Part shown: piece after piece, positions 1 through 64,000 of the stretch | Layout: every line of letters starts with the position of its first letter | Numbering within the stretch: the stretch's first letter is position 1 | Source: Scytonema hofmannii PCC 7110 | Lineage (GTDB): Bacteria > Cyanobacteriota > Cyanobacteriia > Cyanobacteriales > Nostocaceae | Length of the DNA: 64,000 nt | Assembly (NCBI RefSeq): GCF_000346485.2 | Contig: NZ_KQ976354.1 | Coordinates: 6,168,479 to 6,232,478, forward strand | Direction of reading: 5' to 3' | The notes under the pieces: generated by a model | What the model saw: the letters and a program-made list of their open reading frames with translations, nothing else | What the model was told of the DNA's origin: nothing | Database searches by the model: none | Program-made: the position numbers and the translations under genes

Positions 1-2
1 AT

Positions 3-3000
3 GAAGTCTTTGACCAACAAAACCGTAGAGGTATTGTAGAACGCATTAACCAGTTTGTTGAGCTGTTTCCTACTAACAAATTTGTCGTCACCAGTCGTAT
101 TGCTGGTTATCACGGCGTACAGCTTAGCGATCGCTTCACTGAGTTTACTATAGAAGACATGGACAGCGAACAGGTAGAGAGTTTTCTGTATCGCTGGTGT
201 CCCACGATTGAAAAAGTCCAGCAACCAGAAGCAGGTGAGGAACAATGGCAAAGAAAAGGAATAGAGCAAGCGCAGGATATTTTGAAGGCGATTGAAGACA
301 ATGAAGGAGTGAAGCGGTTAACAGCAAACCCCTTACTATTAACAATATTGGCACTGATTCACCGTAACGGCGAACATTTGCCAGAGCGTCGGGTGAAGTT
401 GTACGAGTTAGCAGTACAAACCTTGATAGAAGATTGGCAACTTAGTAAAAAATTACCTGATGCTCCAAAGGTGATGCTCAAGGAAACCGAAGTTGTACAA
501 CTTTTAGCACCTTTAGCATACTGGATGCATGAAGAGAAACCTTCGGGTTTAGTGACACAAGCAGAAGTCGAGGAAAAGCTCGCAATTGAGCTAGCCAATC
601 TCAATGATACTAACCCCAAATCGAATTCTGTTCGTCAAGAAGTCACACAGTTTTTGCGAAAAGTGAGAGAAACAACAGGTTTATTTGTGGAACGTACACC
701 TGGAGTTTATGGTTTTATGCACTTAACATTTGAAGAATATTTTGCTGCTCGTTATATAGCAGACAAAGATCGAAGCGATATTCTACAACTTATTGAAAAA
801 CACCGCTATGAATCTCGTTGGGATGAGCCTCTTTTATTAACTTTAGGGTATTACGGAAATTTTTCCCCTACTCAGTTATCTAAGCTACTGGAAATGCTAT
901 TTTCTTATTTGAAAAAGTATGAACCCGTACTGCAAAATGGGGAAATCAAAATTAAAAAGTCGTCATCTAATCATGCCAAAATTATTTGGCTAAAGGCTGA
1001 CTCTACAGGTAACTTGCAGCAAGCAGAACTTAAGTTGAAAGATTTATTATTTGCAGGACAGGCGATCGCGGAAGTGGATGCAAAAGCGAGTTTTCGTAAA
1101 GATATCATTCATAAGTTAGTTCTTACCTATGTTGGTATAGATGCTGATTTTGAAGATGAGGTGATTCAGCAACTTCTCAAACTGCTTTGTAAAATAGAAC
1201 TATTTCATCAAAAAACTGAAGTCATAAATATTTTAAAACAAATAGCTGATGATGTAACACTTTCATCAGAAATTCAAATCAAGGCAAAAACTGCCATTTT
1301 TTATATTGCTTGTTGTGACTTAACACGATTAATAGACTATGCTGTGGAAATTGTAAATCAATTAGATCCTGAACTATTTTGCTATATTATGTATCTTATG
1401 AGAGAGTTGGGTGAAGATGTAACATCTGCTCTTGAAATTAGCAAAAAGCGGCATAATTTTGATGTAAAGTATCAAAAAATGGTAATATTCTTAATAGGAA
1501 TATCTTATGTTCGGAAAGAAAAATATGAAAAGGCTACCGAAATACTTGAAAACTTAGAAGAATTGGATAATAGCTTCAGACCGTATGTGTACTGGGCATT
1601 AACTACATTTTATGAAGAGAAAGAAGAGTATGGAAAGGCAAATAACTACTACTATCAGTCTAACTTAGCGAATTACCTTCAAAAAAACTCTTTGTTAAAT
1701 TTTTGGACAGATTGGGGTTGGTGTCAGAGATTAGACAAAAAATATGACCAGTCACTACTTTATTACCAACAGGCATTGGCGATTGCAGAGGAACATCCAG
1801 ATTATAAACATAAGGCAACTATTTTTTACAATATAGGAAGAGTTTATCAAGATTGGGGCAAATACGAACAGTCAATAAATTACCATCAACAAAGTCAAGA
1901 ACTTTACCAGCAACTGGGACGAGAGAAGGATGTAGCTACGCAATGGTCTTGGATGGCTGATTGCAACAGAGAATGGGGTAAGTATGAGCAAGCAATTGAA
2001 TGTGCCAACCAATGCTTAGTCCTGCGTCAGCAGTTAGATGACCAAATGGGTGTTGCTAATGCTTACTATCAGTTAGGTCGAATTTATCAAGCGTGGGGCA
2101 AATACGAACAGGCAATCAATTACCATCAACAAAGCCAAGAAGCATACCAGCAATTGGGACGAGAAAAGAATGTTGCCAACCAATGGGACTGGATGGCTGA
2201 TTGTAACAGAGAATGGGGCAAGTATGAGCAAGCCATTGAATGCACCAACCAAAACTCATCCCTGCGTCAGCAGTTAGATGACCAAATGGGTATTGCTAGC
2301 GCTTATCATCAGTTAGGTCGAATTTATCAAGCTTGGGGCAAATACGCACAGGCCATCAATTACTATCAACAAAGTCAGGAAGTTTACCAGCAATTGGAAA
2401 GAGAAAAGAATGTAGCCGGTCTATGGAGCTGGATGGCTGATTGCAATAGAGAATCGGGGAAGTATGAGCAAGCAATTGAATGTGCTAATAACCAATGCTT
2501 CGTTCTACGTCAGCAGCTAGATGACCAAATAGGTATAGCTAATGCTGACTATCAGTTAGGTCGCATTTATCAAGCTTGGGGCAAATACCAACAGGCAATC
2601 AATTATTATCAACAAAGCCAGGAGCTTTACCAGCAATTGGAACAAGAAAAGGATGTAGCTAACTTATGGTACTGGCAGGCTAATTGCAACAGAGAATGGG
2701 GTAAGTATGAGCCAGCCGTTGAATATGCTAACCAAGACTTAGCCCTGCGCCAGCAGTTAGATGACCAAATAGGTATTGCTAGTGCTTACCATCAGTTAGG
2801 GCGAATTTATCAAGCTTGGGACAAATCCGAACAGGCAATCAATTACTATCAACAAAGTCAGGAAGTTTACCAGCAATTAGGTCAAGAAAAGAATGTAGCT
2901 AACCAATGGTACTGGATGGCTGATTGCAACAGAGAATGGGGCAAGTACGAGCAAGCAATTGAATGTGCCAACCAAGATTTAGCCCTGCGTCAGCAGTTAG

Positions 3001-4943
3001 ATGACCAAATGGGTATTTCTGATACTTACTATCAGTTAGGCCGAATTTATCAAGCTTTGGGAAAATACGAACAAGCAATCAGTTACCATCAACAAAGCCA
3101 AAAACTTGACCAGCAATTAGGACGAGAAAAGGATGTAGCCAACCTATGGTACTGGATGGCTGATTGTAACGGAGAATGGGGCAAGTATGAGCAAGCCATT
3201 GAATGTGCTAACCAAAACTTAGCCCTGCGTCAGCAGTTAGATAACCAAATAGGTATTGCTAATGCTTACCATCAGTTAGGACGAATTTATCAAGCTTGGG
3301 GCAAATACGAACAGGCCATCAATCACTATCAACAAAGTCAGGAACTTTACCAACAATTGGGACGAGAAAAAAGTGTAGCTAACCAATGGTACTGCATGGC
3401 TGATTGCAATAGAGAATGGGGTAAGTATGAGCAAGCAATTGAATGTGCCAACCAAGATTTAGCCCTGCGTCAGCAGTTAGATGACCAAATGGGTATTGCT
3501 GATGCCGACTATCAGTTAGGGCGAATTTATCAAGCATGGGGCAAATACGAGCAAGCAATCAATTACCATCAACAAAGCCAAAAACTTGACCAGCAATTGG
3601 GACGAGAAAAGAGTGTAGCCAACCTATGGTACTGGATGGCTGATTGCAACAGAGAATGGGGTAAGTATGAGCAAGCCGTTGAATGTGCTAACCAAGACTT
3701 AGCTTTACGTCAGCAGTTAGATAACCAAATAGGTATTGCTGCTGCTGACTGTCAGTTAGGTCGAATTTATCAAGCATGGGGCAAATACGAACAGGCCATC
3801 AATCACTATCAACAAAGCCGAGAACTTTACCAGCAATTGGGACGAGAAAAGAATGTAGCCAACCAATGGTACTGGATGGCTGATTGCAACAGACAATGGG
3901 GCAAGTATGAGCCAGCTATTGAATGTGCCAACCAAAACTTAGCCCTGCGTCAGCAGTTAGATGACCAAATGGGCGTTGCTAATGCTTACCATCAGTTAGG
4001 TCACATTTATCAAGGATGGGGCAAATACGAACAGGCAATAAATTACCATCAACAAAGCCGAGAAATTTACCAGCAACTAGGACGAGAAAAGATTGTAGCT
4101 GACCAATGGTACTGGATGGCTATTTGCAACAGACAATGGGGCAAGTATGAGCAAGCTGTTGAATATGCCAACCAAGACTTAGCCCTGCGTCAGCAGTTAG
4201 ATGATCGAGTGAATATTGCTGATGCTTACAATCAGCTTGGCTATATTTATCGAGAATGGGGTAAATATGAACAGGCAATCAAGTATTTTCAGGATAGCTG
4301 TAAACTTTACCAACATTTAAATATAAGCGAAAGTGAAGCAAGGATTCTCAGGAAACTTACTTATGCTCAAATCCTCCTTGCTAAAACTTATCAAGACGAA
4401 GCCTTCGCTCTCAACTTATTAACACAAGCCGAACAGAATCTTCTTCAAGCAATTCAACTCAATATAACAGGCGATTATAAGGAAAATCTAGCTTATGACT
4501 ACACAACCCTCGGTTTCCTCTACTCGGAACGCCTGCGCTTCTTACCTAGTAATGACTCATCAAGACAGGAACAAATAACCCAGTTCGAGCAACACTACCT
4601 TACTGGCTTAACTTATCTTAACGAACTAGGACAATCAGTTGATAGAGCCGATGAAGCTCTCGATATGGCTCGTGCTTACTTAGAAGTGGAAGCCTTAGAA
4701 AATCTCGATCGCGCCCAAGAAATCGCCCAAGAATGCCTGCAAATTTTTGATGAATACAACCGTTACAAACAAAAAGCCGCAGCACTGAAGCTATTAGGCG
4801 AAATTTACCTAAAACGAACCCAACAAAACTACCCAAATACACAAGCGATCGCTATCCAATTTTTCTCTGAAAGTCTGCAAATCTACCAAGAGTTAGATTT
4901 ACACGAAAAAGCAGTAGAAATAGAGCAGTTAATATCTTCATAA
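3..4943 (+). CDS. STAND/NACHT NTPase with TPR array, 5' end outside the window
   Basis: The frame is open from base 3, so the gene starts upstream and the Met codon at 159 is internal. The first visible residues (DEVFDQQ-like Walker B context missing only its first positions, then a KFVVTSR sensor segment) belong to a NACHT/STAND NTPase. The NTPase C-terminal helices run to about window residue 290, followed by a helical region to about 600. Next come ten 80-residue units (240 bp each, about 1940-4320), each holding two TPR hairpins (GRIYQAWGKYEQAI and MADCNREWGKYEQAI types), then more divergent TPRs to the stop. STAND proteins are signal-sensing switches; some cyanobacterial and other bacterial ones act in phage defence. 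The N-terminal effector is out of view, so the output is unknown. The stop codon lies at the edge of a dispersed hairpin repeat that acts as a terminator. Confidence 0.9.
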   Translation, partial: EVFDQQNRRGIVERINQFVELFPTNKFVVTSRIAGYHGVQLSDRFTEFTIEDMDSEQVESFLYRWCPTIEKVQQPEAGEEQWQRKGIEQAQDILKAIEDNEGVKRLTANPLLLTILALIHRNGEHLPERRVKLYELAVQTLIEDWQLSKKLPDAPKVMLKETEVVQLLAPLAYWMHEEKPSGLVTQAEVEEKLAIELANLNDTNPKSNSVRQEVTQFLRKVRETTGLFVERTPGVYGFMHLTFEEYFAARYIADKDRSDILQLIEKHRYESRWDEPLLLTLGYYGNFSPTQLSKLLEMLFSYLKKYEPVLQNGEIKIKKSSSNHAKIIWLKADSTGNLQQAELKLKDLLFAGQAIAEVDAKASFRKDIIHKLVLTYVGIDADFEDEVIQQLLKLLCKIELFHQKTEVINILKQIADDVTLSSEIQIKAKTAIFYIACCDLTRLIDYAVEIVNQLDPELFCYIMYLMRELGEDVTSALEISKKRHNFDVKYQKMVIFLIGISYVRKEKYEKATEILENLEELDNSFRPYVYWALTTFYEEKEEYGKANNYYYQSNLANYLQKNSLLNFWTDWGWCQRLDKKYDQSLLYYQQALAIAEEHPDYKHKATIFYNIGRVYQDWGKYEQSINYHQQSQELYQQLGREKDVATQWSWMADCNREWGKYEQAIECANQCLVLRQQLDDQMGVANAYYQLGRIYQAWGKYEQAINYHQQSQEAYQQLGREKNVANQWDWMADCNREWGKYEQAIECTNQNSSLRQQLDDQMGIASAYHQLGRIYQAWGKYAQAINYYQQSQEVYQQLEREKNVAGLWSWMADCNRESGKYEQAIECANNQCFVLRQQLDDQIGIANADYQLGRIYQAWGKYQQAINYYQQSQELYQQLEQEKDVANLWYWQANCNREWGKYEPAVEYANQDLALRQQLDDQIGIASAYHQLGRIYQAWDKSEQAINYYQQSQEVYQQLGQEKNVANQWYWMADCNREWGKYEQAIECANQDLALRQQLDDQMGISDTYYQLGRIYQALGKYEQAISYHQQSQKLDQQLGREKDVANLWYWMADCNGEWGKYEQAIECANQNLALRQQLDNQIGIANAYHQLGRIYQAWGKYEQAINHYQQSQELYQQLGREKSVANQWYCMADCNREWGKYEQAIECANQDLALRQQLDDQMGIADADYQLGRIYQAWGKYEQAINYHQQSQKLDQQLGREKSVANLWYWMADCNREWGKYEQAVECANQDLALRQQLDNQIGIAAADCQLGRIYQAWGKYEQAINHYQQSRELYQQLGREKNVANQWYWMADCNRQWGKYEPAIECANQNLALRQQLDDQMGVANAYHQLGHIYQGWGKYEQAINYHQQSREIYQQLGREKIVADQWYWMAICNRQWGKYEQAVEYANQDLALRQQLDDRVNIADAYNQLGYIYREWGKYEQAIKYFQDSCKLYQHLNISESEARILRKLTYAQILLAKTYQDEAFALNLLTQAEQNLLQAIQLNITGDYKENLAYDYTTLGFLYSERLRFLPSNDSSRQEQITQFEQHYLTGLTYLNELGQSVDRADEALDMARAYLEVEALENLDRAQEIAQECLQIFDEYNRYKQKAAALKLLGEIYLKRTQQNYPNTQAIAIQFFSESLQIYQELDLHEKAVEIEQLISS

Positions 4944-4990
4944 ACCCGCGTAGGCGGGTTTTGCCTGTATAGACGCGAATTCCATTCGCC
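4942..4990 (+). repeat. Dispersed hairpin repeat, copy 1 (also a terminator)
   Basis: ACCCGC-GTAG-GCGGGT followed by TTTTG forms a strong stem with a T-run directly at the stop codon of the STAND gene, so it probably terminates it. The downstream half (CTGTATAGACGCGAATTCC...) is shared with copies at 30008-30056 and 45054-45102. Copy 2 has an A-T pair where this copy has G-C in the stem. Confidence 0.8.
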
Positions 4991-5058
4991 CTCGTCATTC
5001 ACCCTCGTCATTCGCCCTGTCATTCGCCCTGTCATTCGCCCTCGTCATTCGCCCTCAC
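4982..5058. repeat. Tandem repeat, ATTCGCCCTCGTC-type
   Basis: Five to six imperfect 12-15 bp units (CATTCGCCCTCGT and variants) follow the hairpin repeat. The first unit overlaps the end of that hairpin repeat, suggesting the array grew from its 3' end. Nothing coding is seen between here and moaA. Confidence 0.7.
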
Positions 5059-5173
5059 CCATATCCCGGAAACAAGGTTGACCGCGATTCGCAAATATGT
5101 TCAGCACGCGCTAGCCTAAAAGAAACTCAATAAATTTATACAGTAAGCAAATATTTATAGCTTGACAAAAAAA

Positions 5174-6163
5174 ATGAACCAGGTAGACTATCTCCGCATT
5201 AGTTTAATAGATCGCTGTAATTTTCGCTGCCAGTACTGTATGCCAGAGGGGTCAGAACTTGACTATATCCTCAAACAGCAGTTACTGACAGATAAGGAAC
5301 TCCTGACTCTGATCGAAGAAGTCTTTATCCCCGTAGGATTTAATCGGTTTCGCTTAACTGGAGGGGAACCATTGCTCCGTCCTCGCGTTGTGGACTTGGT
5401 TGGTGCGATCGCCTCCCTCCCCCAAACCCAAGACCTTTCGATGACCACAAATGGCTTTTTGCTCGCTCCCATAGCACAAAGTCTTTACAATGCTGGGTTG
5501 CGGCGAATTAACATCAGCTTGGATTCCCTCGACCAAGCCACCTTTGACTCTATTATCGGGAATCGCGGAAGGGGAAAATGGCAGCAGGTTTGGGATGGTA
5601 TTCAAGCTGCTTATCATGTGGGATTCGATCCCCTGAAATTAAACGTTGTAGCGATCCCCGGCGTGAACGATCGCGAAATTTTAGATCTTGCTGCACTCAC
5701 CATCGACAAAAATTGGCACGTCAGATTTATTGAATTTATGCCTATTGGAAATTCAGAATTATTTGGGGATCGCGGCTGGATACCTTCTGAAGAGATACGG
5801 CAACGCATTCGTGACCGATGGGGCTTGATAAATTCTCAAATTCGTGGTAATGGACCGGCTGATGTCTTTCAAATTCCAGGTGCAAAAGGGACGCTGGGAT
5901 TTATCAGCCAAATGTCAGAATGTTTTTGCGATCACTGTAATCGAATGCGCCTTTCCGCCGATGGTTGGTTGCGTCCTTGCTTATTAAATGAAATCGGTCA
6001 ACTTGACTTAAAAACGTCTCTCCGTGAAGGAGTCAGTACAGCCGAGTTACAAAATCGAGTTAGAGACTTACTTGCCTTAAAGCCAGAAATCAACTTCAAA
6101 CAGCGTTATGCAGGAACTCAAACTGGCAACTACACACGCACTATGTCACAAATTGGCGGATAG
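5174..6163 (+). CDS. moaA: GTP 3',8-cyclase (MoaA), molybdenum cofactor synthesis
   Basis: This radical-SAM enzyme converts GTP to 3',8-cyclo-7,8-dihydro-GTP, the first step of molybdopterin synthesis, needed for nitrate reductase among others. From the ATG at 5174, C15-X3-C19-X2-C22 is the SAM [4Fe-4S] motif. Near the C-terminus a CX2CX13C set (starting at [10 protein letters not shown]) binds the second cluster. TGGEPLLR is the GGE motif. A TTG at 5162 would add four residues; I prefer the ATG because the protein then starts MNQVDYLR as in relatives, although no clear ribosome site is seen for either. At about 329 residues it is full length. No other moa gene is adjacent. Confidence 0.95.
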
Positions 6164-6263
6164 TCACTGGTCACTGGTCACTGGTCACTGGTCACTGGTC
6201 ACTGGTCACCGGTCACCGGTCACCACTCACTGGTCACCGGTCACTGGTCACTGGTCACTGGTC
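6164..6263. repeat. Heptamer array (STRR), TCACTGG type
   Basis: About fourteen 7-bp units (GTCACTG and the variant GTCACCG) fill the space between the convergent genes moaA and rpsD, starting within 2 bp of the moaA stop and ending just short of the rpsD stop. This is the short tandemly repeated repetitive type known from heterocystous cyanobacteria. Related arrays recur at 25117, 25859, 26861, 37353, 46967, 53222 and 56264. Confidence 0.9.
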
Positions 6264-6265
6264 AA

Positions 6266-6874
6266 TTAAGCTTGACGTGAGTAGTATTCCACCACAAGTA
6301 GTTCGTTAACTTGTAGCGCCACCCATTCACGCTCGATGACACTGTTGACTTTACCAACCAACTTATTTTTGTCAAATTCCAAATGGCTGGGAAGGTTTGC
6401 TAAACCAGGGTATTGCAGGTTAGTAGTAACCAACTCTTTAGATTTTTCCCGGTCTCTGACTGCAACAACTTCTCCCGGACGGCACTGGTAACTGGCAATA
6501 TTAACCACACGACCATTGATTGTCACATGACCGTGGTTAACCAGCTGACGCGCTGCGGGAATAGTAGGAGCCATTCCCAAGCGGAAAACGGTGTTATCCA
6601 ACCGCATCTCCAGCAATTGCAGCAAAACTTGTCCGGTAGAACCGGTCACGCGTCTTGCTTTACGCACGTAACGCAGCAATTGCTTTTCCGTCAAACCATA
6701 GTTCATGCGGAGCTTTTGCTTTTCTTCCAACCGCACAGCATATTCAGAACGCTTTTTGCGGTTTTGACCGTGCTGTCCTGGTGGATAAGCACGTCTAGCA
6801 CTTTTACGAGTTAATCCTGGCAAATCGCCTAAACGGCGTACAACTCTAAGACGAGGTCCTCTATATCGGGACAT
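6266..6874 (-). CDS. rpsD: 30S ribosomal protein S4
   Basis: This primary 16S rRNA-binding protein nucleates assembly of the 30S body. The protein begins [16 protein letters not shown] and has the S4 RNA-binding fold around residues 90-155 ([20 protein letters not shown], then the [10 protein letters not shown] loop). Its 202 residues are the usual cyanobacterial length. It stands alone here, as in other cyanobacteria, rather than in a large ribosomal operon. It is transcribed toward moaA, with the heptamer array starting 2-3 bp after its stop. Confidence 0.97.
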
Positions 6875-7005
6875 GAGTATCCTTGTTTCAATCCTGCTTA
6901 ATATTACCCAAAGATATGATTATAGCCTCAAAAAGGAAAAACTTTAAAGGATAAAGGATAAAATTTTAAGAAAATTTTCTATCCAACACAAGTTAGATAC
7001 CCAAT

Positions 7006-7065
7006 CCACGCATCCAAAATCCACGCATCCAAAATCCACGCATCCAAAATCCACGCATCCAAAAT
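7006..7065. repeat. Four perfect 15-bp tandem units
   Basis: CCACGCATCCAAAAT is repeated four times without change at 7006, 7021, 7036 and 7051, in the divergent promoter region between rpsD and the next gene. Related CATCCAAAATCC words occur at about 19173 and inside genes at 20135 and 62140. Confidence 0.9.
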
Positions 7066-7142
7066 CCCTATTCTCAGATTCTTGAGATACCATAGCGGTG
7101 GGTGTTTGGAGAACGGAAATGCAAAGGAGAAAAAAACAAGCA

Positions 7143-7784
7143 ATGAGACTAACAGTTCCAGCGCTAGCCATAGTTGGATGGCTGGCAATGACATCACAAG
7201 GTATGGCTTTATCCATAGGCTCTAACTCTACCCTAACGAATGCGCGTGATTTTCGGGGTTGTGCTGCACGACTGCTGAGCGCGGGTATAGCAGCAGAAAC
7301 GGTTTCACAAGCCTGTGCAGAGGCGCTAAGTCCTCGAGACTTGGGTAATTGCGTGTATAAGATTCAGCGAGAAACGCAAATTGAAGCAGCTACCGCACTG
7401 CCAACCTGCAGGCAGGCAAGGCGTCCTGAAGATTTAGCTAACTGTGTAGTCGGTATCGGTCGATACTCTCGTGATGCGGTTGACCCAACAGTTTTAAGTT
7501 ACTGCGGTCGCAGTTTGTTGCCAGTGCGTTTTGCACAGTGTGTAGTAGGTTTGCGTACAGAAATCGATTTTTCTGCCATTCAAGCTTATGACAGTTGTAT
7601 TGATGCCAGCGATCGCACAACCGGTTATTTACCTTCGTTTATCCCTTCAACCTCACAACCTGCGGAATTCCGACCAAATTATGAGTCTACTCCACTTCCG
7701 CCTGAGGCTACCCCAACTCCATCTCAGCCGCCCACCGTTCCACCTGCAACGGCTCCCGGTTCTTTAACTCCGGGCAATCAGTAA
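7143..7784 (+). CDS. Secreted Cys-repeat protein of unknown function
   Basis: The ATG at 7143 is preferred because AAAGGAGA lies 12 bp upstream and the protein then opens with a signal peptide (MRLTVPALAIVGWLAM...GMALS). The GTG at 7098 and ATG at 7119 would add a charged leader. The mature part has three similar units of roughly 37 residues, each with conserved Cys and a P-x-DL-x-x-CV core (SPRDLGNCV, RPEDLANCV, LPVRFAQCV), then a Pro/Thr-rich tail (about the last 55 residues). The even number of Cys suggests disulfides in the periplasm. I do not recognise a named family. It is convergent with hetR, 126 bp apart. Confidence 0.75.
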   Translation: MRLTVPALAIVGWLAMTSQGMALSIGSNSTLTNARDFRGCAARLLSAGIAAETVSQACAEALSPRDLGNCVYKIQRETQIEAATALPTCRQARRPEDLANCVVGIGRYSRDAVDPTVLSYCGRSLLPVRFAQCVVGLRTEIDFSAIQAYDSCIDASDRTTGYLPSFIPSTSQPAEFRPNYESTPLPPEATPTPSQPPTVPPATAPGSLTPGNQ

Positions 7785-7910
7785 GATATTATCAGTTATC
7801 AGTTATCCAGTTTTCACTGCCGACTGATAACTGTCTTACCCTTCGGTTTGGCAATTCTTTCTTGGGAAAAACACCAAGACTGGACTGCCTGACTGTTAGC
7901 CGATAACTGA

Positions 7911-10060
<2,150 letters not shown>

Positions 10061-11974
10061 TTAATTTAGTGATTTGGAAGGTTTGATAAGATTTCTGACT
10101 TTTTCAAGGCAGAGAGTGGCAGTTCCGCAAGTCACGAGTAACACTCCCAAAACTTGCTCAATTCCCAAAGTTTCCTGAATGATGAATCCAGCCAAAATCA
10201 CGGTTAAGGCTGGTACAATAGCACTAAGAATGGCCGAGCGTGACGCGCCAATTTTACGAACGCCAAAGTTATTTAACAAGTAGCTGCAAAGCGTTAACAC
10301 GCCCAAGAGAAAAGCAATCAAGACCAGTTCAAGGAGGATAGTAGGGTTGATTTGAAGCCCCCAGTCGGCGGGTATTGGTAGCAATAAACCAACGAGCGAC
10401 AGCACCATCATTGTGACGAAGTTGATGAGCGTGAATGTCACTGGATGTACTTTCGTAGCACAGATGCGCGAAAAGATGATGTAGAGAGCAAAAGTCATTC
10501 CAGATGCGATCGCAGCAATGCTTCCCAATGAAGTATTGCCCATACCAGTACTGACAGCGCCCGCCAATACCAACAATTCCCCTAAACCAATAGAAGCGAA
10601 AGCCCCCGTATTGAGCAAACTCAAGCGCTCCCGGAAAAGTACCCAAGACAATAACCCACTTAAAACGGGATACACAAAGAAAAGTGCGATCGCCATTCCA
10701 GTAGGGACTTGACCTATTGCAAGGTAGATAAATAACTGTGATAAAAACAAAAAGCATCCACTGACAAGCGACAAAATTAAAGCCCGCTTTGCAGTAGGAT
10801 GATTTGAATTTTTGCCAAATGAGTCAAACAAGAATTGCATATCATGCCAAACTCTTGGATGCAAAATGGGAGCCAAAAGCATCATCAGTGGTACAACCAC
10901 AAGCATCCGCAACATTAAAAGCAAGAGAGAATTTCCCAAACTTGGATATAAGAGACTTTGCACCTCAAAAACACCAAAAATTTGGGAACCAGGGTTAAAA
11001 ATGACCTTGATGGCAACGTTGTATAGCGACGACGTCACCGTTGACAGTACAATTAGGACTATACCAACCGCAGATAGAGATGAAATGCCAATTTGCCGAA
11101 ATAAAGATTCTTTTGGTATTGTCGGTTGTTCTGGTGCTAGTTCTGTCACAGGTGGAGGTGATGCAGGCACCACTGGCTCTGGTTCTGGAGATATTACCGT
11201 TTCGCTTGTGGGGTTTTCATTAAAGATTGCAGACGTTGGAAATACGGTTTCCTGTGGTGGATTCACATCTAACTGCAACTTTGTAGGAACTTCAACATAA
11301 GCTTGCGGTTTTGGAAGAATTGGCTCATCCTCAGAAGCAGGAGTTTCTTGAAGTACAGGCGAAGTATCGTCAGTTGTTGTTTGTAATTCTTGACGAAGGC
11401 GATCCACCAACTCTGCTAAGATCGTTTCTCCCTGCTTCTGTTGGCCGTGCATCCGAGATAATTGTTGCGAAAGACTGCTTTGATAGTTTTTCAGATCTTG
11501 TTGAAGTGAATTGAATGTGGTAATCAGTGCATTATCCAAAGAGTTAAGAAGTTTGAAAGTATTTGGATTGCTTTGCTCCGTTGTGCTGGGAGTTGGTGTT
11601 ACAGTGGTTTCTTGGCTGGTCGCTGTTTGCGAGGCATTCTGCACCGCTTGATTTGTCAGTGTTTCCAAAGAAGATTGCAGTTGCAGAGATATGTGGCTAG
11701 CCAAAACCTGCGATAATTGACGAATCAATGCTTGCTGCTGGGTGATTTGCTGCTCAATCAGCAAATGTCCTTTTTCTTCTTGCAACTCATGGATATCTTT
11801 GGTCAATTGCTCTTTATCTGCTTGCAGTCGCTTCACATCCTCCTGTAGCGACTTGAGAACACCACGTTGGATGATTTGCAACTCCTCAGTAATTGCTCGT
11901 ATAGCAGATTCTGCAGAGGCATATAGATCGCCTTTTCCTCGCAAGTTATCTGGTCTCCTTTCAAATCGCCCCAT
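10061..11974 (-). CDS. EamA/DMT-family transporter with long N-terminal coiled coil
   Basis: The C-terminal half (about residues 295-630) has around ten hydrophobic helices in two repeats, the EamA drug/metabolite exporter fold. The second repeat ends with GASRSAILSAIVPALTVILAG, which is characteristic. The N-terminal 290 residues are soluble: a coiled coil (about residues 30-75, rich in Q, E, K and L), then a Ser/Thr/Gln region, then a Pro/Glu linker. EamA proteins are normally about 300 residues, so the extension doubles the length. It may mediate self-association or attachment at the cytoplasmic face (inference). The substrate cannot be predicted. An ATG starts the frame; the next 160 bp upstream lie before the inverted arm of the IS island. 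Confidence 0.85.
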   Translation of the reverse strand: MGRFERRPDNLRGKGDLYASAESAIRAITEELQIIQRGVLKSLQEDVKRLQADKEQLTKDIHELQEEKGHLLIEQQITQQQALIRQLSQVLASHISLQLQSSLETLTNQAVQNASQTATSQETTVTPTPSTTEQSNPNTFKLLNSLDNALITTFNSLQQDLKNYQSSLSQQLSRMHGQQKQGETILAELVDRLRQELQTTTDDTSPVLQETPASEDEPILPKPQAYVEVPTKLQLDVNPPQETVFPTSAIFNENPTSETVISPEPEPVVPASPPPVTELAPEQPTIPKESLFRQIGISSLSAVGIVLIVLSTVTSSLYNVAIKVIFNPGSQIFGVFEVQSLLYPSLGNSLLLLMLRMLVVVPLMMLLAPILHPRVWHDMQFLFDSFGKNSNHPTAKRALILSLVSGCFLFLSQLFIYLAIGQVPTGMAIALFFVYPVLSGLLSWVLFRERLSLLNTGAFASIGLGELLVLAGAVSTGMGNTSLGSIAAIASGMTFALYIIFSRICATKVHPVTFTLINFVTMMVLSLVGLLLPIPADWGLQINPTILLELVLIAFLLGVLTLCSYLLNNFGVRKIGASRSAILSAIVPALTVILAGFIIQETLGIEQVLGVLLVTCGTATLCLEKVRNLIKPSKSLN

Positions 11975-12133
11975 TATCTTTTATCCTTTAATTCGTATAT
12001 CAAGCAACTTCGGGGCTATACTCCTACTATTTGCCATGTTCTGTCAACGGAGATTAACCCAATCCTGCTTCAGTTTGTTACCTTTTGGTAACTTAATATT
12101 ACTACCACTCCTCACTCAGGTTCAGTTGGTCAT

Positions 12134-12463
12134 ATCCCCGATTTCTTGTAGGATACTGTTGGCGAATGGGGGGTCAGACCCCCTATGTGGAATCAGAATC
12201 TAGAATCAGAATGGGAGCAACTGCTATAAAGTGCGGGCGTGCCCTCTTGACAAAAACATCTTTTATCTGACTGATGCGATGGTGGTATGGGGGATGTGCG
12301 CTCAACCCCATGCGGTAAACAGGCGATCGGACATCACCCAATCCGGTAAACAGGCGATCGGACATCACCCAATCCGGTAAACAGGCGATCGGACATCACC
12401 CAATCCGGTAAACAGGCGATCGGATATCACCCAATCCGGTAAACAGGCGATGCCATTTGAAAA
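12134..12463 (+). repeat. Left inverted arm with 31-bp tandem units
   Basis: The arm starts ATCCCCGATTTCTTG, contains a perfect palindrome of G and C runs around GGGGGTCAGACCCCC (about 12167-12183), a 120-bp unique stretch, and from 12313 four complete 31-bp units (GGTAAACAGGCGATCG...) plus a partial fifth. It ends TGCCATTTGAAAA. The reverse complement is found at 14815-15116. Confidence 0.9.
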
Positions 12464-12987
12464 GCAATAGCCATGAATGAAATGGTTTCAAATCGGGAAA
12501 CCCTTGTTTAGCAAGAGATACAAGTTTTAGTGCCGACCGGAGCGAGCGCACGGTGTGGCTCTGCATACTGGGGAGTGTATTCGGGAATTCTGGCTCCTGT
12601 CCTCTGCCCTGTACCGGGTTCGTTGGGTTTAAGACCCCCAACTCATGTGAAGGTAGGTGGCTACCGTTGAGGAGGGGGTATTACTTTTCATATCAAGTTC
12701 GGCTAATTGCCCATAATAAAAATTTCTCCCTTGTCCCCGTGTCTCCGTGTCTCCGCGTCAGTCCCAACTATGGGTATGCAACCGGACATGATATCATTGG
12801 GCAGCCCACAAAACGTCGGCATTACCAACTAGGCAATTGAAATTAGACCAAACAGGTATGAATGTCTGAATGTTTTCATTGCTGAATTAAATGAGAAAAA
12901 ATTGGGTTTGGCGTGATTTTTTCAATAGTTTGATTTATGTAATCAGCTAATTTTTTGGTGCTGATGGAATTTCTGGTCAGTGATAAA
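12464..12987. other. Spacer between left arm and transposase, nothing coding seen
   Basis: These 520 bp hold no gene I can support. At 12730-12758 is the GTGTCTCCGTGTCTCCGCG low-complexity word common in cyanobacterial spacers. The region has no counterpart on the other side of the transposase. Confidence 0.5.
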
Positions 12988-14653
12988 TTAAGCCAGTTCA
13001 GCACGCAGGGCCGCAAATGAACTTTTGCGAGTCAAAGCTTTAGTTGGACGAATTGACCAAGCAAAAAAACGAGCTAAATTAATTGCACAAGCAGTGGCGA
13101 TATGCTGTAGATGTGTTTTCACTAGTCCATAATATCGAGTCCGACGCAAATCAAATCGAACAATGCCTTGAGAGATCGTACCCTCAACACCAGCGCGACG
13201 TGCGTAGCGGCGCTGAAACTCTGGAGTTTGTTGTTGTTGGCGACGCTCCGCAACGTGCATCAAATTCCGCACGCGGTCGCAACTTAATTTTTCGCGGCGC
13301 AGTTTTAGCATTGGTACAATCACTTCTCATTGGGCATTTCTCACAAGTCTTACGGTCAAAGACAACTTCAATTAAGGGATTGTGATTGCAATCACGAGTT
13401 GGACGCCAAATGCGACTGCTTGAACCCATTGGACATTGAACAACTTGTTTGTCCCAATCAATGATAAAGGCACTCACATCAAAACCCGTGTTTAATTTGG
13501 CTTGCCACGACCTATTCATAGCCACAGGACCAACAACAGAAATTTGATAATTTTCATGGCTTTCTACTAATTGGTAAGCATCCACATAAGCCGCGTCCAC
13601 ATAATGCTCTTGTGGGAGCAAATCTTTGGCAGCCAGTTGCTCATGAACTACCGAAGTTACTTCCCCATCTGGAGTGGTAGCAGTTGTCGTCACTACATTA
13701 GTGATGAAATTTGGGGTCTCCTCATCACAAGTTTCTGTGAAATGAACTTTATATCCTGTCCAATTGATATCTCGCTTGCTACTATTACGTGCGTCTATAT
13801 CATAGGGGGATTCTATACAAATCGAATTCGGTGGCAATCCGATTTTGTCAGGATTTCGCCAGACTAATCCACTGGTATTAAATGTATACTGCTGAATCCA
13901 TATCTGTCTTAAGATTTCTACACTTTCGAGTTGCTGCAATTCTCTTTTTTCGCTTGAGCCAAACCAAGTTTTTTGCAGTAAATAATGCCCATCAAATCCT
14001 ATTTTTAGCGCTAACTCCTCCCGCTCACTTTGACTTTTTGGTAATCGATAATTATCAAATCTCCAGCTATAATGCTCAAACCATCTCTCACTAATAATCA
14101 GAGTTAACCATTCTGGCTCTACCGCCGCAATTTCGTTGAGCGCGGCTCTCAATGCTTCTCCCACTAACTCTAACCTATTAACTTGACGTATTGTTGCTAA
14201 CACTTGAGTTGAGTCTGTTCGTTGCTTACCACGCTGCTTGATGAGTTTTTTTTCTTGAAACCTCACCAACATTAAATCCAACAGTTTGTTCGATAATCCA
14301 TGCTCACATAATCGGCGGCGAAACTCGCTCAAAACGCTACAATCAAATCCCGAATCTGTTAACTCTAACCCCAACACATATTTCCAATCTATCCGACTTC
14401 TGACTGCATCTGCGGCTTGACGATCTGTTAATCCCTCTGTAAATTGCATCACCGTCACCAAGGCTAACTTTCCTGGTGATATTGCTGATTGACCACACAC
14501 CGCCGGAAATAGCTCTTGAAACTCTCTATCAGAGTAGATACTTCCGATCTCATCATACATATGCATATACATATTACCCTTGGGGAACGATGCACGTGCT
14601 ACTTGCACTGTTTGTTGTGGTATCTCCCATTGATTTTTTGGATGCAGTACCAT
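12988..14653 (-). pseudogene. IS1182-type transposase, frameshifted
   Basis: The first frame (14653 down to about 13255) gives the N-terminal DUF772-like part (YSDREFQELFPAVCGQSAIS, then LTDRQAADAVRSRIDWKYVL), the DDE core and the CEKCPMRSDCTNAK cysteine motif, up to KLRPRAEFDA. The expected continuation (ERRQQQQTPEFQRRYARRAG, VEGTISQG and TRYYGLVKTHLQH) is in a different frame ending at 12988. A single-base change near 13245-13260 therefore splits the gene. No slippery heptamer is visible there, so I call it a dead copy, or a sequencing error. Apart from the shift the protein looks recent: no internal stops in either half. Confidence 0.88.
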
Positions 14654-14789
14654 ACTCAGACCTCACCACTGACTTCTGTTGTCATCTTTTCATTCTGACT
14701 TTTCAAAGGACACGAATGGAAGTCAAAACCCCCTGATTCTCTCATCAAAGTCCATAACCCCATATTTCTTCACCAATGTAGTTTCCACA

Positions 14790-14818
14790 GCAGCCCACCC
14801 TTTGTGGGCTGCCTTTTT
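14790..14818 (+). terminator. Stem-loop with T-run
   Basis: A nine-base perfect stem (GCAGCCCAC / GTGGGCTGC) with a five-base loop is followed by CTTTTT. It would stop plus-strand transcription entering the right arm from the IS side. Confidence 0.65.
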
Positions 14819-15116
14819 CAAAGGGCATCGCCTGTTTACCAGGTTAGGTGATGTTCGATCGCCTGTTTACCGGGTGAGGTGATGTTCGATCGCCTGTTTA
14901 CCGGGTGAGGTGATGTTCGATCGCCTGTTTACCGCATGGGGTTGAGCGCACATCCCCCATACCACCATCGCATCAGTCAGATAAAAGATGTTTTTGTCAA
15001 GAGGGCACGCCCGCACTTTATAGCAGTTGCTCCCATTCTGATTCTAGATTCTGATTCCACATAGGGGGTCTGACCCCCCATTCGCCAACAGTATCCTTGT
15101 AGAAGTCGGGGATCTA
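14815..15116 (-). repeat. Right inverted arm with 31-bp tandem units
   Basis: This is the reverse complement of the left arm. It has four copies of the GGTAAACAGGCGAT word (three full 31-bp units plus a partial) against five in the left arm, and the unit sequence differs slightly (CGAACATCACCTCACCC rather than CGGACATCACCCAATCC). The outer end (ATCCCCGACTTCT) covers the stop codon of the adjacent phosphate permease gene. Confidence 0.9.
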
Positions 15117-16373
15117 GGTTACCCAATTGATAATGCCGAATAAAATAGCACAAATGCCTGCACTTAGGGGAACTGTGATGAGCCATGCTGCAGCAATCCC
15201 TTGGAGTGTTTTAAACTGAACGGACTTTGCATCTTTTACCAATCCAATGCCAACAACGCCACCGACGAGAGCATGAGAAGTAGACACAGGTAACCCGATT
15301 CGTGAAGCAAGTAAAATGGTGGTAGCAGTTGCTAGTTCAGCACAGAATCCGCTACTGGGTTGTAGGGCAATAATACTTTCTCCTATGGTGGCAATCACTT
15401 TTTTACCCCAAACAGCTAAACCAGCTACAATACCAACACCACCAATAACTAAAATCCATAGGGGAATATCAATACCGTTTAGGGGTACTGTACCAGTACG
15501 ATTGATATAGACAATTGTCGCCAAAGGTGCTATGGCATTGCCAACATCATTGGAGCCATGAGCAAACGCTACAAAACAAGCACTTAATAGTTGAAATCTA
15601 GCGAATAATTCTTCAACGGGATTTTGAAATTGGGGATGATAACTTTCCTTCTCTCCTCTCGTGTCTTCCAACTGTCGCCAACTGTAGAACGTGAGACCAA
15701 CGGCTGCTAAAGCACCACTGGCTAAGGAAATATCATGTGCGGGTATTTTGAACCCAACTTGTGTTATCAAAAAATTTGCTATTGGTTGAGTGACTGATGG
15801 TAAAACAATAACACCAAAAACTCCTAGCAAAATTGCACTCAACCAAGGAATCCATTCGTTTAAGGGTATCAGTGGGTTTGGTCGATCTAGAATCCAATAC
15901 TTAATTTGACTGTAGAATAAAGCGGCGATCGCACCACTAATAATTGGGGTAACAATCCAGCCGATAGTAATTCGTCCAATGGATAACCAATCAATAGCAT
16001 TGACTCCTAACGCAACCCAACTAAATCCGGCGATCGCACCTACAACTGCATGGGAAGAAGAGACAGGTAAACCCCGTGATGTGGCTATTTGCAACCACAA
16101 ACCACAAGATATAAGAACTGTTAACATTCCAGTCACTAGTGTCTGAGGTGCATTGACAAATAAAGCAGGATTGGCAATTTTTGTTGCCAGAGTTTGTGAT
16201 ACTTCATGTCCAAAAAGAACTGCACCCGTAAATTCTAATATCCCTGCAATTATCAGGGCTTGTTTCAATGTCACGGCTTTGGAGCCTACTGATGTTCCCA
16301 TTGAGTTAGCAACATCATTTGCTCCTAAATTCCATGCTAGGTAGAAGGCGAGAATTGTTACTAGAATAAGCAT
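15114..16373 (-). CDS. Inorganic phosphate permease, Pit/PHO4 family
   Basis: This is a low-affinity cation-coupled phosphate transporter of the plasma membrane. Both PHO4 signature repeats are present: GANDVANSMGTSVGSKAVT near the N-terminus (from residue 18) and GSNDVGNAIAPLATIV in the second half. Both are followed by the SSSHA/STSHA motifs (LPVSSSHAVVGA, LPVSTSHALVGG). About ten hydrophobic helices are split by a hydrophilic loop (SWRQLEDTRGEKESYHPQF). Its 419 residues are complete. The TAG stop overlaps the outer end of the right inverted arm of the IS island, so an insertion may have landed exactly at the gene end. No pho box was searched reliably. Confidence 0.93.
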   Translation of the reverse strand: MLILVTILAFYLAWNLGANDVANSMGTSVGSKAVTLKQALIIAGILEFTGAVLFGHEVSQTLATKIANPALFVNAPQTLVTGMLTVLISCGLWLQIATSRGLPVSSSHAVVGAIAGFSWVALGVNAIDWLSIGRITIGWIVTPIISGAIAALFYSQIKYWILDRPNPLIPLNEWIPWLSAILLGVFGVIVLPSVTQPIANFLITQVGFKIPAHDISLASGALAAVGLTFYSWRQLEDTRGEKESYHPQFQNPVEELFARFQLLSACFVAFAHGSNDVGNAIAPLATIVYINRTGTVPLNGIDIPLWILVIGGVGIVAGLAVWGKKVIATIGESIIALQPSSGFCAELATATTILLASRIGLPVSTSHALVGGVVGIGLVKDAKSVQFKTLQGIAAAWLITVPLSAGICAILFGIINWVT

Positions 16374-16379
16374 TTTTGT

Positions 16380-16488
16380 TAGTGGTTAGTTGTTAGTTGT
16401 TGGTTGTTAGTTGTTAGTTGTTAGTTGTTAATATTAGCTACTAACCACTAACCACTAACTACTATCTACTAACCACTAACTATTAACT
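16380..16488. repeat. TTAGTTG heptamer array with inverted partner
   Basis: About eight TTAGTTG-type heptamers are followed, after AATATTAGCT, by the reverse-complement word ACTAACC repeated six to seven times. The two halves could pair into one long hairpin between the pit and dehydrogenase genes, reaching into the dehydrogenase stop region. Confidence 0.8.
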
Positions 16489-17525
16489 ATCAATATTTTG
16501 TAAGTTTCCGGAGTCGGTGCGATCGCTCTTTCTACGGCTGCTGACAAATCTTGTAATGGGATGCGATCGCTAATCAAAGCTTGTACGTCAATGCGCTTAT
16601 TAAACACGATATCAGCTGCTAAACTTTGTAGTCGATATGATGAACTGTAGCTACCCATCAAATCTATTTCTCTTCTATAAAGAAGATTGGGATTGATGGA
16701 AATTTCTACTTCATCGGGAAATTCAGCGAAAAAGAGAATTTTGCCACCTTTGCGGGTACAGTCGAGGGATTGGAAGAACGCTTTTTCACTGGGGACAGCA
16801 AGCAGAGTGACATCAACTCCCAAACCATTGGTTAGGGCATGAATCTTTTCTGGTAAATTAGGATCGCGAGCATCAAATGCTGCTTCTGCTCCCACATTCA
16901 AAGCTTTTTCCATTCTCGAAGGCAGTAAGTCGGTAGCGATCGCTCTTGCTCCAAAATACTTCACCAACATGATAAACATCAACCCAATTGGTCCAGCACC
17001 AGTAATTAAAACTGTTTGACCTGGGGCAATTTGAGCTTTTTTCACTGCTTTAAGACAGCAGTTAGTTGGTTCTACAAAACTTGCTTGTTCAAAACTCACA
17101 TTATCGGGAATGGGAATTAACCCACCGTTTCTGACAATATGACCGGGAACTTTAACGTACTCAGCAAAACCACCTCCACTAGGTGCAAACCCTGCCGTAG
17201 TACAGATATTTTTGTAAGTATCGCACATGGAAAAGTTATCATTTAAGCAATAAGCGCAACGCATACAAGGTATGTGATGCATAACTGCTACCCTTTGCCC
17301 AATCTGCCAGCCTGTGACCTCAGAACCGATCGCTGCTATAGTTCCCGCAGTTTCATGTCCAAAGATACGTGGTGGTTCGTACAGGGGATAACGAATTTTT
17401 TTGATATCAGATTGACACAATCCCACAACTTGCACTTGAACTAAGACTTCATCAGGTTCCAGTGTAGGTACGGGAATCTCTTCGTAAGATAGCTGATTGA
17501 CGCCTCTAAAGACCTGTGCTTTCAC
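16476..17525 (-). CDS. Zinc-dependent medium-chain dehydrogenase
   Basis: This is an alcohol/polyol dehydrogenase of the MDR superfamily. Visible features are: the catalytic-zinc residues C in GLCQSD, GHE (GHETAGTIAAIGSEV) and the later E (FVEPTNCC); the structural-zinc set CMRCAYCLNDNFSMC (four Cys); and the NAD(P)-binding GAGPIGLM. The 349 residues are full length. The Cys spacing and the SDIKKI context resemble sorbitol/threonine dehydrogenase-like members rather than class III ADH; the substrate is unknown. It is on the same strand as pit with a heptamer array between them, so an operon is not obvious. Confidence 0.88.
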   Translation of the reverse strand: MKAQVFRGVNQLSYEEIPVPTLEPDEVLVQVQVVGLCQSDIKKIRYPLYEPPRIFGHETAGTIAAIGSEVTGWQIGQRVAVMHHIPCMRCAYCLNDNFSMCDTYKNICTTAGFAPSGGGFAEYVKVPGHIVRNGGLIPIPDNVSFEQASFVEPTNCCLKAVKKAQIAPGQTVLITGAGPIGLMFIMLVKYFGARAIATDLLPSRMEKALNVGAEAAFDARDPNLPEKIHALTNGLGVDVTLLAVPSEKAFFQSLDCTRKGGKILFFAEFPDEVEISINPNLLYRREIDLMGSYSSSYRLQSLAADIVFNKRIDVQALISDRIPLQDLSAAVERAIAPTPETYKILIVNS

Positions 17526-17875
17526 TTTGATTTTTCACCGCTCAACGATATTAGATCTAACACTCTTCGGTGAATTTTGTACTACGAAATACAGTTTCAG
17601 TTTTTGTAGTTCCTGCATCTTGCAGTCTTGTATCAGGGACGGGCAAGATGCCCATCCCACAAGAACTATGTTTAATACAAGTGAGACTACACCGTGTATT
17701 TATACTTGGTTATAATTAAAATACTGTACGTTCGCTCATTTTTGAAGAGAGAGAGGAAATAATACCTTATGGTTCAAGGAAAAAACCATTATCTGGATCT
17801 AATTGTGCTGATACCATGTAATACTTGGAAAAGGCGTTCTTTTTTTAATCGCTTTTTTTCTGAGTTGGTGTTTCC
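17526..17875. other. Intergenic region with a MITE-like remnant
   Basis: No gene is seen in 350 bp. At about 17610-17665 a GGGACGGGCAAGATGCCCATCCC hairpin-type segment with flanking CTTGTATC resembles the inner hairpin of the 125-bp elements at 30079 and 44773. The antitoxin-like gene ends just after, and I find no PIN-type toxin frame downstream of it here. Confidence 0.45.
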
Positions 17876-18352
17876 TCATCTGGTGGAGAAACTTTTCTCC
17901 TCATCGTAAAATCCCTCATCTTGCAGAAACTCAGTAAGCTCTTGAAGAGCTTGCCGACGCTTAATATCTCGTTGTTCTTTATATTTCATTAAATCTCGAA
18001 AAAGAACCCTTCGATGTGTTCCGACTTTAATGTAAGGAATATCTTCTTGTTCGAGTAACTTAATTAAATAGGGACGTGAAACATTGAGAAAATCTGCTGC
18101 TTGTTGTGTCGTCATTTCACAATTTTCTGGAATTATAGATATAGTTTCACCTTTCACAAAAGATTGAACGATGTAATGCAATACCTGACGCAGTGACTCG
18201 GGAATATCAATTTGTTCTCCGTTGGCTCCTACTATTTTGGCAATGTTACCTTCTGTTCGCAAGATTTGCTCTAATTGCTTGAGAGTTTGAGCTTCTTGCT
18301 CTTGCGCGACTGCGGACTCTAGCGATGCAGTAGTCCCTAATATGATGGTCAT
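17876..18352 (-). CDS. Excisionase-type HTH protein, orphan antitoxin candidate
   Basis: Residues about 79-125 (MTTQQAADFLNVSRPYLIKL then GTHRRVLFRDLMKYK) are a MerR-like excisionase helix-turn-helix (HTH_17). The N-terminal half is helical. Proteins of this build commonly pair with a PIN-domain toxin gene that overlaps their stop codon. Here the 300 bp downstream contain no such frame, so the antitoxin appears to have lost its partner, or to act alone as a DNA-binding protein. The start is an ATG at 18352; it is divergent from the Uma2 gene. Confidence 0.7.
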   Translation of the reverse strand: MTIILGTTASLESAVAQEQEAQTLKQLEQILRTEGNIAKIVGANGEQIDIPESLRQVLHYIVQSFVKGETISIIPENCEMTTQQAADFLNVSRPYLIKLLEQEDIPYIKVGTHRRVLFRDLMKYKEQRDIKRRQALQELTEFLQDEGFYDEEKSFSTR

Positions 18353-18505
18353 ACTCAGTATCTAAAAATTTTTCCTAAGTTACAATTATTATTGTATTAC
18401 ATAAACGCAATAATCGAAAAACTAACAACAAAGGACGACAAGGAAATTGCGTTATCATTACAAAAACTAGCCATTTCATGCTTACAGCTAAAGGGAGTTT
18501 CCGCC

Positions 18506-19150
18506 GTGTTTGCTCTCGTTTCACCTGAAAAAATCCAGCTACCACCAGGAGCTGTTATACGGTTATCTGCTACGTGGGAAGAGTATCAAATATTATCTCA
18601 ACAACGAGGTGACAGTTCTATCCCACGTATGAAATACCAAAACCAGGAAGTTCTTCTCATGTCTCCCCTTCCCAAGCATGGACGTGATGCTCACTTAATC
18701 GCCCATATCATTACAACTTTGTTGGATTACACTGGTCGCGAATATGATGCGTTTACCCCAGTGACGATAGAACTTTCAGAAGAAAGCGGTATTGAGCCTG
18801 ATTACTGCTTCTACATTGATAATTGGGAAACTGCATCAGGCAAAGAGCGAATTAACTGGAGTATCGATCCTCCTTTTGATTTGGTACTGGAGATTGACGT
18901 AACTAGCTATTCCGATGTCAATGATTACCTTCCCTACAAAGTTCCCGAAGTTTGGTTTTTTAAGAAAAAACAGCTTTCTATCTATCAGTTACAAGGTACA
19001 GAATATATTCTCCAAACTCAAAGCGTCTATTTTCCAGACATCAATATTCATGATGTCATTGCTAGATGCTTACAAATTGCGTATGAGCGAAATACAAGTG
19101 CAGCAATCCGCGACCTTAGGCAACAATTAGAGGTAGGGAATGGGGAGTAG
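18506..19150 (+). CDS. Uma2-family (DUF820) endonuclease-like protein
   Basis: This is a PD-(D/E)XK-fold protein of a family greatly expanded in cyanobacteria, with function mostly unknown. A longer frame starts at a TTG (18392), but the GTG at 18506 has AAGGGAG 9 bp upstream and gives the typical FALVSPEKIQLPPGAVIRL opening, so I choose it. Core residues are visible: WEEYQ near the N-terminus, EPDYCFYIDN (the catalytic Asp region) and FDLVLEIDVTS. The C-terminus runs into a GTAGGGAATGGGGAGTAGGG low-complexity tract that supplies the stop. Confidence 0.8.
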   Translation: MFALVSPEKIQLPPGAVIRLSATWEEYQILSQQRGDSSIPRMKYQNQEVLLMSPLPKHGRDAHLIAHIITTLLDYTGREYDAFTPVTIELSEESGIEPDYCFYIDNWETASGKERINWSIDPPFDLVLEIDVTSYSDVNDYLPYKVPEVWFFKKKQLSIYQLQGTEYILQTQSVYFPDINIHDVIARCLQIAYERNTSAAIRDLRQQLEVGNGE

Positions 19151-19224
19151 GGAGTAGGGAGTAGCGCAAAATCCATGCATCTAAAATCCAAAATGGTACT
19201 CAGTTATCTACCAGAAAGTCAGGA

Positions 19225-21027
19225 ATGGTTAATCAGACATATACAGCCGATGTTTTAGTAGTCGGAGGCGGGACAGGAGGAACCGCAGCTGCTATCCAAG
19301 CAGCACGACGGGGGGCAAAAACTATTTTGGTGAGTGAATTTCCTTGGTTGGGGGGAATGCTCACTTCAGCAGGAGTATCAGCACCGGATGGGAATGAGTT
19401 GGAAGCTTTCCAAACAGGGTTGTGGGGTGCTTTTATACAAGAATTACAACGCCGTCAGCCACTTGGGTTAGACAACAGTTGGGTTAGCTTCTTTAGTTAC
19501 GACCCCCGCATTGGAGCAGAAATTTTTGCAGATTGGGTACAAGAGTTGCCAAACTTGCTTTGGATCGCAGGACAAACACCGTTGGAGGTCATTCAACAAA
19601 ATAACTGCGTTGGCGGTGTCCGGTTTGTAGATTTTACTGTCAATGCTAAAGTGACTCTTGATGCCACAGAGTTGGGGGATTTGTTAGCTTTAGCTGAAGT
19701 CCCTTACCGTTGGGGTTGGGAGTTGAGGTCTGAATGGGGAGAAAATAGCGCTCCAGCATTATTTGATTATCTCACAGAAAAATATCCAGTGCAAGCCCCC
19801 ACTTGGGTAGTGGTGATGCAAGATTTTGGTGAATCTGTTGCTCCTGAAATCCCAAGTGCGCCAAATGACAACCCCTCACAATTTACTGGTGCTTGGGATG
19901 ACTACGGTGCAGAACAATTTTTGAATTACGGGCGCTTACCTGGGGGTCTGTTTATGATTAACTGGCCGATTCATGGTAATGATTACGGTCATGGCGTCGA
20001 GCGAGTCATAGCATCATTAGAGATGCGACGCGAGTTTCTCCAAGAATGTCTTTGGCACAGCCAAAATTTTGCCCGTTTTATCCAAAATCAACTCGGTCCT
20101 CGCTACGGTTTAGCCAATGACATTTTTCCTCAATCCTCAATCCAAAATCCAAAATCCAAAATCCAAAATCCCACCAGCGCCTTCGCCCTTCACCCCTATT
20201 ACCGGGAAAGCCGCCGCCTCGTGGGACTCACTACCATACGAGAACAGGATATTTTGCCAATTGCTGGAGGTAGAGTTGCGCCGTTACATGAGGATACCAT
20301 TGCTATTGGGAACTATGCTAATGACCATCATTATCCCGGTGTAAAATTTGAACTCCTTCCTAAATCTATTCGCTGGGGAGGACGTTGGACGGGAACTCCT
20401 TTTACAATTCCTTACCGTTGTCTTGTTCCTATAAAAACAGATGGTTTATTAGTGTGTGAGAAAAATATTTCGGTTTCTCATATTGCTAATGGCTCGACTC
20501 GATTGCAACCTGTAGTTATGGGTATTGGTCAAGCTGCTGGTATGGCAGCGGCTTTGTGTATTGAGTTAAATTTAAGTCCTCGCGATCTGCCTGTAAGAAT
20601 CTTGCAAGAGGCTTTATTGCGCGATCGCCACCATGCAGCTGGCATCATTCCAATATTTAACTTACCACCTGATTCTCCGGATTGGTTACATTTGCAACTG
20701 TATTATTTAGATAATCCAGAAACATATCCGAAGAGCGGCAATTGCCCCCACTTATCGCCTCCTCAGGACTTTTACTGTGATGGCGATTCTGTTAATTTAA
20801 GAAACATTGATTGTTTCACAGGGCTTTTTCATCGCCAAGCTCAGCAGGATTATAAATTTATTATTATTTTGCCAAGGAATTACCAGGGGCAAACTTGGCA
20901 GATTGTGACGTTGCGATCGCACATTGACGAGCAGTTGCAAACATATCTTCATGGGCAACTACTCAAAATTTGGGGTCGTTTTAACCGTGCGGGAAATTGG
21001 TTACTAGTTGAACATATCGATTGCTAA
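19225..21027 (+). CDS. FAD-dependent oxidoreductase (FAD_oxidored family)
   Basis: The N-terminal VLVVGGGTGGTAAAIQAARR is a dinucleotide-binding fold, followed by LGGMLTSAGVSAPDG. A later VSHIANGSTRLQPVVMGIGQ segment is the second FAD-contact region. Proteins of this PF12831-type family are flavin dehydrogenases whose substrates are mostly unknown. At residues about 302-317 the reading frame crosses an AAAATCC-type repeat (QSSIQNPKSKIQNPTS) that looks like an in-frame insertion between DIF and the conserved HPYYRESRRL. The gene is otherwise intact (600 codons). The start ATG follows GTCAGGA closely. Confidence 0.85.
   Translation: MVNQTYTADVLVVGGGTGGTAAAIQAARRGAKTILVSEFPWLGGMLTSAGVSAPDGNELEAFQTGLWGAFIQELQRRQPLGLDNSWVSFFSYDPRIGAEIFADWVQELPNLLWIAGQTPLEVIQQNNCVGGVRFVDFTVNAKVTLDATELGDLLALAEVPYRWGWELRSEWGENSAPALFDYLTEKYPVQAPTWVVVMQDFGESVAPEIPSAPNDNPSQFTGAWDDYGAEQFLNYGRLPGGLFMINWPIHGNDYGHGVERVIASLEMRREFLQECLWHSQNFARFIQNQLGPRYGLANDIFPQSSIQNPKSKIQNPTSAFALHPYYRESRRLVGLTTIREQDILPIAGGRVAPLHEDTIAIGNYANDHHYPGVKFELLPKSIRWGGRWTGTPFTIPYRCLVPIKTDGLLVCEKNISVSHIANGSTRLQPVVMGIGQAAGMAAALCIELNLSPRDLPVRILQEALLRDRHHAAGIIPIFNLPPDSPDWLHLQLYYLDNPETYPKSGNCPHLSPPQDFYCDGDSVNLRNIDCFTGLFHRQAQQDYKFIIILPRNYQGQTWQIVTLRSHIDEQLQTYLHGQLLKIWGRFNRAGNWLLVEHIDC
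20128..20178. repeat. AAAATCC repeat inside the oxidoreductase gene
   Basis: Four tandem CAAAATC-type heptamers lie in frame within the coding sequence, the same word as in spacers at 7006 and in menC at 62140. Together they add about 16 residues to a surface position (inference) before HPYYRES. Confidence 0.75.
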
Positions 21028-21070
21028 CAAGGTTTTTTTGCGGTAAAAAACAATACTCTTAAATAAATTA

Positions 21071-21101
21071 TCCGGATGCACAAAAGAAAACTCAGTATCA
21101 G
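21071..21101 (+). promoter_or_regulatory. DIF+-like promoter upstream of patX
   Basis: TCCGGA at 21071-21076 is the DIF+ hexamer known at the -35 position of HetR-dependent start sites in Anabaena. A TATCAG at 21096-21101 (19 bp spacing) or AGTATC a little earlier (17 bp) could be the -10. The start codon is 33 bp further on. Seen: the hexamer. Inferred: its use. Confidence 0.55.
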
Positions 21102-21133
21102 TGAAATGGATAGTTCAAAAATAAACATTCATT

Positions 21134-21367
21134 ATGCGTGCAGCTGTTTCACTTTTAATCGTAGGTTTCCTGTGTAGCTCCTTTGCTATTAACAACCAAG
21201 TACCTAACACTTTCTCATCCAAATATGATTCGCCACAATTGATTTTGGCGAGAGCGACAAGAAGAAGCTCAACCTCACAACCTGGAGGCTCTAGACGTTC
21301 ACCTTACAGAGGTAGTGGACGTAGAGAATTAATGGAATTTATCAGTACTACGCAATCTGATGTCTAA
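21134..21367 (+). CDS. patX: PatX-like RGSGR pentapeptide precursor
   Basis: This 77-residue protein has a hydrophobic secretion-type N-terminus (MRAAVSLLIVGFLCSSFA) and a basic Ser/Arg/Gly-rich C-terminal part that contains RGSGR at residues 59-63 (bases 21308-21322). That is the pentapeptide by which PatS and HetN block HetR. PatX is described as a small exported protein with RG(S/T)GR near its C-terminus, present in nearly all hetR-containing filamentous cyanobacteria; this gene has that exact layout. The TCCGGA element upstream suggests expression in differentiating cells. It would be processed and exported to inhibit HetR in neighbours. The pentapeptide is followed by 14 more residues, so proteolysis at both sides would be needed. 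Confidence 0.85.
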   Translation: MRAAVSLLIVGFLCSSFAINNQVPNTFSSKYDSPQLILARATRRSSTSQPGGSRRSPYRGSGRRELMEFISTTQSDV

Positions 21368-21849
21368 CAACTGCAAGTTTATGCCAGTTCTTGGGGCGGC
21401 AGAGACCTTGTAGCAAGGGAATAAGAGTACGGTAATCCAGGGTGTTATGCTTACTATCCGATACGCACCCTCCAAAGCAAAAAAGTCACATTTGGATTGT
21501 TAGACATTTAAGTAATATTTTGGGGTTTTACCAATTATTTTGTATACTAAGTGAGCAGTAAATCTTGCATCAATGCCAAGTCCAATTGCTGTCAGTAGAG
21601 CAAGTATTTAAAGCTCTTCAAATACACAGAGAACTCCTATTGCAACTTTTTGGTTGCTTGGGAGCAGCCCCACGGCACACCACCCGCTACGAATGAAAGA
21701 AACACTCTTTCACCTACTCCCTACTCCCTATTCCCCACTCCCCTGTTATCGCATAGTTTGGTTTTTTCTTACGAACTTACTTAAGTGTGCAAAAAAAGAG
21801 GGTGGCTCAATCTACCACCCCATGTCAACAGTAAAGTTATTAGAAACAC
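21368..21849. other. Spacer after patX, no gene seen
   Basis: These 480 bp contain no supportable gene. A CTACTCCCTACTCCC tract lies at about 21715-21740. The last part holds the terminator of the convergent methyltransferase gene. Confidence 0.5.
21791..21820 (-). terminator. Terminator of the methyltransferase gene
   Basis: On the minus strand GGGTGG and CCACCC pair around a nine-base loop and are followed by CTCTTTTTTT, a standard intrinsic terminator 30 bp after the stop. Confidence 0.85.
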
Positions 21850-22905
21850 TTAAGCTGCTTTGCGAGCAATCAAATACTTGCTCATGAAGTGAACTTGTGT
21901 CTCAATATTCACAAAACCTGCTTGTTTCAATCGCTCTACCAGGTTATCAGTGATGTAATGCTTGTAGTAAGGTTCATGGAAAGTTTCGTGGAAGTTTTCC
22001 ATTAACGGTTCCAGTTCTGGGGAATCACTTATTTGAATTGAGTCACAAATTATAAAAACACCACCTGGTTTTGTGACCCTAAAGCATTCTTCAATAACCC
22101 GTTGACGAGCTGTTGCAGGTAATTCATGAAAGAGAAAAACAGAGGTGACAGCATGGAAGTAGTTATCTACGTAAGGTAACTCTTCCGCATTTGCCTGTAA
22201 GAGTTGGGGTAATTCCCCAGGTATTTCAGACAAAAGCTCATTTGCCTTCCGCAGATATGCTGGTGACAAATCTGTACCAAACAGAGATGCTTGAGATAAA
22301 GTGGCTCGAATCATCCTTAAAGTGCGACCAGTTCCGCAAGCTACGTCCAAAACACGTACTTGACGAGGGGCTAAGTCTTTGAAAACTTCTAACCCTTTTT
22401 TCAAGGGAGCAAGAATGCGCCGTCGCATGGTATCTGCTGAACCTTGAAACAGAATTTCCACCTGCAAATCATACAGATTGGCTGATAAATCACTCAAGTA
22501 GCCATTGGTTTGGTGATGGAAGTTTTGGACGTAGTAGCTGGGATAACCGTTGATATCTACTTCAGGGGTAAAATCTTGGTATTTCCTTTGGTTCGCCCTA
22601 TCCCAAATTTGTGGTAAATCAAGCCATATCAGAGGATAGTACCGGAAAAAGTCTTCCCAAGGGTTATCGAACAACAAGCTTTTAGGGTACACACCCCGTC
22701 CTGCATCTTCCCAATCAACTTCTAGCAAATTATTTAGCCTTTTTTGAAATTTCAGTAAAACCTCACTGGGAATGGACTGAGATATGCCTTCTTGAGGGAA
22801 GATGAACTTCTTTAGGCGGATACTTACGATTTTATGGGTTAGACCAAAATAATTCTTGCCTTGCTGAAAAGTTTGATAGGTCAGTTTGGTTAAAGTGTCG
22901 GACAT
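21850..22905 (-). CDS. Class I SAM-dependent methyltransferase
   Basis: The SAM-binding core is in the second half: VRVLDVACGTGRTLRMI (motif I, about residue 183), FGTDLSPAYL (motif II), LLQANAEELPYVDNYFHAV and RVTKPGGVFIICDS. The order and the UbiE-like motifs suggest a quinone/small-molecule methyltransferase. The first 170 residues are a conserved N-terminal extension (PWEDFFRYYPLIWLDLPQIW). The substrate is not known. Neighbours are patX and, divergently, gifA; the shared 250-bp spacer to gifA holds the gifA promoter. Confidence 0.88.
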   Translation of the reverse strand: MSDTLTKLTYQTFQQGKNYFGLTHKIVSIRLKKFIFPQEGISQSIPSEVLLKFQKRLNNLLEVDWEDAGRGVYPKSLLFDNPWEDFFRYYPLIWLDLPQIWDRANQRKYQDFTPEVDINGYPSYYVQNFHHQTNGYLSDLSANLYDLQVEILFQGSADTMRRRILAPLKKGLEVFKDLAPRQVRVLDVACGTGRTLRMIRATLSQASLFGTDLSPAYLRKANELLSEIPGELPQLLQANAEELPYVDNYFHAVTSVFLFHELPATARQRVIEECFRVTKPGGVFIICDSIQISDSPELEPLMENFHETFHEPYYKHYITDNLVERLKQAGFVNIETQVHFMSKYLIARKAA

Positions 22906-23057
22906 GAGAATTTCCTTTAATTAAGTTTTTAGAATATATCTTTACATATTTTAAGTATTTGTAACTTATATCTCATAAATCTAAAGAAGGGTTTACAGCT
23001 TAAAAAGACCACTTTTGGATCTGTTAAATTATTAAGTTTTATTAAAAATTCTATTTC

Positions 23058-23099
23058 GTAACTTTAGATACAGAATGCGTGCTATCTTAAAAGTATGGA
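23058..23099 (+). promoter_or_regulatory. NtcA-type box and -10 upstream of gifA
   Basis: GTAACTTTAGATAC (23058-23071) is an exact GTA-N8-TAC NtcA site, followed after 22 bp by TATGGA as a possible -10 (23094-23099). This is the geometry of NtcA-activated promoters, although gifA is known to be repressed by NtcA under nitrogen shortage in model cyanobacteria. Confidence 0.65.
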
Positions 23100-23156
23100 A
23101 CTATGTCAGGCAATATTGACATTTATAAATAAAAAACCATTAAGGAGGATTTAGGT

Positions 23157-23357
23157 ATGTCTACACAAGAAAAAGCACGTGCTCTTATGATGCGTCATTA
23201 TCAGTTGATTAAGAATCGTCAACAATCCATGCTGGGTCGTGCAGGCGAAGAGTTAGGTCTTCCTGGAGAAGTTTCCCACTATTGGAACCCAACTCAAGGC
23301 AAAATTGACCCCTCTGCTCGCATGACTTACGATTCCAGTAATGCGTCAATGAGTTAG
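23157..23357 (+). CDS. gifA: Glutamine synthetase inactivating factor IF7
   Basis: This 66-residue basic, unfolded-type protein binds and inactivates glutamine synthetase when ammonium is plentiful. The sequence MSTQEKARALMMRHYQLIKN, then RQQSMLGRA and the C-terminal TYDSSNAS, matches the IF7 pattern known from Synechocystis and Anabaena, including the Arg residues needed for the interaction. The start is decided by a strong ribosome site, AAGGAGGA, 7 bp before the ATG. It is convergent with glnA, its target, as neighbours in Anabaena also are. The NtcA-type box upstream suggests nitrogen control. I see no glutamine riboswitch in the 60-nt leader. Confidence 0.92.
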   Translation: MSTQEKARALMMRHYQLIKNRQQSMLGRAGEELGLPGEVSHYWNPTQGKIDPSARMTYDSSNASMS

Positions 23358-23418
23358 GGAATGGGGAATGGGGAATAGGGAATAGGCAAGAAACAATGCC
23401 CAATCCCCAATCTCCAAT

Positions 23419-23443
23419 AAAAAACCACCACTAGCGGGTGGCT
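23419..23443 (-). terminator. Terminator between gifA and glnA
   Basis: On the minus strand CCACCC-GCTA-GTGGTGG is followed by TTTTTT, about 75 bp beyond the glnA stop. The same stem may also stop gifA transcripts on the plus strand, with a weaker T-run. Confidence 0.8.
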
Positions 23444-23455
23444 TTGTGTTGATTG

Positions 23456-23486
23456 GATCCCCGACTTCTTTAAGAAGTCAGGGATC
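23456..23486. repeat. 31-bp near-perfect palindrome
   Basis: GATCCCCGACTTCTT followed by AAGAAGTCAGGGATC around one central base makes a 15-bp stem with one mismatch. Half of this word (ATCCCCGACTTCT) forms the outer ends of the inverted arms at 12134 and 15116, so this is a dispersed palindrome family. Confidence 0.85.
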
Positions 23487-23513
23487 TAAGTATCTTGCAG
23501 GAGTCCCTAAAAA

Positions 23514-24929
23514 TTAAACATCGTAATAGAGAGAAAATTCGTAGGGATGAGGACGTAAGCGCATTGGGTTCACTTCATTGTCCAACTTGTAGGAAATCCA
23601 AGTTTGGATCAAGTCTTCAGTGAATACACCGGGTTCGGTTAAGAACGTGTGGTCGTTTTCTAGTGCTTCCAACGCGAGTTCAAGAGAACCTGGAGTTGAA
23701 GGAACTTTCGCCAATTCTTCAGGAGAAAGTTCGTAAATATTCTTATCCAAAGGTTGACCGGGGTCAATTTTGTTCTTGATACCATCTATCCCAGCGCATA
23801 ACATAGCAGCGAATGCCAGATAGGGGTTAGAAGTCGCATCAGGACAACGGAACTCCAAGCGCTTGGCTTTGGGGTTAGTACCAGACAATGGAATCCGAAT
23901 CGAAGCGGAACGGTTACCTTGAGAATAAGCCAAGTTTACTGGTGCTTCGTAACCGGGTACTAAGCGCTTGTAAGAGTTGGTAGTGGGGTTAGTGATTGCA
24001 AGCAATGCAGGTGCGTGTTTGAGAATACCGCCAATGTAGTGCAGCGCCATATCACTCAAGCCAGCATACTTGTCTCCAGCAAACAACGGTTGACCATCCT
24101 TCCAAATAGATTGGTGGGTGTGCATGCCAGAGCCGTTGTCTTGGAAGACTGGCTTGGGCATGAAGGTAACGGTTTTACCATACTTCTTAGCAACGTTCTT
24201 GATGACGTACTTATAAGTCAACAACCAATCAGCTGCTTCAATCAACTTTCCAAAACGGAAACCCAGTTCACACTGACCGCCAGTAGCAACTTCGTGGTGG
24301 TGCTTTTCAATTGGCACTCCGCACTTTGCCATGGTGAGCAGCATTTCTGTCCGCATATCTTGTGAGGTATCCGTAGGCGCAACTGGGAAGTAACCCTCTT
24401 TGTAGCGGGGTTTGTAACCCAGGTTGGGACCTTCTTCTCTACCAGAATTCCAACGACCTTCAACCGAGTCTACATAGTAGTAGCCTGAGTGTTGGTTTTG
24501 GTCAAAGCGGACATCATCAAAAATGAAAAATTCAGCTTCAGGACCAAAGAACGCTGTATCGCCAAGACCAGTTTTCACCAGATAGTCAACTGCTTTCTGG
24601 GCAATCACGCGAGGACAACGGCTGTACCATTCATCCGTGCGAGGTTCCTTAATGCTACAGATAATACTGAGCGTTGGTTCTTGCATGAAAGGGTCGATCC
24701 AGGCAGTGTTTGGATCGAGTACCATCGCCATGTCCGATTCGTTGATGGCTTTCCAACCCCGGATACTAGAACCGTCGAAAGGTACGCCGTCCGTAAAGGA
24801 AGTCTCATCGATTTGGTTTTGGTAAAGCGTCAAGTGCTGCCAAATCCCTGGCATATCGATGAATTTCAGATCGATCATCTGAATGTTGTTATCCTGAATC
24901 ATCTTCAGGACTTCTTGTGGGGTTGTCAT
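23514..24929 (-). CDS. glnA: Type I glutamine synthetase
   Basis: This enzyme makes glutamine from glutamate, ammonium and ATP, the entry point of nitrogen into metabolism in vegetative cells and heterocysts. The protein has 471 residues, typical of [23 protein letters not shown] at the start, the beta-Grasp domain, [19 protein letters not shown], the ammonium and glutamate pocket segments GSGMHTHQS and [18 protein letters not shown], and [20 protein letters not shown]. It is transcribed from an NtcA promoter (25030-25072). The convergent gifA product inhibits it. Confidence 0.98.
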
Positions 24930-25029
24930 GGTTACTCCTTAGGCTGCCGATTTATCAATAGTAAAACCAGAGTGTTCAATGTTTGCTGAAGAAAGCTCGC
25001 TAACTGCAAATCCATCAGACCCCTGGAAT

Positions 25030-25072
25030 ATCCTAGAAACAGGACATTAGTAGATTTTGTATTGTTTACTAC
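25030..25072 (-). promoter_or_regulatory. NtcA-activated promoter of glnA
   Basis: On the minus strand GTAGTAAACAATAC (25072-25059) is an exact GTA-N8-TAC box. After 23 bp follows TAGGAT (25035-25030), a good -10 of the TAN3T type. The start site would lie about 90-95 bp upstream of the glnA ATG. The spacing is that of the known class II NtcA promoters. Confidence 0.88.
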
Positions 25073-25116
25073 AAAATGTCATTGAGAAGCATGACATTTA
25101 ATTTTTATTTAAATAA

Positions 25117-25173
25117 TGGTCACTGGTCACTGGTCACTGGTCACTGGTCACTGGTCACTGGTCACTGGTCACT
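25117..25173. repeat. Heptamer array, GGTCACT type
   Basis: Eight near-perfect 7-bp units (GGTCACT) lie 45 bp upstream of the NtcA box of glnA, in the divergent spacer with apcF. Confidence 0.9.
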
Positions 25174-25347
25174 CCCTCTTAAAAAAGTTCACCCCGCAAG
25201 GGACAACTTTGGCATAGAATCCATAAATAGCGCACAGATTGTTTTTGTGCTGTGGCTTCTTTTAATAAGTGGCGCAAAAAGATGCCGATTGCGAACAGCA
25301 ATCAGATAAATATCAAACCATAATAGGATTGATTGGGAGAAAAAGGA

Positions 25348-25857
25348 ATGCGGGATGCAGTAACTAGCTTAATTAAAAATTATGACGTTGCTGGACGTTA
25401 TTTTGACCGGAATGCCATAGACAACCTCAAGTCGTATTTTGAAAGTGGAACAGCACGGGTTCAAGCTGCTGCGTCTATCAACTCAAATGCGGCGTCAATT
25501 GTCAAGCAGGCTGGTTCTAAATTATTTGAGGAACAACCTGAGTTGATTCGTCCGGGTGGAAATGCTTACACAACTCGTCGTTATGCGGCTTGTCTCCGTG
25601 ATATGGACTACTACCTGCGCTATGCTACCTATGCTCTGGTTGCAGGTAGTATGGATGTTCTAGATGAGCGCGTGCTGCAAGGGTTGCGGGAAACTTACAA
25701 TTCTTTGGGAGTTCCCATTGGTCCTACTGTTTTCGGTATCCAAATTATGAAGGATATTGTGAAGGCGCAAGTGGCTGCAACAGGTGTGAGCGATACTACC
25801 TTTTTAGATGAGCCGTTTGACTACATAACCAGAGAGTTAAGCGAAAAAGATATCTAA
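25348..25857 (+). CDS. apcF: Allophycocyanin beta-18 core subunit
   Basis: This minor core subunit of the phycobilisome replaces one ApcB in the trimer next to the core-membrane linker and helps energy transfer to the photosystems. The ATG at 25348 has GGGAGA 7 bp upstream and yields MRDAVTSLIKNYDVAGRYFD, the standard start; the TTG at 25333 would add five residues. C82 (ACLRDMDYYLRY) is the phycocyanobilin attachment residue, and N72 is the asparagine that is usually methylated. It has 169 residues, the normal length. The gene stands alone, as in other Nostocales. The stop is followed within a few bases by a heptamer array. Confidence 0.96.
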   Translation: MRDAVTSLIKNYDVAGRYFDRNAIDNLKSYFESGTARVQAAASINSNAASIVKQAGSKLFEEQPELIRPGGNAYTTRRYAACLRDMDYYLRYATYALVAGSMDVLDERVLQGLRETYNSLGVPIGPTVFGIQIMKDIVKAQVAATGVSDTTFLDEPFDYITRELSEKDI

Positions 25858-25858
25858 A

Positions 25859-25914
25859 CAGTGACCAGTGACCAGTGACCGGTGACCAAGTGACCAAGTG
25901 ACCAGTGACCAGTT
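25859..25914. repeat. Heptamer array, AGTGACC type
   Basis: Seven to eight CAGTGAC-type units begin 2 bp after the apcF stop. Two units carry an extra A (AAGTGACC). The following 26-60 bp hold an imperfect palindrome with two HIP1-like GATCGC words (25982-26019). Confidence 0.85.
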
Positions 25915-26059
25915 TCTCTGTTCGCTGTTTTACTGACTGATTGCTGAAGGAAAACAGTAACTTTCACCAACTCAGTGACTGGCGATCGCTTATCAGGTAA
26001 TTTGTGATAAACGATCGCTAATTACTGATTGCTGTATACAGAAGGATGCCAAAGAAAGC

Positions 26060-26878
26060 TTGGTTAAGCAAAGACTTGATGTTTTATTGGTAGAACGTGC
26101 TCTGTGTTCGTCTCGTGCTTTAGCTCAACGCCTCATTCAAGCAGGGGAAGTTCTGGTTAATGGTGTTCTTGTTGACAAAGCTGGTACAGAGGTTGATGTT
26201 TCGGCTCAAATTCAGATAAAAGAGCGATCGCGTTTTGTTTCTAGAGGTGGAGAAAAGTTAGCCAAGGCAATAGAATCGTTTGCCATTCCTGTAGAAGGAC
26301 GGATTTGTTTGGATGGTGGCATTTCGACAGGGGGTTTTACTGATTGTTTGCTCCAAGCAGGTGCAAAACGAGTTTATGGGGTTGATGTTGGGTACGGACA
26401 AGTTGATTGGCGGTTGCGAAATGATTCGCGAGTGATTTTGAAGGAACGCACAAATTTACGATATTTGACACCAGATGAGTTGTATGGTAGAGCAGAAGTG
26501 GCCGATCTGGCAGTTGTGGATGTGTCGTTTATTTCGTTAACCAAGATTTTGGCTGCCCTGCAGCAATTACTGCAACCTCCTTGTGAAGTAGTTTTGTTGG
26601 TGAAACCCCAATTTGAGGTGGGAAAAGACCGTGTTGGGAAAAAGGGTGTTGTGCGTGACCCTAAAGACCAAGCAAACGCTATATTTCAGGTGTTGCAAAC
26701 GGCACAAGAGTTGGGATGGCAATACAAAGGTTTAACTTGGTCGCCTATTACAGGTCCTGCGGGGAATATTGAGTACTTGTTGTGGTTGGGAATGGAAAGT
26801 GAGGCTCAACCACTCGATTTAAATGCGATCGTGCAGATGACTTGCTTGGCACAAAAAGCAGTGACCGGTGACCAGTGA
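26060..26878 (+). CDS. tlyA: TlyA-type rRNA 2'-O-methyltransferase
   Basis: Residues 3-65 are an S4 RNA-binding domain (QRLDVLLVERALCSSRALAQ). Residues about 65-250 are an FtsJ-like methyltransferase with FVSRGGEKLAKAI, CLDGGISTGGFTDCLL (SAM motif I, usually DVGASTGGF), VYGVDVGYGQ and LVKPQFEVG. TlyA methylates ribosomal RNA cytidines in other bacteria. I take the TTG at 26060 (TTG GTT AAG CAA), with GAAGGA 13 bp upstream; no ATG fits. The last residues (VTGDQ) and the stop codon are read from a heptamer array (GTGACCGGTGACCAGTGA), so the natural C-terminus has been overwritten by repeat. Confidence 0.9.
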   Translation: MVKQRLDVLLVERALCSSRALAQRLIQAGEVLVNGVLVDKAGTEVDVSAQIQIKERSRFVSRGGEKLAKAIESFAIPVEGRICLDGGISTGGFTDCLLQAGAKRVYGVDVGYGQVDWRLRNDSRVILKERTNLRYLTPDELYGRAEVADLAVVDVSFISLTKILAALQQLLQPPCEVVLLVKPQFEVGKDRVGKKGVVRDPKDQANAIFQVLQTAQELGWQYKGLTWSPITGPAGNIEYLLWLGMESEAQPLDLNAIVQMTCLAQKAVTGDQ

Positions 26879-26887
26879 CCAGTGACG
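26861..26887. repeat. Heptamer array overlapping the tlyA stop
   Basis: CAGTGACCGGTGACCAGTGA and one further unit span the last codons and stop of tlyA. The stop codon TGA is part of the repeat unit. Confidence 0.85.
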
Positions 26888-26962
26888 AACTGTTGTTTTC
26901 ACAACACACAAGATCTGCTTAGAAGTAAAGTTAATTCATATTGATAGTAAAAATGAAGTGCC

Positions 26963-28309
26963 ATGTTGAGTCAATTACCGAACCGCATCACCAGTTTTTC
27001 TTGGTGGCAACTCATGAATTGGATTGCCGATCCGCTCGCTTTTCAAGAAAGATACAGCCAAAAATATGGTGACATTTTTACTATGCGACTGGGTGGGCTG
27101 GGAACCTATGTGCTTGTCGGTAACCCTCAAGCAATTCAAGAGATTTTTAATCAAGATGCCAAACAGTTTGATGCGGGACGTGGAAATGCACTCGCAGAAC
27201 CTCTCATCGGGAAAAACTCTTTGATGTTAATGGATGGCGATCGCCATCGGCGAGAACGAAAATTATTAATGCCTCCATTTCATGGAGAAAGTTTACTAAC
27301 TTACGCCAAACAAATTTGCCTCTTGACGGAACAGCTTGCAAGTCAGTGGCTTGTCGGTCAACCTTTTGTGGTGCGGACTGCCATGCAGAAGATTAGCCTA
27401 GAGGTGATATTGCAAATCGTCTTTGGCTTGAGCGAAGGGGAACGCTATCAACAACTTAAACCCCTACTTACGGATTGGCTCAATATGACCGATTCTCCGC
27501 TCCGCTCTAGTATGCTATTTTTACGGTTCTTACAACAAGATTGGGGAGATTGGACTCCTTGGGGACGAATGAAACTGCGACAACGCCAAGTTTATGACTT
27601 ACTTATTGCAGAAATTGAGGAGAGAAGAACACAGGGAGATTCGGGGCGTGGCGATATCCTCAGCCTGATGATGGCAGCACGGGACGACCAAGGTCAAGCG
27701 ATGAGCAACGAAGAATTAAAAGATGAACTACTAACGATTTTATTTGCTGGGCATGAAACTACTGCAACAACACTCACTTGGGCTTTCTATCAAATTCATC
27801 AACATCCAGACGTTCTTGAAAAATTGCTACAGGAACTAGACAGCTTGGGAGAAAGCTCAAACCCCATGGAAATTGCTCAGCTTCCCTATTTAACTGCAGT
27901 GTGTCAAGAAACACTGCGGATGTATCCTATCCTTCCTGTGCTTTTTCCACGCATCACCAAATCACCTATAACAATTGGGGGATACCAGTTTGATGCTGAG
28001 ACAACCTTAATGCCAAGTATTTACCTCGTCCATTATCGAGAAGATTTATATCCTAATGCTCGACAATTTAAACCAGAACGTTTTTTTGAGCGCCAGTACT
28101 CCAAGAGTGAATATTTTCCTTTTGGTGGCGGAAGTCGGCACTGTTTGGGATATGCTTTAGCTCAACTAGAAATGAAACTTGTTCTCGCAACGATTTTATC
28201 GAAGTATCAACTTGCCAATTTGGATAATAAACCAGTAAAACTTCAACGTCGTGGGTTTACCCTTGCGCCTAAAGGTGGGGTTCGGATGGTGATGACTGGA
28301 AAACGTTAA
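26963..28309 (+). CDS. Cytochrome P450, CYP110-like
   Basis: This is a heme-thiolate monooxygenase. The I-helix oxygen-activation motif is [12 protein letters not shown], the K-helix ExxR is in [13 protein letters not shown], and the heme loop is [17 protein letters not shown] with axial C394. Length (448), the short N-terminus without a membrane anchor and the overall sequence match the cyanobacterial CYP110 group, whose members oxidise fatty acids, alkanes or terpenes. The substrate here is unknown and no terpene synthase is adjacent. ATG start. The stop is 60 bp before the stop of the convergent GTPase gene. Confidence 0.93.
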
Positions 28310-28371
28310 ATGGGCGGGCGCAAATGCTCAGCCCACTGGAGATGTTTTGATTTGGAAGTCCCTCAATATAC

Positions 28372-29730
28372 TCATGACTCCCGATTGAGCAATCCTAACT
28401 CCTGTTGCAATCGATACAAAATTGTATTCTGTTCTACTTCTGAGAGAATTTCTTGAATTACCGTACTTGCTCCTAACTGTCCCCAAGAACAGCCTCTTTC
28501 TAAGTACACTTGTGCTGCTTTTCCCACAGCGTATGCTCCGTAACCGGCAATACCTGCTTGGGTTATAGCTGTTCCAGCATAAGCAGTCATATTAATAGGA
28601 TTCTCTCCTGAAGCAATAGCAGTTGCACTTTTGCCCAAACCCAAAAGCACGCTACTGCCTATTTCACCTAGCAGCATACCACCAGAACTAAATACAATTG
28701 TTTTTAAAACTTTCCCTGCTTCATAACCAGTCATCGGCAAACCGTACAGACGTGCTAGCGATCGAATTAAAGCCAAGTCAGCAATAGTTCCACCAAGAAT
28801 ATCTAAAAAAGCAATCGGATTGAGACCGACAGTTAAAGCTTTATATTTGGTATACCGCCAAATCAGATTTTCTGCTTCTTCCTGACGTAATTTGATAGTT
28901 TTTTCTGCGATCGTTTCTTCTGCATCCCGTGCTTGAATAAGTGCATTTAAAGCCAGAAGAGAACGCCCTTCACGATTCAGAATTTTCAGAATAGTTTCTT
29001 TAAGTTCCTCTATTTGTGGTGATGGAGTTTCCCATTCTTGCGTGACTCGACCATCTTGCCACTCCACGCGAACTTCCATTGGTGCGGGTTCTGCAGCCAC
29101 CATAACAATTTCATCAGGTTGCAAAGGAGTTCTTTGGAGACTCCCGCTACCCAACTGCTGCAAATTTTTATAAATCGTCTGTTTGTCTGTATCTGGGTAC
29201 AAATCTATCTTGTTAAACACCAGAATCAAAGGTTTTTGTGTTTGTCGCAATTTGCACAATGCTTGATATTCTGTACGAGTAATATCACCAGAGACAACAA
29301 ACAAGATCAAATCAGCCTGTTGAGACACTTCTCGTGCCATTTGCGCCCGTGCATCTCCTTCAATTTCATCCAGTCCTGGTGTATCAATTAATTCTACCTG
29401 GACTTTACCTCCAGGATTCCAATGTACGGAACGGGGGTACTGTGTCACACCATTCAGGGGACCTGTTTGCAAAATCTTTTGTCCTAGCAAAGCATTAAGT
29501 ACTGCTGACTTACCGCGACTCACCAAACCAAAAGCAGCAATGCGAATTACATTGTTGTCCAATTTATTGAGAGTGGAGGCCAAAATCTCTAACTCTGGTT
29601 TTACCAGCCCTGCTAATTGCGAGTTTGATTTTGACTGTCCGGCTTTACGAAGATGCCCATACCAAGAGAGTGCTTGCCTGAGACTAGCACGTGCGCGGTT
29701 TAAGTGAGTTTCTTGCTGATTTTTTGACAC
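28372..29730 (-). CDS. Dynamin/Era-like GTPase with C-terminal membrane region
   Basis: The G domain occupies about residues 60-250: G1 FGLVSRGKSAVLNALLG, G3 IDTPGLDEIEGDAR, G4 FNKIDLYPD. The C-terminal 170 residues have hydrophobic glycine-rich stretches (GKVLKTIVFSSGGMLLGEIG and onward), like the DUF697 domain of cyanobacterial GTPases thought to act at membranes. The N-terminal 55 residues are helical. The role is unknown; relatives are conserved in most cyanobacteria. A 14-base match to a MITE end (ATTTGGAAGTCCCT) lies just after its stop. Confidence 0.82.
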   Translation of the reverse strand: MSKNQQETHLNRARASLRQALSWYGHLRKAGQSKSNSQLAGLVKPELEILASTLNKLDNNVIRIAAFGLVSRGKSAVLNALLGQKILQTGPLNGVTQYPRSVHWNPGGKVQVELIDTPGLDEIEGDARAQMAREVSQQADLILFVVSGDITRTEYQALCKLRQTQKPLILVFNKIDLYPDTDKQTIYKNLQQLGSGSLQRTPLQPDEIVMVAAEPAPMEVRVEWQDGRVTQEWETPSPQIEELKETILKILNREGRSLLALNALIQARDAEETIAEKTIKLRQEEAENLIWRYTKYKALTVGLNPIAFLDILGGTIADLALIRSLARLYGLPMTGYEAGKVLKTIVFSSGGMLLGEIGSSVLLGLGKSATAIASGENPINMTAYAGTAITQAGIAGYGAYAVGKAAQVYLERGCSWGQLGASTVIQEILSEVEQNTILYRLQQELGLLNRES

Positions 29731-29832
29731 TGGGATGGATTAATTTGAGACTATATTTAATTTTAGATTTTCGATTGCGAAAGTTAAGCTGGTATATGAG
29801 TAAGTAGTACCTAATTAGGTAGGAAAGCAACC

Positions 29833-29990
29833 GTGCCAGTAAATTGGAGAGAGTATATTGTTAGTACTCCGGATATACTTAGAGGCAAGCCAAGAATCAA
29901 AAGTACCAGAATTCCGGTTAGTTCATTTAGATTGCTGCTTCCTAACTTAGATAAAAGTTCAAAGTATATAGGAAACGCTCTTTTACTTTG
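29833..29990 (+). pseudogene. Truncated DUF433-type antitoxin
   Basis: The first 32 codons (VNWREYIVSTPDILRGKPRI then KSTRIPVS) match the start of DUF433 proteins, small DNA-binding antitoxins of about 75 residues. After that the sequence degenerates (LLPNLDKSSKYIG) and runs into the dispersed repeat at 30008. No toxin partner is present. Confidence 0.6.
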
Positions 29991-30007
29991 TCGCCCCTTC
30001 AGTTTTG

Positions 30008-30056
30008 AAACCCACGTAGGTGGGTTTTGCCTGTATAGACGCGAATTCCATTCGCC
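30008..30056 (+). repeat. Dispersed hairpin repeat, copy 2
   Basis: CCCAC-GTAG-GTGGG followed by TTTTG, then CTGTATAGACGCGAATTCC, is almost identical to copy 1 at 4942. Where copy 1 has G-C in the stem this copy has A-T, so the stem is kept by paired change. Confidence 0.85.
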
Positions 30057-30078
30057 AAGACTTTACAAACATCCTCTA

Positions 30079-30203
30079 AGGGACTTCCAAATAAAAGTAT
30101 CCCAAAATTTCTTGTGGTGCGGGCATCTTGCCCGCCACTAATACAGGACGGGCGGGGACGCCCGTTCCACATTCCGGGGATAATTTATTTCTTGGAAGTC
30201 CCT
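30079..30203. mobile_element. 125-bp MITE-like element, copy 1
   Basis: The ends AGGGACTTCCAAATAAA and TTTATTTCTTGGAAGTCCCT are inverted repeats. Inside are two hairpins (GGTGCGGGCATCTTGCCCGC and a GGACGGGC...GCCCGTTCC stem). The copy at 44773-44897 has exactly the same length and the same order of parts. There is no coding capacity, so it must be moved by a transposase supplied elsewhere. Confidence 0.85.
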
Positions 30204-30230
30204 AACTCAATTATTAGAATATTCCTAGCT

Positions 30231-30593
30231 TTATCCTTCAGCAGAAAGTTCTTCTACTTCAAATCTCCACACTATTCCTCTATCTGTTGGGCGTTGAATA
30301 CAGATTTTGGAATTGTTTGAGAGCAGCTTTAAGCGATCGAGAAGCTGAGGAATAGCTTCGACAATCTGCGGATAACTGTCCATGTCGTAACAAAGAATTA
30401 CCAGTGTCATAGTACCGGCAATCATCTCAACATACCACTGACTTAGTGATAATAAAGCCTGCTGTGTAGAGTCGCAGAGTTCGTAGAAGCGGTTGCTAGA
30501 AACTTGTTCTAGGTGTCTGTGCAATAATTCATCAAATAATGTAACCTCGGTAGGAGGCATATCTTCTGGAGGAAGAAAGGGTAGATCCATCAT
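30231..30593 (-). CDS. Hypothetical protein, 120 residues
   Basis: I do not recognise a family. The protein is acidic and soluble, with a hydrophobic strand-like middle (MTLVILCYDM), Pro-rich start (MMDLPFLPPEDMPPTE) and a predicted helix-rich N-terminal half. Codon use looks normal, and the frame is complete with an ATG start. It may be a small cyanobacteria-specific protein. The MITE-like element lies just beyond its stop. Confidence 0.55.
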   Translation of the reverse strand: MMDLPFLPPEDMPPTEVTLFDELLHRHLEQVSSNRFYELCDSTQQALLSLSQWYVEMIAGTMTLVILCYDMDSYPQIVEAIPQLLDRLKLLSNNSKICIQRPTDRGIVWRFEVEELSAEG

Positions 30594-31106
30594 GAAATCC
30601 TTCCAGTATTTATTGAAGTGAAAAACTGAGAAACTAAGTTTTTTATCACCTGAGAGTTTTTCTCAAATCTAAAACTCATGGAAGAGGAATGATTGAAATT
30701 TGGTTAGCCCCTAAATGGCACAATAGCCGTATACTAACTATCAAATCTAAAATTTTTCACTCAATCTGTACGATCGCTCACATTTCGCAAATTCAGTTGG
30801 TGCAATAGCACAACATCATGATATATAAAAATTTCAAATCTTAAATAAACATTACATTTAAAAATAATATTGTTATTTCGGGAACACATGATTGATACTT
30901 TACGTCTATAACTACAGATAAAGAAACCCCCCACTATTCCCTTAATAAGGAAATAATGGGGATTTGCTAGATTCTGCAAAGAAAAAAAGAAATAGAGAAT
31001 TGGTAGCTGCACTATTTGCTGGAAAATCTTGAGTTTAAAGCATCATTAAAACAGTTTGGAGGCAAAAACGTAACTGACAACTATGTTTTGCTGCACTTTA
31101 GTTGTT
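30594..31106. other. Spacer with one strong hairpin, no gene
   Basis: These 510 bp are AT-rich. A stem of CCCCxACTATTCC against GGAAATAATGGGG lies at about 30926-30962; on the minus strand it is followed by GGTTTCTTT and might terminate the zinc-ribbon gene transcript. The 83-codon minus frame covering it has no credible start or family. Confidence 0.5.
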
Positions 31107-31298
31107 TTACGTCAGAATCAATTGGGGTAACATTGAGTGCTTTGTATTCCTTCCTTGGTTTAAGAAGTGTGACTGACTAACAGATAGTAAAGGCACTTCT
31201 TGCCGACAGGATTGGCAAAACCAGTAAACTCCTTGATGACGCACGTGTCGTAACAAAGAATTACCGCAGCAAAGACAACTGTGAGTCGTCGTTCTCAT
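31107..31298 (-). CDS. Small zinc-ribbon protein
   Basis: Two CxxC pairs, CLCC at residues 9-12 and CQSC at about 29-32, would bind one zinc. The start is the ATG at 31298, with AAGGAG 7 bp upstream, giving MRTTTHSCLCCGNSLLRHVR; the longer frame from 31316 lacks a ribosome site. It has 63 residues, the last 25 low in structure. It follows the glycosyltransferase on the same strand after 120 bp and may be co-transcribed. Function unknown. Confidence 0.7.
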   Translation of the reverse strand: MRTTTHSCLCCGNSLLRHVRHQGVYWFCQSCRQEVPLLSVSQSHFLNQGRNTKHSMLPQLILT

Positions 31299-31416
31299 AT
31301 TGATTCTCCTTGTCACAAAAAGCTTGTAAAGTCTGAAGAAAGGATAAAGTGTAAAGGATAAAGGATGAAATCATTGAGTTTTCGTTCTAGGTTTCATCCT
31401 TTGGATGAGAGCTTTA

Positions 31417-32496
31417 TCAAGCAATTGATGTTAGCGAAGTTCTAAGAGTTGGAATTCGTCCGTTTCTCTCATTGCGATCGCTGAGGATTTTTTCATAGAC
31501 CGCTACATAACCGTCTACCATTTGAGTCACGGTGAAGTTTTTTTCCACGTGTTCTCGGCATATCTGACGATTTAATTCTAAAGCTGCTGGAATCATTGTC
31601 GCCATTTCTTCATAGCTTTGGCAAACAAAACCTGTTTTGCCATGAGCAATGACTTCTGATACGGAACCCATATCGATCCCAATCACTGGTGTACCAGCCG
31701 CCATTGATTCAATCATCACTAAACCAAAGGGTTCTCGCCAAGTGATAGGAAAGAGGGTAATAGATGCATTGCCCAAAAGCTCTACTTTCGCAGCATGGTC
31801 TACTTCACCCAGATATTCAATCTGCTTACCATCAATCTGCGGGGCAATCTCTTTCTCGAAAAACTCTTTATCTACGACATCGACCTTTCCTGCCATTTTT
31901 AAGCGCCAACCAGTTTTCTTGGCTATGGCGATCGCATGAGAAGGTCCTTTTTCTGGAGAAAAGCGTCCTAAAAAGGCAAGATAGGGCGGCTGTGCTGGTT
32001 GAGATACAAATTGGTAGTCACCTAAATCGATCCCGTTGTATACGGTGCTTGCATAATTTAGGTCTAATTGGCGCTGGGCGTTGCTAATACTGATGTATGG
32101 TTGCGTTCTGTGAAGGGTATATACTTTGCTGCCGTCACGGGTAAATATGCCATGCAAGGTATGTACTGTGGGGGTTGACACCATGCTTGCCAAAGGCAAA
32201 GTCCAAATTCCTACATGGGAATGGATGATGTCGAATTCTGCCGCTTGTTGGTAAACGTGGCTAGCTTCGAGCATCTCGTACATCATACCTTCTTTGATGT
32301 CCGGGTCCAAGCGCAATGCACGAGGACAAATTGCGTCTAACTCAGCCAGTGTTTGCGAATCGCCTGAGGCAAATAAAGTCACATCGTGACCCCGACGCAC
32401 GAGTTCATCGGTCAGACGACTCACCACGAGTTCAATTCCTCCATAAGTTGAAGGTGGAACCCGTTCCCACAAAGGGGCTACTTGAGCGATTTTCAT
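31417..32496 (-). CDS. GT4-family glycosyltransferase
   Basis: This has a GT-B fold. The N-terminal acceptor domain starts MKIAQVAPLWERVPPSTYGG, with GGIE as the typical loop. The C-terminal nucleotide-sugar domain has FLGRFSPEKGPSHAI, then WREPFGLVMIESMAAGTPVI with the EX7E pair. Such proteins transfer sugars from UDP- or GDP-sugars to lipids or polysaccharides; the product here is unknown. It is 359 residues, full length. A cruciform-type hairpin (32590-32628) lies in its leader. Confidence 0.9.
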   Translation of the reverse strand: MKIAQVAPLWERVPPSTYGGIELVVSRLTDELVRRGHDVTLFASGDSQTLAELDAICPRALRLDPDIKEGMMYEMLEASHVYQQAAEFDIIHSHVGIWTLPLASMVSTPTVHTLHGIFTRDGSKVYTLHRTQPYISISNAQRQLDLNYASTVYNGIDLGDYQFVSQPAQPPYLAFLGRFSPEKGPSHAIAIAKKTGWRLKMAGKVDVVDKEFFEKEIAPQIDGKQIEYLGEVDHAAKVELLGNASITLFPITWREPFGLVMIESMAAGTPVIGIDMGSVSEVIAHGKTGFVCQSYEEMATMIPAALELNRQICREHVEKNFTVTQMVDGYVAVYEKILSDRNERNGRIPTLRTSLTSIA

Positions 32497-32905
32497 AGAT
32501 TTCCTTGGTTCAGCTGGTAAAGTGGTCGTTGGACAAGGGTTGAGATACTTTTGCTTTAGGTATTCATTCCTCCTCTTCCTAAGGTTGGAATTAACCGCAT
32601 ACGCCCTATACGGCGTTTTTTGGTTAATTTAGCACCCTCTATGCGCCACCTCCAAATTGATGCTGACCAGCTAAAGTGCAGCTTCGTGTACTGTATTCTT
32701 AAAATTTCATAATCCACATCTATCGCAGGACAGATATAATTATATCTTATAGTTAAATGGGGATCAACCTTTCTTATTAAAAAAACCTTGGGGATCGATT
32801 GCTAAGAGCTAGTGGTTAGTGGTTAGTGGTTAGTAGCAATAATAACTAGTAAGCACTAACATTTGGTACATCACTGAAAACCGAGGCTGGCGATCGCTTT
32901 TTTTG
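32497..32905. other. Upstream region of the glycosyltransferase
   Basis: This holds a nested hairpin at 32590-32628 (outer ATTAACC/GGTTAAT, inner ACGCC/GGCGT), a stretch without signal, and a short GGTTAGTGGTTAGT repeat at 32812-32835. No gene is seen. Confidence 0.5.
32590..32628. promoter_or_regulatory. Nested hairpin in the glycosyltransferase leader
   Basis: The outer stem ATTAACC/GGTTAAT encloses an inner stem ACGCC/GGCGT; on the plus strand a T-run follows the inner stem. It is either a plus-strand terminator or a leader structure of the minus-strand gene 95 bp away. Use is uncertain. Confidence 0.4.
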
Positions 32906-33180
32906 GGAGGTAATATTTTTGTTAGGGCATTTATTGCTGGTGTTCTCAGTACCATGGCAATTGCTTTCATTAAAACGCGATAGCCTATTAAAGAAGATGT
33001 TGTCATGGGGATAGTTTTTTCGGCGTTTTTTGCCTTTGGGGGGATTACCCTGATTACTGTCATTCAAAAAGACAATAAAATTGACTTGAACCATTTTCTT
33101 TTTGGAAATATTCTCGGTGTGACTGTTGACGAAGTGCGCGATACTTCTACGATTGTGACTTTAGTTTTATATCATGTTCA
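32906..33180 (+). pseudogene. Fragment of a Mn/Zn ABC-3 permease
   Basis: One frame reads GGNIFVRAFIAGVLSTMAIA, then FIKTR, a TAG stop, PIKEDVVMGIVFSAFFAFGG, ITLITVIQKDNKIDLNHFLF, and GNILGVTVDEVRD. This is the middle part of a metal ABC transporter membrane subunit of the MntB/ZnuB type (PF00950). Both ends are missing and there is one in-frame stop, so it is dead. No ATP-binding or solute-binding partner is nearby. Confidence 0.82.
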
Positions 33181-33274
33181 GATGAACACTTACACGCTTG
33201 TTTGTAGTTGCGCTTTAGCGAAGACAGCGCAACTATAAACCAATTAATTTATAAGTTATTAGCTGAACATGATA

Positions 33275-34423
33275 TTACTCGTTATTGTTTTGGTGTACAA
33301 AGAATTTTTGTTTTATACCTTTGACATTTTGGTTAGTAGTCAAATAGTCATGCAACCAATCACAACCTCTTGCTAGTAATCGATCTAAATTTTCTATTCG
33401 CCACAACTTAGCAGTACCATCATCCGAGGCAGTAGCAAGATACTGCCCATCAGGGCTAAAACTCACGCAACTTACTCGGCGCTGATGTCCTTTAAATTCC
33501 GCAAGTTGGTTGCCATGTAAGTCCCATATTCGGGCGGTACCATCTCCTGAAGCAGTAGCAAGGGACTGCCCATTCGGGCTGAAGCAAACGCTGCTGACCC
33601 AACCTTGATGTCCCTTAAATTCTGCCAATTGGTTACCCTGCAAATCCCACAGTCTGGCATTGCCATCGCTTGAAGCAGTGGCTAGTCGCTGCCCATCGGG
33701 GCTGAAGCTAATACAGCTGACACGACGCTGATGCCCCTGAAATTCTTTCAGTTGCCTGCCCTGTAGATTCCACAGTCTAATGATGCCGTTGTCTGAGGCA
33801 GTTGCTAAGTGCTGCCCATTCGGGCTAAAACTTACGCTCCAAAGTATACCTCGATCTTCTAATTCCACTAGTTGCTTGCCCTGCAAATTCCACACTCTAG
33901 CGGTGCCATCAAAAGAGGCAGTCGCTAAGTACTGCCCATTTGGGCTAAAACTCACGCTATTGACTCGGTTCTGATGTCCTTTGAATTCCACAAGTTGGTG
34001 TCCTTGCAAGTCCCATAATTTGGCAGTACCGTCAAATGAGCTAGTGGCGAGGTATCGTCCATCCGGACTAAAACTGATACCTCTAACCCGATCCTTGTGT
34101 CCCTTAAATTCCCCTAGCTTCTTGCCCTGCAAATTCCACAGTTTAGCCGTACTATCGCCCGAACCTGTGGCAAGATACTGTCCATTAACATGAAAACTGA
34201 TGCTGTTAACATCCCCCTGATGCCTTTGAAATTGCCCGGTAAATAAGACACAGGTAGGGTCATCGGGTGAGAAAAATGTAATGTTATCTTTTAGTTCTTC
34301 TATAATTTTACCGCCTCGTACTGAGGAAAAATCAATGTAATACTTCCTGTCTTCAGGATTTGCTACGACTAGGGTTTTTCCAGGGTCAGTTGCCTGAAAA
34401 AATTTTCGTACATCTACCGTCAT
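33275..34423 (-). CDS. WD40-repeat protein with a truncated ATPase N-terminus
   Basis: Residues about 66-355 contain seven WD40 repeats (GHQxRVSxISFSPDGQxLATAS type), one complete propeller. The first 63 residues (MTVDVRKFFQATDPGKTLVV, then NPEDRKYYIDFSSVRGGKII) are the conserved N-terminus of cyanobacterial P-loop ATPases, in which FTG is followed by the Walker A loop; here FTG joins directly to QFQRHQGDV of the first WD40 blade. The ATPase body is therefore missing, probably by an internal deletion that kept the frame. The end (LARGCDWLHDYLTTNQNV) is typical for cyanobacterial WD40 proteins. It may still serve as a scaffold. Confidence 0.85.
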   Translation of the reverse strand: MTVDVRKFFQATDPGKTLVVANPEDRKYYIDFSSVRGGKIIEELKDNITFFSPDDPTCVLFTGQFQRHQGDVNSISFHVNGQYLATGSGDSTAKLWNLQGKKLGEFKGHKDRVRGISFSPDGRYLATSSFDGTAKLWDLQGHQLVEFKGHQNRVNSVSFSPNGQYLATASFDGTARVWNLQGKQLVELEDRGILWSVSFSPNGQHLATASDNGIIRLWNLQGRQLKEFQGHQRRVSCISFSPDGQRLATASSDGNARLWDLQGNQLAEFKGHQGWVSSVCFSPNGQSLATASGDGTARIWDLHGNQLAEFKGHQRRVSCVSFSPDGQYLATASDDGTAKLWRIENLDRLLARGCDWLHDYLTTNQNVKGIKQKFFVHQNNNE

Positions 34424-34591
34424 GCCAGTTCACAATGTAAGTTATCTTATCAAGTCATATCAAAAGGATACGCTTAACCAAGCAGGTTTTACGGAAATTA
34501 TTCGACTATCTCATCCCCACATCTCCCGATTCCCTATAGTTCTGAGAAGTTGGGTAAGCTAACAATAGCAGTCTAATCCTCAAAACAGATC

Positions 34592-35386
34592 ATGGCAAAT
34601 AGTCCGATAATTCTAGCTTTAGACTTCGATGGTGTCATTTGCGACGGACTGATTGAGTACTTTGAGGTATCTTGGCATACCTATTGTCAAGTTTGGTTAC
34701 CCAATGACCAGACGCCCCCTGATAATTTAGCTATCCTTTTCTATCGACTGAGACCCGTGATTGAAACGGGTTGGGAAATGCCTGTACTAGTCAAAGCGCT
34801 CGTTCAAGGAATCGCCGAAGAAAACATTCTTCAGGATTGGAATGCGATCGCACAACAAATTTTACAAGCAGATAATTTCAAACCAGCAGAAATTGGTAGT
34901 AAACTAGACAAATATCGAGATAAGTGGATTGCTGACGATTTAAACGGTTGGTTAAGTCGGCACAGATTTTATCCAGGTATCGTTGAAAAACTCGAAGCGA
35001 CGACCTCAAGTTCAACTAAGTTATATGTCGTTACTACGAAAGAAGGTCGCTTCGCACAACAACTTCTAGCACAGCAAGGGATTGAACTACCAAAAGAGGT
35101 GATTTTTGGTAAAGAAATGAAGCGTCCTAAGTATGAGATTTTGCGAGAATTAATTCAAGCGGAAAAGATTGCGCCAGAAAGTTTGTGGTTTGTAGAAGAT
35201 CGATTGAAAACTTTACAATTAGTGAAACAGCAACCGGATTTGGAGGAAGTTAAACTCTTTTTTGCAGACTGGGGCTACAATACCGGAGTAGAAAAGGTGT
35301 CTGCTAAAAACGATTCTCGAATTCATTTACTGTCACTCTCTCAGTTTGCTCAAGATTTTTCTGATTGGTTAGTGGTTAATGGTTAG
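34592..35386 (+). CDS. HAD-superfamily phosphatase-like protein
   Basis: All four HAD motifs are visible: DFDGVICDG (motif I, two Asp), VVTTKEG (motif II), a Lys in GKEMKRPKYE (motif III) and WFVEDRLKTL (motif IV). Residues about 17-125 form the helical cap. It has 264 residues. The substrate is unknown; relatives are conserved in cyanobacteria. It is followed, after a repeat-rich 125 bp, by nurA on the same strand. The ATG at 34592 is clear. Confidence 0.85.
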   Translation: MANSPIILALDFDGVICDGLIEYFEVSWHTYCQVWLPNDQTPPDNLAILFYRLRPVIETGWEMPVLVKALVQGIAEENILQDWNAIAQQILQADNFKPAEIGSKLDKYRDKWIADDLNGWLSRHRFYPGIVEKLEATTSSSTKLYVVTTKEGRFAQQLLAQQGIELPKEVIFGKEMKRPKYEILRELIQAEKIAPESLWFVEDRLKTLQLVKQQPDLEEVKLFFADWGYNTGVEKVSAKNDSRIHLLSLSQFAQDFSDWLVVNG

Positions 35387-35511
35387 TCGTTAGTGGTACT
35401 TTTTTACTACTAACGATTAATTGTGTACGGGCGCAATGCCTTGCGCCCCTACTGACTACTGTACAGGCGCGGCGGCCTTGCGCCCCTACTAATCACTAAC
35501 CACTAACCAAT
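35387..35511. repeat. GGTTAGT and GCGCCC repeats between HAD and nurA
   Basis: Short GGTTAGT/ACTAACC words at both ends can pair. The middle has two copies of a hairpin-type word around GGGCGCAA and TTGCGCCCCTAC, related to the hairpin at 61666. The CTAACCA word precedes the nurA ATG. Confidence 0.7.
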
Positions 35512-36711
35512 ATGCTAGATCTCACCAAACTCACAGTACAAATGCAAGGTTTGAGTCAGCACTTGACTCAAGAAGCGGCTGCTAATCGCTATCGTTTAGA
35601 ACTGGCTCAAAAACATCTTCACGATGCACTCGCCTCCCAGTTCGAGTTAGTACAGAAACAAGAAAAGTGGCGCGATCGCATTTTGTTTGCCAATGCAACC
35701 CCAGTAGAACCACTGAATACCTGCGTTGAGATTCAAACTCCTCCTAAAATTCATACGGTTATTGCCACTGATGGTTCCCAAATAGCTCCCAGCCATCATG
35801 AAATAGCGTATTGCTATCTCCTCAATATTGGTAGAGTTGTTTTGCACTACGGACAAAACCGTCACCCACTTTTAGATAGCTTACCTGAGATATTCTATCG
35901 ACCGGAGGATTTATACGCTTCCCGTCAATGGGGTATTCGTACTGAAGAGTGGATGAGTTTCCGGCGGACAGCTAGCGAAACAACTGTATTAGCAGAACTG
36001 GCTTGCAGTACTATGGGGGGACACCGATACAAGGAAACAGAAGAAGTCCCAACACTGGCGATGGTGGATGGGTCGTTAATTTACTGGTTTTTGGAACAGT
36101 TGCCTTTGGATGCACGCAATCAAATCTTACCTCCCATCTTGGAAGCTTGGCAAAAATTGCGTGATGCTAAAATTCCCTTGATGGGTTATCTCAGCGCCGG
36201 ACGCAACGTTGAAGGGATAAACTTTTTACGTCTTTTAGCTTGTCCCCACCCAGTACCCGACTGTGCAAGTTTTTGCCCCAATCAACTGGAGAAAGTTCCA
36301 TGTAAAATCTTTGAACCCCTACGAGACACTGCTCTTTGGTCAACTCAACTTAAACCCGGACAGCGAGGTCCTTTATGGCGCAGCAATGCTCGTATTCTTG
36401 ACTTGTATGAAGACCAACAGATTTACTTTTGTTATGTCCATGTAGGTACTGAAATTGCTCGGATAGAAGTACCATCATGGGTGGCTAAAGACACAAATAT
36501 GTTCGATCGCGCCTTAGGGCTAATGCTCGGACAAGTACAGAAAGGGTATGGTTATCCTGTGGCTATAGCTGAAGCGCACAATCAAGCTGTGGTGAAAGGT
36601 GGGGATAAAACAAGATTCTTTTCCCTGCTTGAACGACAAATGATCAGGGCGGGGTTAAAAAATGTAGGAACTTCTTACAAGGAAGCAAGAAAGCGGGGGA
36701 GCATAGCATAA
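35512..36711 (+). CDS. NurA-type nuclease domain protein
   Basis: The NurA fold is an RNase H-like 5'-3' exonuclease that works with HerA in DNA end resection in archaea. Signatures here are VIATDGSQIAPSHHEIAYCY (first catalytic Asp, about residue 84), TLAMVDGSLIYWF (second Asp region) and the C-terminal AIAEAHNQAVVKGGDK. It has 399 residues. The start has no strong ribosome site. No HerA helicase is adjacent. It lies 30 bp before the Uma2 gene. Confidence 0.85.
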   Translation: MLDLTKLTVQMQGLSQHLTQEAAANRYRLELAQKHLHDALASQFELVQKQEKWRDRILFANATPVEPLNTCVEIQTPPKIHTVIATDGSQIAPSHHEIAYCYLLNIGRVVLHYGQNRHPLLDSLPEIFYRPEDLYASRQWGIRTEEWMSFRRTASETTVLAELACSTMGGHRYKETEEVPTLAMVDGSLIYWFLEQLPLDARNQILPPILEAWQKLRDAKIPLMGYLSAGRNVEGINFLRLLACPHPVPDCASFCPNQLEKVPCKIFEPLRDTALWSTQLKPGQRGPLWRSNARILDLYEDQQIYFCYVHVGTEIARIEVPSWVAKDTNMFDRALGLMLGQVQKGYGYPVAIAEAHNQAVVKGGDKTRFFSLLERQMIRAGLKNVGTSYKEARKRGSIA

Positions 36712-36741
36712 ATAGCAACAGCATCAGGAGGACAAGAGTGC

Positions 36742-37353
36742 ATGGCACACGAAAAACGCTATTATACCCGTGATGAGTATCTAGCCATCGACCAAACAAC
36801 GGGCTACAAGAGTGAGTATCTAGATGGAGAAATCGTGCCGATGATGGGAATTACAACTGAACACAATCAGATTACGGGTAATATTTATGCCTACCTAAAA
36901 TTTGGTCTTAAAGGAAAAAATTATCGCGTGTATTTCAGTAATGTGCGTCTATGGATACCGCGTTACAATCAATACACGTATCCAGATGTTATGGTTATTG
37001 ATGGAGAACCATTTTATGAGGGTACGGATAACACAACAATAACCAATCCCTTATTAATTGTTCAAGTTTCATCAAGGTCAACAACCAATCATACTGACTC
37101 AGATAGATTTCGCTTTTATCGGTCAATTCCTGAATTTCGGGAATATGTCTCAATTGACCAAAATAGTTGTTATGCAGAACAATATGCTAAAAACTCAAAA
37201 GGAAATTGGATACTGACTGAGTACGACACTGTTAATTCTTTATTAACGTTTGATTCTATTGACTTTCAACTTTCTTTTATTGATATTTACGAGCTGGTAA
37301 ATCTTCCTAATATGACTTTAAGTGAAGGTGCAAGGATTGATTATGGCTTTTAA
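36742..37353 (+). CDS. Uma2-family (DUF820) endonuclease-like protein
   Basis: This is a second PD-(D/E)XK protein of the Uma2 family. It opens with YYTRDEYLAID and YKSEYLDGEIVPMMG, with YPDVMVIDGEPF as the catalytic Asp region and LLIVQVSSRSTTNHTDSDRF in place of the usual VEVLSPST; here the active-site Glu position reads Q (IVQVS), so catalysis may be lost. A strong AGGAGGA precedes the ATG by 10 bp. It follows nurA after 30 bp and could share its transcript. A heptamer array starts right after its stop. Confidence 0.85.
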   Translation: MAHEKRYYTRDEYLAIDQTTGYKSEYLDGEIVPMMGITTEHNQITGNIYAYLKFGLKGKNYRVYFSNVRLWIPRYNQYTYPDVMVIDGEPFYEGTDNTTITNPLLIVQVSSRSTTNHTDSDRFRFYRSIPEFREYVSIDQNSCYAEQYAKNSKGNWILTEYDTVNSLLTFDSIDFQLSFIDIYELVNLPNMTLSEGARIDYGF

Positions 37354-37388
37354 CAGTGACCAGTGACCAGTGACCAGTGACCAGTGAA
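37353..37388. repeat. Heptamer array, CAGTGAC type
   Basis: About five units begin immediately after the TAA of the Uma2 gene, in the same orientation as after apcF, tlyA and proA. Confidence 0.9.
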
Positions 37389-37479
37389 TAGACACCCTGA
37401 TTGTTTTATAAAGTTTTTGTAAAACTTTGTATTATTATTTAACAGTTTAAATGATAATTTTTGAGTCTGTTTGGGGAAA

Positions 37480-37604
37480 CCTATGCTTAGCGAGGATGGA
37501 ATAACATTTATTGCATAGGGTTAGTTATGTTTAAGAGCTTTTGGTTCCTAGAGCAATGTACTACCCAAGCAAGATAAATAAAGTCCGCTTTATGCGGGCT
37601 TTTT
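37480..37604 (+). ncRNA. Candidate small RNA ending in an intrinsic terminator
   Basis: A stem of CCTATGC with GCATAGG (about 37480-37520) is followed by a 60-base stretch and then a terminator hairpin GTCCGC-TTTAT-GCGGGC-TTTTT (37583-37604). No coding frame fits. The terminator has no upstream gene closer than the Uma2 stop 230 bp away, so a separate short transcript or a 5' leader attenuator of the kinase gene is possible. This is a structural guess only. Confidence 0.35.
37582..37604 (+). terminator. Intrinsic terminator before the kinase gene
   Basis: AGTCCGC and GCGGGCT pair around a five-base loop and are followed by TTTT, 25 bp upstream of the histidine kinase ATG. Confidence 0.85.
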
Positions 37605-37628
37605 AATTACTATGACTGGATTTATAAA

Positions 37629-40349
37629 ATGAAAAAAACTAGTATGAGTGATGAGAGAGAAACAGAGAAGAACTACTCGCAATTCTTCTCCCACTCTAAT
37701 GATTTACTATGCATTGCTAGTTTTAATGGCTATTTCAAGTGTTTAAATCCAGTATGGACAAAGATTTTTGGTTGGTCAGAACAGGAATTCAAAAACAAAC
37801 CATTTATTGATTTTGCTCATCCAGAAGACCGTAATGTTTGTATTGCTGCTTATGCAAAACTTGTCTCAGGTGAGGAAGTTTTTGGTTTAGAAAGTCGTTT
37901 TCTTGGTCAGGATGGGTCTTACAAATGGTTGTCATGGAATGCGAGTGTATCTGGTGATGAACAATTGGTTTATGCAGTTGCTCGGGATATCACTGCTCGG
38001 AAAGAAAGCGAAATATCACAAAAACAGTATATCAAGGAGTTAGAAGCTTTAAAGTTTGCTTTAAATATTCACTCGCTAGTGGCTATCACTGATAAACAAG
38101 GTAAAATTACTTATGCTAATGAAAAGTTTTGTGAGATTTCACAATATTCACAAACAGAATTAATAGGACAAGACCATCGTATTGTCAATTCTGGCTATCA
38201 CTCTAAAGACTTTTTTGAAAATTTGTGGAGAACGATTTCTCAGGGAAATATTTGGAAAGGAGAAATTAAAAATAAAGCTAAAGATGGAACTTATTACTGG
38301 GTAGACACTCTGATTGTTCCATTTTTAGATAAAATGGCAAAACCCTATCAGTATGTGGCAATTCGTACAGATATTACACAGCGTAAACTGTCAGAACTGG
38401 CTTTGTTAGAGCGATCGCGTTTATCATTGCTAAGTGCGGAAATCAGCTTAGCCCTATCACAAAGCGGTTCCGTTCCTGAAATCCTTCAAAGCTGTACAAA
38501 AACTTTGTCTCAGTATTTAGACATTGCTTTTGTTTGTATATGGACTTTTGAGAACCAAACACACCAAATCCAATTACAAGCTGGTATTCACTGTACGGAT
38601 AGGACTTGCCAAACTTTAACTAACAATCAAGATTTTCCCAATCATGCAGTTTTAGCAAACAGCATCATTGGTTTAATGACCAAAAATAATCAAGCTCTTT
38701 TTAATGAAGAAGTTACGATTAAAAACGAAGAAGAGTTTCTAGAACCTTTTTTCTCAAATTTTCTTTTAGCTGCCTATCCTTTAATTATCGAGCAGCAATC
38801 TATCGGAATTATAGCTTTGTTTAGCAAAGAGCTATTTACCAATTCAACTCATAATTTATTAAATTGGATTGCTAACAATATTGCAGTAGCAATCGATCGC
38901 ATATGGGCGAGAGAAGAACTTCTCAGCCGTCGGGAAGCTTTATTACTAGGTCTTGCCAGTCAAATTCGTAATTCTTTAGAACTTGATACAATTCTGGCAA
39001 CAGCTGTCTGTGAAATCCGCTGCTTATTGCAAATTGACCGTTGCTATTTTCTCCGATATTTGCCAAACTTGCCTCAGCCAACATTAACTATTACCCATGA
39101 AGCACGAAACCCCAATTTACCAAGTATGTTGGGTGATATTCCAATGGAAAAAGTCACTTTTTTAGTCAACATATTGCTAGAGCGGGAATTACTTTGTATT
39201 GATGCTACCAATAGCACGTGCTTGTTAGATAGCGTTCCGCAAGAGTTTTTCTCTAAATTTGGCATAACGGCTCAACTGTTACTACCAGTCAAGAATAATT
39301 CGAGTGAATTTGGAGCCATTGTTTGCAGTCATAGCTGTGAGAAACATACTTGGAGTCATAGCGAAATTAGTCTGCTACAAGCTGTGACAGATCAATTAGC
39401 AATTGCGATCGATCATGCCCAACTTTACACAGAAAGTCGCGCCGCTACTTTAGCAGCGCAAACTCATGCAGAAAAACTTTCAGAAACTTTGCACAAGTTA
39501 CAGGAAACTCAATCTCAACTCATTCAACATGAAAAAATGTCTAGCTTGGGACAACTTGTAGCAGGGGTTGCTCATGAAATTAATAATCCAGTTAACTTTA
39601 TTCACGGCAATATTACCCATGCAAGCGAGTATATACAAGATTTGCTAGAGGTATTAAAGCTTTATAACCAACATTATCCTTATCCCGATCCGGAGATTCG
39701 GTCTTTTTGTGAAGAAATCGAAATAGATTTTATTGCTGATGACTTGGGCAAACTGCTATCTTCTATGAAAATGGGAACTAATCGTATCCGCGAGATTGTT
39801 CTGAGTTTGAGAAATTTTTCCCGCCTTGATGAAGCCGAAAAAAAGCCAGTCGATATTCACGAAGGGTTAGAGAATACACTGTTGATTTTACAACATCGAT
39901 TGAAATCTAGTAAGTGTAATATCTCTGTTGTTAAAGAATACGGTCATTTGCCTTTAGTTGATTGCTACCCAGGTCAATTGAATCAGGTTTTTATGAATAT
40001 TTTGACTAATGCGATCGATGCTTTGGACGAAGGAATAGAGCATGGGGTATCGGGCATTGGGAGTGATTTCTATACCCATTGCCCTACAATTCACATTAGC
40101 ACCGCAGTTGGGAGTAACAATTTTGCCCTCATTCAGATTGCGGATAACGGGTTTGGGATGACAGAAGATGTCAGAAAACGATTGTTTGACCCATTTTTTA
40201 CAACCAAACCTGTGGGAAAGGGAACAGGACTTGGGTTATCAATCAGTTACCAAATTATTGTAGAAAAGCATGGCGGAAGTTTGAAATGCAGATCAGAATC
40301 TGGTAAAGGTACAGAGTTTTTGATTCAGATTCCTATTTGCTCGAATTAG
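37629..40349 (+). CDS. PAS-PAS-GAF-GAF sensor histidine kinase
   Basis: Domain order: PAS/PAC (about residues 10-130, ending ARDITARK), PAS/PAC (140-255, ending RTDITQRK), GAF (about 280-430), GAF (about 440-610), a coiled linker, then a dimerisation helix with LGQLVAGVAHEINNPVNF where H649 is the likely phosphorylation site, and a HATPase with MNILTNAIDAL, DNGFGM and GKGTGLGLS. It is cytoplasmic (no membrane helix). No response regulator is adjacent. Between the N and G1 boxes lies a short low-complexity in-frame insert (residues about 805-820, GIEHGVSGIGSDFYTHCP). The FHA gene starts 33 bp later and is probably co-transcribed. The signal is unknown. Confidence 0.93.
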   Translation: MKKTSMSDERETEKNYSQFFSHSNDLLCIASFNGYFKCLNPVWTKIFGWSEQEFKNKPFIDFAHPEDRNVCIAAYAKLVSGEEVFGLESRFLGQDGSYKWLSWNASVSGDEQLVYAVARDITARKESEISQKQYIKELEALKFALNIHSLVAITDKQGKITYANEKFCEISQYSQTELIGQDHRIVNSGYHSKDFFENLWRTISQGNIWKGEIKNKAKDGTYYWVDTLIVPFLDKMAKPYQYVAIRTDITQRKLSELALLERSRLSLLSAEISLALSQSGSVPEILQSCTKTLSQYLDIAFVCIWTFENQTHQIQLQAGIHCTDRTCQTLTNNQDFPNHAVLANSIIGLMTKNNQALFNEEVTIKNEEEFLEPFFSNFLLAAYPLIIEQQSIGIIALFSKELFTNSTHNLLNWIANNIAVAIDRIWAREELLSRREALLLGLASQIRNSLELDTILATAVCEIRCLLQIDRCYFLRYLPNLPQPTLTITHEARNPNLPSMLGDIPMEKVTFLVNILLERELLCIDATNSTCLLDSVPQEFFSKFGITAQLLLPVKNNSSEFGAIVCSHSCEKHTWSHSEISLLQAVTDQLAIAIDHAQLYTESRAATLAAQTHAEKLSETLHKLQETQSQLIQHEKMSSLGQLVAGVAHEINNPVNFIHGNITHASEYIQDLLEVLKLYNQHYPYPDPEIRSFCEEIEIDFIADDLGKLLSSMKMGTNRIREIVLSLRNFSRLDEAEKKPVDIHEGLENTLLILQHRLKSSKCNISVVKEYGHLPLVDCYPGQLNQVFMNILTNAIDALDEGIEHGVSGIGSDFYTHCPTIHISTAVGSNNFALIQIADNGFGMTEDVRKRLFDPFFTTKPVGKGTGLGLSISYQIIVEKHGGSLKCRSESGKGTEFLIQIPICSN

Positions 40350-40382
40350 AATGACAGAAGAAATGTTTTTAAATAAGAAGCT

Positions 40383-41174
40383 ATGCAAAATTTAAGCACA
40401 TCGCAAACAACAGGGCTAGGTTTTGAGCTTTTTCATGTTCAAACGAATACATCTTTTGAGTTGCTCCCAAATCTTGCTGTGATTCGTATTGGCAAACAAA
40501 ATGAGCAAATTGCACCAGATATTAATGTCACATTCTTACCAGATGCCGATGTTGTTTCTCGGTTACACTTAGAAATTCAAGTAGAAGAAAACACTTATTA
40601 TATTACTGATGTCGGTAGTTCTAACGGCACTTTTCTGAATGGGGCGAAGTTAGAACCAAGAAAGCGTTACCCCCTTCAAGTTGGAGACAAAATCAACCTC
40701 GGTCAAGAAGAAAAAGTAACATTTATATTTCAGTATAAACAAAATCTGGTTGTTCCCTCTAATGCCCCAATCAGTAAACCTACAGTGCTTCAACCCGAAA
40801 TAGTATATAACAATACCCAACCAACTCAAGTGGATCGTAACAGCAAGCTTGTAGGCGCGGGTCTGATGCTCATCAGTATTTTGTTATTTACAGCTAACAC
40901 GCAAATTGGTATTTTTATGCGTATCCCATCCGTTTTGCTGTTAATAGCAGGGGCTGTGCTTGTGTTATGGCGTCGTGATTACCGCACCATAGGATGGGTT
41001 TTGATAGGGCTGGGAGTTGCATTCATGATTTTCACAGGGAATTTATTTGCATCGTTCAATCTTTTGGCTATCCTTTTTGCCTCTGCTTTGTTTGCAGCAG
41101 GGTATCAGTTATTTAAGACTGGTAAAGTTTTGAATTATAGTTTGCAATCTCTCAAGGGATTAGTAAAGCGATAA
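40383..41174 (+). CDS. FHA-domain membrane protein
   Basis: Residues about 25-105 form a forkhead-associated phosphothreonine-binding domain with VIRIGK, DVVSRLHLEIQ and DVGSSNGTFLNG, the conserved R, SxxH and N positions. Residues about 155-250 hold four to five hydrophobic helices. It therefore presents an FHA domain on the membrane, perhaps reading Ser/Thr kinase signals. The gene follows the histidine kinase by 33 bp on the same strand. Confidence 0.88.
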   Translation: MQNLSTSQTTGLGFELFHVQTNTSFELLPNLAVIRIGKQNEQIAPDINVTFLPDADVVSRLHLEIQVEENTYYITDVGSSNGTFLNGAKLEPRKRYPLQVGDKINLGQEEKVTFIFQYKQNLVVPSNAPISKPTVLQPEIVYNNTQPTQVDRNSKLVGAGLMLISILLFTANTQIGIFMRIPSVLLLIAGAVLVLWRRDYRTIGWVLIGLGVAFMIFTGNLFASFNLLAILFASALFAAGYQLFKTGKVLNYSLQSLKGLVKR

Positions 41175-41243
41175 TGAGGAAGTATGAAGGATGAAGAATA
41201 AAAAGACTTGTCCTTCATACTTGCCGGTCAAAAAATATCATTA

Positions 41244-41657
41244 TCAGTGATTAACCTCTAACCAGATTTCAAGGTCTGCTAGATTTGTAAAATCGAATAG
41301 TGCTTCTCCCAACGCTTCTAATTGCTGTATGGGTAGATTTTCAATTTGTGAAGTTATTGTATCTGACAGTTGTCCCACTCGTCGATTTAACTGACGAATA
41401 ATAAGCGATCGCGTTGCCTGTAGACTTGCCCGTCTTTCCCAACTCGTAACAATTTCCATAATTCCCTCTTTGTCCAGCATAGCTCGCTACACATCTCTAG
41501 GTCGAGTTGCCCACTTCTGCTCCAAGGTAAACTGGTCACGGTTTCTCTATCGCATTAACCCAGCATCAATTTCTCGCACCTCCTCTAGCCGCAATGGCAT
41601 AGAGTTTTTTGGATTTGCTGCCAGAATCAGGATTGTTTTTACAATCGCGTGGTTCAT
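41244..41657 (-). pseudogene. CHAT-like fragment fused to a copy of the Rpn tail
   Basis: From the ATG at 41657 one frame reads MNHAIVKTILILAANPKNSM, PLRLEEVREIDAGLMR, a stop, RNRDQFTLEQKWATRPRDV, a stop, RAMLD. This is the known N-terminus of cyanobacterial CHAT-type (caspase-like) proteins, with two in-frame stops. In the same frame it passes into KEGIMEIVTSWERRASLQAT, a 75-residue near-copy of the C-terminus of the next gene. An ancient fusion or a recombination between neighbours is the simplest reading. The last 78 codons (41480-41244) remain open. Confidence 0.75.
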
Positions 41658-42553
41658 TGATTGACCTCTAGCCAAGTTTCAAGGTCAGTTAGATTTGTAA
41701 AATCGAGTAGTGCTTCTCCCAAAGCTTCTAGTTGCTGTATGGATAGATTGTCAATTTGCGAAGTTATTGTTTCTGGCAGTTGTCCCACTCGTCGATTTAA
41801 CAGACGAATAATAAGCGATCGCGTTGCCTGTAGACTTGCCCGTCTTTCCCAACTCGTAACAATTTCCATAATTCCCTCTTTGTCTGGTTCTTTCAGTTTA
41901 CCAATTTCTTCTTGAAACCTTTGCTCTTCTTGAAGATTCAAGTTCAAATATGTATCGACAAATCCAGAAATTAATCGTGTTCTTGCTGGATCTAATCGCA
42001 ATGTCGCTAATAACCGCAAACACTCAGCTTTAACTCTTGGTCGTTCTTGCGGTTTAATTTGCATTTTTGCCATTAAAGCTGCTGCTACTGGATTAGATTG
42101 TTGTAGAAAGTCTCGCCAATTTAAACGATTCAGTTGAATTGAAGCAAAGTTAAACTCCAATACCTTTAAATCAGTAAACTCTACTGTATGTGTATGCGCT
42201 TCCTCACGCTTAGGTTCATCAAAAGAAAATATGACGATAGGATATATCTTCTGTAAATACTTTTGATACAACCGGGCAAAATAGAAGAACATACGACGCG
42301 CACATTCTTTTTCAGTATACGATTGAGCCTCGACATGAATCAGAAAGCCTACTTCTTTACCTGCTTGCTTGACTTCTACCAACAAATCAATAATTTTTTC
42401 TTCTCCAGAAGTTAAATCTGCAAAATACTCTTGGGGAAGAAAACGAATAGAGTCGCGATCGATTGTGCTGGCAATTTGAGGAAAAAATAATTCGAGAAAT
42501 TCAATAAAAAATGTTGAGATAAGTTCTTTAAATAATCTGTCGTGGTCAATCAT
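41654..42553 (-). CDS. Rpn-family nuclease / DUF4351 protein
   Basis: The N-terminal PD-(D/E)XK nuclease region shows MIDHDRLFKELISTFF, KIIDLLVEVKQ and VGFLIHVEAQSYTEKECARR (the E-x-Q active site). The C-terminal part (EGIMEIVTSWERRASLQATR onward) is the DUF4351-like tail. Rpn proteins are recombination-promoting nucleases related to transposases and common in cyanobacteria in many copies. The tail is duplicated directly downstream in the pseudogene. Its TGA overlaps the ATG of the dead CHAT-like fragment (ATGA). Confidence 0.88.
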   Translation of the reverse strand: MIDHDRLFKELISTFFIEFLELFFPQIASTIDRDSIRFLPQEYFADLTSGEEKIIDLLVEVKQAGKEVGFLIHVEAQSYTEKECARRMFFYFARLYQKYLQKIYPIVIFSFDEPKREEAHTHTVEFTDLKVLEFNFASIQLNRLNWRDFLQQSNPVAAALMAKMQIKPQERPRVKAECLRLLATLRLDPARTRLISGFVDTYLNLNLQEEQRFQEEIGKLKEPDKEGIMEIVTSWERRASLQATRSLIIRLLNRRVGQLPETITSQIDNLSIQQLEALGEALLDFTNLTDLETWLEVNQ

Positions 42554-42684
42554 GTCAGAAAGTTAAATATTCTATTTTGGTATAATAAAAACGCAAATTC
42601 TATATAAGAATATCATTAAACTAAGTACCACAAATAAAATAAAGACGCACCGTAGCGCGTCTTAACATCTACAGAATCAAATCT

Positions 42685-43392
42685 TTAAATCTGATACTCC
42701 CACATGGAAACTTTGCCACAAAATTGATTTGCTGGTACGGCTGCCAACATTTTCTTAGGATAGGGGAGATTCAGGTTATTCATGAGTTCAATAAACTGGT
42801 TGCGGCTGCGTCCGACAAACCGGGGATTCCAGGATTTTTCTTCTCCAATGGTAGATACTGTTCGTCCTTGATAGTCATGACCGGGATACACCAAAGTATC
42901 TTCTGGTAAGGCAAATAGCTTTTGAGTCACAACATCATACAGCAATCCAGCATCACCGTTTTGGAAGTCGGTACGACCACAACCTCGGATAAACAAAGCA
43001 TCTCCACTTAACAAATGAGTTCCATTTACGAGATATGCCATATGAGTATCTGTATGTCCGGGAGTTGCGATCGCTTGAATTCTTACTCTTCCTAATTCCA
43101 TTATTGCCCCATCTATAGTGTAGTCATCAGCACCTATAGTTGCAGCTTTTTCAGGGACAATACTTAAACACCCCGTCAATTCTCTTAATTTATCTGCTCC
43201 GGTGATGTGGTCTGCATGAATATGGGTCTCCAGACAGTAGCGTAAAGTCAGTCCTAGTTCTCGCAAGACTTGAAGGTCACGTTCGACTTGTTCCAACACA
43301 GAGTCTACCAAGATAGCTTCTTTAGTTTCTGGGTCAGCAATGAGATAAGTATAAGTACTTGACTCTTTGTCGAACAATTGGCGGAATAGCAT
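42685..43392 (-). CDS. ETHE1-type persulfide dioxygenase
   Basis: This is a metallo-beta-lactamase-fold iron enzyme that oxidises glutathione persulfide to sulfite. The motifs THIHADHITGA (metal His/Asp), ATPGHTDTHMAY (His), SGDALFIRGCGRTDFQ (Asp and the ETHE1-specific RGCGRTDFQ) and VYPGHDYQGR (His) are all present. I prefer the ATG at 43392 (MLFRQLFD), which matches the family start; a TTG at 43407 would add five residues. The frame is open upstream only because it runs into the shifted 3' end of the neighbouring FAD gene. It has 235 residues, complete. Confidence 0.92.
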   Translation of the reverse strand: MLFRQLFDKESSTYTYLIADPETKEAILVDSVLEQVERDLQVLRELGLTLRYCLETHIHADHITGADKLRELTGCLSIVPEKAATIGADDYTIDGAIMELGRVRIQAIATPGHTDTHMAYLVNGTHLLSGDALFIRGCGRTDFQNGDAGLLYDVVTQKLFALPEDTLVYPGHDYQGRTVSTIGEEKSWNPRFVGRSRNQFIELMNNLNLPYPKKMLAAVPANQFCGKVSMWEYQI

Positions 43393-43399
43393 AACAGGT

Positions 43400-44449
43400 T
43401 TAGGCAACTTGCTTACTTCAATAGCAGCATAGGGTCTGGAATCGAGAGATTTCAGTAACTCCTGAGCTAAAGAAACTGCTTGAACTCGAATTTCACCGAA
43501 CAGCCGTTGTTTCCCAAAGGTTACCCTTGCGTGGCGTTCCTAACGTATACAAAAGTTCAGAAACCTTACCATCAGCATCAATTAGAGCACCGTTAGCAGC
43601 AGTATCGATAGCGATAGACAGGGTGTTGGAACGGAACAGCCTTTGTTCTTGGAGACTGGAAAGCAAAGGATGCTGCAATCTGCGATAGTTACAGTTCGAC
43701 CCCGTACAGTTCACAATTCTGCTTACCTGTAAAACAATATCTGCGCGTGTTTCTCGTTCGCGAATTGTGACATTCACTCCCTTCTCAAACTCCTGGCAAG
43801 TTTGAATCCGACCTCCGTAGTGACGTAATTGACCGGACTGAACGGCTGTATCCAAAACTTCTGCAATTTCCTCAGCAATCCGATGGCGGTGAACTTCCCA
43901 GTAAGCTTTCACGTGACGGAGAAATCTTTTCTGTGGTTCAGGTAAAGAAGCAGGAAAATTCCCCAATGCAAGCACAGCCTTTTGTACCTGCAAACGCCTG
44001 CCATTATTCAAGTAAACTCTAACGCTGTAAGTGGTTGTGTCAATAGAGATAGCTTCACCGACAATCCTCTCAAACTCCACACCAGCTTGAGCCTTTGCCT
44101 GCGCTTCCTGCAAAATCGCTTGGATATAGTTTCCATAAACAGTACGCGGTACAAATGTAGATGCACTGACTTGTTTGTACCCATTTGCATGTAGCCATTT
44201 CAAGAAATGATCTGATTCATCTGGAAACGCACTCATTTTACCCGCAGGAACATTCAGCAAATGACCATCGACTCGCGTACCGTATGCGACCCCTTTACCT
44301 ATTTCATCATTGCGTTCAATTAGTTTGATAGAAATTGGTATTGTTGCACTACGTAAAAGATTTGCTGCCACAAGAGAACCACTTAAACCGCCTCCAATAA
44401 TAGCTATTGTTTGTGGAAAAACAGTTTGATTTAGAATAGAGTTATACAT
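43400..44449 (-). pseudogene. FAD/NAD(P)-binding protein, internally deleted and frameshifted
   Basis: The start is normal (TIAIIGGGLSGSLVAANLLR, then GKGVAYGTRVDGHLLNVPAG), placing it in the PF13454-type FAD/NAD(P)-binding family of about 470 residues. After ALGNFPASLP it jumps to PQKRFLRHVKAYWEVHRHR, skipping roughly 150 residues that hold the second nucleotide-binding motif in relatives (junction at about 43931-43950). The frame then ends at 43493 right after KGNLWETTAVR, while the expected tail (EIRVQAVSLAQELLKSL) continues in another frame to about 43400; one extra base near 43494 explains this. Two lesions indicate a decayed gene. It is transcribed toward the persulfide dioxygenase. Confidence 0.78.
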
Positions 44450-44772
44450 AGGAAAAACTAAATTTGTTTCGGTATATTCACAAATTTAGTTCATACCTTC
44501 TTTAAATGTCCATGTATTTTTACTAATTTGAAGTATGAAGAAAATCTAAACCCCACTTAAACAACCGAAAAACTCGGAATTCCATTTAACTCTTTAATAT
44601 TTTGAAATTGCACAATCTCAAACCCATGTTAAACAAGTATTTAAGAATTTTTCTTGTCTTCTTTTGCAAGTAACCCGATATGAATAGTGTTGTTTAAAAA
44701 AACCGATAATCGGTCATTTTTTACGGAAATTTCTCTCAGTAAATTGTCATGTTTCACTGACAAAGTCAGATA

Positions 44773-44897
44773 AGGGACTTCCAAATAAAAAAATATCCAA
44801 CTTTTTCTTGTGGTGCGGGCTTCTAGCCCGCCATTGATATAGAACGGGCGAGGACGCCCGTCCCACAAGATGGATAATTTATTTCTTGGACATCCCT
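44773..44897. mobile_element. 125-bp MITE-like element, copy 2
   Basis: It has the same 125-bp length, ends (AGGGACTTCCAAATAAA / TTTATTTCTTGGACATCCCT) and two inner hairpins as the element at 30079, with about 80-85% identity by eye. One end carries ACATCCCT instead of AAGTCCCT, so this copy is slightly decayed. Confidence 0.85.
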
Positions 44898-45053
44898 AAC
44901 CGCTCTTCTTTCTTCGCGTCCTTTGCGTCTTTGCGGTTCAAGAAAATTTTATAATTCAAACAAGAATCCAATTTGGTACATTGCCCTCAGAATAGAATTC
45001 TGGGCTATACAAACAAAGTCCGCCTGCGCGGACTATGAAAAATCAAGGTTCTG

Positions 45054-45102
45054 AAACCCACGTAAGTAGGTTTTGCTTGTATAGTCGTGATTTCCAATCA
45101 CC
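45054..45102 (+). repeat. Dispersed hairpin repeat, copy 3
   Basis: AAACCCACGTAAGTAGGTTTTGCTTG, then TATAGTCGTGATTTCCAATCACC, is the same family as 4942 and 30008, but with a mismatched first stem. The second stem (GTGATT/AATCAC) is intact. It supplies the unused upstream extension of the O-methyltransferase frame. Confidence 0.75.
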
Positions 45103-45134
45103 CAGGCAAGTATTCTCAGCCTTCTTCCAAAAAT

Positions 45135-45800
45135 ATGGCAAATCAAACACTAGGACTCGAAAAAAATCTGTATGATTACCTATTATCAGTCTCCGTGCGA
45201 GAACCAAAGATTTTAACACAACTGAGACAAGCAACAGCCCAACATCCAATGAGCCAAATGCAAATTGCTCCAGAACAAGGACAGTTTATGGCTTTATTGA
45301 TTCAGTTGATGGGAGCAAAAAAAACATTAGATATAGGGGTATTTACTGGATATAGTTCGCTAGTTGTCGCTCTAGCACTACCACCAGATGGTAAAGTTGT
45401 GGCTTGTGATGTGAGTGAAGAATATACAGCGATCGCACGTCGTTATTGGCAGCAAGCAGGTGTGGCAGATAAAATTGAGCTACATATTGCCCCAGCTCTA
45501 GAGACATTAGATCGGTTGCGATCGCAAGGAGAAACTTTTGATTTTGCCTTCATTGATGCAGACAAAAGCAACTACGATAACTACTACGAGCAAGCGCTAC
45601 AATTGGTGCGTCCGGGTGGGTTGATTGCCATTGATAATGTCTTGTGGTCGGGAAGAGTAGCAGATCCTCAAGTACAAGATAATAGAACAAATAATATGCG
45701 TGCTTTTAATAAGAAATTGTATCAAGATTCAAGAGTCGCAATCAGTTTAGTCCCAATTGCTGATGGTTTAACTTTGGCATTAAAAATTGCTAATGGCTAA
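45135..45800 (+). CDS. SAM-dependent O-methyltransferase, CCoAOMT-like
   Basis: Small cation-dependent O-methyltransferase family (PF01596), usually about 220 residues. The ATG at 45135 (MANQTLGLEKNLYDYLLSVS) gives 221 residues; the longer frame from 45087 is encoded by the dispersed repeat and is not natural. Motifs: KTLDIGVFTGYSSLVVALAL (SAM motif I), GKVVACDVSEEY, FDFAFIDADKSNYDNYYE (metal-binding Asp) and LVRPGGLIAIDNVLWSGRV. The substrate is unknown; in cyanobacteria such enzymes act on phenolics or mycosporine precursors. It stands alone. Confidence 0.9.
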   Translation: MANQTLGLEKNLYDYLLSVSVREPKILTQLRQATAQHPMSQMQIAPEQGQFMALLIQLMGAKKTLDIGVFTGYSSLVVALALPPDGKVVACDVSEEYTAIARRYWQQAGVADKIELHIAPALETLDRLRSQGETFDFAFIDADKSNYDNYYEQALQLVRPGGLIAIDNVLWSGRVADPQVQDNRTNNMRAFNKKLYQDSRVAISLVPIADGLTLALKIANG

Positions 45801-45913
45801 TGTGTAGTTGGCGTACCTAAACTAAAATTTACAAAGCCGCGTCAAAAACCTGCTGCGCGGTAAGGTTAAGTTGGGGGATGTTGCGGGAGATGATTAGGTC
45901 ATTGCCAGTGAAT

Positions 45914-46804
45914 TTAGCAATCCCTCTTTTTCGCTAATTCTATTTGTCGTTGCTTTGCCTGCTGACGTGCTTTTTTCTCTTCAGATAGATTATCCAAACA
46001 GTGAGGACAGGAAATACCTTCTTCATATTGAGGAGAAGTTTTGTCTGATTCAGAAATGGGATGTCCGCAACTCGCACACAAATCGTAACTTCCTGGTTCT
46101 AACCCGTGACGAACAGCGATACGGTCGTCAAAAATATAACATTCGCCTTCCCACAAACTCTCGGACTCTGGGACTTCCTCTAGGTATTTCAGAATTCCGC
46201 CCTTTAAGTGATAAACTTCTTGGAACCCCCGAGAAAGCATAAAGGAAGAGGCTTTTTCGCAACGGATTCCACCTGTACAAAACAAAGCCACTTTTTTGTG
46301 TTTCTTGGGGTCTAGCTGATGAAACACATATTCTGGAAATTCGCGGAATGACTTTGTGTTTGGATTTTGCGCTTTTTGGAAAGTACCGATGCTTACCTCG
46401 TAGTCATTGCGCGTGTCGATAACGGTGACTTCTGGATCGTTTATGAGAGTATTCCAATCTTGAGGATCGACATAAGTTCCCACCTGTTCGTTTGGGTTCA
46501 CTTCTGGTAACCCAATGGTGACAATTTCATTCTTCAGTCGCACTTTCATACGTTGAAACGGTGGGGACTCTGCGTGTGATTCTTTATGTTCCAAATCTGC
46601 TAAGCGAGGATCGGTACGCAAAAAGGATAACACTGAATCGATCGCTTGACGAGAACCTGCGATCGTACCGTTAATGCCTTCTGGTGCTAGCAGAATCGTC
46701 CCCTTAATGTCATTTGTTTGACAAAAAGATAACAAAGGCTCTTGTTTCTCAGTAAAGTCTGGCAAACTCACAAATTTATAAAGTGTAGCAACGACTAAAG
46801 ACAT
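45914..46804 (-). CDS. trhO: tRNA uridine-34 hydroxylase TrhO
   Basis: This is a rhodanese-fold enzyme (UPF0176) that hydroxylates U34 to ho5U in tRNAs reading four-codon boxes, using prephenate-independent oxygen chemistry. The N-terminal domain ([29 protein letters not shown]) is followed by rhodanese residues with the active Cys in [17 protein letters not shown] and the C-terminal Cys-rich segment ([21 protein letters not shown]), a zinc-ribbon-like tail. At 296 residues it is complete. It is divergent from a tRNA-Ala(UGC) gene, whose wobble U34 is a known substrate type. Confidence 0.92.
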
Positions 46805-46889
46805 TTTTTGACAAATCCTCTTTCCGCAAACCAGGAATTTAAGCTATGATACTTTTGTTAGTATAAATAACTTACGCTTCCTATATTAA

Positions 46890-46962
46890 GGGGGTATAGC
46901 TCAGTTGGTAGAGCGCCTGCTTTGCAAGCAGGATGTCAGGAGTTCGAGTCTCCTTACCTCCA
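46890..46962 (+). tRNA. tRNA-Ala (anticodon UGC)
   Basis: This is a 73-base cloverleaf. Acceptor GGGGGTA pairs with TACCTCC plus discriminator A, the D-arm is GCTC/GAGC, the anticodon stem CCTGC-TTTGCAA-GCAGG contains TGC, and the T-arm is AGGAG-TTCGAGT-CTCCT. CCA is not encoded. A heptamer array starts 5 bp after its end. Confidence 0.98.
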
Positions 46963-46966
46963 TAAT

Positions 46967-46996
46967 CAGTGACCAGTGACCAGTGACCAGTGACCA
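46967..46996. repeat. Heptamer array after tRNA-Ala
   Basis: Four CAGTGAC-type units lie between the tRNA 3' end and the stop of queD, in the space where transcripts of both converge. Confidence 0.88.
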
Positions 46997-46999
46997 GTT

Positions 47000-47398
47000 C
47001 TAATTTTCGCACTCGTCTTCGTATTCTGCCCATGAGTTTGGAGTTTCAGAGACTGCGACTTTTAGTTGCACGCCTGGAGGTACTCTTTTTTTGGTTTCAT
47101 CATAAATATATTTAGCAATCATCTCGGCAGTTGTTTCATACTCCGGAGGCATTACTTCGTTGAGTACACCGTGGTCAAGTCCTCCTTTTTTCACATCTTG
47201 TTTAGCCCAGCGCAAGGTTCTAAAATCAGCCACCATAACTTCATGGGGACAGTATTGCGAGGAGTGCAGTTTTGATGAAGTTGCTTCAATTTTTACTTTG
47301 TAAGTATGACCGTGCAATCGACCACACGGTCCATTGTAATCTCTGATGTAATGGGCGCTATCAAATGTAAATTCAGTGACCAATTTCCACTTGGGCAT
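47000..47398 (-). CDS. queD: 6-carboxytetrahydropterin synthase, QueD/PTPS family
   Basis: This enzyme makes 6-carboxy-5,6,7,8-tetrahydropterin, the second step toward the queuosine base, or 6-pyruvoyl-tetrahydropterin. Zinc ligands and the catalytic Cys are visible: FDSAHYIRDY (His), CGRLHGHTYKV (Cys and two His), then MVADFRTLR, LDHGVLNE (Asp/His) and the final SETPNSWAEY. The ATG at 47398, with AAAGGA 8 bp upstream, gives 132 residues; an upstream extension is not credible. Other que genes are not in the window. Its leader adjoins the palindromic repeats of the tnpB element. Confidence 0.9.
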   Translation of the reverse strand: MPKWKLVTEFTFDSAHYIRDYNGPCGRLHGHTYKVKIEATSSKLHSSQYCPHEVMVADFRTLRWAKQDVKKGGLDHGVLNEVMPPEYETTAEMIAKYIYDETKKRVPPGVQLKVAVSETPNSWAEYEDECEN

Positions 47399-47428
47399 TT
47401 TTATATCCTTTAACATATTCGCGGAATT

Positions 47429-47450
47429 CCCCATCCGCCATGCGGTGGGG
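47429..47450. repeat. Palindrome A, left copy
   Basis: A run of CCCCAtCCGC, CAT, GCGGtGGGG forms a hairpin. It is identical to the copy at 49377-49398. Confidence 0.85.
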
Positions 47451-47654
47451 ATGGATAGCGCGACAACTACGAGGTACACCCTTTATGGGTGTCCGAGTGG
47501 TTGTCAACCTCTAAGCTCGGCAATCTATCAATCCAATTTTCAACCAATTGAGTCATAGTTTTCTCCTTGCTTGCGGCATATAACCTTAGCTTATTCAGCC
47601 TCCGCTCAGATATCCGTAAGTTCAATCCTTTTTTGGTCACGAATTTTGCGAAAG

Positions 47655-47731
47655 AAAAAAGGGGAATGCCATTACGGGATATCCTGCACTACCCCTCGAT
47701 TAATCTAGGGGCTTGGGCATTCCCCTTTTTT
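47655..47731. repeat. Hairpin unit B, left copy
   Basis: AAAAAAGGGGAATGCC at one end pairs with GGCATTCCCCTTTTTT at the other, with an inner CCCCT/AGGGG stem. The direct-repeat partner is at 49189-49269. It could function as the left end hairpin. Confidence 0.88.
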
Positions 47732-47826
47732 CAGAGCTTGGTCTCCGGTCATAGCTATCTACACAACGTCTACATGAATGTCAGAATAAAAGGGTAACGA
47801 CAAAACGGCAAGGTGGTGGTTCAAAT

Positions 47827-49368
47827 ATGTCATTCAAAAGTAAGGAACAAAAAGAGCAGGATAAAGAAAAGAATAAAAATACTCACATTTCAACTGTTGT
47901 GCAGCATCTGAAATTGTCCAATCTTGGGTATGCTGTAATATCAGACATATTGTCACACGCAAACAGTTTATACAATACTTTAACCTTCAATCTGAGGCAA
48001 GGATTTTTTGTACACAAAATTCTGAATTTTCAATCTCTAACTATTGATTTACAAACTGACTTCAAAGAAAACTATCATTACAAAATGCTGCATTCTCAAG
48101 CAGCACAATCCGTGTGTCACAAGGTAACTGAGAATTTCAAATCATTCAAACAGCTTTTAGACAAACATTTTAGAGAGGGGACAAAGAAACCATTATTACC
48201 AGGTTATCGTCAAAAAGGTGGTATGTTTGAAGTGACATATCCCAGTCAATCAGTCAATATATCACAAGAGCATGGCATTATATTTGCTACTGTTTCTACT
48301 GGCATTATGTTCAAGAAGCAGCACAAAGAAGATGTCATGGGAACAAGTTTAAATGAGAGATTGAGATTCAGAGTTCCCGATGACATTGACCCCTCTAACC
48401 TCGTTGAGCTAGTGATTACATCAAAGCATAGAGAGATTTATCTACATTGGGTATGCAGAAAGAAAAATGAAATTGTTGCCACATTAAATAAGTCAAGTGT
48501 TTTAGGAATTGACATCGGATTGAACAACTTTGTTACCTGTATTCCGAACACAGGTGAAGAAGGATTTCTCATAAATGGGCGACCATTAAAGGCAATAAAT
48601 CAGTTTTATAACAAGACTGTATCTAAGCTAAAAAAGGGTAAGGATGAGAATTTCTGGAGTGGTAGTTTAGCTAGGGCAACGCAGTCTAGGAATAACCAAG
48701 TCCGCGATTTTATCAAGAAATCTGCACGGACAATAATCAATAAATGTTTAGAATCAGGAATAAGTAAAATTGTATTTGGTTGGAACCAAGGAATTAAGAA
48801 TGAAATAGATAACGGACGTGTCAATAATCAAAATTTTGTACAGGTTCCATTCACCGCATTACGTGATACACTCAAGTATCTCTGTGAGAGATCTGGTATA
48901 GAATTTGTAGTTGTAGAAGAATCATACACCTCAAAAATGTCATTTTTTGACGGTGATGAATTACCCGTTTACGGTCAAGAAACCGAAGAACAGAAGAATC
49001 TTAAGCCTTCTGGAAGAAGAACAAAACGCGGGGAATACAAAACAGGAAATAACACAATTATCAACGCGGATGCCAATGGGGCTTCCAATATTTTGAGAAA
49101 GGCCAAAATTGATACATCAAAAATTACTTTTCGGGTGTGTCAAATTCTCAAGACAATCAATATTTGGATAGGTCACGCACAGGGCAAGAAAAAAAGGGGG
49201 AATGCCATTAATGGATATCCTGCACTACCCCTCAATAAATCAAGGGGCTTGGGCATTCCCCCTTTTTTTAAAGGCTTAATCCTCGGTAAAAAATTCCCAT
49301 CACGTAAAGGTACGGCAGCAGGCTTGTCTTGTTGTACGACTATAGGACTCACTGAACCGGGTCAGTAA
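47827..49368 (+). CDS. TnpB-type RNA-guided nuclease, zinc-finger-less variant
   Basis: The RuvC catalytic residues are D229 (LGIDIGLNNFVT), E364 (VVVEESYTSKMS) and D415 (INADANGASNIL). The helix-turn-helix and OrfB-type N-terminal half precedes them. The CxxC...CxxC zinc finger usual between the second and third motif is absent; here it reads RRTKRGEYKTGNNTI, a known TnpB variant. The stop lies at 49368, beyond the right-hand hairpin B', so residues about 452-513 are translated from the element end and probably do not belong to the original protein. TnpB proteins are guided by an RNA made from this very region. No tnpA is adjacent. Confidence 0.92.
   Translation: MSFKSKEQKEQDKEKNKNTHISTVVQHLKLSNLGYAVISDILSHANSLYNTLTFNLRQGFFVHKILNFQSLTIDLQTDFKENYHYKMLHSQAAQSVCHKVTENFKSFKQLLDKHFREGTKKPLLPGYRQKGGMFEVTYPSQSVNISQEHGIIFATVSTGIMFKKQHKEDVMGTSLNERLRFRVPDDIDPSNLVELVITSKHREIYLHWVCRKKNEIVATLNKSSVLGIDIGLNNFVTCIPNTGEEGFLINGRPLKAINQFYNKTVSKLKKGKDENFWSGSLARATQSRNNQVRDFIKKSARTIINKCLESGISKIVFGWNQGIKNEIDNGRVNNQNFVQVPFTALRDTLKYLCERSGIEFVVVEESYTSKMSFFDGDELPVYGQETEEQKNLKPSGRRTKRGEYKTGNNTIINADANGASNILRKAKIDTSKITFRVCQILKTINIWIGHAQGKKKRGNAINGYPALPLNKSRGLGIPPFFKGLILGKKFPSRKGTAAGLSCCTTIGLTEPGQ
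49189..49269. repeat. Hairpin unit B, right copy, inside the tnpB frame
   Basis: This has the same palindromic design as the left copy, with GGGGGAATGCC/GGCATTCCCCC. It lies within the 3' end of the tnpB reading frame and would be part of a right-end guide RNA. Confidence 0.88.
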
Positions 49369-49376
49369 ATTAGAAA

Positions 49377-49398
49377 CCCCATCCGCCATGCGGTGGGG
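49377..49398. repeat. Palindrome A, right copy
   Basis: Identical to 47429-47450; it lies 8 bp after the tnpB stop and could also serve as its terminator hairpin, though no T-run follows. Confidence 0.85.
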
Positions 49399-49428
49399 TG
49401 GTTCATTCACTCCTATCATGCTTAATGA

Positions 49429-49998
49429 TTACTCACCACAAGAAAGGTAGTCAGAATTAACCCAACCTTCCAAACCACTTACTTTAGTGTTAGAACCATT
49501 GACAACACGGACGTAAACCCAAGGTTCCGATCCCCACCTCACCCATTTGACAACATTGCCATTGTTGAGACCGGCTTTTGATTTTCCATTGGGTGTAGCT
49601 CGCAAAGCTAATTGTCCTTGTGTAATATTTATGACTTTGCAAGAATCTTGTGAAGATGCAGTGTCTTCACCACAGATCAAGTAATTGGAATTTACCCAAC
49701 CTTCTAAACCGTTCACTTTGCTATTTGGACCTTGAATCACGCGGACGTAAACCCAAGGTTCACCTCCCGTCCTTAATAATTGTACGCTATTGCTATTATT
49801 TAGACCTGCTTTTGACTTGCCATTTGGTTGAAGGCGTAAAGCTAGTTGACCTGTTTGAAGATTGGTTACCGTGCAACTAGTTTGTTGAGCAATAATTTTT
49901 TTATTTCCCGTACCAGCAAGGGCAGTAGGAACAAAGTTAAAACTAAATAAAGATAAGAATATTAGGGAAAGCTTTAATAGAGAGGTTTGGTTTTTCAT
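49429..49998 (-). CDS. Secreted protein with two bacterial SH3 domains
   Basis: The ATG at 49998 starts a signal peptide (MKNQTSLLKLSLIFLSLFSF then VPTALAG); the longer frame from 50025 adds nine residues. The mature protein consists of two SH3b-type units of about 65 residues (GQLALRLQPNGKSKAGLNN and GQLALRATPNGKSKAGLNNG, each with WVYVRV and GLEGWVNS). They are about 75% identical to each other, a recent internal duplication. SH3b domains bind cell-wall peptides, so a role at the periplasmic face is likely; no enzyme domain is attached. Its stop is 31 bp from the right palindrome of the tnpB element. Confidence 0.85.
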   Translation of the reverse strand: MKNQTSLLKLSLIFLSLFSFNFVPTALAGTGNKKIIAQQTSCTVTNLQTGQLALRLQPNGKSKAGLNNSNSVQLLRTGGEPWVYVRVIQGPNSKVNGLEGWVNSNYLICGEDTASSQDSCKVINITQGQLALRATPNGKSKAGLNNGNVVKWVRWGSEPWVYVRVVNGSNTKVSGLEGWVNSDYLSCGE

Positions 49999-50139
49999 CA
50001 GTATCAATCTCAACACATCGGGCAAGCACGCGTTGCGAATTACAACTTCATGCCTTCCGATAAAACAACTACCTCTCTAAATTAACTTCCCTGGTATTAC
50101 CGTGTACTCTGGGAATTTACTGAACTATAATCATGGGAA

Positions 50140-50212
<73 letters not shown>

Positions 50213-50301
50213 GTTGCGTTTTCACTCACAAGAATTAATGTTAGCACATAAATTTTGAAAACGCGATAGTATTTTTGAGAAAAATTTTTCCATAAAATCC
50301 T

Positions 50302-50892
50302 ATGCCCTCTGGTCGGACTCACGATCGCATTACTTTATGGGCTTTGCCGCTTGTGACTGGGGTGACTTTCTGGCAAACCAAAAGCGGTAACCTGACACTA
50401 CTAGTTGCAGGAGGATTTCTGTTTGGGGGGCTGATGTTCGGTCCCGACTTAGATATTTACTCGCGCCACTACCAGCGCTGGGGATTTTTGCGTTTTATTT
50501 GGTTACCTTATCAAAAAAGCCTGCGTCATCGGTCATTCTTATCCCACGGTCCGATTATTGGTACAACACTGCGAGTTATCTATCTCAGCACCTTGGTTGC
50601 TATCTTAGGGTTTTTAGTTATGGTCGTTGGCGAAAAGCTGTGGAACGTGCAGTTAGATTGGCAAATATTGCGTAAAAATACGGCAAACACGCTATTCAAT
50701 TACTCTACAGAACTTCTTGCCCTATTCTTTGGGATGGAAATAGGTGCTATGAGTCATTCTCTAAGCGATTGGGGTGGTTCGGCATACAAGCGCATGAAAA
50801 AGCAAGGAGTCAGTGCATTACTACCCCGTGGGAAAATGAAGAAAAGTAAAGTGAAAAGGAGGGTAAGGGGACAAGGGGATAAGAGGGAGTGA
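50302..50892 (+). CDS. DUF2227 metal-binding membrane protein
   Basis: It starts MPSGRTHDRITLWALPLVTG and continues with MFGPDLDIYSRHYQRWGFLR and LRHRSFLSHGPIIGTTLRV, the His/Asp pattern of the DUF2227 (YdjM-related) metal-binding family. Hydrophobic stretches at about residues 15-60 and 90-120 suggest membrane attachment. The function is unknown. The basic C-terminus and the following GGGAGTGAGAGAGTGAGGGA tract come from low-complexity DNA. It lies divergently from tRNA-Val. Confidence 0.85.
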   Translation: MPSGRTHDRITLWALPLVTGVTFWQTKSGNLTLLVAGGFLFGGLMFGPDLDIYSRHYQRWGFLRFIWLPYQKSLRHRSFLSHGPIIGTTLRVIYLSTLVAILGFLVMVVGEKLWNVQLDWQILRKNTANTLFNYSTELLALFFGMEIGAMSHSLSDWGGSAYKRMKKQGVSALLPRGKMKKSKVKRRVRGQGDKRE

Positions 50893-50978
50893 GAGAGTGA
50901 GGGAGTGAGAGAGTGAGGAAGCACAAGTGATAATTAATACTCAATGACAACTAACAACTAACAACTAACAACTAACCA
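50882..50978. repeat. GAGTGAG and AACTAAC tandem tracts
   Basis: The end of the DUF2227 gene and the spacer before mazG contain GAGTGAGA-type units (50889-50922) and four CAACTAA heptamers (50946-50975). Confidence 0.8.
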
Positions 50979-50981
50979 ATT

Positions 50982-51785
50982 ATGAAAAATCCTGAAACAT
51001 TAGCGGCTTTACAAGAATTAATTGACGTGGTGGCAAAATTGCGATCGCCTGACGGAGGTTGTCCTTGGGATTTGGAACAAACTCCCCAGACACTGACACC
51101 ATTTGTTATAGAAGAAGCGTATGAGGTGGTAGATGCTATCAATAGTGGCGATCGAAACGCCATTGCTGAAGAACTGGGCGATTTACTTTTACAAGTTGTT
51201 TTACAAGCTCAAATTGCCAGCGAATACCAACAATTTTCCCTGAAGGAAATTGCTGAAGGTATTTCACAAAAACTTATCCGTCGTCACCCTCATGTTTTTG
51301 GCGATATTTCGGTGCAAAGCATTGATGAAGTGCGGCAAAACTGGGAAAAAATCAAAGCAGAAGAAAAAGGAAAACCATCTCCTGACAGCCAAAAACTCAG
51401 TCACAAACTTCAAGGTTATACACGTAAGCTACCCCCGTTGATGGCAACTATGAAGATTTCCCAGAAAGCAGCTGCGGTTGGGTTTGAGTGGGAAACTCTT
51501 GATGGAGTGTGGGACAAGTTTAATGAGGAATTAGCAGAATTCAAAGAAGCTTTAGCCCACGAAACACCAGAAAGACAACAAGCTGAATTAGGCGATCTGC
51601 TGTTTTCCGTTGTCCAGCTAGCTCGATGGAATAATCTTGACCCCAGCGAAGCTTTGCAAGGGACAAATAAGAAATTTATTCAGCGCTTAGAACAAATGGA
51701 GGGATTTGCCAATCGTCCTCTCTCGGATCACACTCTGGAGGAATTAGAAGCTCTTTGGCAACAGGCTAAAGCGACTGAGGGTTAG
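50982..51785 (+). CDS. mazG: MazG nucleoside triphosphate pyrophosphohydrolase
   Basis: This enzyme hydrolyses NTPs and dNTPs to monophosphates and removes damaged nucleotides. The protein has two MazG domains. The first has CPWDLEQTPQTLTPFVIEEA and EELGDLLLQVV, with the EExxE plus ExxD magnesium site. The second has AELGDLLFSVVQLARW. It has 267 residues, the full double-domain length. The start follows a heptamer tract; an ATG with no strong ribosome site is used. Confidence 0.94.
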   Translation: MKNPETLAALQELIDVVAKLRSPDGGCPWDLEQTPQTLTPFVIEEAYEVVDAINSGDRNAIAEELGDLLLQVVLQAQIASEYQQFSLKEIAEGISQKLIRRHPHVFGDISVQSIDEVRQNWEKIKAEEKGKPSPDSQKLSHKLQGYTRKLPPLMATMKISQKAAAVGFEWETLDGVWDKFNEELAEFKEALAHETPERQQAELGDLLFSVVQLARWNNLDPSEALQGTNKKFIQRLEQMEGFANRPLSDHTLEELEALWQQAKATEG

Positions 51786-51967
51786 GAGGGGTATGTAACA
51801 GGTTAGAAAAATCCCGACTTCGCCTGAATCCCCCAACTAGAAGTCCTCTAAAAAACGTTGGCTTTTCATTGGTTTTTCGTTGTTTAGCATTTATAATGCA
51901 GTATTAGGTGGTGCAAACAACCAAACTTAGAATCAAGCAAACATATGTACTTATTAAATGTAGGTAG

Positions 51968-52450
51968 ATGAAATCACTTGCTAAAAAAGAGTCAAACACA
52001 TTCAGCCTACAACCCGGTCCAACTTGGTTATCATTCGAGAAGTTTCGCCAAGAAGGTGCTAAAGCTTTAGAATTAGTTAAAAATGGTATTGTTGGTATTC
52101 TTCACACAAAAACTGGACAGTATCGCATTTTGGAAGAACGTGACTTCCAGAAATTGTACGGTCTGGCTCGTGATGTAGATCGTTTGCGAGGTGGACTAAG
52201 AATAGTTATTAGTGCTGCGCGTGCTGTACAAAAGCATCCAGATGATGCAGACACAATGAACGTGTTATTGGAAAGTGTGAGCTTATTAGGCAGTTTGCCA
52301 GAACTCCCAACTCGTCAAACATTTGAACCTTTACTGCCTGAAACTGATGAGCTAGATGAAGAACAAGAAGATGAGGTCATTTTAGATCCCAAAGAACTCG
52401 ATCATCTAATTAAGGCTGAATCTCTTGCCCGAGACAAAGAACAGCAATAG
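51968..52450 (+). CDS. Hypothetical protein, first of a two-gene module
   Basis: I do not recognise a named family. The N-terminal half (GPTWLSFEKFRQEGAKALEL, then VKNGIVGILHTKTGQYRILE) looks like a compact mixed-fold domain of about 60 residues reminiscent of Phd/YefM-like antitoxins by layout only; the rest is helical with an acidic tail (DELDEEQEDEVILDPKELDH). The next gene starts 22 bp after the stop, with a GTAAGGAG ribosome site, so the two are co-transcribed. An antitoxin role is only a guess from size and order. Confidence 0.6.
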   Translation: MKSLAKKESNTFSLQPGPTWLSFEKFRQEGAKALELVKNGIVGILHTKTGQYRILEERDFQKLYGLARDVDRLRGGLRIVISAARAVQKHPDDADTMNVLLESVSLLGSLPELPTRQTFEPLLPETDELDEEQEDEVILDPKELDHLIKAESLARDKEQQ

Positions 52451-52471
52451 TAAGGAGTATATCTTAAAAGT

Positions 52472-53122
52472 ATGTTGGGAAAATTAGCAGAGCTTGAGAG
52501 AAAGCTCCGTGAGCTTTCTCACGATCAAACAGCTATTCAAATTATTCAAAGCTTTGCAATAGACCTTGGTAATACAAAGCAACGACAAATAATTTTTGGT
52601 TCTGATGGTGCTCTTTTACGTGACCCAATTTTTTACCAAGATGCACTCGAAAAAGGTCTTCTTGATGAGAAAGAAGAACCTTTTAATTTACTGCAAGGCG
52701 ACATCATTAGTACTGATGCTGCTTATTTTTTTGGTGAACGCCTTGAAGGGATGAAATTTGCCATAGCAAATTCTACCTGCGATCTAGTTCCCCATCGCCG
52801 ACAAAACGCAATATTATTCCGTATAGAAGCAATTACACAAGCAAGATATCCTGATGCTAAATCAATTATCAGTCAATTATTAAAGTTTAAATCAACACAA
52901 CGAATGTATCTTCCACGCCTAAACTCTGATTCAGAAGATGTACTAGCTAATTGCATAATATTTGATGGAGTTGTACAAATTAGCCTTGATGACTTACAAA
53001 TGGCTGCACGTGAGGCTAGTTTAAGTTTAATTGGATGGCGAATTTTCGGCTCTTTACTCCGGACAATTATGGTTCGAGCAGGAGAAAGCGAAGTTAAATT
53101 GAGAACAGCATTAAATAGTTAA
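52472..53122 (+). CDS. Hypothetical protein, second of a two-gene module
   Basis: A 216-residue soluble protein without signal or membrane segments. Recognisable conserved-looking parts are DIISTDAAYFFGERLEGMKF, followed by IANSTCDLVPHRRQNAILF, and the C-terminal LSLIGWRIFGSLLRTIMVRA. I cannot assign a fold. The tight link to the upstream acidic protein suggests a functional pair, such as toxin and antitoxin or enzyme and regulator. Confidence 0.6.
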   Translation: MLGKLAELERKLRELSHDQTAIQIIQSFAIDLGNTKQRQIIFGSDGALLRDPIFYQDALEKGLLDEKEEPFNLLQGDIISTDAAYFFGERLEGMKFAIANSTCDLVPHRRQNAILFRIEAITQARYPDAKSIISQLLKFKSTQRMYLPRLNSDSEDVLANCIIFDGVVQISLDDLQMAAREASLSLIGWRIFGSLLRTIMVRAGESEVKLRTALNS

Positions 53123-53221
53123 TTTGTATAGAAATCCCAATTTGATTTTTGAAATACACGTAGATGAATGCGTTCCCAGCCAAAGGCTAGGAACGAGTCA
53201 GAAGCTACTTAGGGATGGGGT

Positions 53222-53250
53222 CAGTGACCAGTGACCAGTGACCAGTGACT
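53222..53250. repeat. Heptamer array interrupted by a hairpin element
   Basis: Four CAGTGAC units stop at CAGTGACT where the 128-bp hairpin element starts; the same AGTGACC word resumes at 53374 on the other side. The array was therefore split by the insertion. Confidence 0.8.
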
Positions 53251-53376
53251 AGAGCGCCGGTACAGTATTCAAAAAGGAGGCAAAAAACCCGGTTTCTCTC
53301 TGTCAGAAAGCTTAATATTTCGTATACTCAACTTGAAGAAACCGGGTTTTTGTGATTTCTGTACCGATGCTCTAGT
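53248..53376. mobile_element. 128-bp long-hairpin element inside a heptamer array
   Basis: The ends are ACTAGAGC and GCTCTAGT. Next follow GCCGGTACAG/CTGTACCGATGC and an inner 13-bp stem AAAACCCGGTTTC/GAAACCGGGTTTT around a 40-base loop. The whole can fold into one hairpin, in keeping with a MITE or a bidirectional terminator of the convergent genes. CTAG at both ends may be a target duplication. Confidence 0.7.
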
Positions 53377-53382
53377 GACCAA

Positions 53383-54855
53383 TCACAACTTAATTGTCAC
53401 AGTCTTCACCTCAGTGTATTGCTGCAAACCGTACTCGCCGAGTTCGCGACCAATACCGGACTGCTTAAACCCACCAAAAGGTGCAGCAGCGTCAAAAACG
53501 TCATAGCAGTTTACCCAAACAGTACCCGCACGAACGTTGTTAGCTATGGCGTGCGCTTTGGTGATGTCTTTTGTCCACACAGCAGCCGCTAGCCCATAGA
53601 TGGTGTTATTAGCTCGTTGAATGACTTCATCAATATCTTTGAATTTGATGATGCTCATCACCGGACCAAAGATTTCATCTCGCGCAATTTCCATGCGATC
53701 TTGCACATCAGCGAAGATTGTCGGGGCGATGAAGTAACCCTTGTCACCAACTTGGTTACCACCACACAGTATTTGAGCACCTTCTCGCATTCCCGACTCT
53801 ATATAATGCATCACTTTATTGAACTGGTCTTTATCTACCTGCGGACCTTGTTTGGTATTGAGGTCGAAGGGATTGCCAACAGTACGCTGTTTCGCTCGTT
53901 CGACACTCTTGGCTACAAACTCGTCGTAACATTTTTCTTCCACAAATAACCGCGAACCTGCAACACAGCACTGTCCCTGGTTAAAGAATAGAGCATTGTG
54001 AGCACCTTCTATAGCCTCATCCATGTCAGCGTCGGCAAAAACTATATTGGGGCTTTTACCGCCAAGTTCCAGAGTTATGCGTTTGAGGTTACTCTTGGCA
54101 GCTGCTTCCATCACCAAATGCCCTACTTCAGTGGAGCCAGTAAAGGCAACTTTGTCAATATCCATATGGTGAGAAATTGCCGCACCTGCTGTTGGTCCGT
54201 ATCCCGAAAGAATATTCACAACACCAGGGGGGAAACCAGCTTCAATAATGAGTTCGCCAAGCCGCAATGCTGACAGTGGTGTTTGTTCGGCTGTTTTCAT
54301 AACTACGGTATTGCCAGTTGCCAAAGCAGGTCCTAACTTCCAAGCCTGCATGAGCAGTGGAAAGTTCCAAGGAATAATTTGACCTACCACACCTACTGGC
54401 TCGTGACGAGTGTAGCAAAAGTAAGGACCATTAATGGGGATAGTCTTACCTTGTACCTTATCAGCCCACCCCGCAAAGTAGCGATAGCAGGCGATGACCA
54501 ATGGTAGGTCAGCATTCATCGATTCTGAAATTGGCTTACCATTGTCTAATGTCTCCAACTGTGCCAGTTCTTCTTTGTTTTGCTCGATTAAGTCAGCGAG
54601 TTTGTATAGTAATTCGCCGCGACGAATGGCGGACATTTTACGCCATTCTCCATTATTGAAAGCAGCACGAGCAGCATGCACTGCCTTATCTACATCTGCT
54701 GCATCCGCCTCTGCGACACTGCAAATCGTCTCACCCGTAGCAGGGTTAATTGTTTCAAAACGCTTACCGCTAACACTTTCTACCCACTCGTTATTAATCA
54801 GCAGATTGGTTGGACCGATTTTAACCTGGTTTTCTAGTTTGAGTGCTGTAACCAT
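53383..54855 (-). CDS. NAD(P)-dependent aldehyde dehydrogenase
   Basis: Class 1/2 ALDH, 490 residues. It has the NAD-fold [32 protein letters not shown], the catalytic Glu in [14 protein letters not shown] and the catalytic Cys in [15 protein letters not shown] (the second Cys as in ALDH2-type enzymes). The oxidised aldehyde cannot be named; relatives oxidise acetaldehyde, betaine aldehyde or retinal-like substrates. It is divergent from proA with a 118-bp spacer. The stop is 6 bp from the hairpin element. Confidence 0.92.
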
Positions 54856-54973
54856 CTGGTCCTCCTATAAGCTAAGCTTTTATTAGAACATTGTTTAAAT
54901 CTACTTAATATGTTGCTTGGTACGTGAGGTATCGTGTAACTTTCTTTATGTAATTTTATAGTTCGCTTTATAT

Positions 54974-56263
54974 ATGGAAAACATCATTGCAGTTGCTCAA
55001 CAAACAAGACAAGCTGCACTCAAACTAGCAGTGCTTTCGACAGAGGCAAAAAATCAAGCGATTGAGGCGATCGCACAAGCTTTAGAATCGGCCAAAGATG
55101 AAATTTTGCAAGCGAATATTGCTGATTGTGAAACATCTCTTGCAGAAGGAATCGCCGAACCGCTCTACAAACGTCTCAAGTTAGACGAACATAAGTTAAG
55201 AGATGCGATCGCGGGCGTTAGAGATGTTGGGAAACTAGCCGAGCCCGTGGGGACTGTACAAATTCATCGCGAAATTGATACAGGCTTAATCCTTAAGCGA
55301 TTAACTTGTCCTTTAGGAGTCTTGGGCATCATTTTTGAAGCACGTCCGGAAGCAGCTATTCAAATTGTTTCCCTAGCTATCAAGTCAGGCAATGGCGTTA
55401 TTCTCAAAGGTGGAAAAGAAGCTATTCGTTCTTGTGACGCAATAGTCAAAGCAATTAAACAAGGATTATCTCAAACTGCGGTCAATCCAGATGCAGTCCA
55501 GTTGTTAACAACGAGAGAAGAAATATTGCAACTTTTGAAATTAGATAAGTATGTAGATTTAATTATTCCCAGAGGTTCTAACTCATTTGTGCGCTTTGTT
55601 CAAGACAATACGCGCATTCCAGTCCTCGGTCACGCTGATGGGGTTTGTCATCTTTATATAGATAAAGCTGCAGACGTAGAAAAAGCTGTTGCCATTACAG
55701 TTGATGCAAAAACGAGCTATCCGGCTGCTTGTAATGCAATTGAAACTTTACTCGTTCATGCCAATATTGCTCCAAAAGTCTTACCACAGATAAGCGAAGC
55801 TTTGCAAAAACTGAAAGTTGAATTAAGAGGTGATGAACGCACGCGCCAAATTCTACACAATATCTTAGAAGCAACCGAGCAAGACTGGGAGACAGAATAC
55901 ACTGCTCTGATTTTATCAATCAAAATAGTGGATTCCTTAGAAGAAGCAATTGCTCATATCAATGAGTACGGTTCCAAACATACTGATGGAATTGTTTCTG
56001 AAGATGAAGAAGCTGCTCAAACGTTCCTAGCTTTGGTAAATGCAGCCGGAGTTTACCACAACTGTTCCACCCGCTTTGCTGATGGCTTCCGTTATGGTTT
56101 TGGTGCAGAAGTTGGAATTAGCACTCAACAAATGCCACCTCGTGGTCCTGTTGGTTTAGAAGGTTTGGTAACTTACAAATATCAAATGAGCGGTAACGGT
56201 CATATTTCGGCTACTTATACGGGTGCAAATGCTAAGTCCTTTACCCATCGAGATTTGCTATAA
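54974..56263 (+). CDS. proA: Gamma-glutamyl phosphate reductase
   Basis: This enzyme reduces gamma-glutamyl phosphate to glutamate semialdehyde, the second step of proline synthesis. It has the ALDH-like fold with [29 protein letters not shown] and the catalytic Cys in [16 protein letters not shown]. The C-terminal [20 protein letters not shown], then [16 protein letters not shown], is diagnostic for ProA. It has 429 residues. A heptamer array starts 1 bp after the stop. proB is not in the window. Confidence 0.96.
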
Positions 56264-56319
56264 CAGTGAGCAGTGAGCAGTGACCAGTGTGCAGTGACCA
56301 GTGACCAGTGACCAGTGTG
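56264..56319. repeat. Heptamer array after proA
   Basis: Seven units of CAGTGAC/CAGTGAG/CAGTGTG type start directly at the proA stop. The variation in the seventh base shows partial decay. Confidence 0.88.
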
Positions 56320-56437
56320 CGATCGCTCCTTTGAGTTGTGATTACGATATATTAATCGGAATTGGATATGACTAGTGAGTCAGATTTAGTCAATGAGGTA
56401 CTAGGTATTATTACAGTTGGTGTGAGTCGTCAATGCA

Positions 56438-58960
56438 ATGAGAGATGAAGACAAGACAAAAGAGCAGCTGATTCAAGAAATAGCTGAACTGCGACAACGT
56501 GTTTGTAGTTTAGAAACATTAACTGCTCAACAGCAGCAAGCAGAAAAGGCATTGTACGAACACACTCAACGGCAAGTTCAAAGAGAGCAAGCACTCAATC
56601 GAGTTATTCAAAGCATTCGGAATTCTTTAGACATAAAAACAATTTTTTCCACAGCAGCCCGTGAAGTGGCACAACTCGTACAAGCCGATCGAGCAGAAAT
56701 TGTACAATATCTATCAGAACGGCAACTGTGGTTAAATGTAACGGATTACCGCAAAAATCTAGAGTTACCAAGTGCTTTGGGATTAGAAATTCCTGATGTC
56801 AATAATGAAGTAGCATCTCGACTCAAGCGATTGGAAGTTGTTCTTATTGAAGATGCAAGCACTTACCCAGACGAAATCAACCGCGATTTTGCTGAAACTT
56901 ATTCTGGAGCCTGGTTACTGGTACCGTTGCAAGTTGGCTCTTCAGTTTGGGGTAGTCTGAGCGTGATACGCACTCACCAATCTTCCCCTTGGCAACAGGA
57001 AGATGTGGAATTAACATGTGCTGTAGCTGACCAATTAGCGATCGCCATACAGCAATCAACCCTCTACGAACAAGTACAAAGCGAATTACTCGAACGCAAA
57101 CGAGCAGAGGCAGAAATTTACTTTCAAGCGCATTTATTATCAGCAGTAGAACAAGCAGTCATTGCCACTGATTTAGATGGAAAAATTATTTATTGGAATC
57201 GCTTTGCAGAAACTTTATATGGATGGTTGGCACAAGAAGTGCTTGGTCAAAATATTATGGATGTTGTCTCAACTACGACTTCACGAGACCAAGCAATTGA
57301 AATTATGTCTAACTTGCAGCAAGGTAAAAGTTGGTCAGGCGAATTTCTCGTTCGGCGTCGAGATGGGACTCCTTTCCTTGCGCTAGTTACCGACTCACCA
57401 ATTTATAATGACCAGGGGGTAATAATCGGAGTTGTTGGTATTTCTGTTGATATTACCGAACGCAAACAAACAGAAGAGAAGATCCGCCAACAAGCTGCGT
57501 TGCTTGACATTGCTACAGATGCTATATTGGTTCGAGACTTAAACCACAAAATTCTCTTTTGGAACAAAAGCGCCGAGCGTCTTTACGGTTGGAAAACACA
57601 AGAAGCTTTGGGACAGAATGCTCAAAATCTGTTATACAGGGAAATACCGCCACAACTGCAAGAAGCGCTACATCAAGTTAACAAGACAGGCGAGTGGTAT
57701 GGCGAATTAAACAAAGTCCGAAAGGACGGCAAAGAAATCATCGTCGAAAGCCGATGGACACTCGTACAAGATGAAAACGGCAAACCAAAATCAATTCTGA
57801 ACGTTGACACCGACATTACAGAAAAGAAACAACTTCAAACTCAGTTTCTTCGCGCTCAGAGATTGGAAAGCCTTGGTACACTTGCTAGCGGTATTGCCCA
57901 CGACCTCAATAATATATTGTCTCCAATTCTTTTATCAGCTCAAATTTTACAAATAAAAATTGGCAATGAACAGCACAATAAGCTACTTGAAACTTTAGAA
58001 ATTAATACTCAGCGTGGTGCAAATTTAGTCAAGCAAGTCCTCTCCTTTGCGCGTGGCGTTGAAGGTCAGCGCACGGTGTTACAAATTAAGCACTTGATAA
58101 TGGAAATTCAGCAGCTTGCCAAACAGACATTTCCTAAATCTATTGAATTTGTTTGTAAAATAGCGCCAAACTTGTGGACTGTCTGTGGAGATGCAACACA
58201 ACTCTATCAGATGTTGATGAACTTAGTTATCAATTCTCGTGATGCGATGCCCAAAGGTGGTATTTTAGAACTTTCTGCTGAGAATTTTTTCATTGACGAA
58301 AACTATGCAAGGATGAATATTGAGGCAACTGTTGGACACCATATTGTTATCTCTGTTAGAGATACAGGCATAGGTATGTCACCTGAAGTCTTAGATAGAA
58401 TTTTTGAACCTTTCTTCACCACCAAAGCAGTTGGACAAGGAACGGGATTGGGTCTTTCAACTGTGCTTGGTATTGTTAAAAGTCATAGTGGGTTTATCAA
58501 TGTTTCTAGTTCTGTTGGCAAAGGAACAGAATTTCAGGTTTTTTTAAAAGCTGTGATGGAAAATGAAACGCAGTCAATAGAAAATTCGGAAATACCAACA
58601 GGGAATGGAGAATTAATTTTGGTGGTAGATGATGAAGCAAAAATCCGAGAAATTACTAAAACAACGTTGGAAAATTATAATTATAAAGTCCTAATTGCTA
58701 GTGATGGTATTGCAGCTATTTCATTATATGCCCAAAATGTATCTGATATTCGCGTGGTTTTGTTAGATATGATGATGCCGACTATGGATGGCTTTACCAC
58801 GATCCAAACCCTGAAAAAAATCAACCCATTTGTGAAAATTATTGCCTCTAGCGGTCTTCGAGAAAATCAGCTACTTGCGGAATCTGTTGGTATTCACAAG
58901 TTTTTGCCAAAGCCATATACGGTTAAGCAGTTATTGCTAATGTTACAAAGTCTCATTTGA
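56438..58960 (+). CDS. GAF-PAS-PAS hybrid histidine kinase with receiver domain
   Basis: Coiled start (KEQLIQEIAELRQRVCSLET), GAF (about residues 50-215), PAS/PAC (225-350, ISVDITERKQTEE), PAS/PAC (350-470, VDTDITEKKQLQ), dimerisation helix LGTLASGIAHDLNNILSPIL with H488, HATPase (MNLVINSRDAMPKGG, DTGIGMSPEV, GQGTGLGLS), and a C-terminal receiver (LVVDDEAKIREITKT, D777 in VVLLDMMMPTMDG, conserved Lys near LPKPY). This is a soluble phosphorelay kinase with its own receiver. The signal is unknown. GCGATCGC words and a short ATG-rich leader precede it. Confidence 0.93.
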   Translation: MRDEDKTKEQLIQEIAELRQRVCSLETLTAQQQQAEKALYEHTQRQVQREQALNRVIQSIRNSLDIKTIFSTAAREVAQLVQADRAEIVQYLSERQLWLNVTDYRKNLELPSALGLEIPDVNNEVASRLKRLEVVLIEDASTYPDEINRDFAETYSGAWLLVPLQVGSSVWGSLSVIRTHQSSPWQQEDVELTCAVADQLAIAIQQSTLYEQVQSELLERKRAEAEIYFQAHLLSAVEQAVIATDLDGKIIYWNRFAETLYGWLAQEVLGQNIMDVVSTTTSRDQAIEIMSNLQQGKSWSGEFLVRRRDGTPFLALVTDSPIYNDQGVIIGVVGISVDITERKQTEEKIRQQAALLDIATDAILVRDLNHKILFWNKSAERLYGWKTQEALGQNAQNLLYREIPPQLQEALHQVNKTGEWYGELNKVRKDGKEIIVESRWTLVQDENGKPKSILNVDTDITEKKQLQTQFLRAQRLESLGTLASGIAHDLNNILSPILLSAQILQIKIGNEQHNKLLETLEINTQRGANLVKQVLSFARGVEGQRTVLQIKHLIMEIQQLAKQTFPKSIEFVCKIAPNLWTVCGDATQLYQMLMNLVINSRDAMPKGGILELSAENFFIDENYARMNIEATVGHHIVISVRDTGIGMSPEVLDRIFEPFFTTKAVGQGTGLGLSTVLGIVKSHSGFINVSSSVGKGTEFQVFLKAVMENETQSIENSEIPTGNGELILVVDDEAKIREITKTTLENYNYKVLIASDGIAAISLYAQNVSDIRVVLLDMMMPTMDGFTTIQTLKKINPFVKIIASSGLRENQLLAESVGIHKFLPKPYTVKQLLLMLQSLI

Positions 58961-58965
58961 AAATA

Positions 58966-59069
58966 AGGAGTTAGGGGTTAGGGGTTAGGGGTTAGTTATT
59001 AGTACTTCTTCCTCGTCCCTACTCCCTACTCCCTACTCCCTACTCCCTACTCCCTACTCCCTACTCCCT
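58966..59069. repeat. GGGGTTA and ACTCCCT tandem tracts
   Basis: Four TTAGGGG units are followed by eight perfect ACTCCCT heptamers, filling the gap between the hybrid kinase and menF stop codons. The same ACTCCCT word occurs in spacers at 21715 and inside menE at 63130. Confidence 0.88.
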
Positions 59070-59073
59070 ATAC

Positions 59074-60489
59074 TTATACCAGCGCTCTTAACAAAGCTTG
59101 TAGCTTGAGCTGAACCTCTGCAAGTTCCTTGTCAGGATCGGAACCAGCAACAATACCAGCACCTGCATAAAGTCTTGCGCGATCGCCATCTATAAGTGCC
59201 GAACGAATTCCTACAATAAACTCACAGTTTCCTTCAGAGTCCACCCAACCTAATGGTGCTGCATACAATCCTCTTTCAAAGTTTTCATAACGGCGAATTT
59301 CACGACAAGCAATCTCTCTAGCTGCACCTGCAACGGCTGGTGTTGGATGCAATTGCGCGACTATCCTTAAAGGATGTACGTTATTAGGAACAATGGCATT
59401 GATAGGAGTCCATAAATGTTGAATGTTAGACAATTGTCGCAAGCGTGGTCTTAACACTTGAGGTAGTAAACCCAGTTGGGACAGCCGTTGTGTAATAAAA
59501 TCAATCACTAGAGAGTGTTCGTGCCTTTCCTTTATACTACTCAACAAGCGACTGGCATTCACTGCATCTTCAGCTGGTGTTTTACCCCGTGGTGCAGAAC
59601 CAGCTAAAGCATCAGTAATTAATTGCTGCTTGTGAATGCCGATCAAACGCTCCGGACTTGCTCCTATAAAGTTCTGTCCTTTTCCATTACTTATAGAAAA
59701 AATACAACAATTGGGGTGTATCTGTCGTAAATTATTTAAAGACTGTAGTAAGTTAAATCGAATGTTGGCTCTAACATCCAGTGCATCTGCTAAGACAACT
59801 TTCCTGAGACGCGTTGACTGAATACTTTCCAAAGCCCCTAATACCGATCGCTTAAATTGCTCTGGATTGGCTACATATTTTTGGCTAAATTTTGGCTGCG
59901 TCACCGTCAATGGTGAAAAGTCATATTCTAGAGAATTAATAGTTTCAAGTTTACTCCACAAAACCTGTAATATTTTTTGAATATCCACATTAGCATTAAT
60001 TGAGATATTGGCAACAAATGTGTATCGATTGTTTTTAACAGCCACTTGCCAACGGGGAAGAAAAATAGTAGCAGATGGAAATGGATAATCTGCTTGACTG
60101 AGTTCTTCAAAGAAACTAAAACTACATAAAAACTGCGGTTTAGAAAAAGCTCGCTCGATTTCCGAAAAACAAATTGTTCTGTCGAGACAATCTTTGATAA
60201 AATCTTCTGACTCCTTGAAGCGGTTTTTACCTGTTATTTCTAATTTAGCAACAGCATCAAAAGAAGCGATCGCCTCTTTTTTCCCTTTATTCTCCCAATA
60301 AAAACTAAATTGCTGAGGTTGAGCCAGTTTACCAAGTACAACCAGAGGATCGACTGGGTCAATCTCTATCGAAACACTAGCAATTTGCGTGCAATTCTTC
60401 CTTAGGCAATTTTGCTGAATCGCCCAAAGAAAGTGGTATAGCTCCTTATTGTATACAAAAAAGTCAGCGCGACATTGTGAAACTGTCAT
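59074..60489 (-). CDS. menF: Isochorismate synthase (phylloquinone pathway)
   Basis: This enzyme converts chorismate to isochorismate at the entry of phylloquinone (vitamin K1) synthesis, the electron carrier of photosystem I. The C-terminal chorismate-utilising domain has FIGASPERLIGI, ALAGSAPRGKTPAEDA, HEHSLVIDFITQRL, LHPTPAVAGAAREIACREIR and GWVDSEGNCEFIVGIRSALI, then YAGAGIVAGSDPDKELAEV. Its 471 residues are normal for a cyanobacterial MenF. It is divergent from menA across a 277-bp spacer that has no other gene. Confidence 0.95.
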   Translation of the reverse strand: MTVSQCRADFFVYNKELYHFLWAIQQNCLRKNCTQIASVSIEIDPVDPLVVLGKLAQPQQFSFYWENKGKKEAIASFDAVAKLEITGKNRFKESEDFIKDCLDRTICFSEIERAFSKPQFLCSFSFFEELSQADYPFPSATIFLPRWQVAVKNNRYTFVANISINANVDIQKILQVLWSKLETINSLEYDFSPLTVTQPKFSQKYVANPEQFKRSVLGALESIQSTRLRKVVLADALDVRANIRFNLLQSLNNLRQIHPNCCIFSISNGKGQNFIGASPERLIGIHKQQLITDALAGSAPRGKTPAEDAVNASRLLSSIKERHEHSLVIDFITQRLSQLGLLPQVLRPRLRQLSNIQHLWTPINAIVPNNVHPLRIVAQLHPTPAVAGAAREIACREIRRYENFERGLYAAPLGWVDSEGNCEFIVGIRSALIDGDRARLYAGAGIVAGSDPDKELAEVQLKLQALLRALV

Positions 60490-60766
60490 GATCTAAAAAT
60501 AGTAAATTTTTTTGAAGTTATCTTCCAAAAGAGTCATAAATCATGGTCGTATTTCTACAGGTAACACAAACAGACCCTTTTAACCAGAGTGAGTTTAGCA
60601 AAGTTGTAGTTTTGCAAAAACTTGCCTGCGATGTCCAGTTTCTGCTGTAATTTGAGACTGAGACAAAAAGTGGCAACTTTTAAGTTGTTACCTACATAGA
60701 GTATATTTCCCAACCATAAAATTTTTTGGATTGGGAAGTGCTGGCAATTTTAGTAAATCGCGACTA

Positions 60767-61666
60767 ATGACTACAAAGCTGATTTCTTATCCCAACAATA
60801 AGTTATGGATGGCGGCACTAAAACCGCCGATGTACAGCGTTGCTATTATGCCCATCTGGGTGGGTACGGCTGTTGCTTTTTCTGAAACGAAGACTTTTCA
60901 TGGAGTAGTTTTTTCGGCCTTTGTAGCTGCTGCAATTTGTATCCTGGCTTGGGAAAATCTCAGTAATGATGTCTTTGATTCAGAAACAGGCATTGATAAA
61001 AATAAACACCATTCTTTGGTCAACTTGACTGGTAATAAAAGCCTGATATTCTGGTTGGGAAACTTATTTTTAGGTCTGGGTTTGCTAGGAATATTAGCAA
61101 TAGCTTGGTGGCAACAAGATTTAACCGTAATAGGAATAATCATGTTGTGCTGTGCTTTAGGCTATACCTATCAAGGACCTCCCTTCCGTCTAGGATATCA
61201 GGGTTTGGGGGAAATCATTTGCTTTTTTGCCTTCGGTCCGTTGGCTGTATCAGCTGCATACTACAGTCAAACGGCGAGTTTGTCATGGCGGGCGTTGATA
61301 GCTTCGGTAGTCGTTGGGATTGCCACAAGTTTAATTTTGTTCTGTTCCCACTTCCATCAAGTAAAAGACGACATAGCTGCAGGTAAGCGTTCTCCGATTG
61401 TCCGGTTGGGTACGCAAAGAGGAGCCGATCTCCTACAGTGGTTTACAGGCAGCATTTATGCATTAACCTTCATAGGCGTGCTTTGGGGAATTTTCCCAGG
61501 TTGGACTTTGCTCAGTTGGGCAAGTTTACCCTTTGCTAGGAAGTTATGTAACCACGTCCAGACAAATCACAACCAACCAGACAAGGTAAATAATTGTAAA
61601 TTTATTGCTGTATCAGTCCATTTTTGGAGTTGTTTGCTATTTGGATTGGGGTTTGTATTTGGTTAG
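60767..61666 (+). CDS. menA: 1,4-dihydroxy-2-naphthoate phytyltransferase (MenA)
   Basis: This membrane prenyltransferase attaches the phytyl chain in phylloquinone synthesis. The ATG at 60767 gives MTTKLISYPNNKLWMAALKP, the usual start; the TTG at 60731 is unlikely. The aspartate motif is NLSNDVFDSETG (N-D-x-x-D), and the second is FCSHFHQVKDDIAAGKRSPI. Seven to nine hydrophobic helices are visible. It has 299 residues. It is followed by menC after 86 bp with a hairpin (61666-61695) between them. Confidence 0.93.
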   Translation: MTTKLISYPNNKLWMAALKPPMYSVAIMPIWVGTAVAFSETKTFHGVVFSAFVAAAICILAWENLSNDVFDSETGIDKNKHHSLVNLTGNKSLIFWLGNLFLGLGLLGILAIAWWQQDLTVIGIIMLCCALGYTYQGPPFRLGYQGLGEIICFFAFGPLAVSAAYYSQTASLSWRALIASVVVGIATSLILFCSHFHQVKDDIAAGKRSPIVRLGTQRGADLLQWFTGSIYALTFIGVLWGIFPGWTLLSWASLPFARKLCNHVQTNHNQPDKVNNCKFIAVSVHFWSCLLFGLGFVFG

Positions 61667-61750
61667 TACGGGCGCAAGGCCGCCGCGCCCGTACAGTGGT
61701 TAATGGTAATTAGCCATTAGCATTTAGCATTTAGCATTTAGCAATTAAAA
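61666..61750. repeat. Hairpin and CATTTAG repeats between menA and menC
   Basis: A GTACGGGCGC/GCGCCCGTAC stem (61666-61695) directly after the menA stop is followed by four TAGCATT-type heptamers (61715-61743). The hairpin is related to the GCGCCC words at 35430. Confidence 0.8.
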
Positions 61751-61751
61751 A

Positions 61752-62810
61752 ATGCATTACCAATTTCAGTTTCGTCCTTATCGGCGGAGGTTTGTGCGAT
61801 CGCTAACTACAAGTCATGGTGTTTGGGATACTCGCGAAGGTATAATTCTTAAACTCACAGATGATTTGGGTAAAGTTGGTTGGGGTGAAATTGCACCCAT
61901 CAGCTGGTTTGGTTCTGAAAACTTAGAGCAAGCTCTTTTGTTTTGTCGTCAGTTACCAGAGATAGTGACAGACGAAACAATTTTCTCGATCCCTGACGAG
62001 TTACCCGCTTGTCAATTTGGCTTTGAATCAGCTGTTTGGGGAGTGGGGAGTAGGGAGTGGAGAGTAGGGAAACATCAGGGAGTGGGGAATGAGGAAGCAG
62101 GGGAAGACAATTCTACCTTGTCCTCTTTGTCCCTCAATCCAAAATCCAAAATCCAAAATCCAAAATCCCTAACATACAGCGCCTTATTACCTGCAGGAGA
62201 AGAAGCATTGGAGGTATGGCAAACACTGTGGCAGCAGGGGGATCGTACTTTTAAATGGAAAATTGGCGTTTACCCTGTTGCTGAAGAACTAAGAATTTTT
62301 CAAAGGCTCGCTCAAACCTTACCATCCTTGACAAAACTCAGGTTAGATGCAAACGGCGGATTGAGTTATGAAGAGGCTAACTTGTGGTTGTGGACTTGCG
62401 ACAATGTCAAGGCTAACAGTACTTTGACTGTAGAAATTGAATTTATCGAACAGCCACTGTCTGTAGATAAATTTGATTCTATGTTGGAATTAAGTTACTG
62501 CTATAACACTGCAATAGCCTTAGATGAATCTGTCGCGACATTCAACCAACTAAAAACTTGTTACCAAAAAGGCTGGCGAGGGATTTTTGTCATTAAGCCG
62601 GGAATAGTTGGTTCGCCATCGCGTTTGCGTCAATTTTGCTGGGAGTGTGAAGTTGATGCTGTATTTTCTTCTGTGTTTGAAACTTCTATTGGTAGAAAAG
62701 CAGCACTCCAACTGGCTGTGGAATTATCGCGACACAACAGGGCGTTGGGTTTTGGAGTCAATCATTTTTTTGCAGAAGAGGAAGAAATTTGGTTGAAAAA
62801 TTTATGGTAG
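61752..62810 (+). CDS. menC: o-Succinylbenzoate synthase (MenC) with repeat insert
   Basis: This enolase-superfamily enzyme makes o-succinylbenzoate. The N-terminal cap begins YQFQFRPYRRRFVRSLTTSH. The barrel has FKWKIGVYPV (KxK-type lysine region), LRLDANGGLSYEEA (first Asp), EFIEQPL (Glu), ALDESVAT (Asp) and FVIKPGIVGSPSR (Lys). Between FESAVW and LTYSALLPAGEEA, residues about 97-140 are a low-complexity insert encoded by GGGAGTAGGGAG- and AAAATCC-type repeats (SLNPKSKIQNPKS), while the barrel core is intact. At 352 residues it exceeds the family's usual 320 or so by that insert. The stop overlaps the start of menE by 7 bp. Confidence 0.93.
   Translation: MHYQFQFRPYRRRFVRSLTTSHGVWDTREGIILKLTDDLGKVGWGEIAPISWFGSENLEQALLFCRQLPEIVTDETIFSIPDELPACQFGFESAVWGVGSREWRVGKHQGVGNEEAGEDNSTLSSLSLNPKSKIQNPKSLTYSALLPAGEEALEVWQTLWQQGDRTFKWKIGVYPVAEELRIFQRLAQTLPSLTKLRLDANGGLSYEEANLWLWTCDNVKANSTLTVEIEFIEQPLSVDKFDSMLELSYCYNTAIALDESVATFNQLKTCYQKGWRGIFVIKPGIVGSPSRLRQFCWECEVDAVFSSVFETSIGRKAALQLAVELSRHNRALGFGVNHFFAEEEEIWLKNLW
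62038..62170. repeat. Repeat insert inside menC
   Basis: GGGAGTGGGGAGTAGGGAGT and related tracts, then three CAAAATC heptamers, lie in frame inside menC. They supply about 44 codons not found in the family core. Confidence 0.85.
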
Positions 62811-64000
62811 AAACGTTAGAGTATCTTGGAGAAAAGTCATTTCGCTTACCTTCAGATTGGCTAATTTGCGAGCGCGATCGTCTATTTCCCCTCATTACTA
62901 AACAACGGTATCTAGAGTTAATGCAGTTTTCCAATGGGAAAACACCACCAAAGATTCTCTTAGCAGAACCTGAACCAGTCAAGTTTCTCGCCAGTTTTCT
63001 CGCAGCTTGTCAAGCGAGTTGCCCAGTTTTCCTTTGTAATCCTAATTGGGGACAACAGGAATGGGAACAGGTTTTTAATTTGGTTAAACCGGATATTATT
63101 TGGGGTATGGGGGAACAGCAACATTCTTTCCCTCACTCCCCCCCTCCCTCACTCCCTCACTCCCTCACTCCCTCACTCCCTCACTCCCTCACTTCCTCTC
63201 CACTCATCATGATTCCCACCGGCGGTTCGTCGGGAAAAATTAAGTTTGCCATGCATACTTGGGAAACTTTAATGGCATCAGTACAGGGATTTAAAGCATA
63301 TTTTCAAGTAGATAAAATTAACTCTTTTTGCGTATTGCCTCTCTATCATGTTGGCGGTTTAATGCAATTTATGCGCTCCTTTACAACAGGTGGTCATCTG
63401 GCAAATCTCCCATTTAAAGAGTTACAATTCGGACAAAACTACAGCATTAAACCACAAGAATTCTTTATATCTTTAGTACCAACACAGTTACAACGTCTCC
63501 TGCAAAATCCAGAATCAACCCAATGGTTAAAACAATTTCAGACAGTTCTTTTGGGAGGTGCGCCTGCTTGGAATGAACTTTTAGAAGCAGCAAGAAGCCA
63601 TAAAATCCGATTAGCTCTTACTTATGGCATGACAGAAACCGCCTCTCAAATAGCCACCCTCAAACCTGATGATTTTTTAAATGGTAAAGAGAGTTGTACC
63701 CAGCTTCTACCTCACGCTAAAGTCAAGATTTATCATGAGCAATGCGAAATTTTAAAGCCAAATCAAATAGGCAATATCAAGATTTATTCTCAATCCTTAG
63801 CTCTTGGTTACTACCCTAATAGTAAAGATAATCAGGGTTATTTACAAACAGATGACTTGGGATTTTTTGATGAACAAGGATATTTACACATCTCTGGACG
63901 TAGCAGTGATAAAATTATTACAGGTGGTGAAAATGTTTATGCTATAGAAGTTGAATCAGCCATTAGAGGAACTCAAATGGTAACAGATGTTTGCGCGATC
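62804..64000 (+). CDS. menE: o-Succinylbenzoate-CoA ligase (MenE), 3' end outside the window
   Basis: The ATG at 62804 lies inside the last codons of menC (7-bp overlap), typical of translational coupling. The protein runs open for 399 codons to the window end. Acyl-adenylate enzyme motifs are visible: MIPTGGSSGKIKFAMHTWE (A3, nucleotide-binding), LLGGAPAWNELLEAA, LTYGMTETASQIATL (A5), and GYLQTDDLGFFDEQGYLHIS plus GRSSDKIITGGENVYAIEVE (A7/A8). It makes succinylbenzoyl-CoA from the MenC product. Just before A3, bases about 63107-63205 encode a Ser/Pro/His-rich insert from CTCACTCC repeats (residues about 105-133). Confidence 0.93.
   Translation, partial: MVETLEYLGEKSFRLPSDWLICERDRLFPLITKQRYLELMQFSNGKTPPKILLAEPEPVKFLASFLAACQASCPVFLCNPNWGQQEWEQVFNLVKPDIIWGMGEQQHSFPHSPPPSLPHSLTPSLPHSLTSSPLIMIPTGGSSGKIKFAMHTWETLMASVQGFKAYFQVDKINSFCVLPLYHVGGLMQFMRSFTTGGHLANLPFKELQFGQNYSIKPQEFFISLVPTQLQRLLQNPESTQWLKQFQTVLLGGAPAWNELLEAARSHKIRLALTYGMTETASQIATLKPDDFLNGKESCTQLLPHAKVKIYHEQCEILKPNQIGNIKIYSQSLALGYYPNSKDNQGYLQTDDLGFFDEQGYLHISGRSSDKIITGGENVYAIEVESAIRGTQMVTDVCAI
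63107..63205. repeat. CTCACTCC repeat inside menE
   Basis: Nine to ten CCCTCACTC-type units read in frame as Pro/His/Ser/Leu-rich residues within a linker before the A3 motif. Confidence 0.88.

Follow-up and report, generated by a model that had tools for sequence, protein, structure and literature searches.

The 64,000-nucleotide stretch of Scytonema hofmannii PCC 7110 DNA analysed here (the window) carries a short gene which sequence comparison confirms to be an orthologous patX of the known family, ordinary for that family. PatX proteins are exported and give rise to a short peptide that holds back the formation of nitrogen-fixing cells in filamentous cyanobacteria. The gene is preceded by a DIF1 (DIF+) promoter motif, and a hetR gene is present in the same window. 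By analogy with Nostoc/Anabaena 7120, the promoter would respond to HetR indirectly, most probably through HetZ, and the product would be exported, cut by a PatP-type peptidase and yield a peptide that binds the HetR hood domain. The probability of this reading as a whole is put at about 0.92. The features are collected in Table 1.

Table 1. Positions of patX, its promoter and hetR in the window, and of three further ORFs of the genome (G000, this genome; G257, the genus-mate in the sample)
Feature	Position	Strand	Remarks
TCCGGA, DIF1 (DIF+) motif, predicted -35 element of patX	21071..21076	+	conserved in family
AGTATCAGTGAAA, predicted extended -10 region	21094..21106	+	AGTA 17 nt behind TCCGGA in 52/52
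Short 5' leader with conserved AGTTC block	21107..21133	+	AGTTC at same place in 50/52
patX, 77 aa	21134..21367	+	NCBIfam NF047413 heterocyst_PatX, cut-off 30, E 2.8e-12
Sec-type signal sequence, predicted, residues 1-18	21134..21187	+	judged by eye from sequence
YRGSGR, predicted active hexapeptide (RGSGR 21308-21322)	21305..21322	+	identical in G257
14-residue tail, RELMEFISTTQSDV	21323..21364	+	tail of exactly 14 in 35/69 distinct proteins
hetR, predicted target of peptide	7911..8810	-	NF009718 HetR 625.8 bits; HetR_C hood domain PF18460
DERGSGR ORF (a), patS at pyrC-like/tsaE-like locus	G000:C1:2663101 (L101, around 5001)		39 residues behind motif
DERGSGR ORF (b)	G000:C1:9510346 (L102)		about 580 nt behind 181-aa gene
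DERGSGR ORF (c)	G000:C1:1665323 (L100)		GTG start, 14 codons; behind gene class II aldolase-like by eye

At the protein level, the patX frame has 77 codons, from its ATG at 21134 to the end of the stop codon at 21367, and RGSGR occupies residues 59-63, close to the C-terminus. The first-pass annotation had given the coordinates, frame and length exactly. An in-frame TAA begins 12 nt 5' of the ATG, and the start is thus well placed. Residues 1-65 align with positions 1-68 of the 69 positions of NF047413, the curated PatX equivalog model, at 47.2 bits against a cut-off of 30 (46.2 bits in a second search). No other NCBIfam profile matched the protein at E up to 10, and Pfam has no family for it. 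A PatX profile search had been named beforehand as a possible refutation of the proposal that this is the local PatX; with a score over the curated cut-off, and with a promoter layout kept across the family, the proposal stands. The remark that small-protein pipelines often miss the gene need not apply, since the NCBI PatX model scores the protein above its cut-off.

The Scytonema hofmannii PCC 7110 genome has one NF047413 match, as does the genus-mate, where the PatX ortholog is 74 aa in length. Of 184 same-family genomes, 178 are matched by the model (177 over the cut-off); so are 94 of 243 genomes across the wider order, and none of 14 control genomes is. The window protein scores lower than most of the same-family matches listed, many of which reach 60-105 bits, and its middle portion is variable. 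For comparison, 80 PatX sequences were assembled: the window, 30 loci from the profile search of the wider order, 28 from that of the same family, 20 from a synteny set, and the genus-mate locus. Seventy-five of these were parsed and gave 69 distinct proteins, of which 12 come from outside the family and 57, the window protein among them, from within it; the five unparsed sequences are L027, L032, L136, L144 and L154. In three out-of-family rows (L031, L036 and L037) the Met was assigned later than the likely start.

The parse required RG[STAN]GR, and the motif count, RGSGR in 68 of the 69 distinct proteins and RGTGR in one, is therefore biased towards this pattern. RGGGR is found in two of the five unparsed loci (L154 and L032), so the PatX motif shows slight variation within the family. 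Both of these loci match the PatX model; L154, of the same family, keeps TCCGGA at 63 nt, and L032 has no TCCGGA. The residue preceding the motif is His in 44 proteins, Tyr in seven and Glu in seven. The window protein has Tyr (residue 58) where most relatives have His, and cleavage and affinity need not equal those in 7120. In the six reading frames of the 64 kb window, RG[S/T]GR occurs only as the RGSGR of patX. The N-terminus, MRAAVSLLIVGFLCSSFA, is hydrophobic and resembles a Sec signal by eye. The 14 residues behind the motif had been contrasted with PatS. This contrast holds for classical PatS; a tail of 14 is the commonest length among PatX proteins (others range from 0 to 162) and so marks nothing unusual in a PatX, and the patS of the pyrC-tsaE locus in this genome is tailed too. 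Four PatX loci from another family of the order (f33), L021, L022, L024 and L025, have three to four RGSGR copies in repeated units, reminiscent of a multi-peptide precursor.

At the DNA level, TCCGGA starts 63 nt before the patX ATG. Within 110 nt upstream, the hexamer is present in 56 of the 57 distinct same-family patX regions parsed (window included), at a distance of 63 nt in 52, 62 nt in three and 66 nt in one; the remaining region has TCCGGG. In 500 rounds of single-base shuffling, the 57 upstream regions gave 0.3 on average and never more than 3. All 52 regions with the 63-nt spacing have AGTA starting 17 nt behind TCCGGA, and 50 of them have AGTTC at a fixed place. Outside the family, TCCGGA is found upstream of one of 12 patX genes, at 61 nt. 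Among the unparsed loci, the same-family L136 and L144 have longer frames, with TCCGGA lying 363 nt upstream of the motif, and L027 has no TCCGGA within 420 nt of the motif. The hexamer by itself occurs 11 times in the window against 7.84 expected, a number reached in 20 of 100 shuffles; its count is not above chance, but its position upstream of patX is. Genome-wide, TCCGGA-N17-AGTA is found 15 times and the reversed control pattern twice.

Judged from its sequence, the patX promoter has the layout of the DIF+ class: TCCGGA, a 17-nt spacer and AGTA. In the DIF+ design, TCCGGA at -35 is separated by a 17-bp spacer from an extended -10 region that runs from -13 to the start site (PMC6133370). 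From this layout, the patX start site would be expected near 21107. The first-pass annotation regarded TCCGGA as a HetR-dependent -35 element. The distance and layout bear out a -35 element (63 nt in 52 of the 57 regions, with the 17-nt spacer); as to the regulator, DIF1 promoters are described as depending more directly on HetZ than on HetR (PMC7377430). The window and the genus-mate agree at all 72 nt preceding the ATG. Their coding regions differ at 17 of 74 aligned codons, and 11 of these differences change the residue; YRGSGRREL has no residue change, and the Tyr codon of YRGSGR is changed synonymously. The alignments show tighter conservation in the leader than over most of the PatX protein.

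The window hetR product aligns with the solved HetR 3qod at 641 bits (phmmer), and the gene lies about 12.3 kb from patX, in agreement with the 12 kb given earlier. Synteny was followed in 20 hand-picked relatives, mostly on long contigs, over approximately 15 kb upstream and 5 kb downstream (just 13.8 kb for L154). The upstream FAD oxidoreductase is present in 16 of the 20, glnA in 14 and hetR in nine; thus the vicinity of hetR is common but not fixed. A search for TCCGGA in the 900 nt upstream of the window hetR, with one mismatch permitted, turned up five scattered candidates, all weak and none convincing. Transposase-type frames, by eye, are found at 13184-14653 and 47827-49368 of the window.

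The mechanism proposed for the window gene follows that of patX in Nostoc/Anabaena 7120, which we take to be asl2332. The gene would be transcribed early in differentiation, in differentiating cells, from the DIF1 promoter, which would need HetR indirectly and most likely via HetZ. Sec would carry the small protein out, and a PatP-type peptidase would cleave it on either side of YRGSGR; the released peptide would then reach adjacent cells, bind the hood domain of HetR and block HetR binding to DNA. In 7120, PatX requires export and is cut by PatP; an assay in E. coli has demonstrated its export signals, and the peptide HRGTGR has a KD of 88 nM for HetR, which it prevents from binding DNA (PMC12756182). 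Early induction of patX in future heterocysts of 7120 has also been reported (PMC7761841).

The window PatX resembles 7120 PatX and the NF047413 family in being a small protein with predicted export that carries RG(S/T)GR towards its C-terminal end and whose gene has a DIF1 promoter (PMC12756182; PMC7377430; PMC7761841). It differs from 7120 PatX in having Y rather than H before the motif and RGSGR rather than RGTGR, differences noted without an alignment to the 7120 protein. The description of 'Alternative PatS' proteins with Y/HRGSGR fits the window PatX, and this group probably is PatX, but a proline-rich stretch is described there and the window PatX has few prolines before its motif (PMC5812504). 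HetN shares RGSGR in some species (PMC5812504), but is a different protein with an internal motif. PatS (NF047415) has the same HetR-inhibiting pentapeptide; unlike the window PatX it has ERGSGR, usually at the very C-terminus, as seen at 46 of the 57 distinct places read at the pyrC/tsaE locus.

The same pentapeptide, and a promoter motif of the same kind as that of patS, would also suit a PatS, the precursor of an ERGSGR peptide without an export signal. This identity is very improbable, as RGSGR is preceded here by Tyr and not Glu, the N-terminus is signal-like, the PatX model alone matched at E up to 10, and patS proper is found elsewhere in the genome, between pyrC-like and tsaE-like genes. 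The chance that a random ORF with RGSGR came to lie beside a random TCCGGA is close to nil. Such a coincidence might be suspected, given that the window holds no excess of TCCGGA over chance and that the 12.3 Mb genome has many matches to a loose RG-pattern (196, against 253 for the reversed control), but it is ruled out by the PatX profile score above the cut-off, by a promoter place fixed in the family (TCCGGA in 56 of 57) and by the identical 72-nt leader of the genus-mate.

A more serious alternative, though still an unlikely one, accepts the gene as a true patX ortholog and makes it minor in heterocyst spacing, with some other HetR-linked role, such as in growth with combined nitrogen, in hormogonia or in akinetes. 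Loss of patX alone in 7120, without combined nitrogen, led to no discernible change (PMC7761841), and the three DERGSGR ORFs of this genome could cover the role in spacing. Against this, the patX leader and motif are under strong constraint, and patX is the sole RGSGR source found with a DIF1 motif, the three DERGSGR ORFs being without TCCGGA within 1.4 kb upstream. A PatX ortholog with a DIF1 promoter and a part in HetR inhibition is the preferred reading.

The three DERGSGR ORFs are a side result that is more interesting than patX itself. Besides PatX, this genome has three such ORFs, and three are also present in G257, the only other member of the genus sampled; all have residues behind the motif. 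Across the three places, the DERGSGR codons of the two genomes differ by five substitutions, all synonymous. ORF (a) is the patS of the pyrC-tsaE locus and has a run of GGTCACT-type repeats upstream. At this locus, with a duplicate removed, patS is tailed at 11 of 57 places and ends in RGSGR at 46. ERGSGR proteins of 65-115 aa have been described as putative PatS (PMC5812504), and a tailed PatS as such may therefore not be new. The 181-aa gene ahead of ORF (b) matched no Pfam or NCBIfam family. Of the 85 places read, 13 show the arrangement of (b); they belong to four genera, this one included. An alignment of 10 loci reveals a leader common to ORFs of types (b) and (c), containing TTTCCTGTT, TGTAAATG and AGCATC. 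Tentatively, and as part of the joint reading of four peptide sources given below, (b) and (c) may represent a patS-like family with a shared leader, (b) being present also in three other genera. No description of locus (b) or (c) was found in the available excerpts of the relevant papers.

TCCGGA is absent from the 1.4 kb upstream of (a), (b) and (c) in this genome. In the genus-mate, (c) has one at 1185 nt, the only one of the three there within 1.4 kb. Within 700 nt upstream, the hexamer is found at 34 of 46 tail-less patS genes, at three of 11 tailed ones of the same locus and at none of 13 of kind (b). The PatS model scores (a), (b) and (c) at 25.7, 19.8 and 21.7 bits, all below the cut-off of 30. 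At E up to 1 this model is too lax, with matches in seven of 14 control genomes, and only its scores for already known places were used. The counts of patS places and of places of kind (b) come from 89 of 119 listed places read; four loci (L077, L078, L091 and L092) gave no row, and the 86 rows represent 85 places, as L096 and L205 are the same. The degenerate RGSGR-codon pattern was rejected as too loose to be used alone genome-wide. RGSGR followed by a stop was also discarded, with 16 matches against 24 for the control and RG[S/T]GR in none of the 16 loci, both strands read. DERGSGR or ERGSGR is also found within the long frames of L071, L168, L181, L202 and L065, perhaps from inserted short repeats; by eye, these frames are presumably NifJ-like and HypF-like.

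The window patX is a further example of PatX and HetR in one genome. It is conceivable, though somewhat less than an even bet, that in this genus four RGSGR sources face HetR, PatX and the three tailed DERGSGR ORFs; since in this genome TCCGGA is missing from the 1.4 kb upstream of each of the three, PatX alone would be driven by DIF1 and would lead early patterning, unlike in 7120, where PatS leads and masks PatX. With patX as the sole DIF1 source of RGSGR found here, beside three tailed DERGSGR ORFs, it would become testable whether PatX can lead inhibition in some heterocyst formers.
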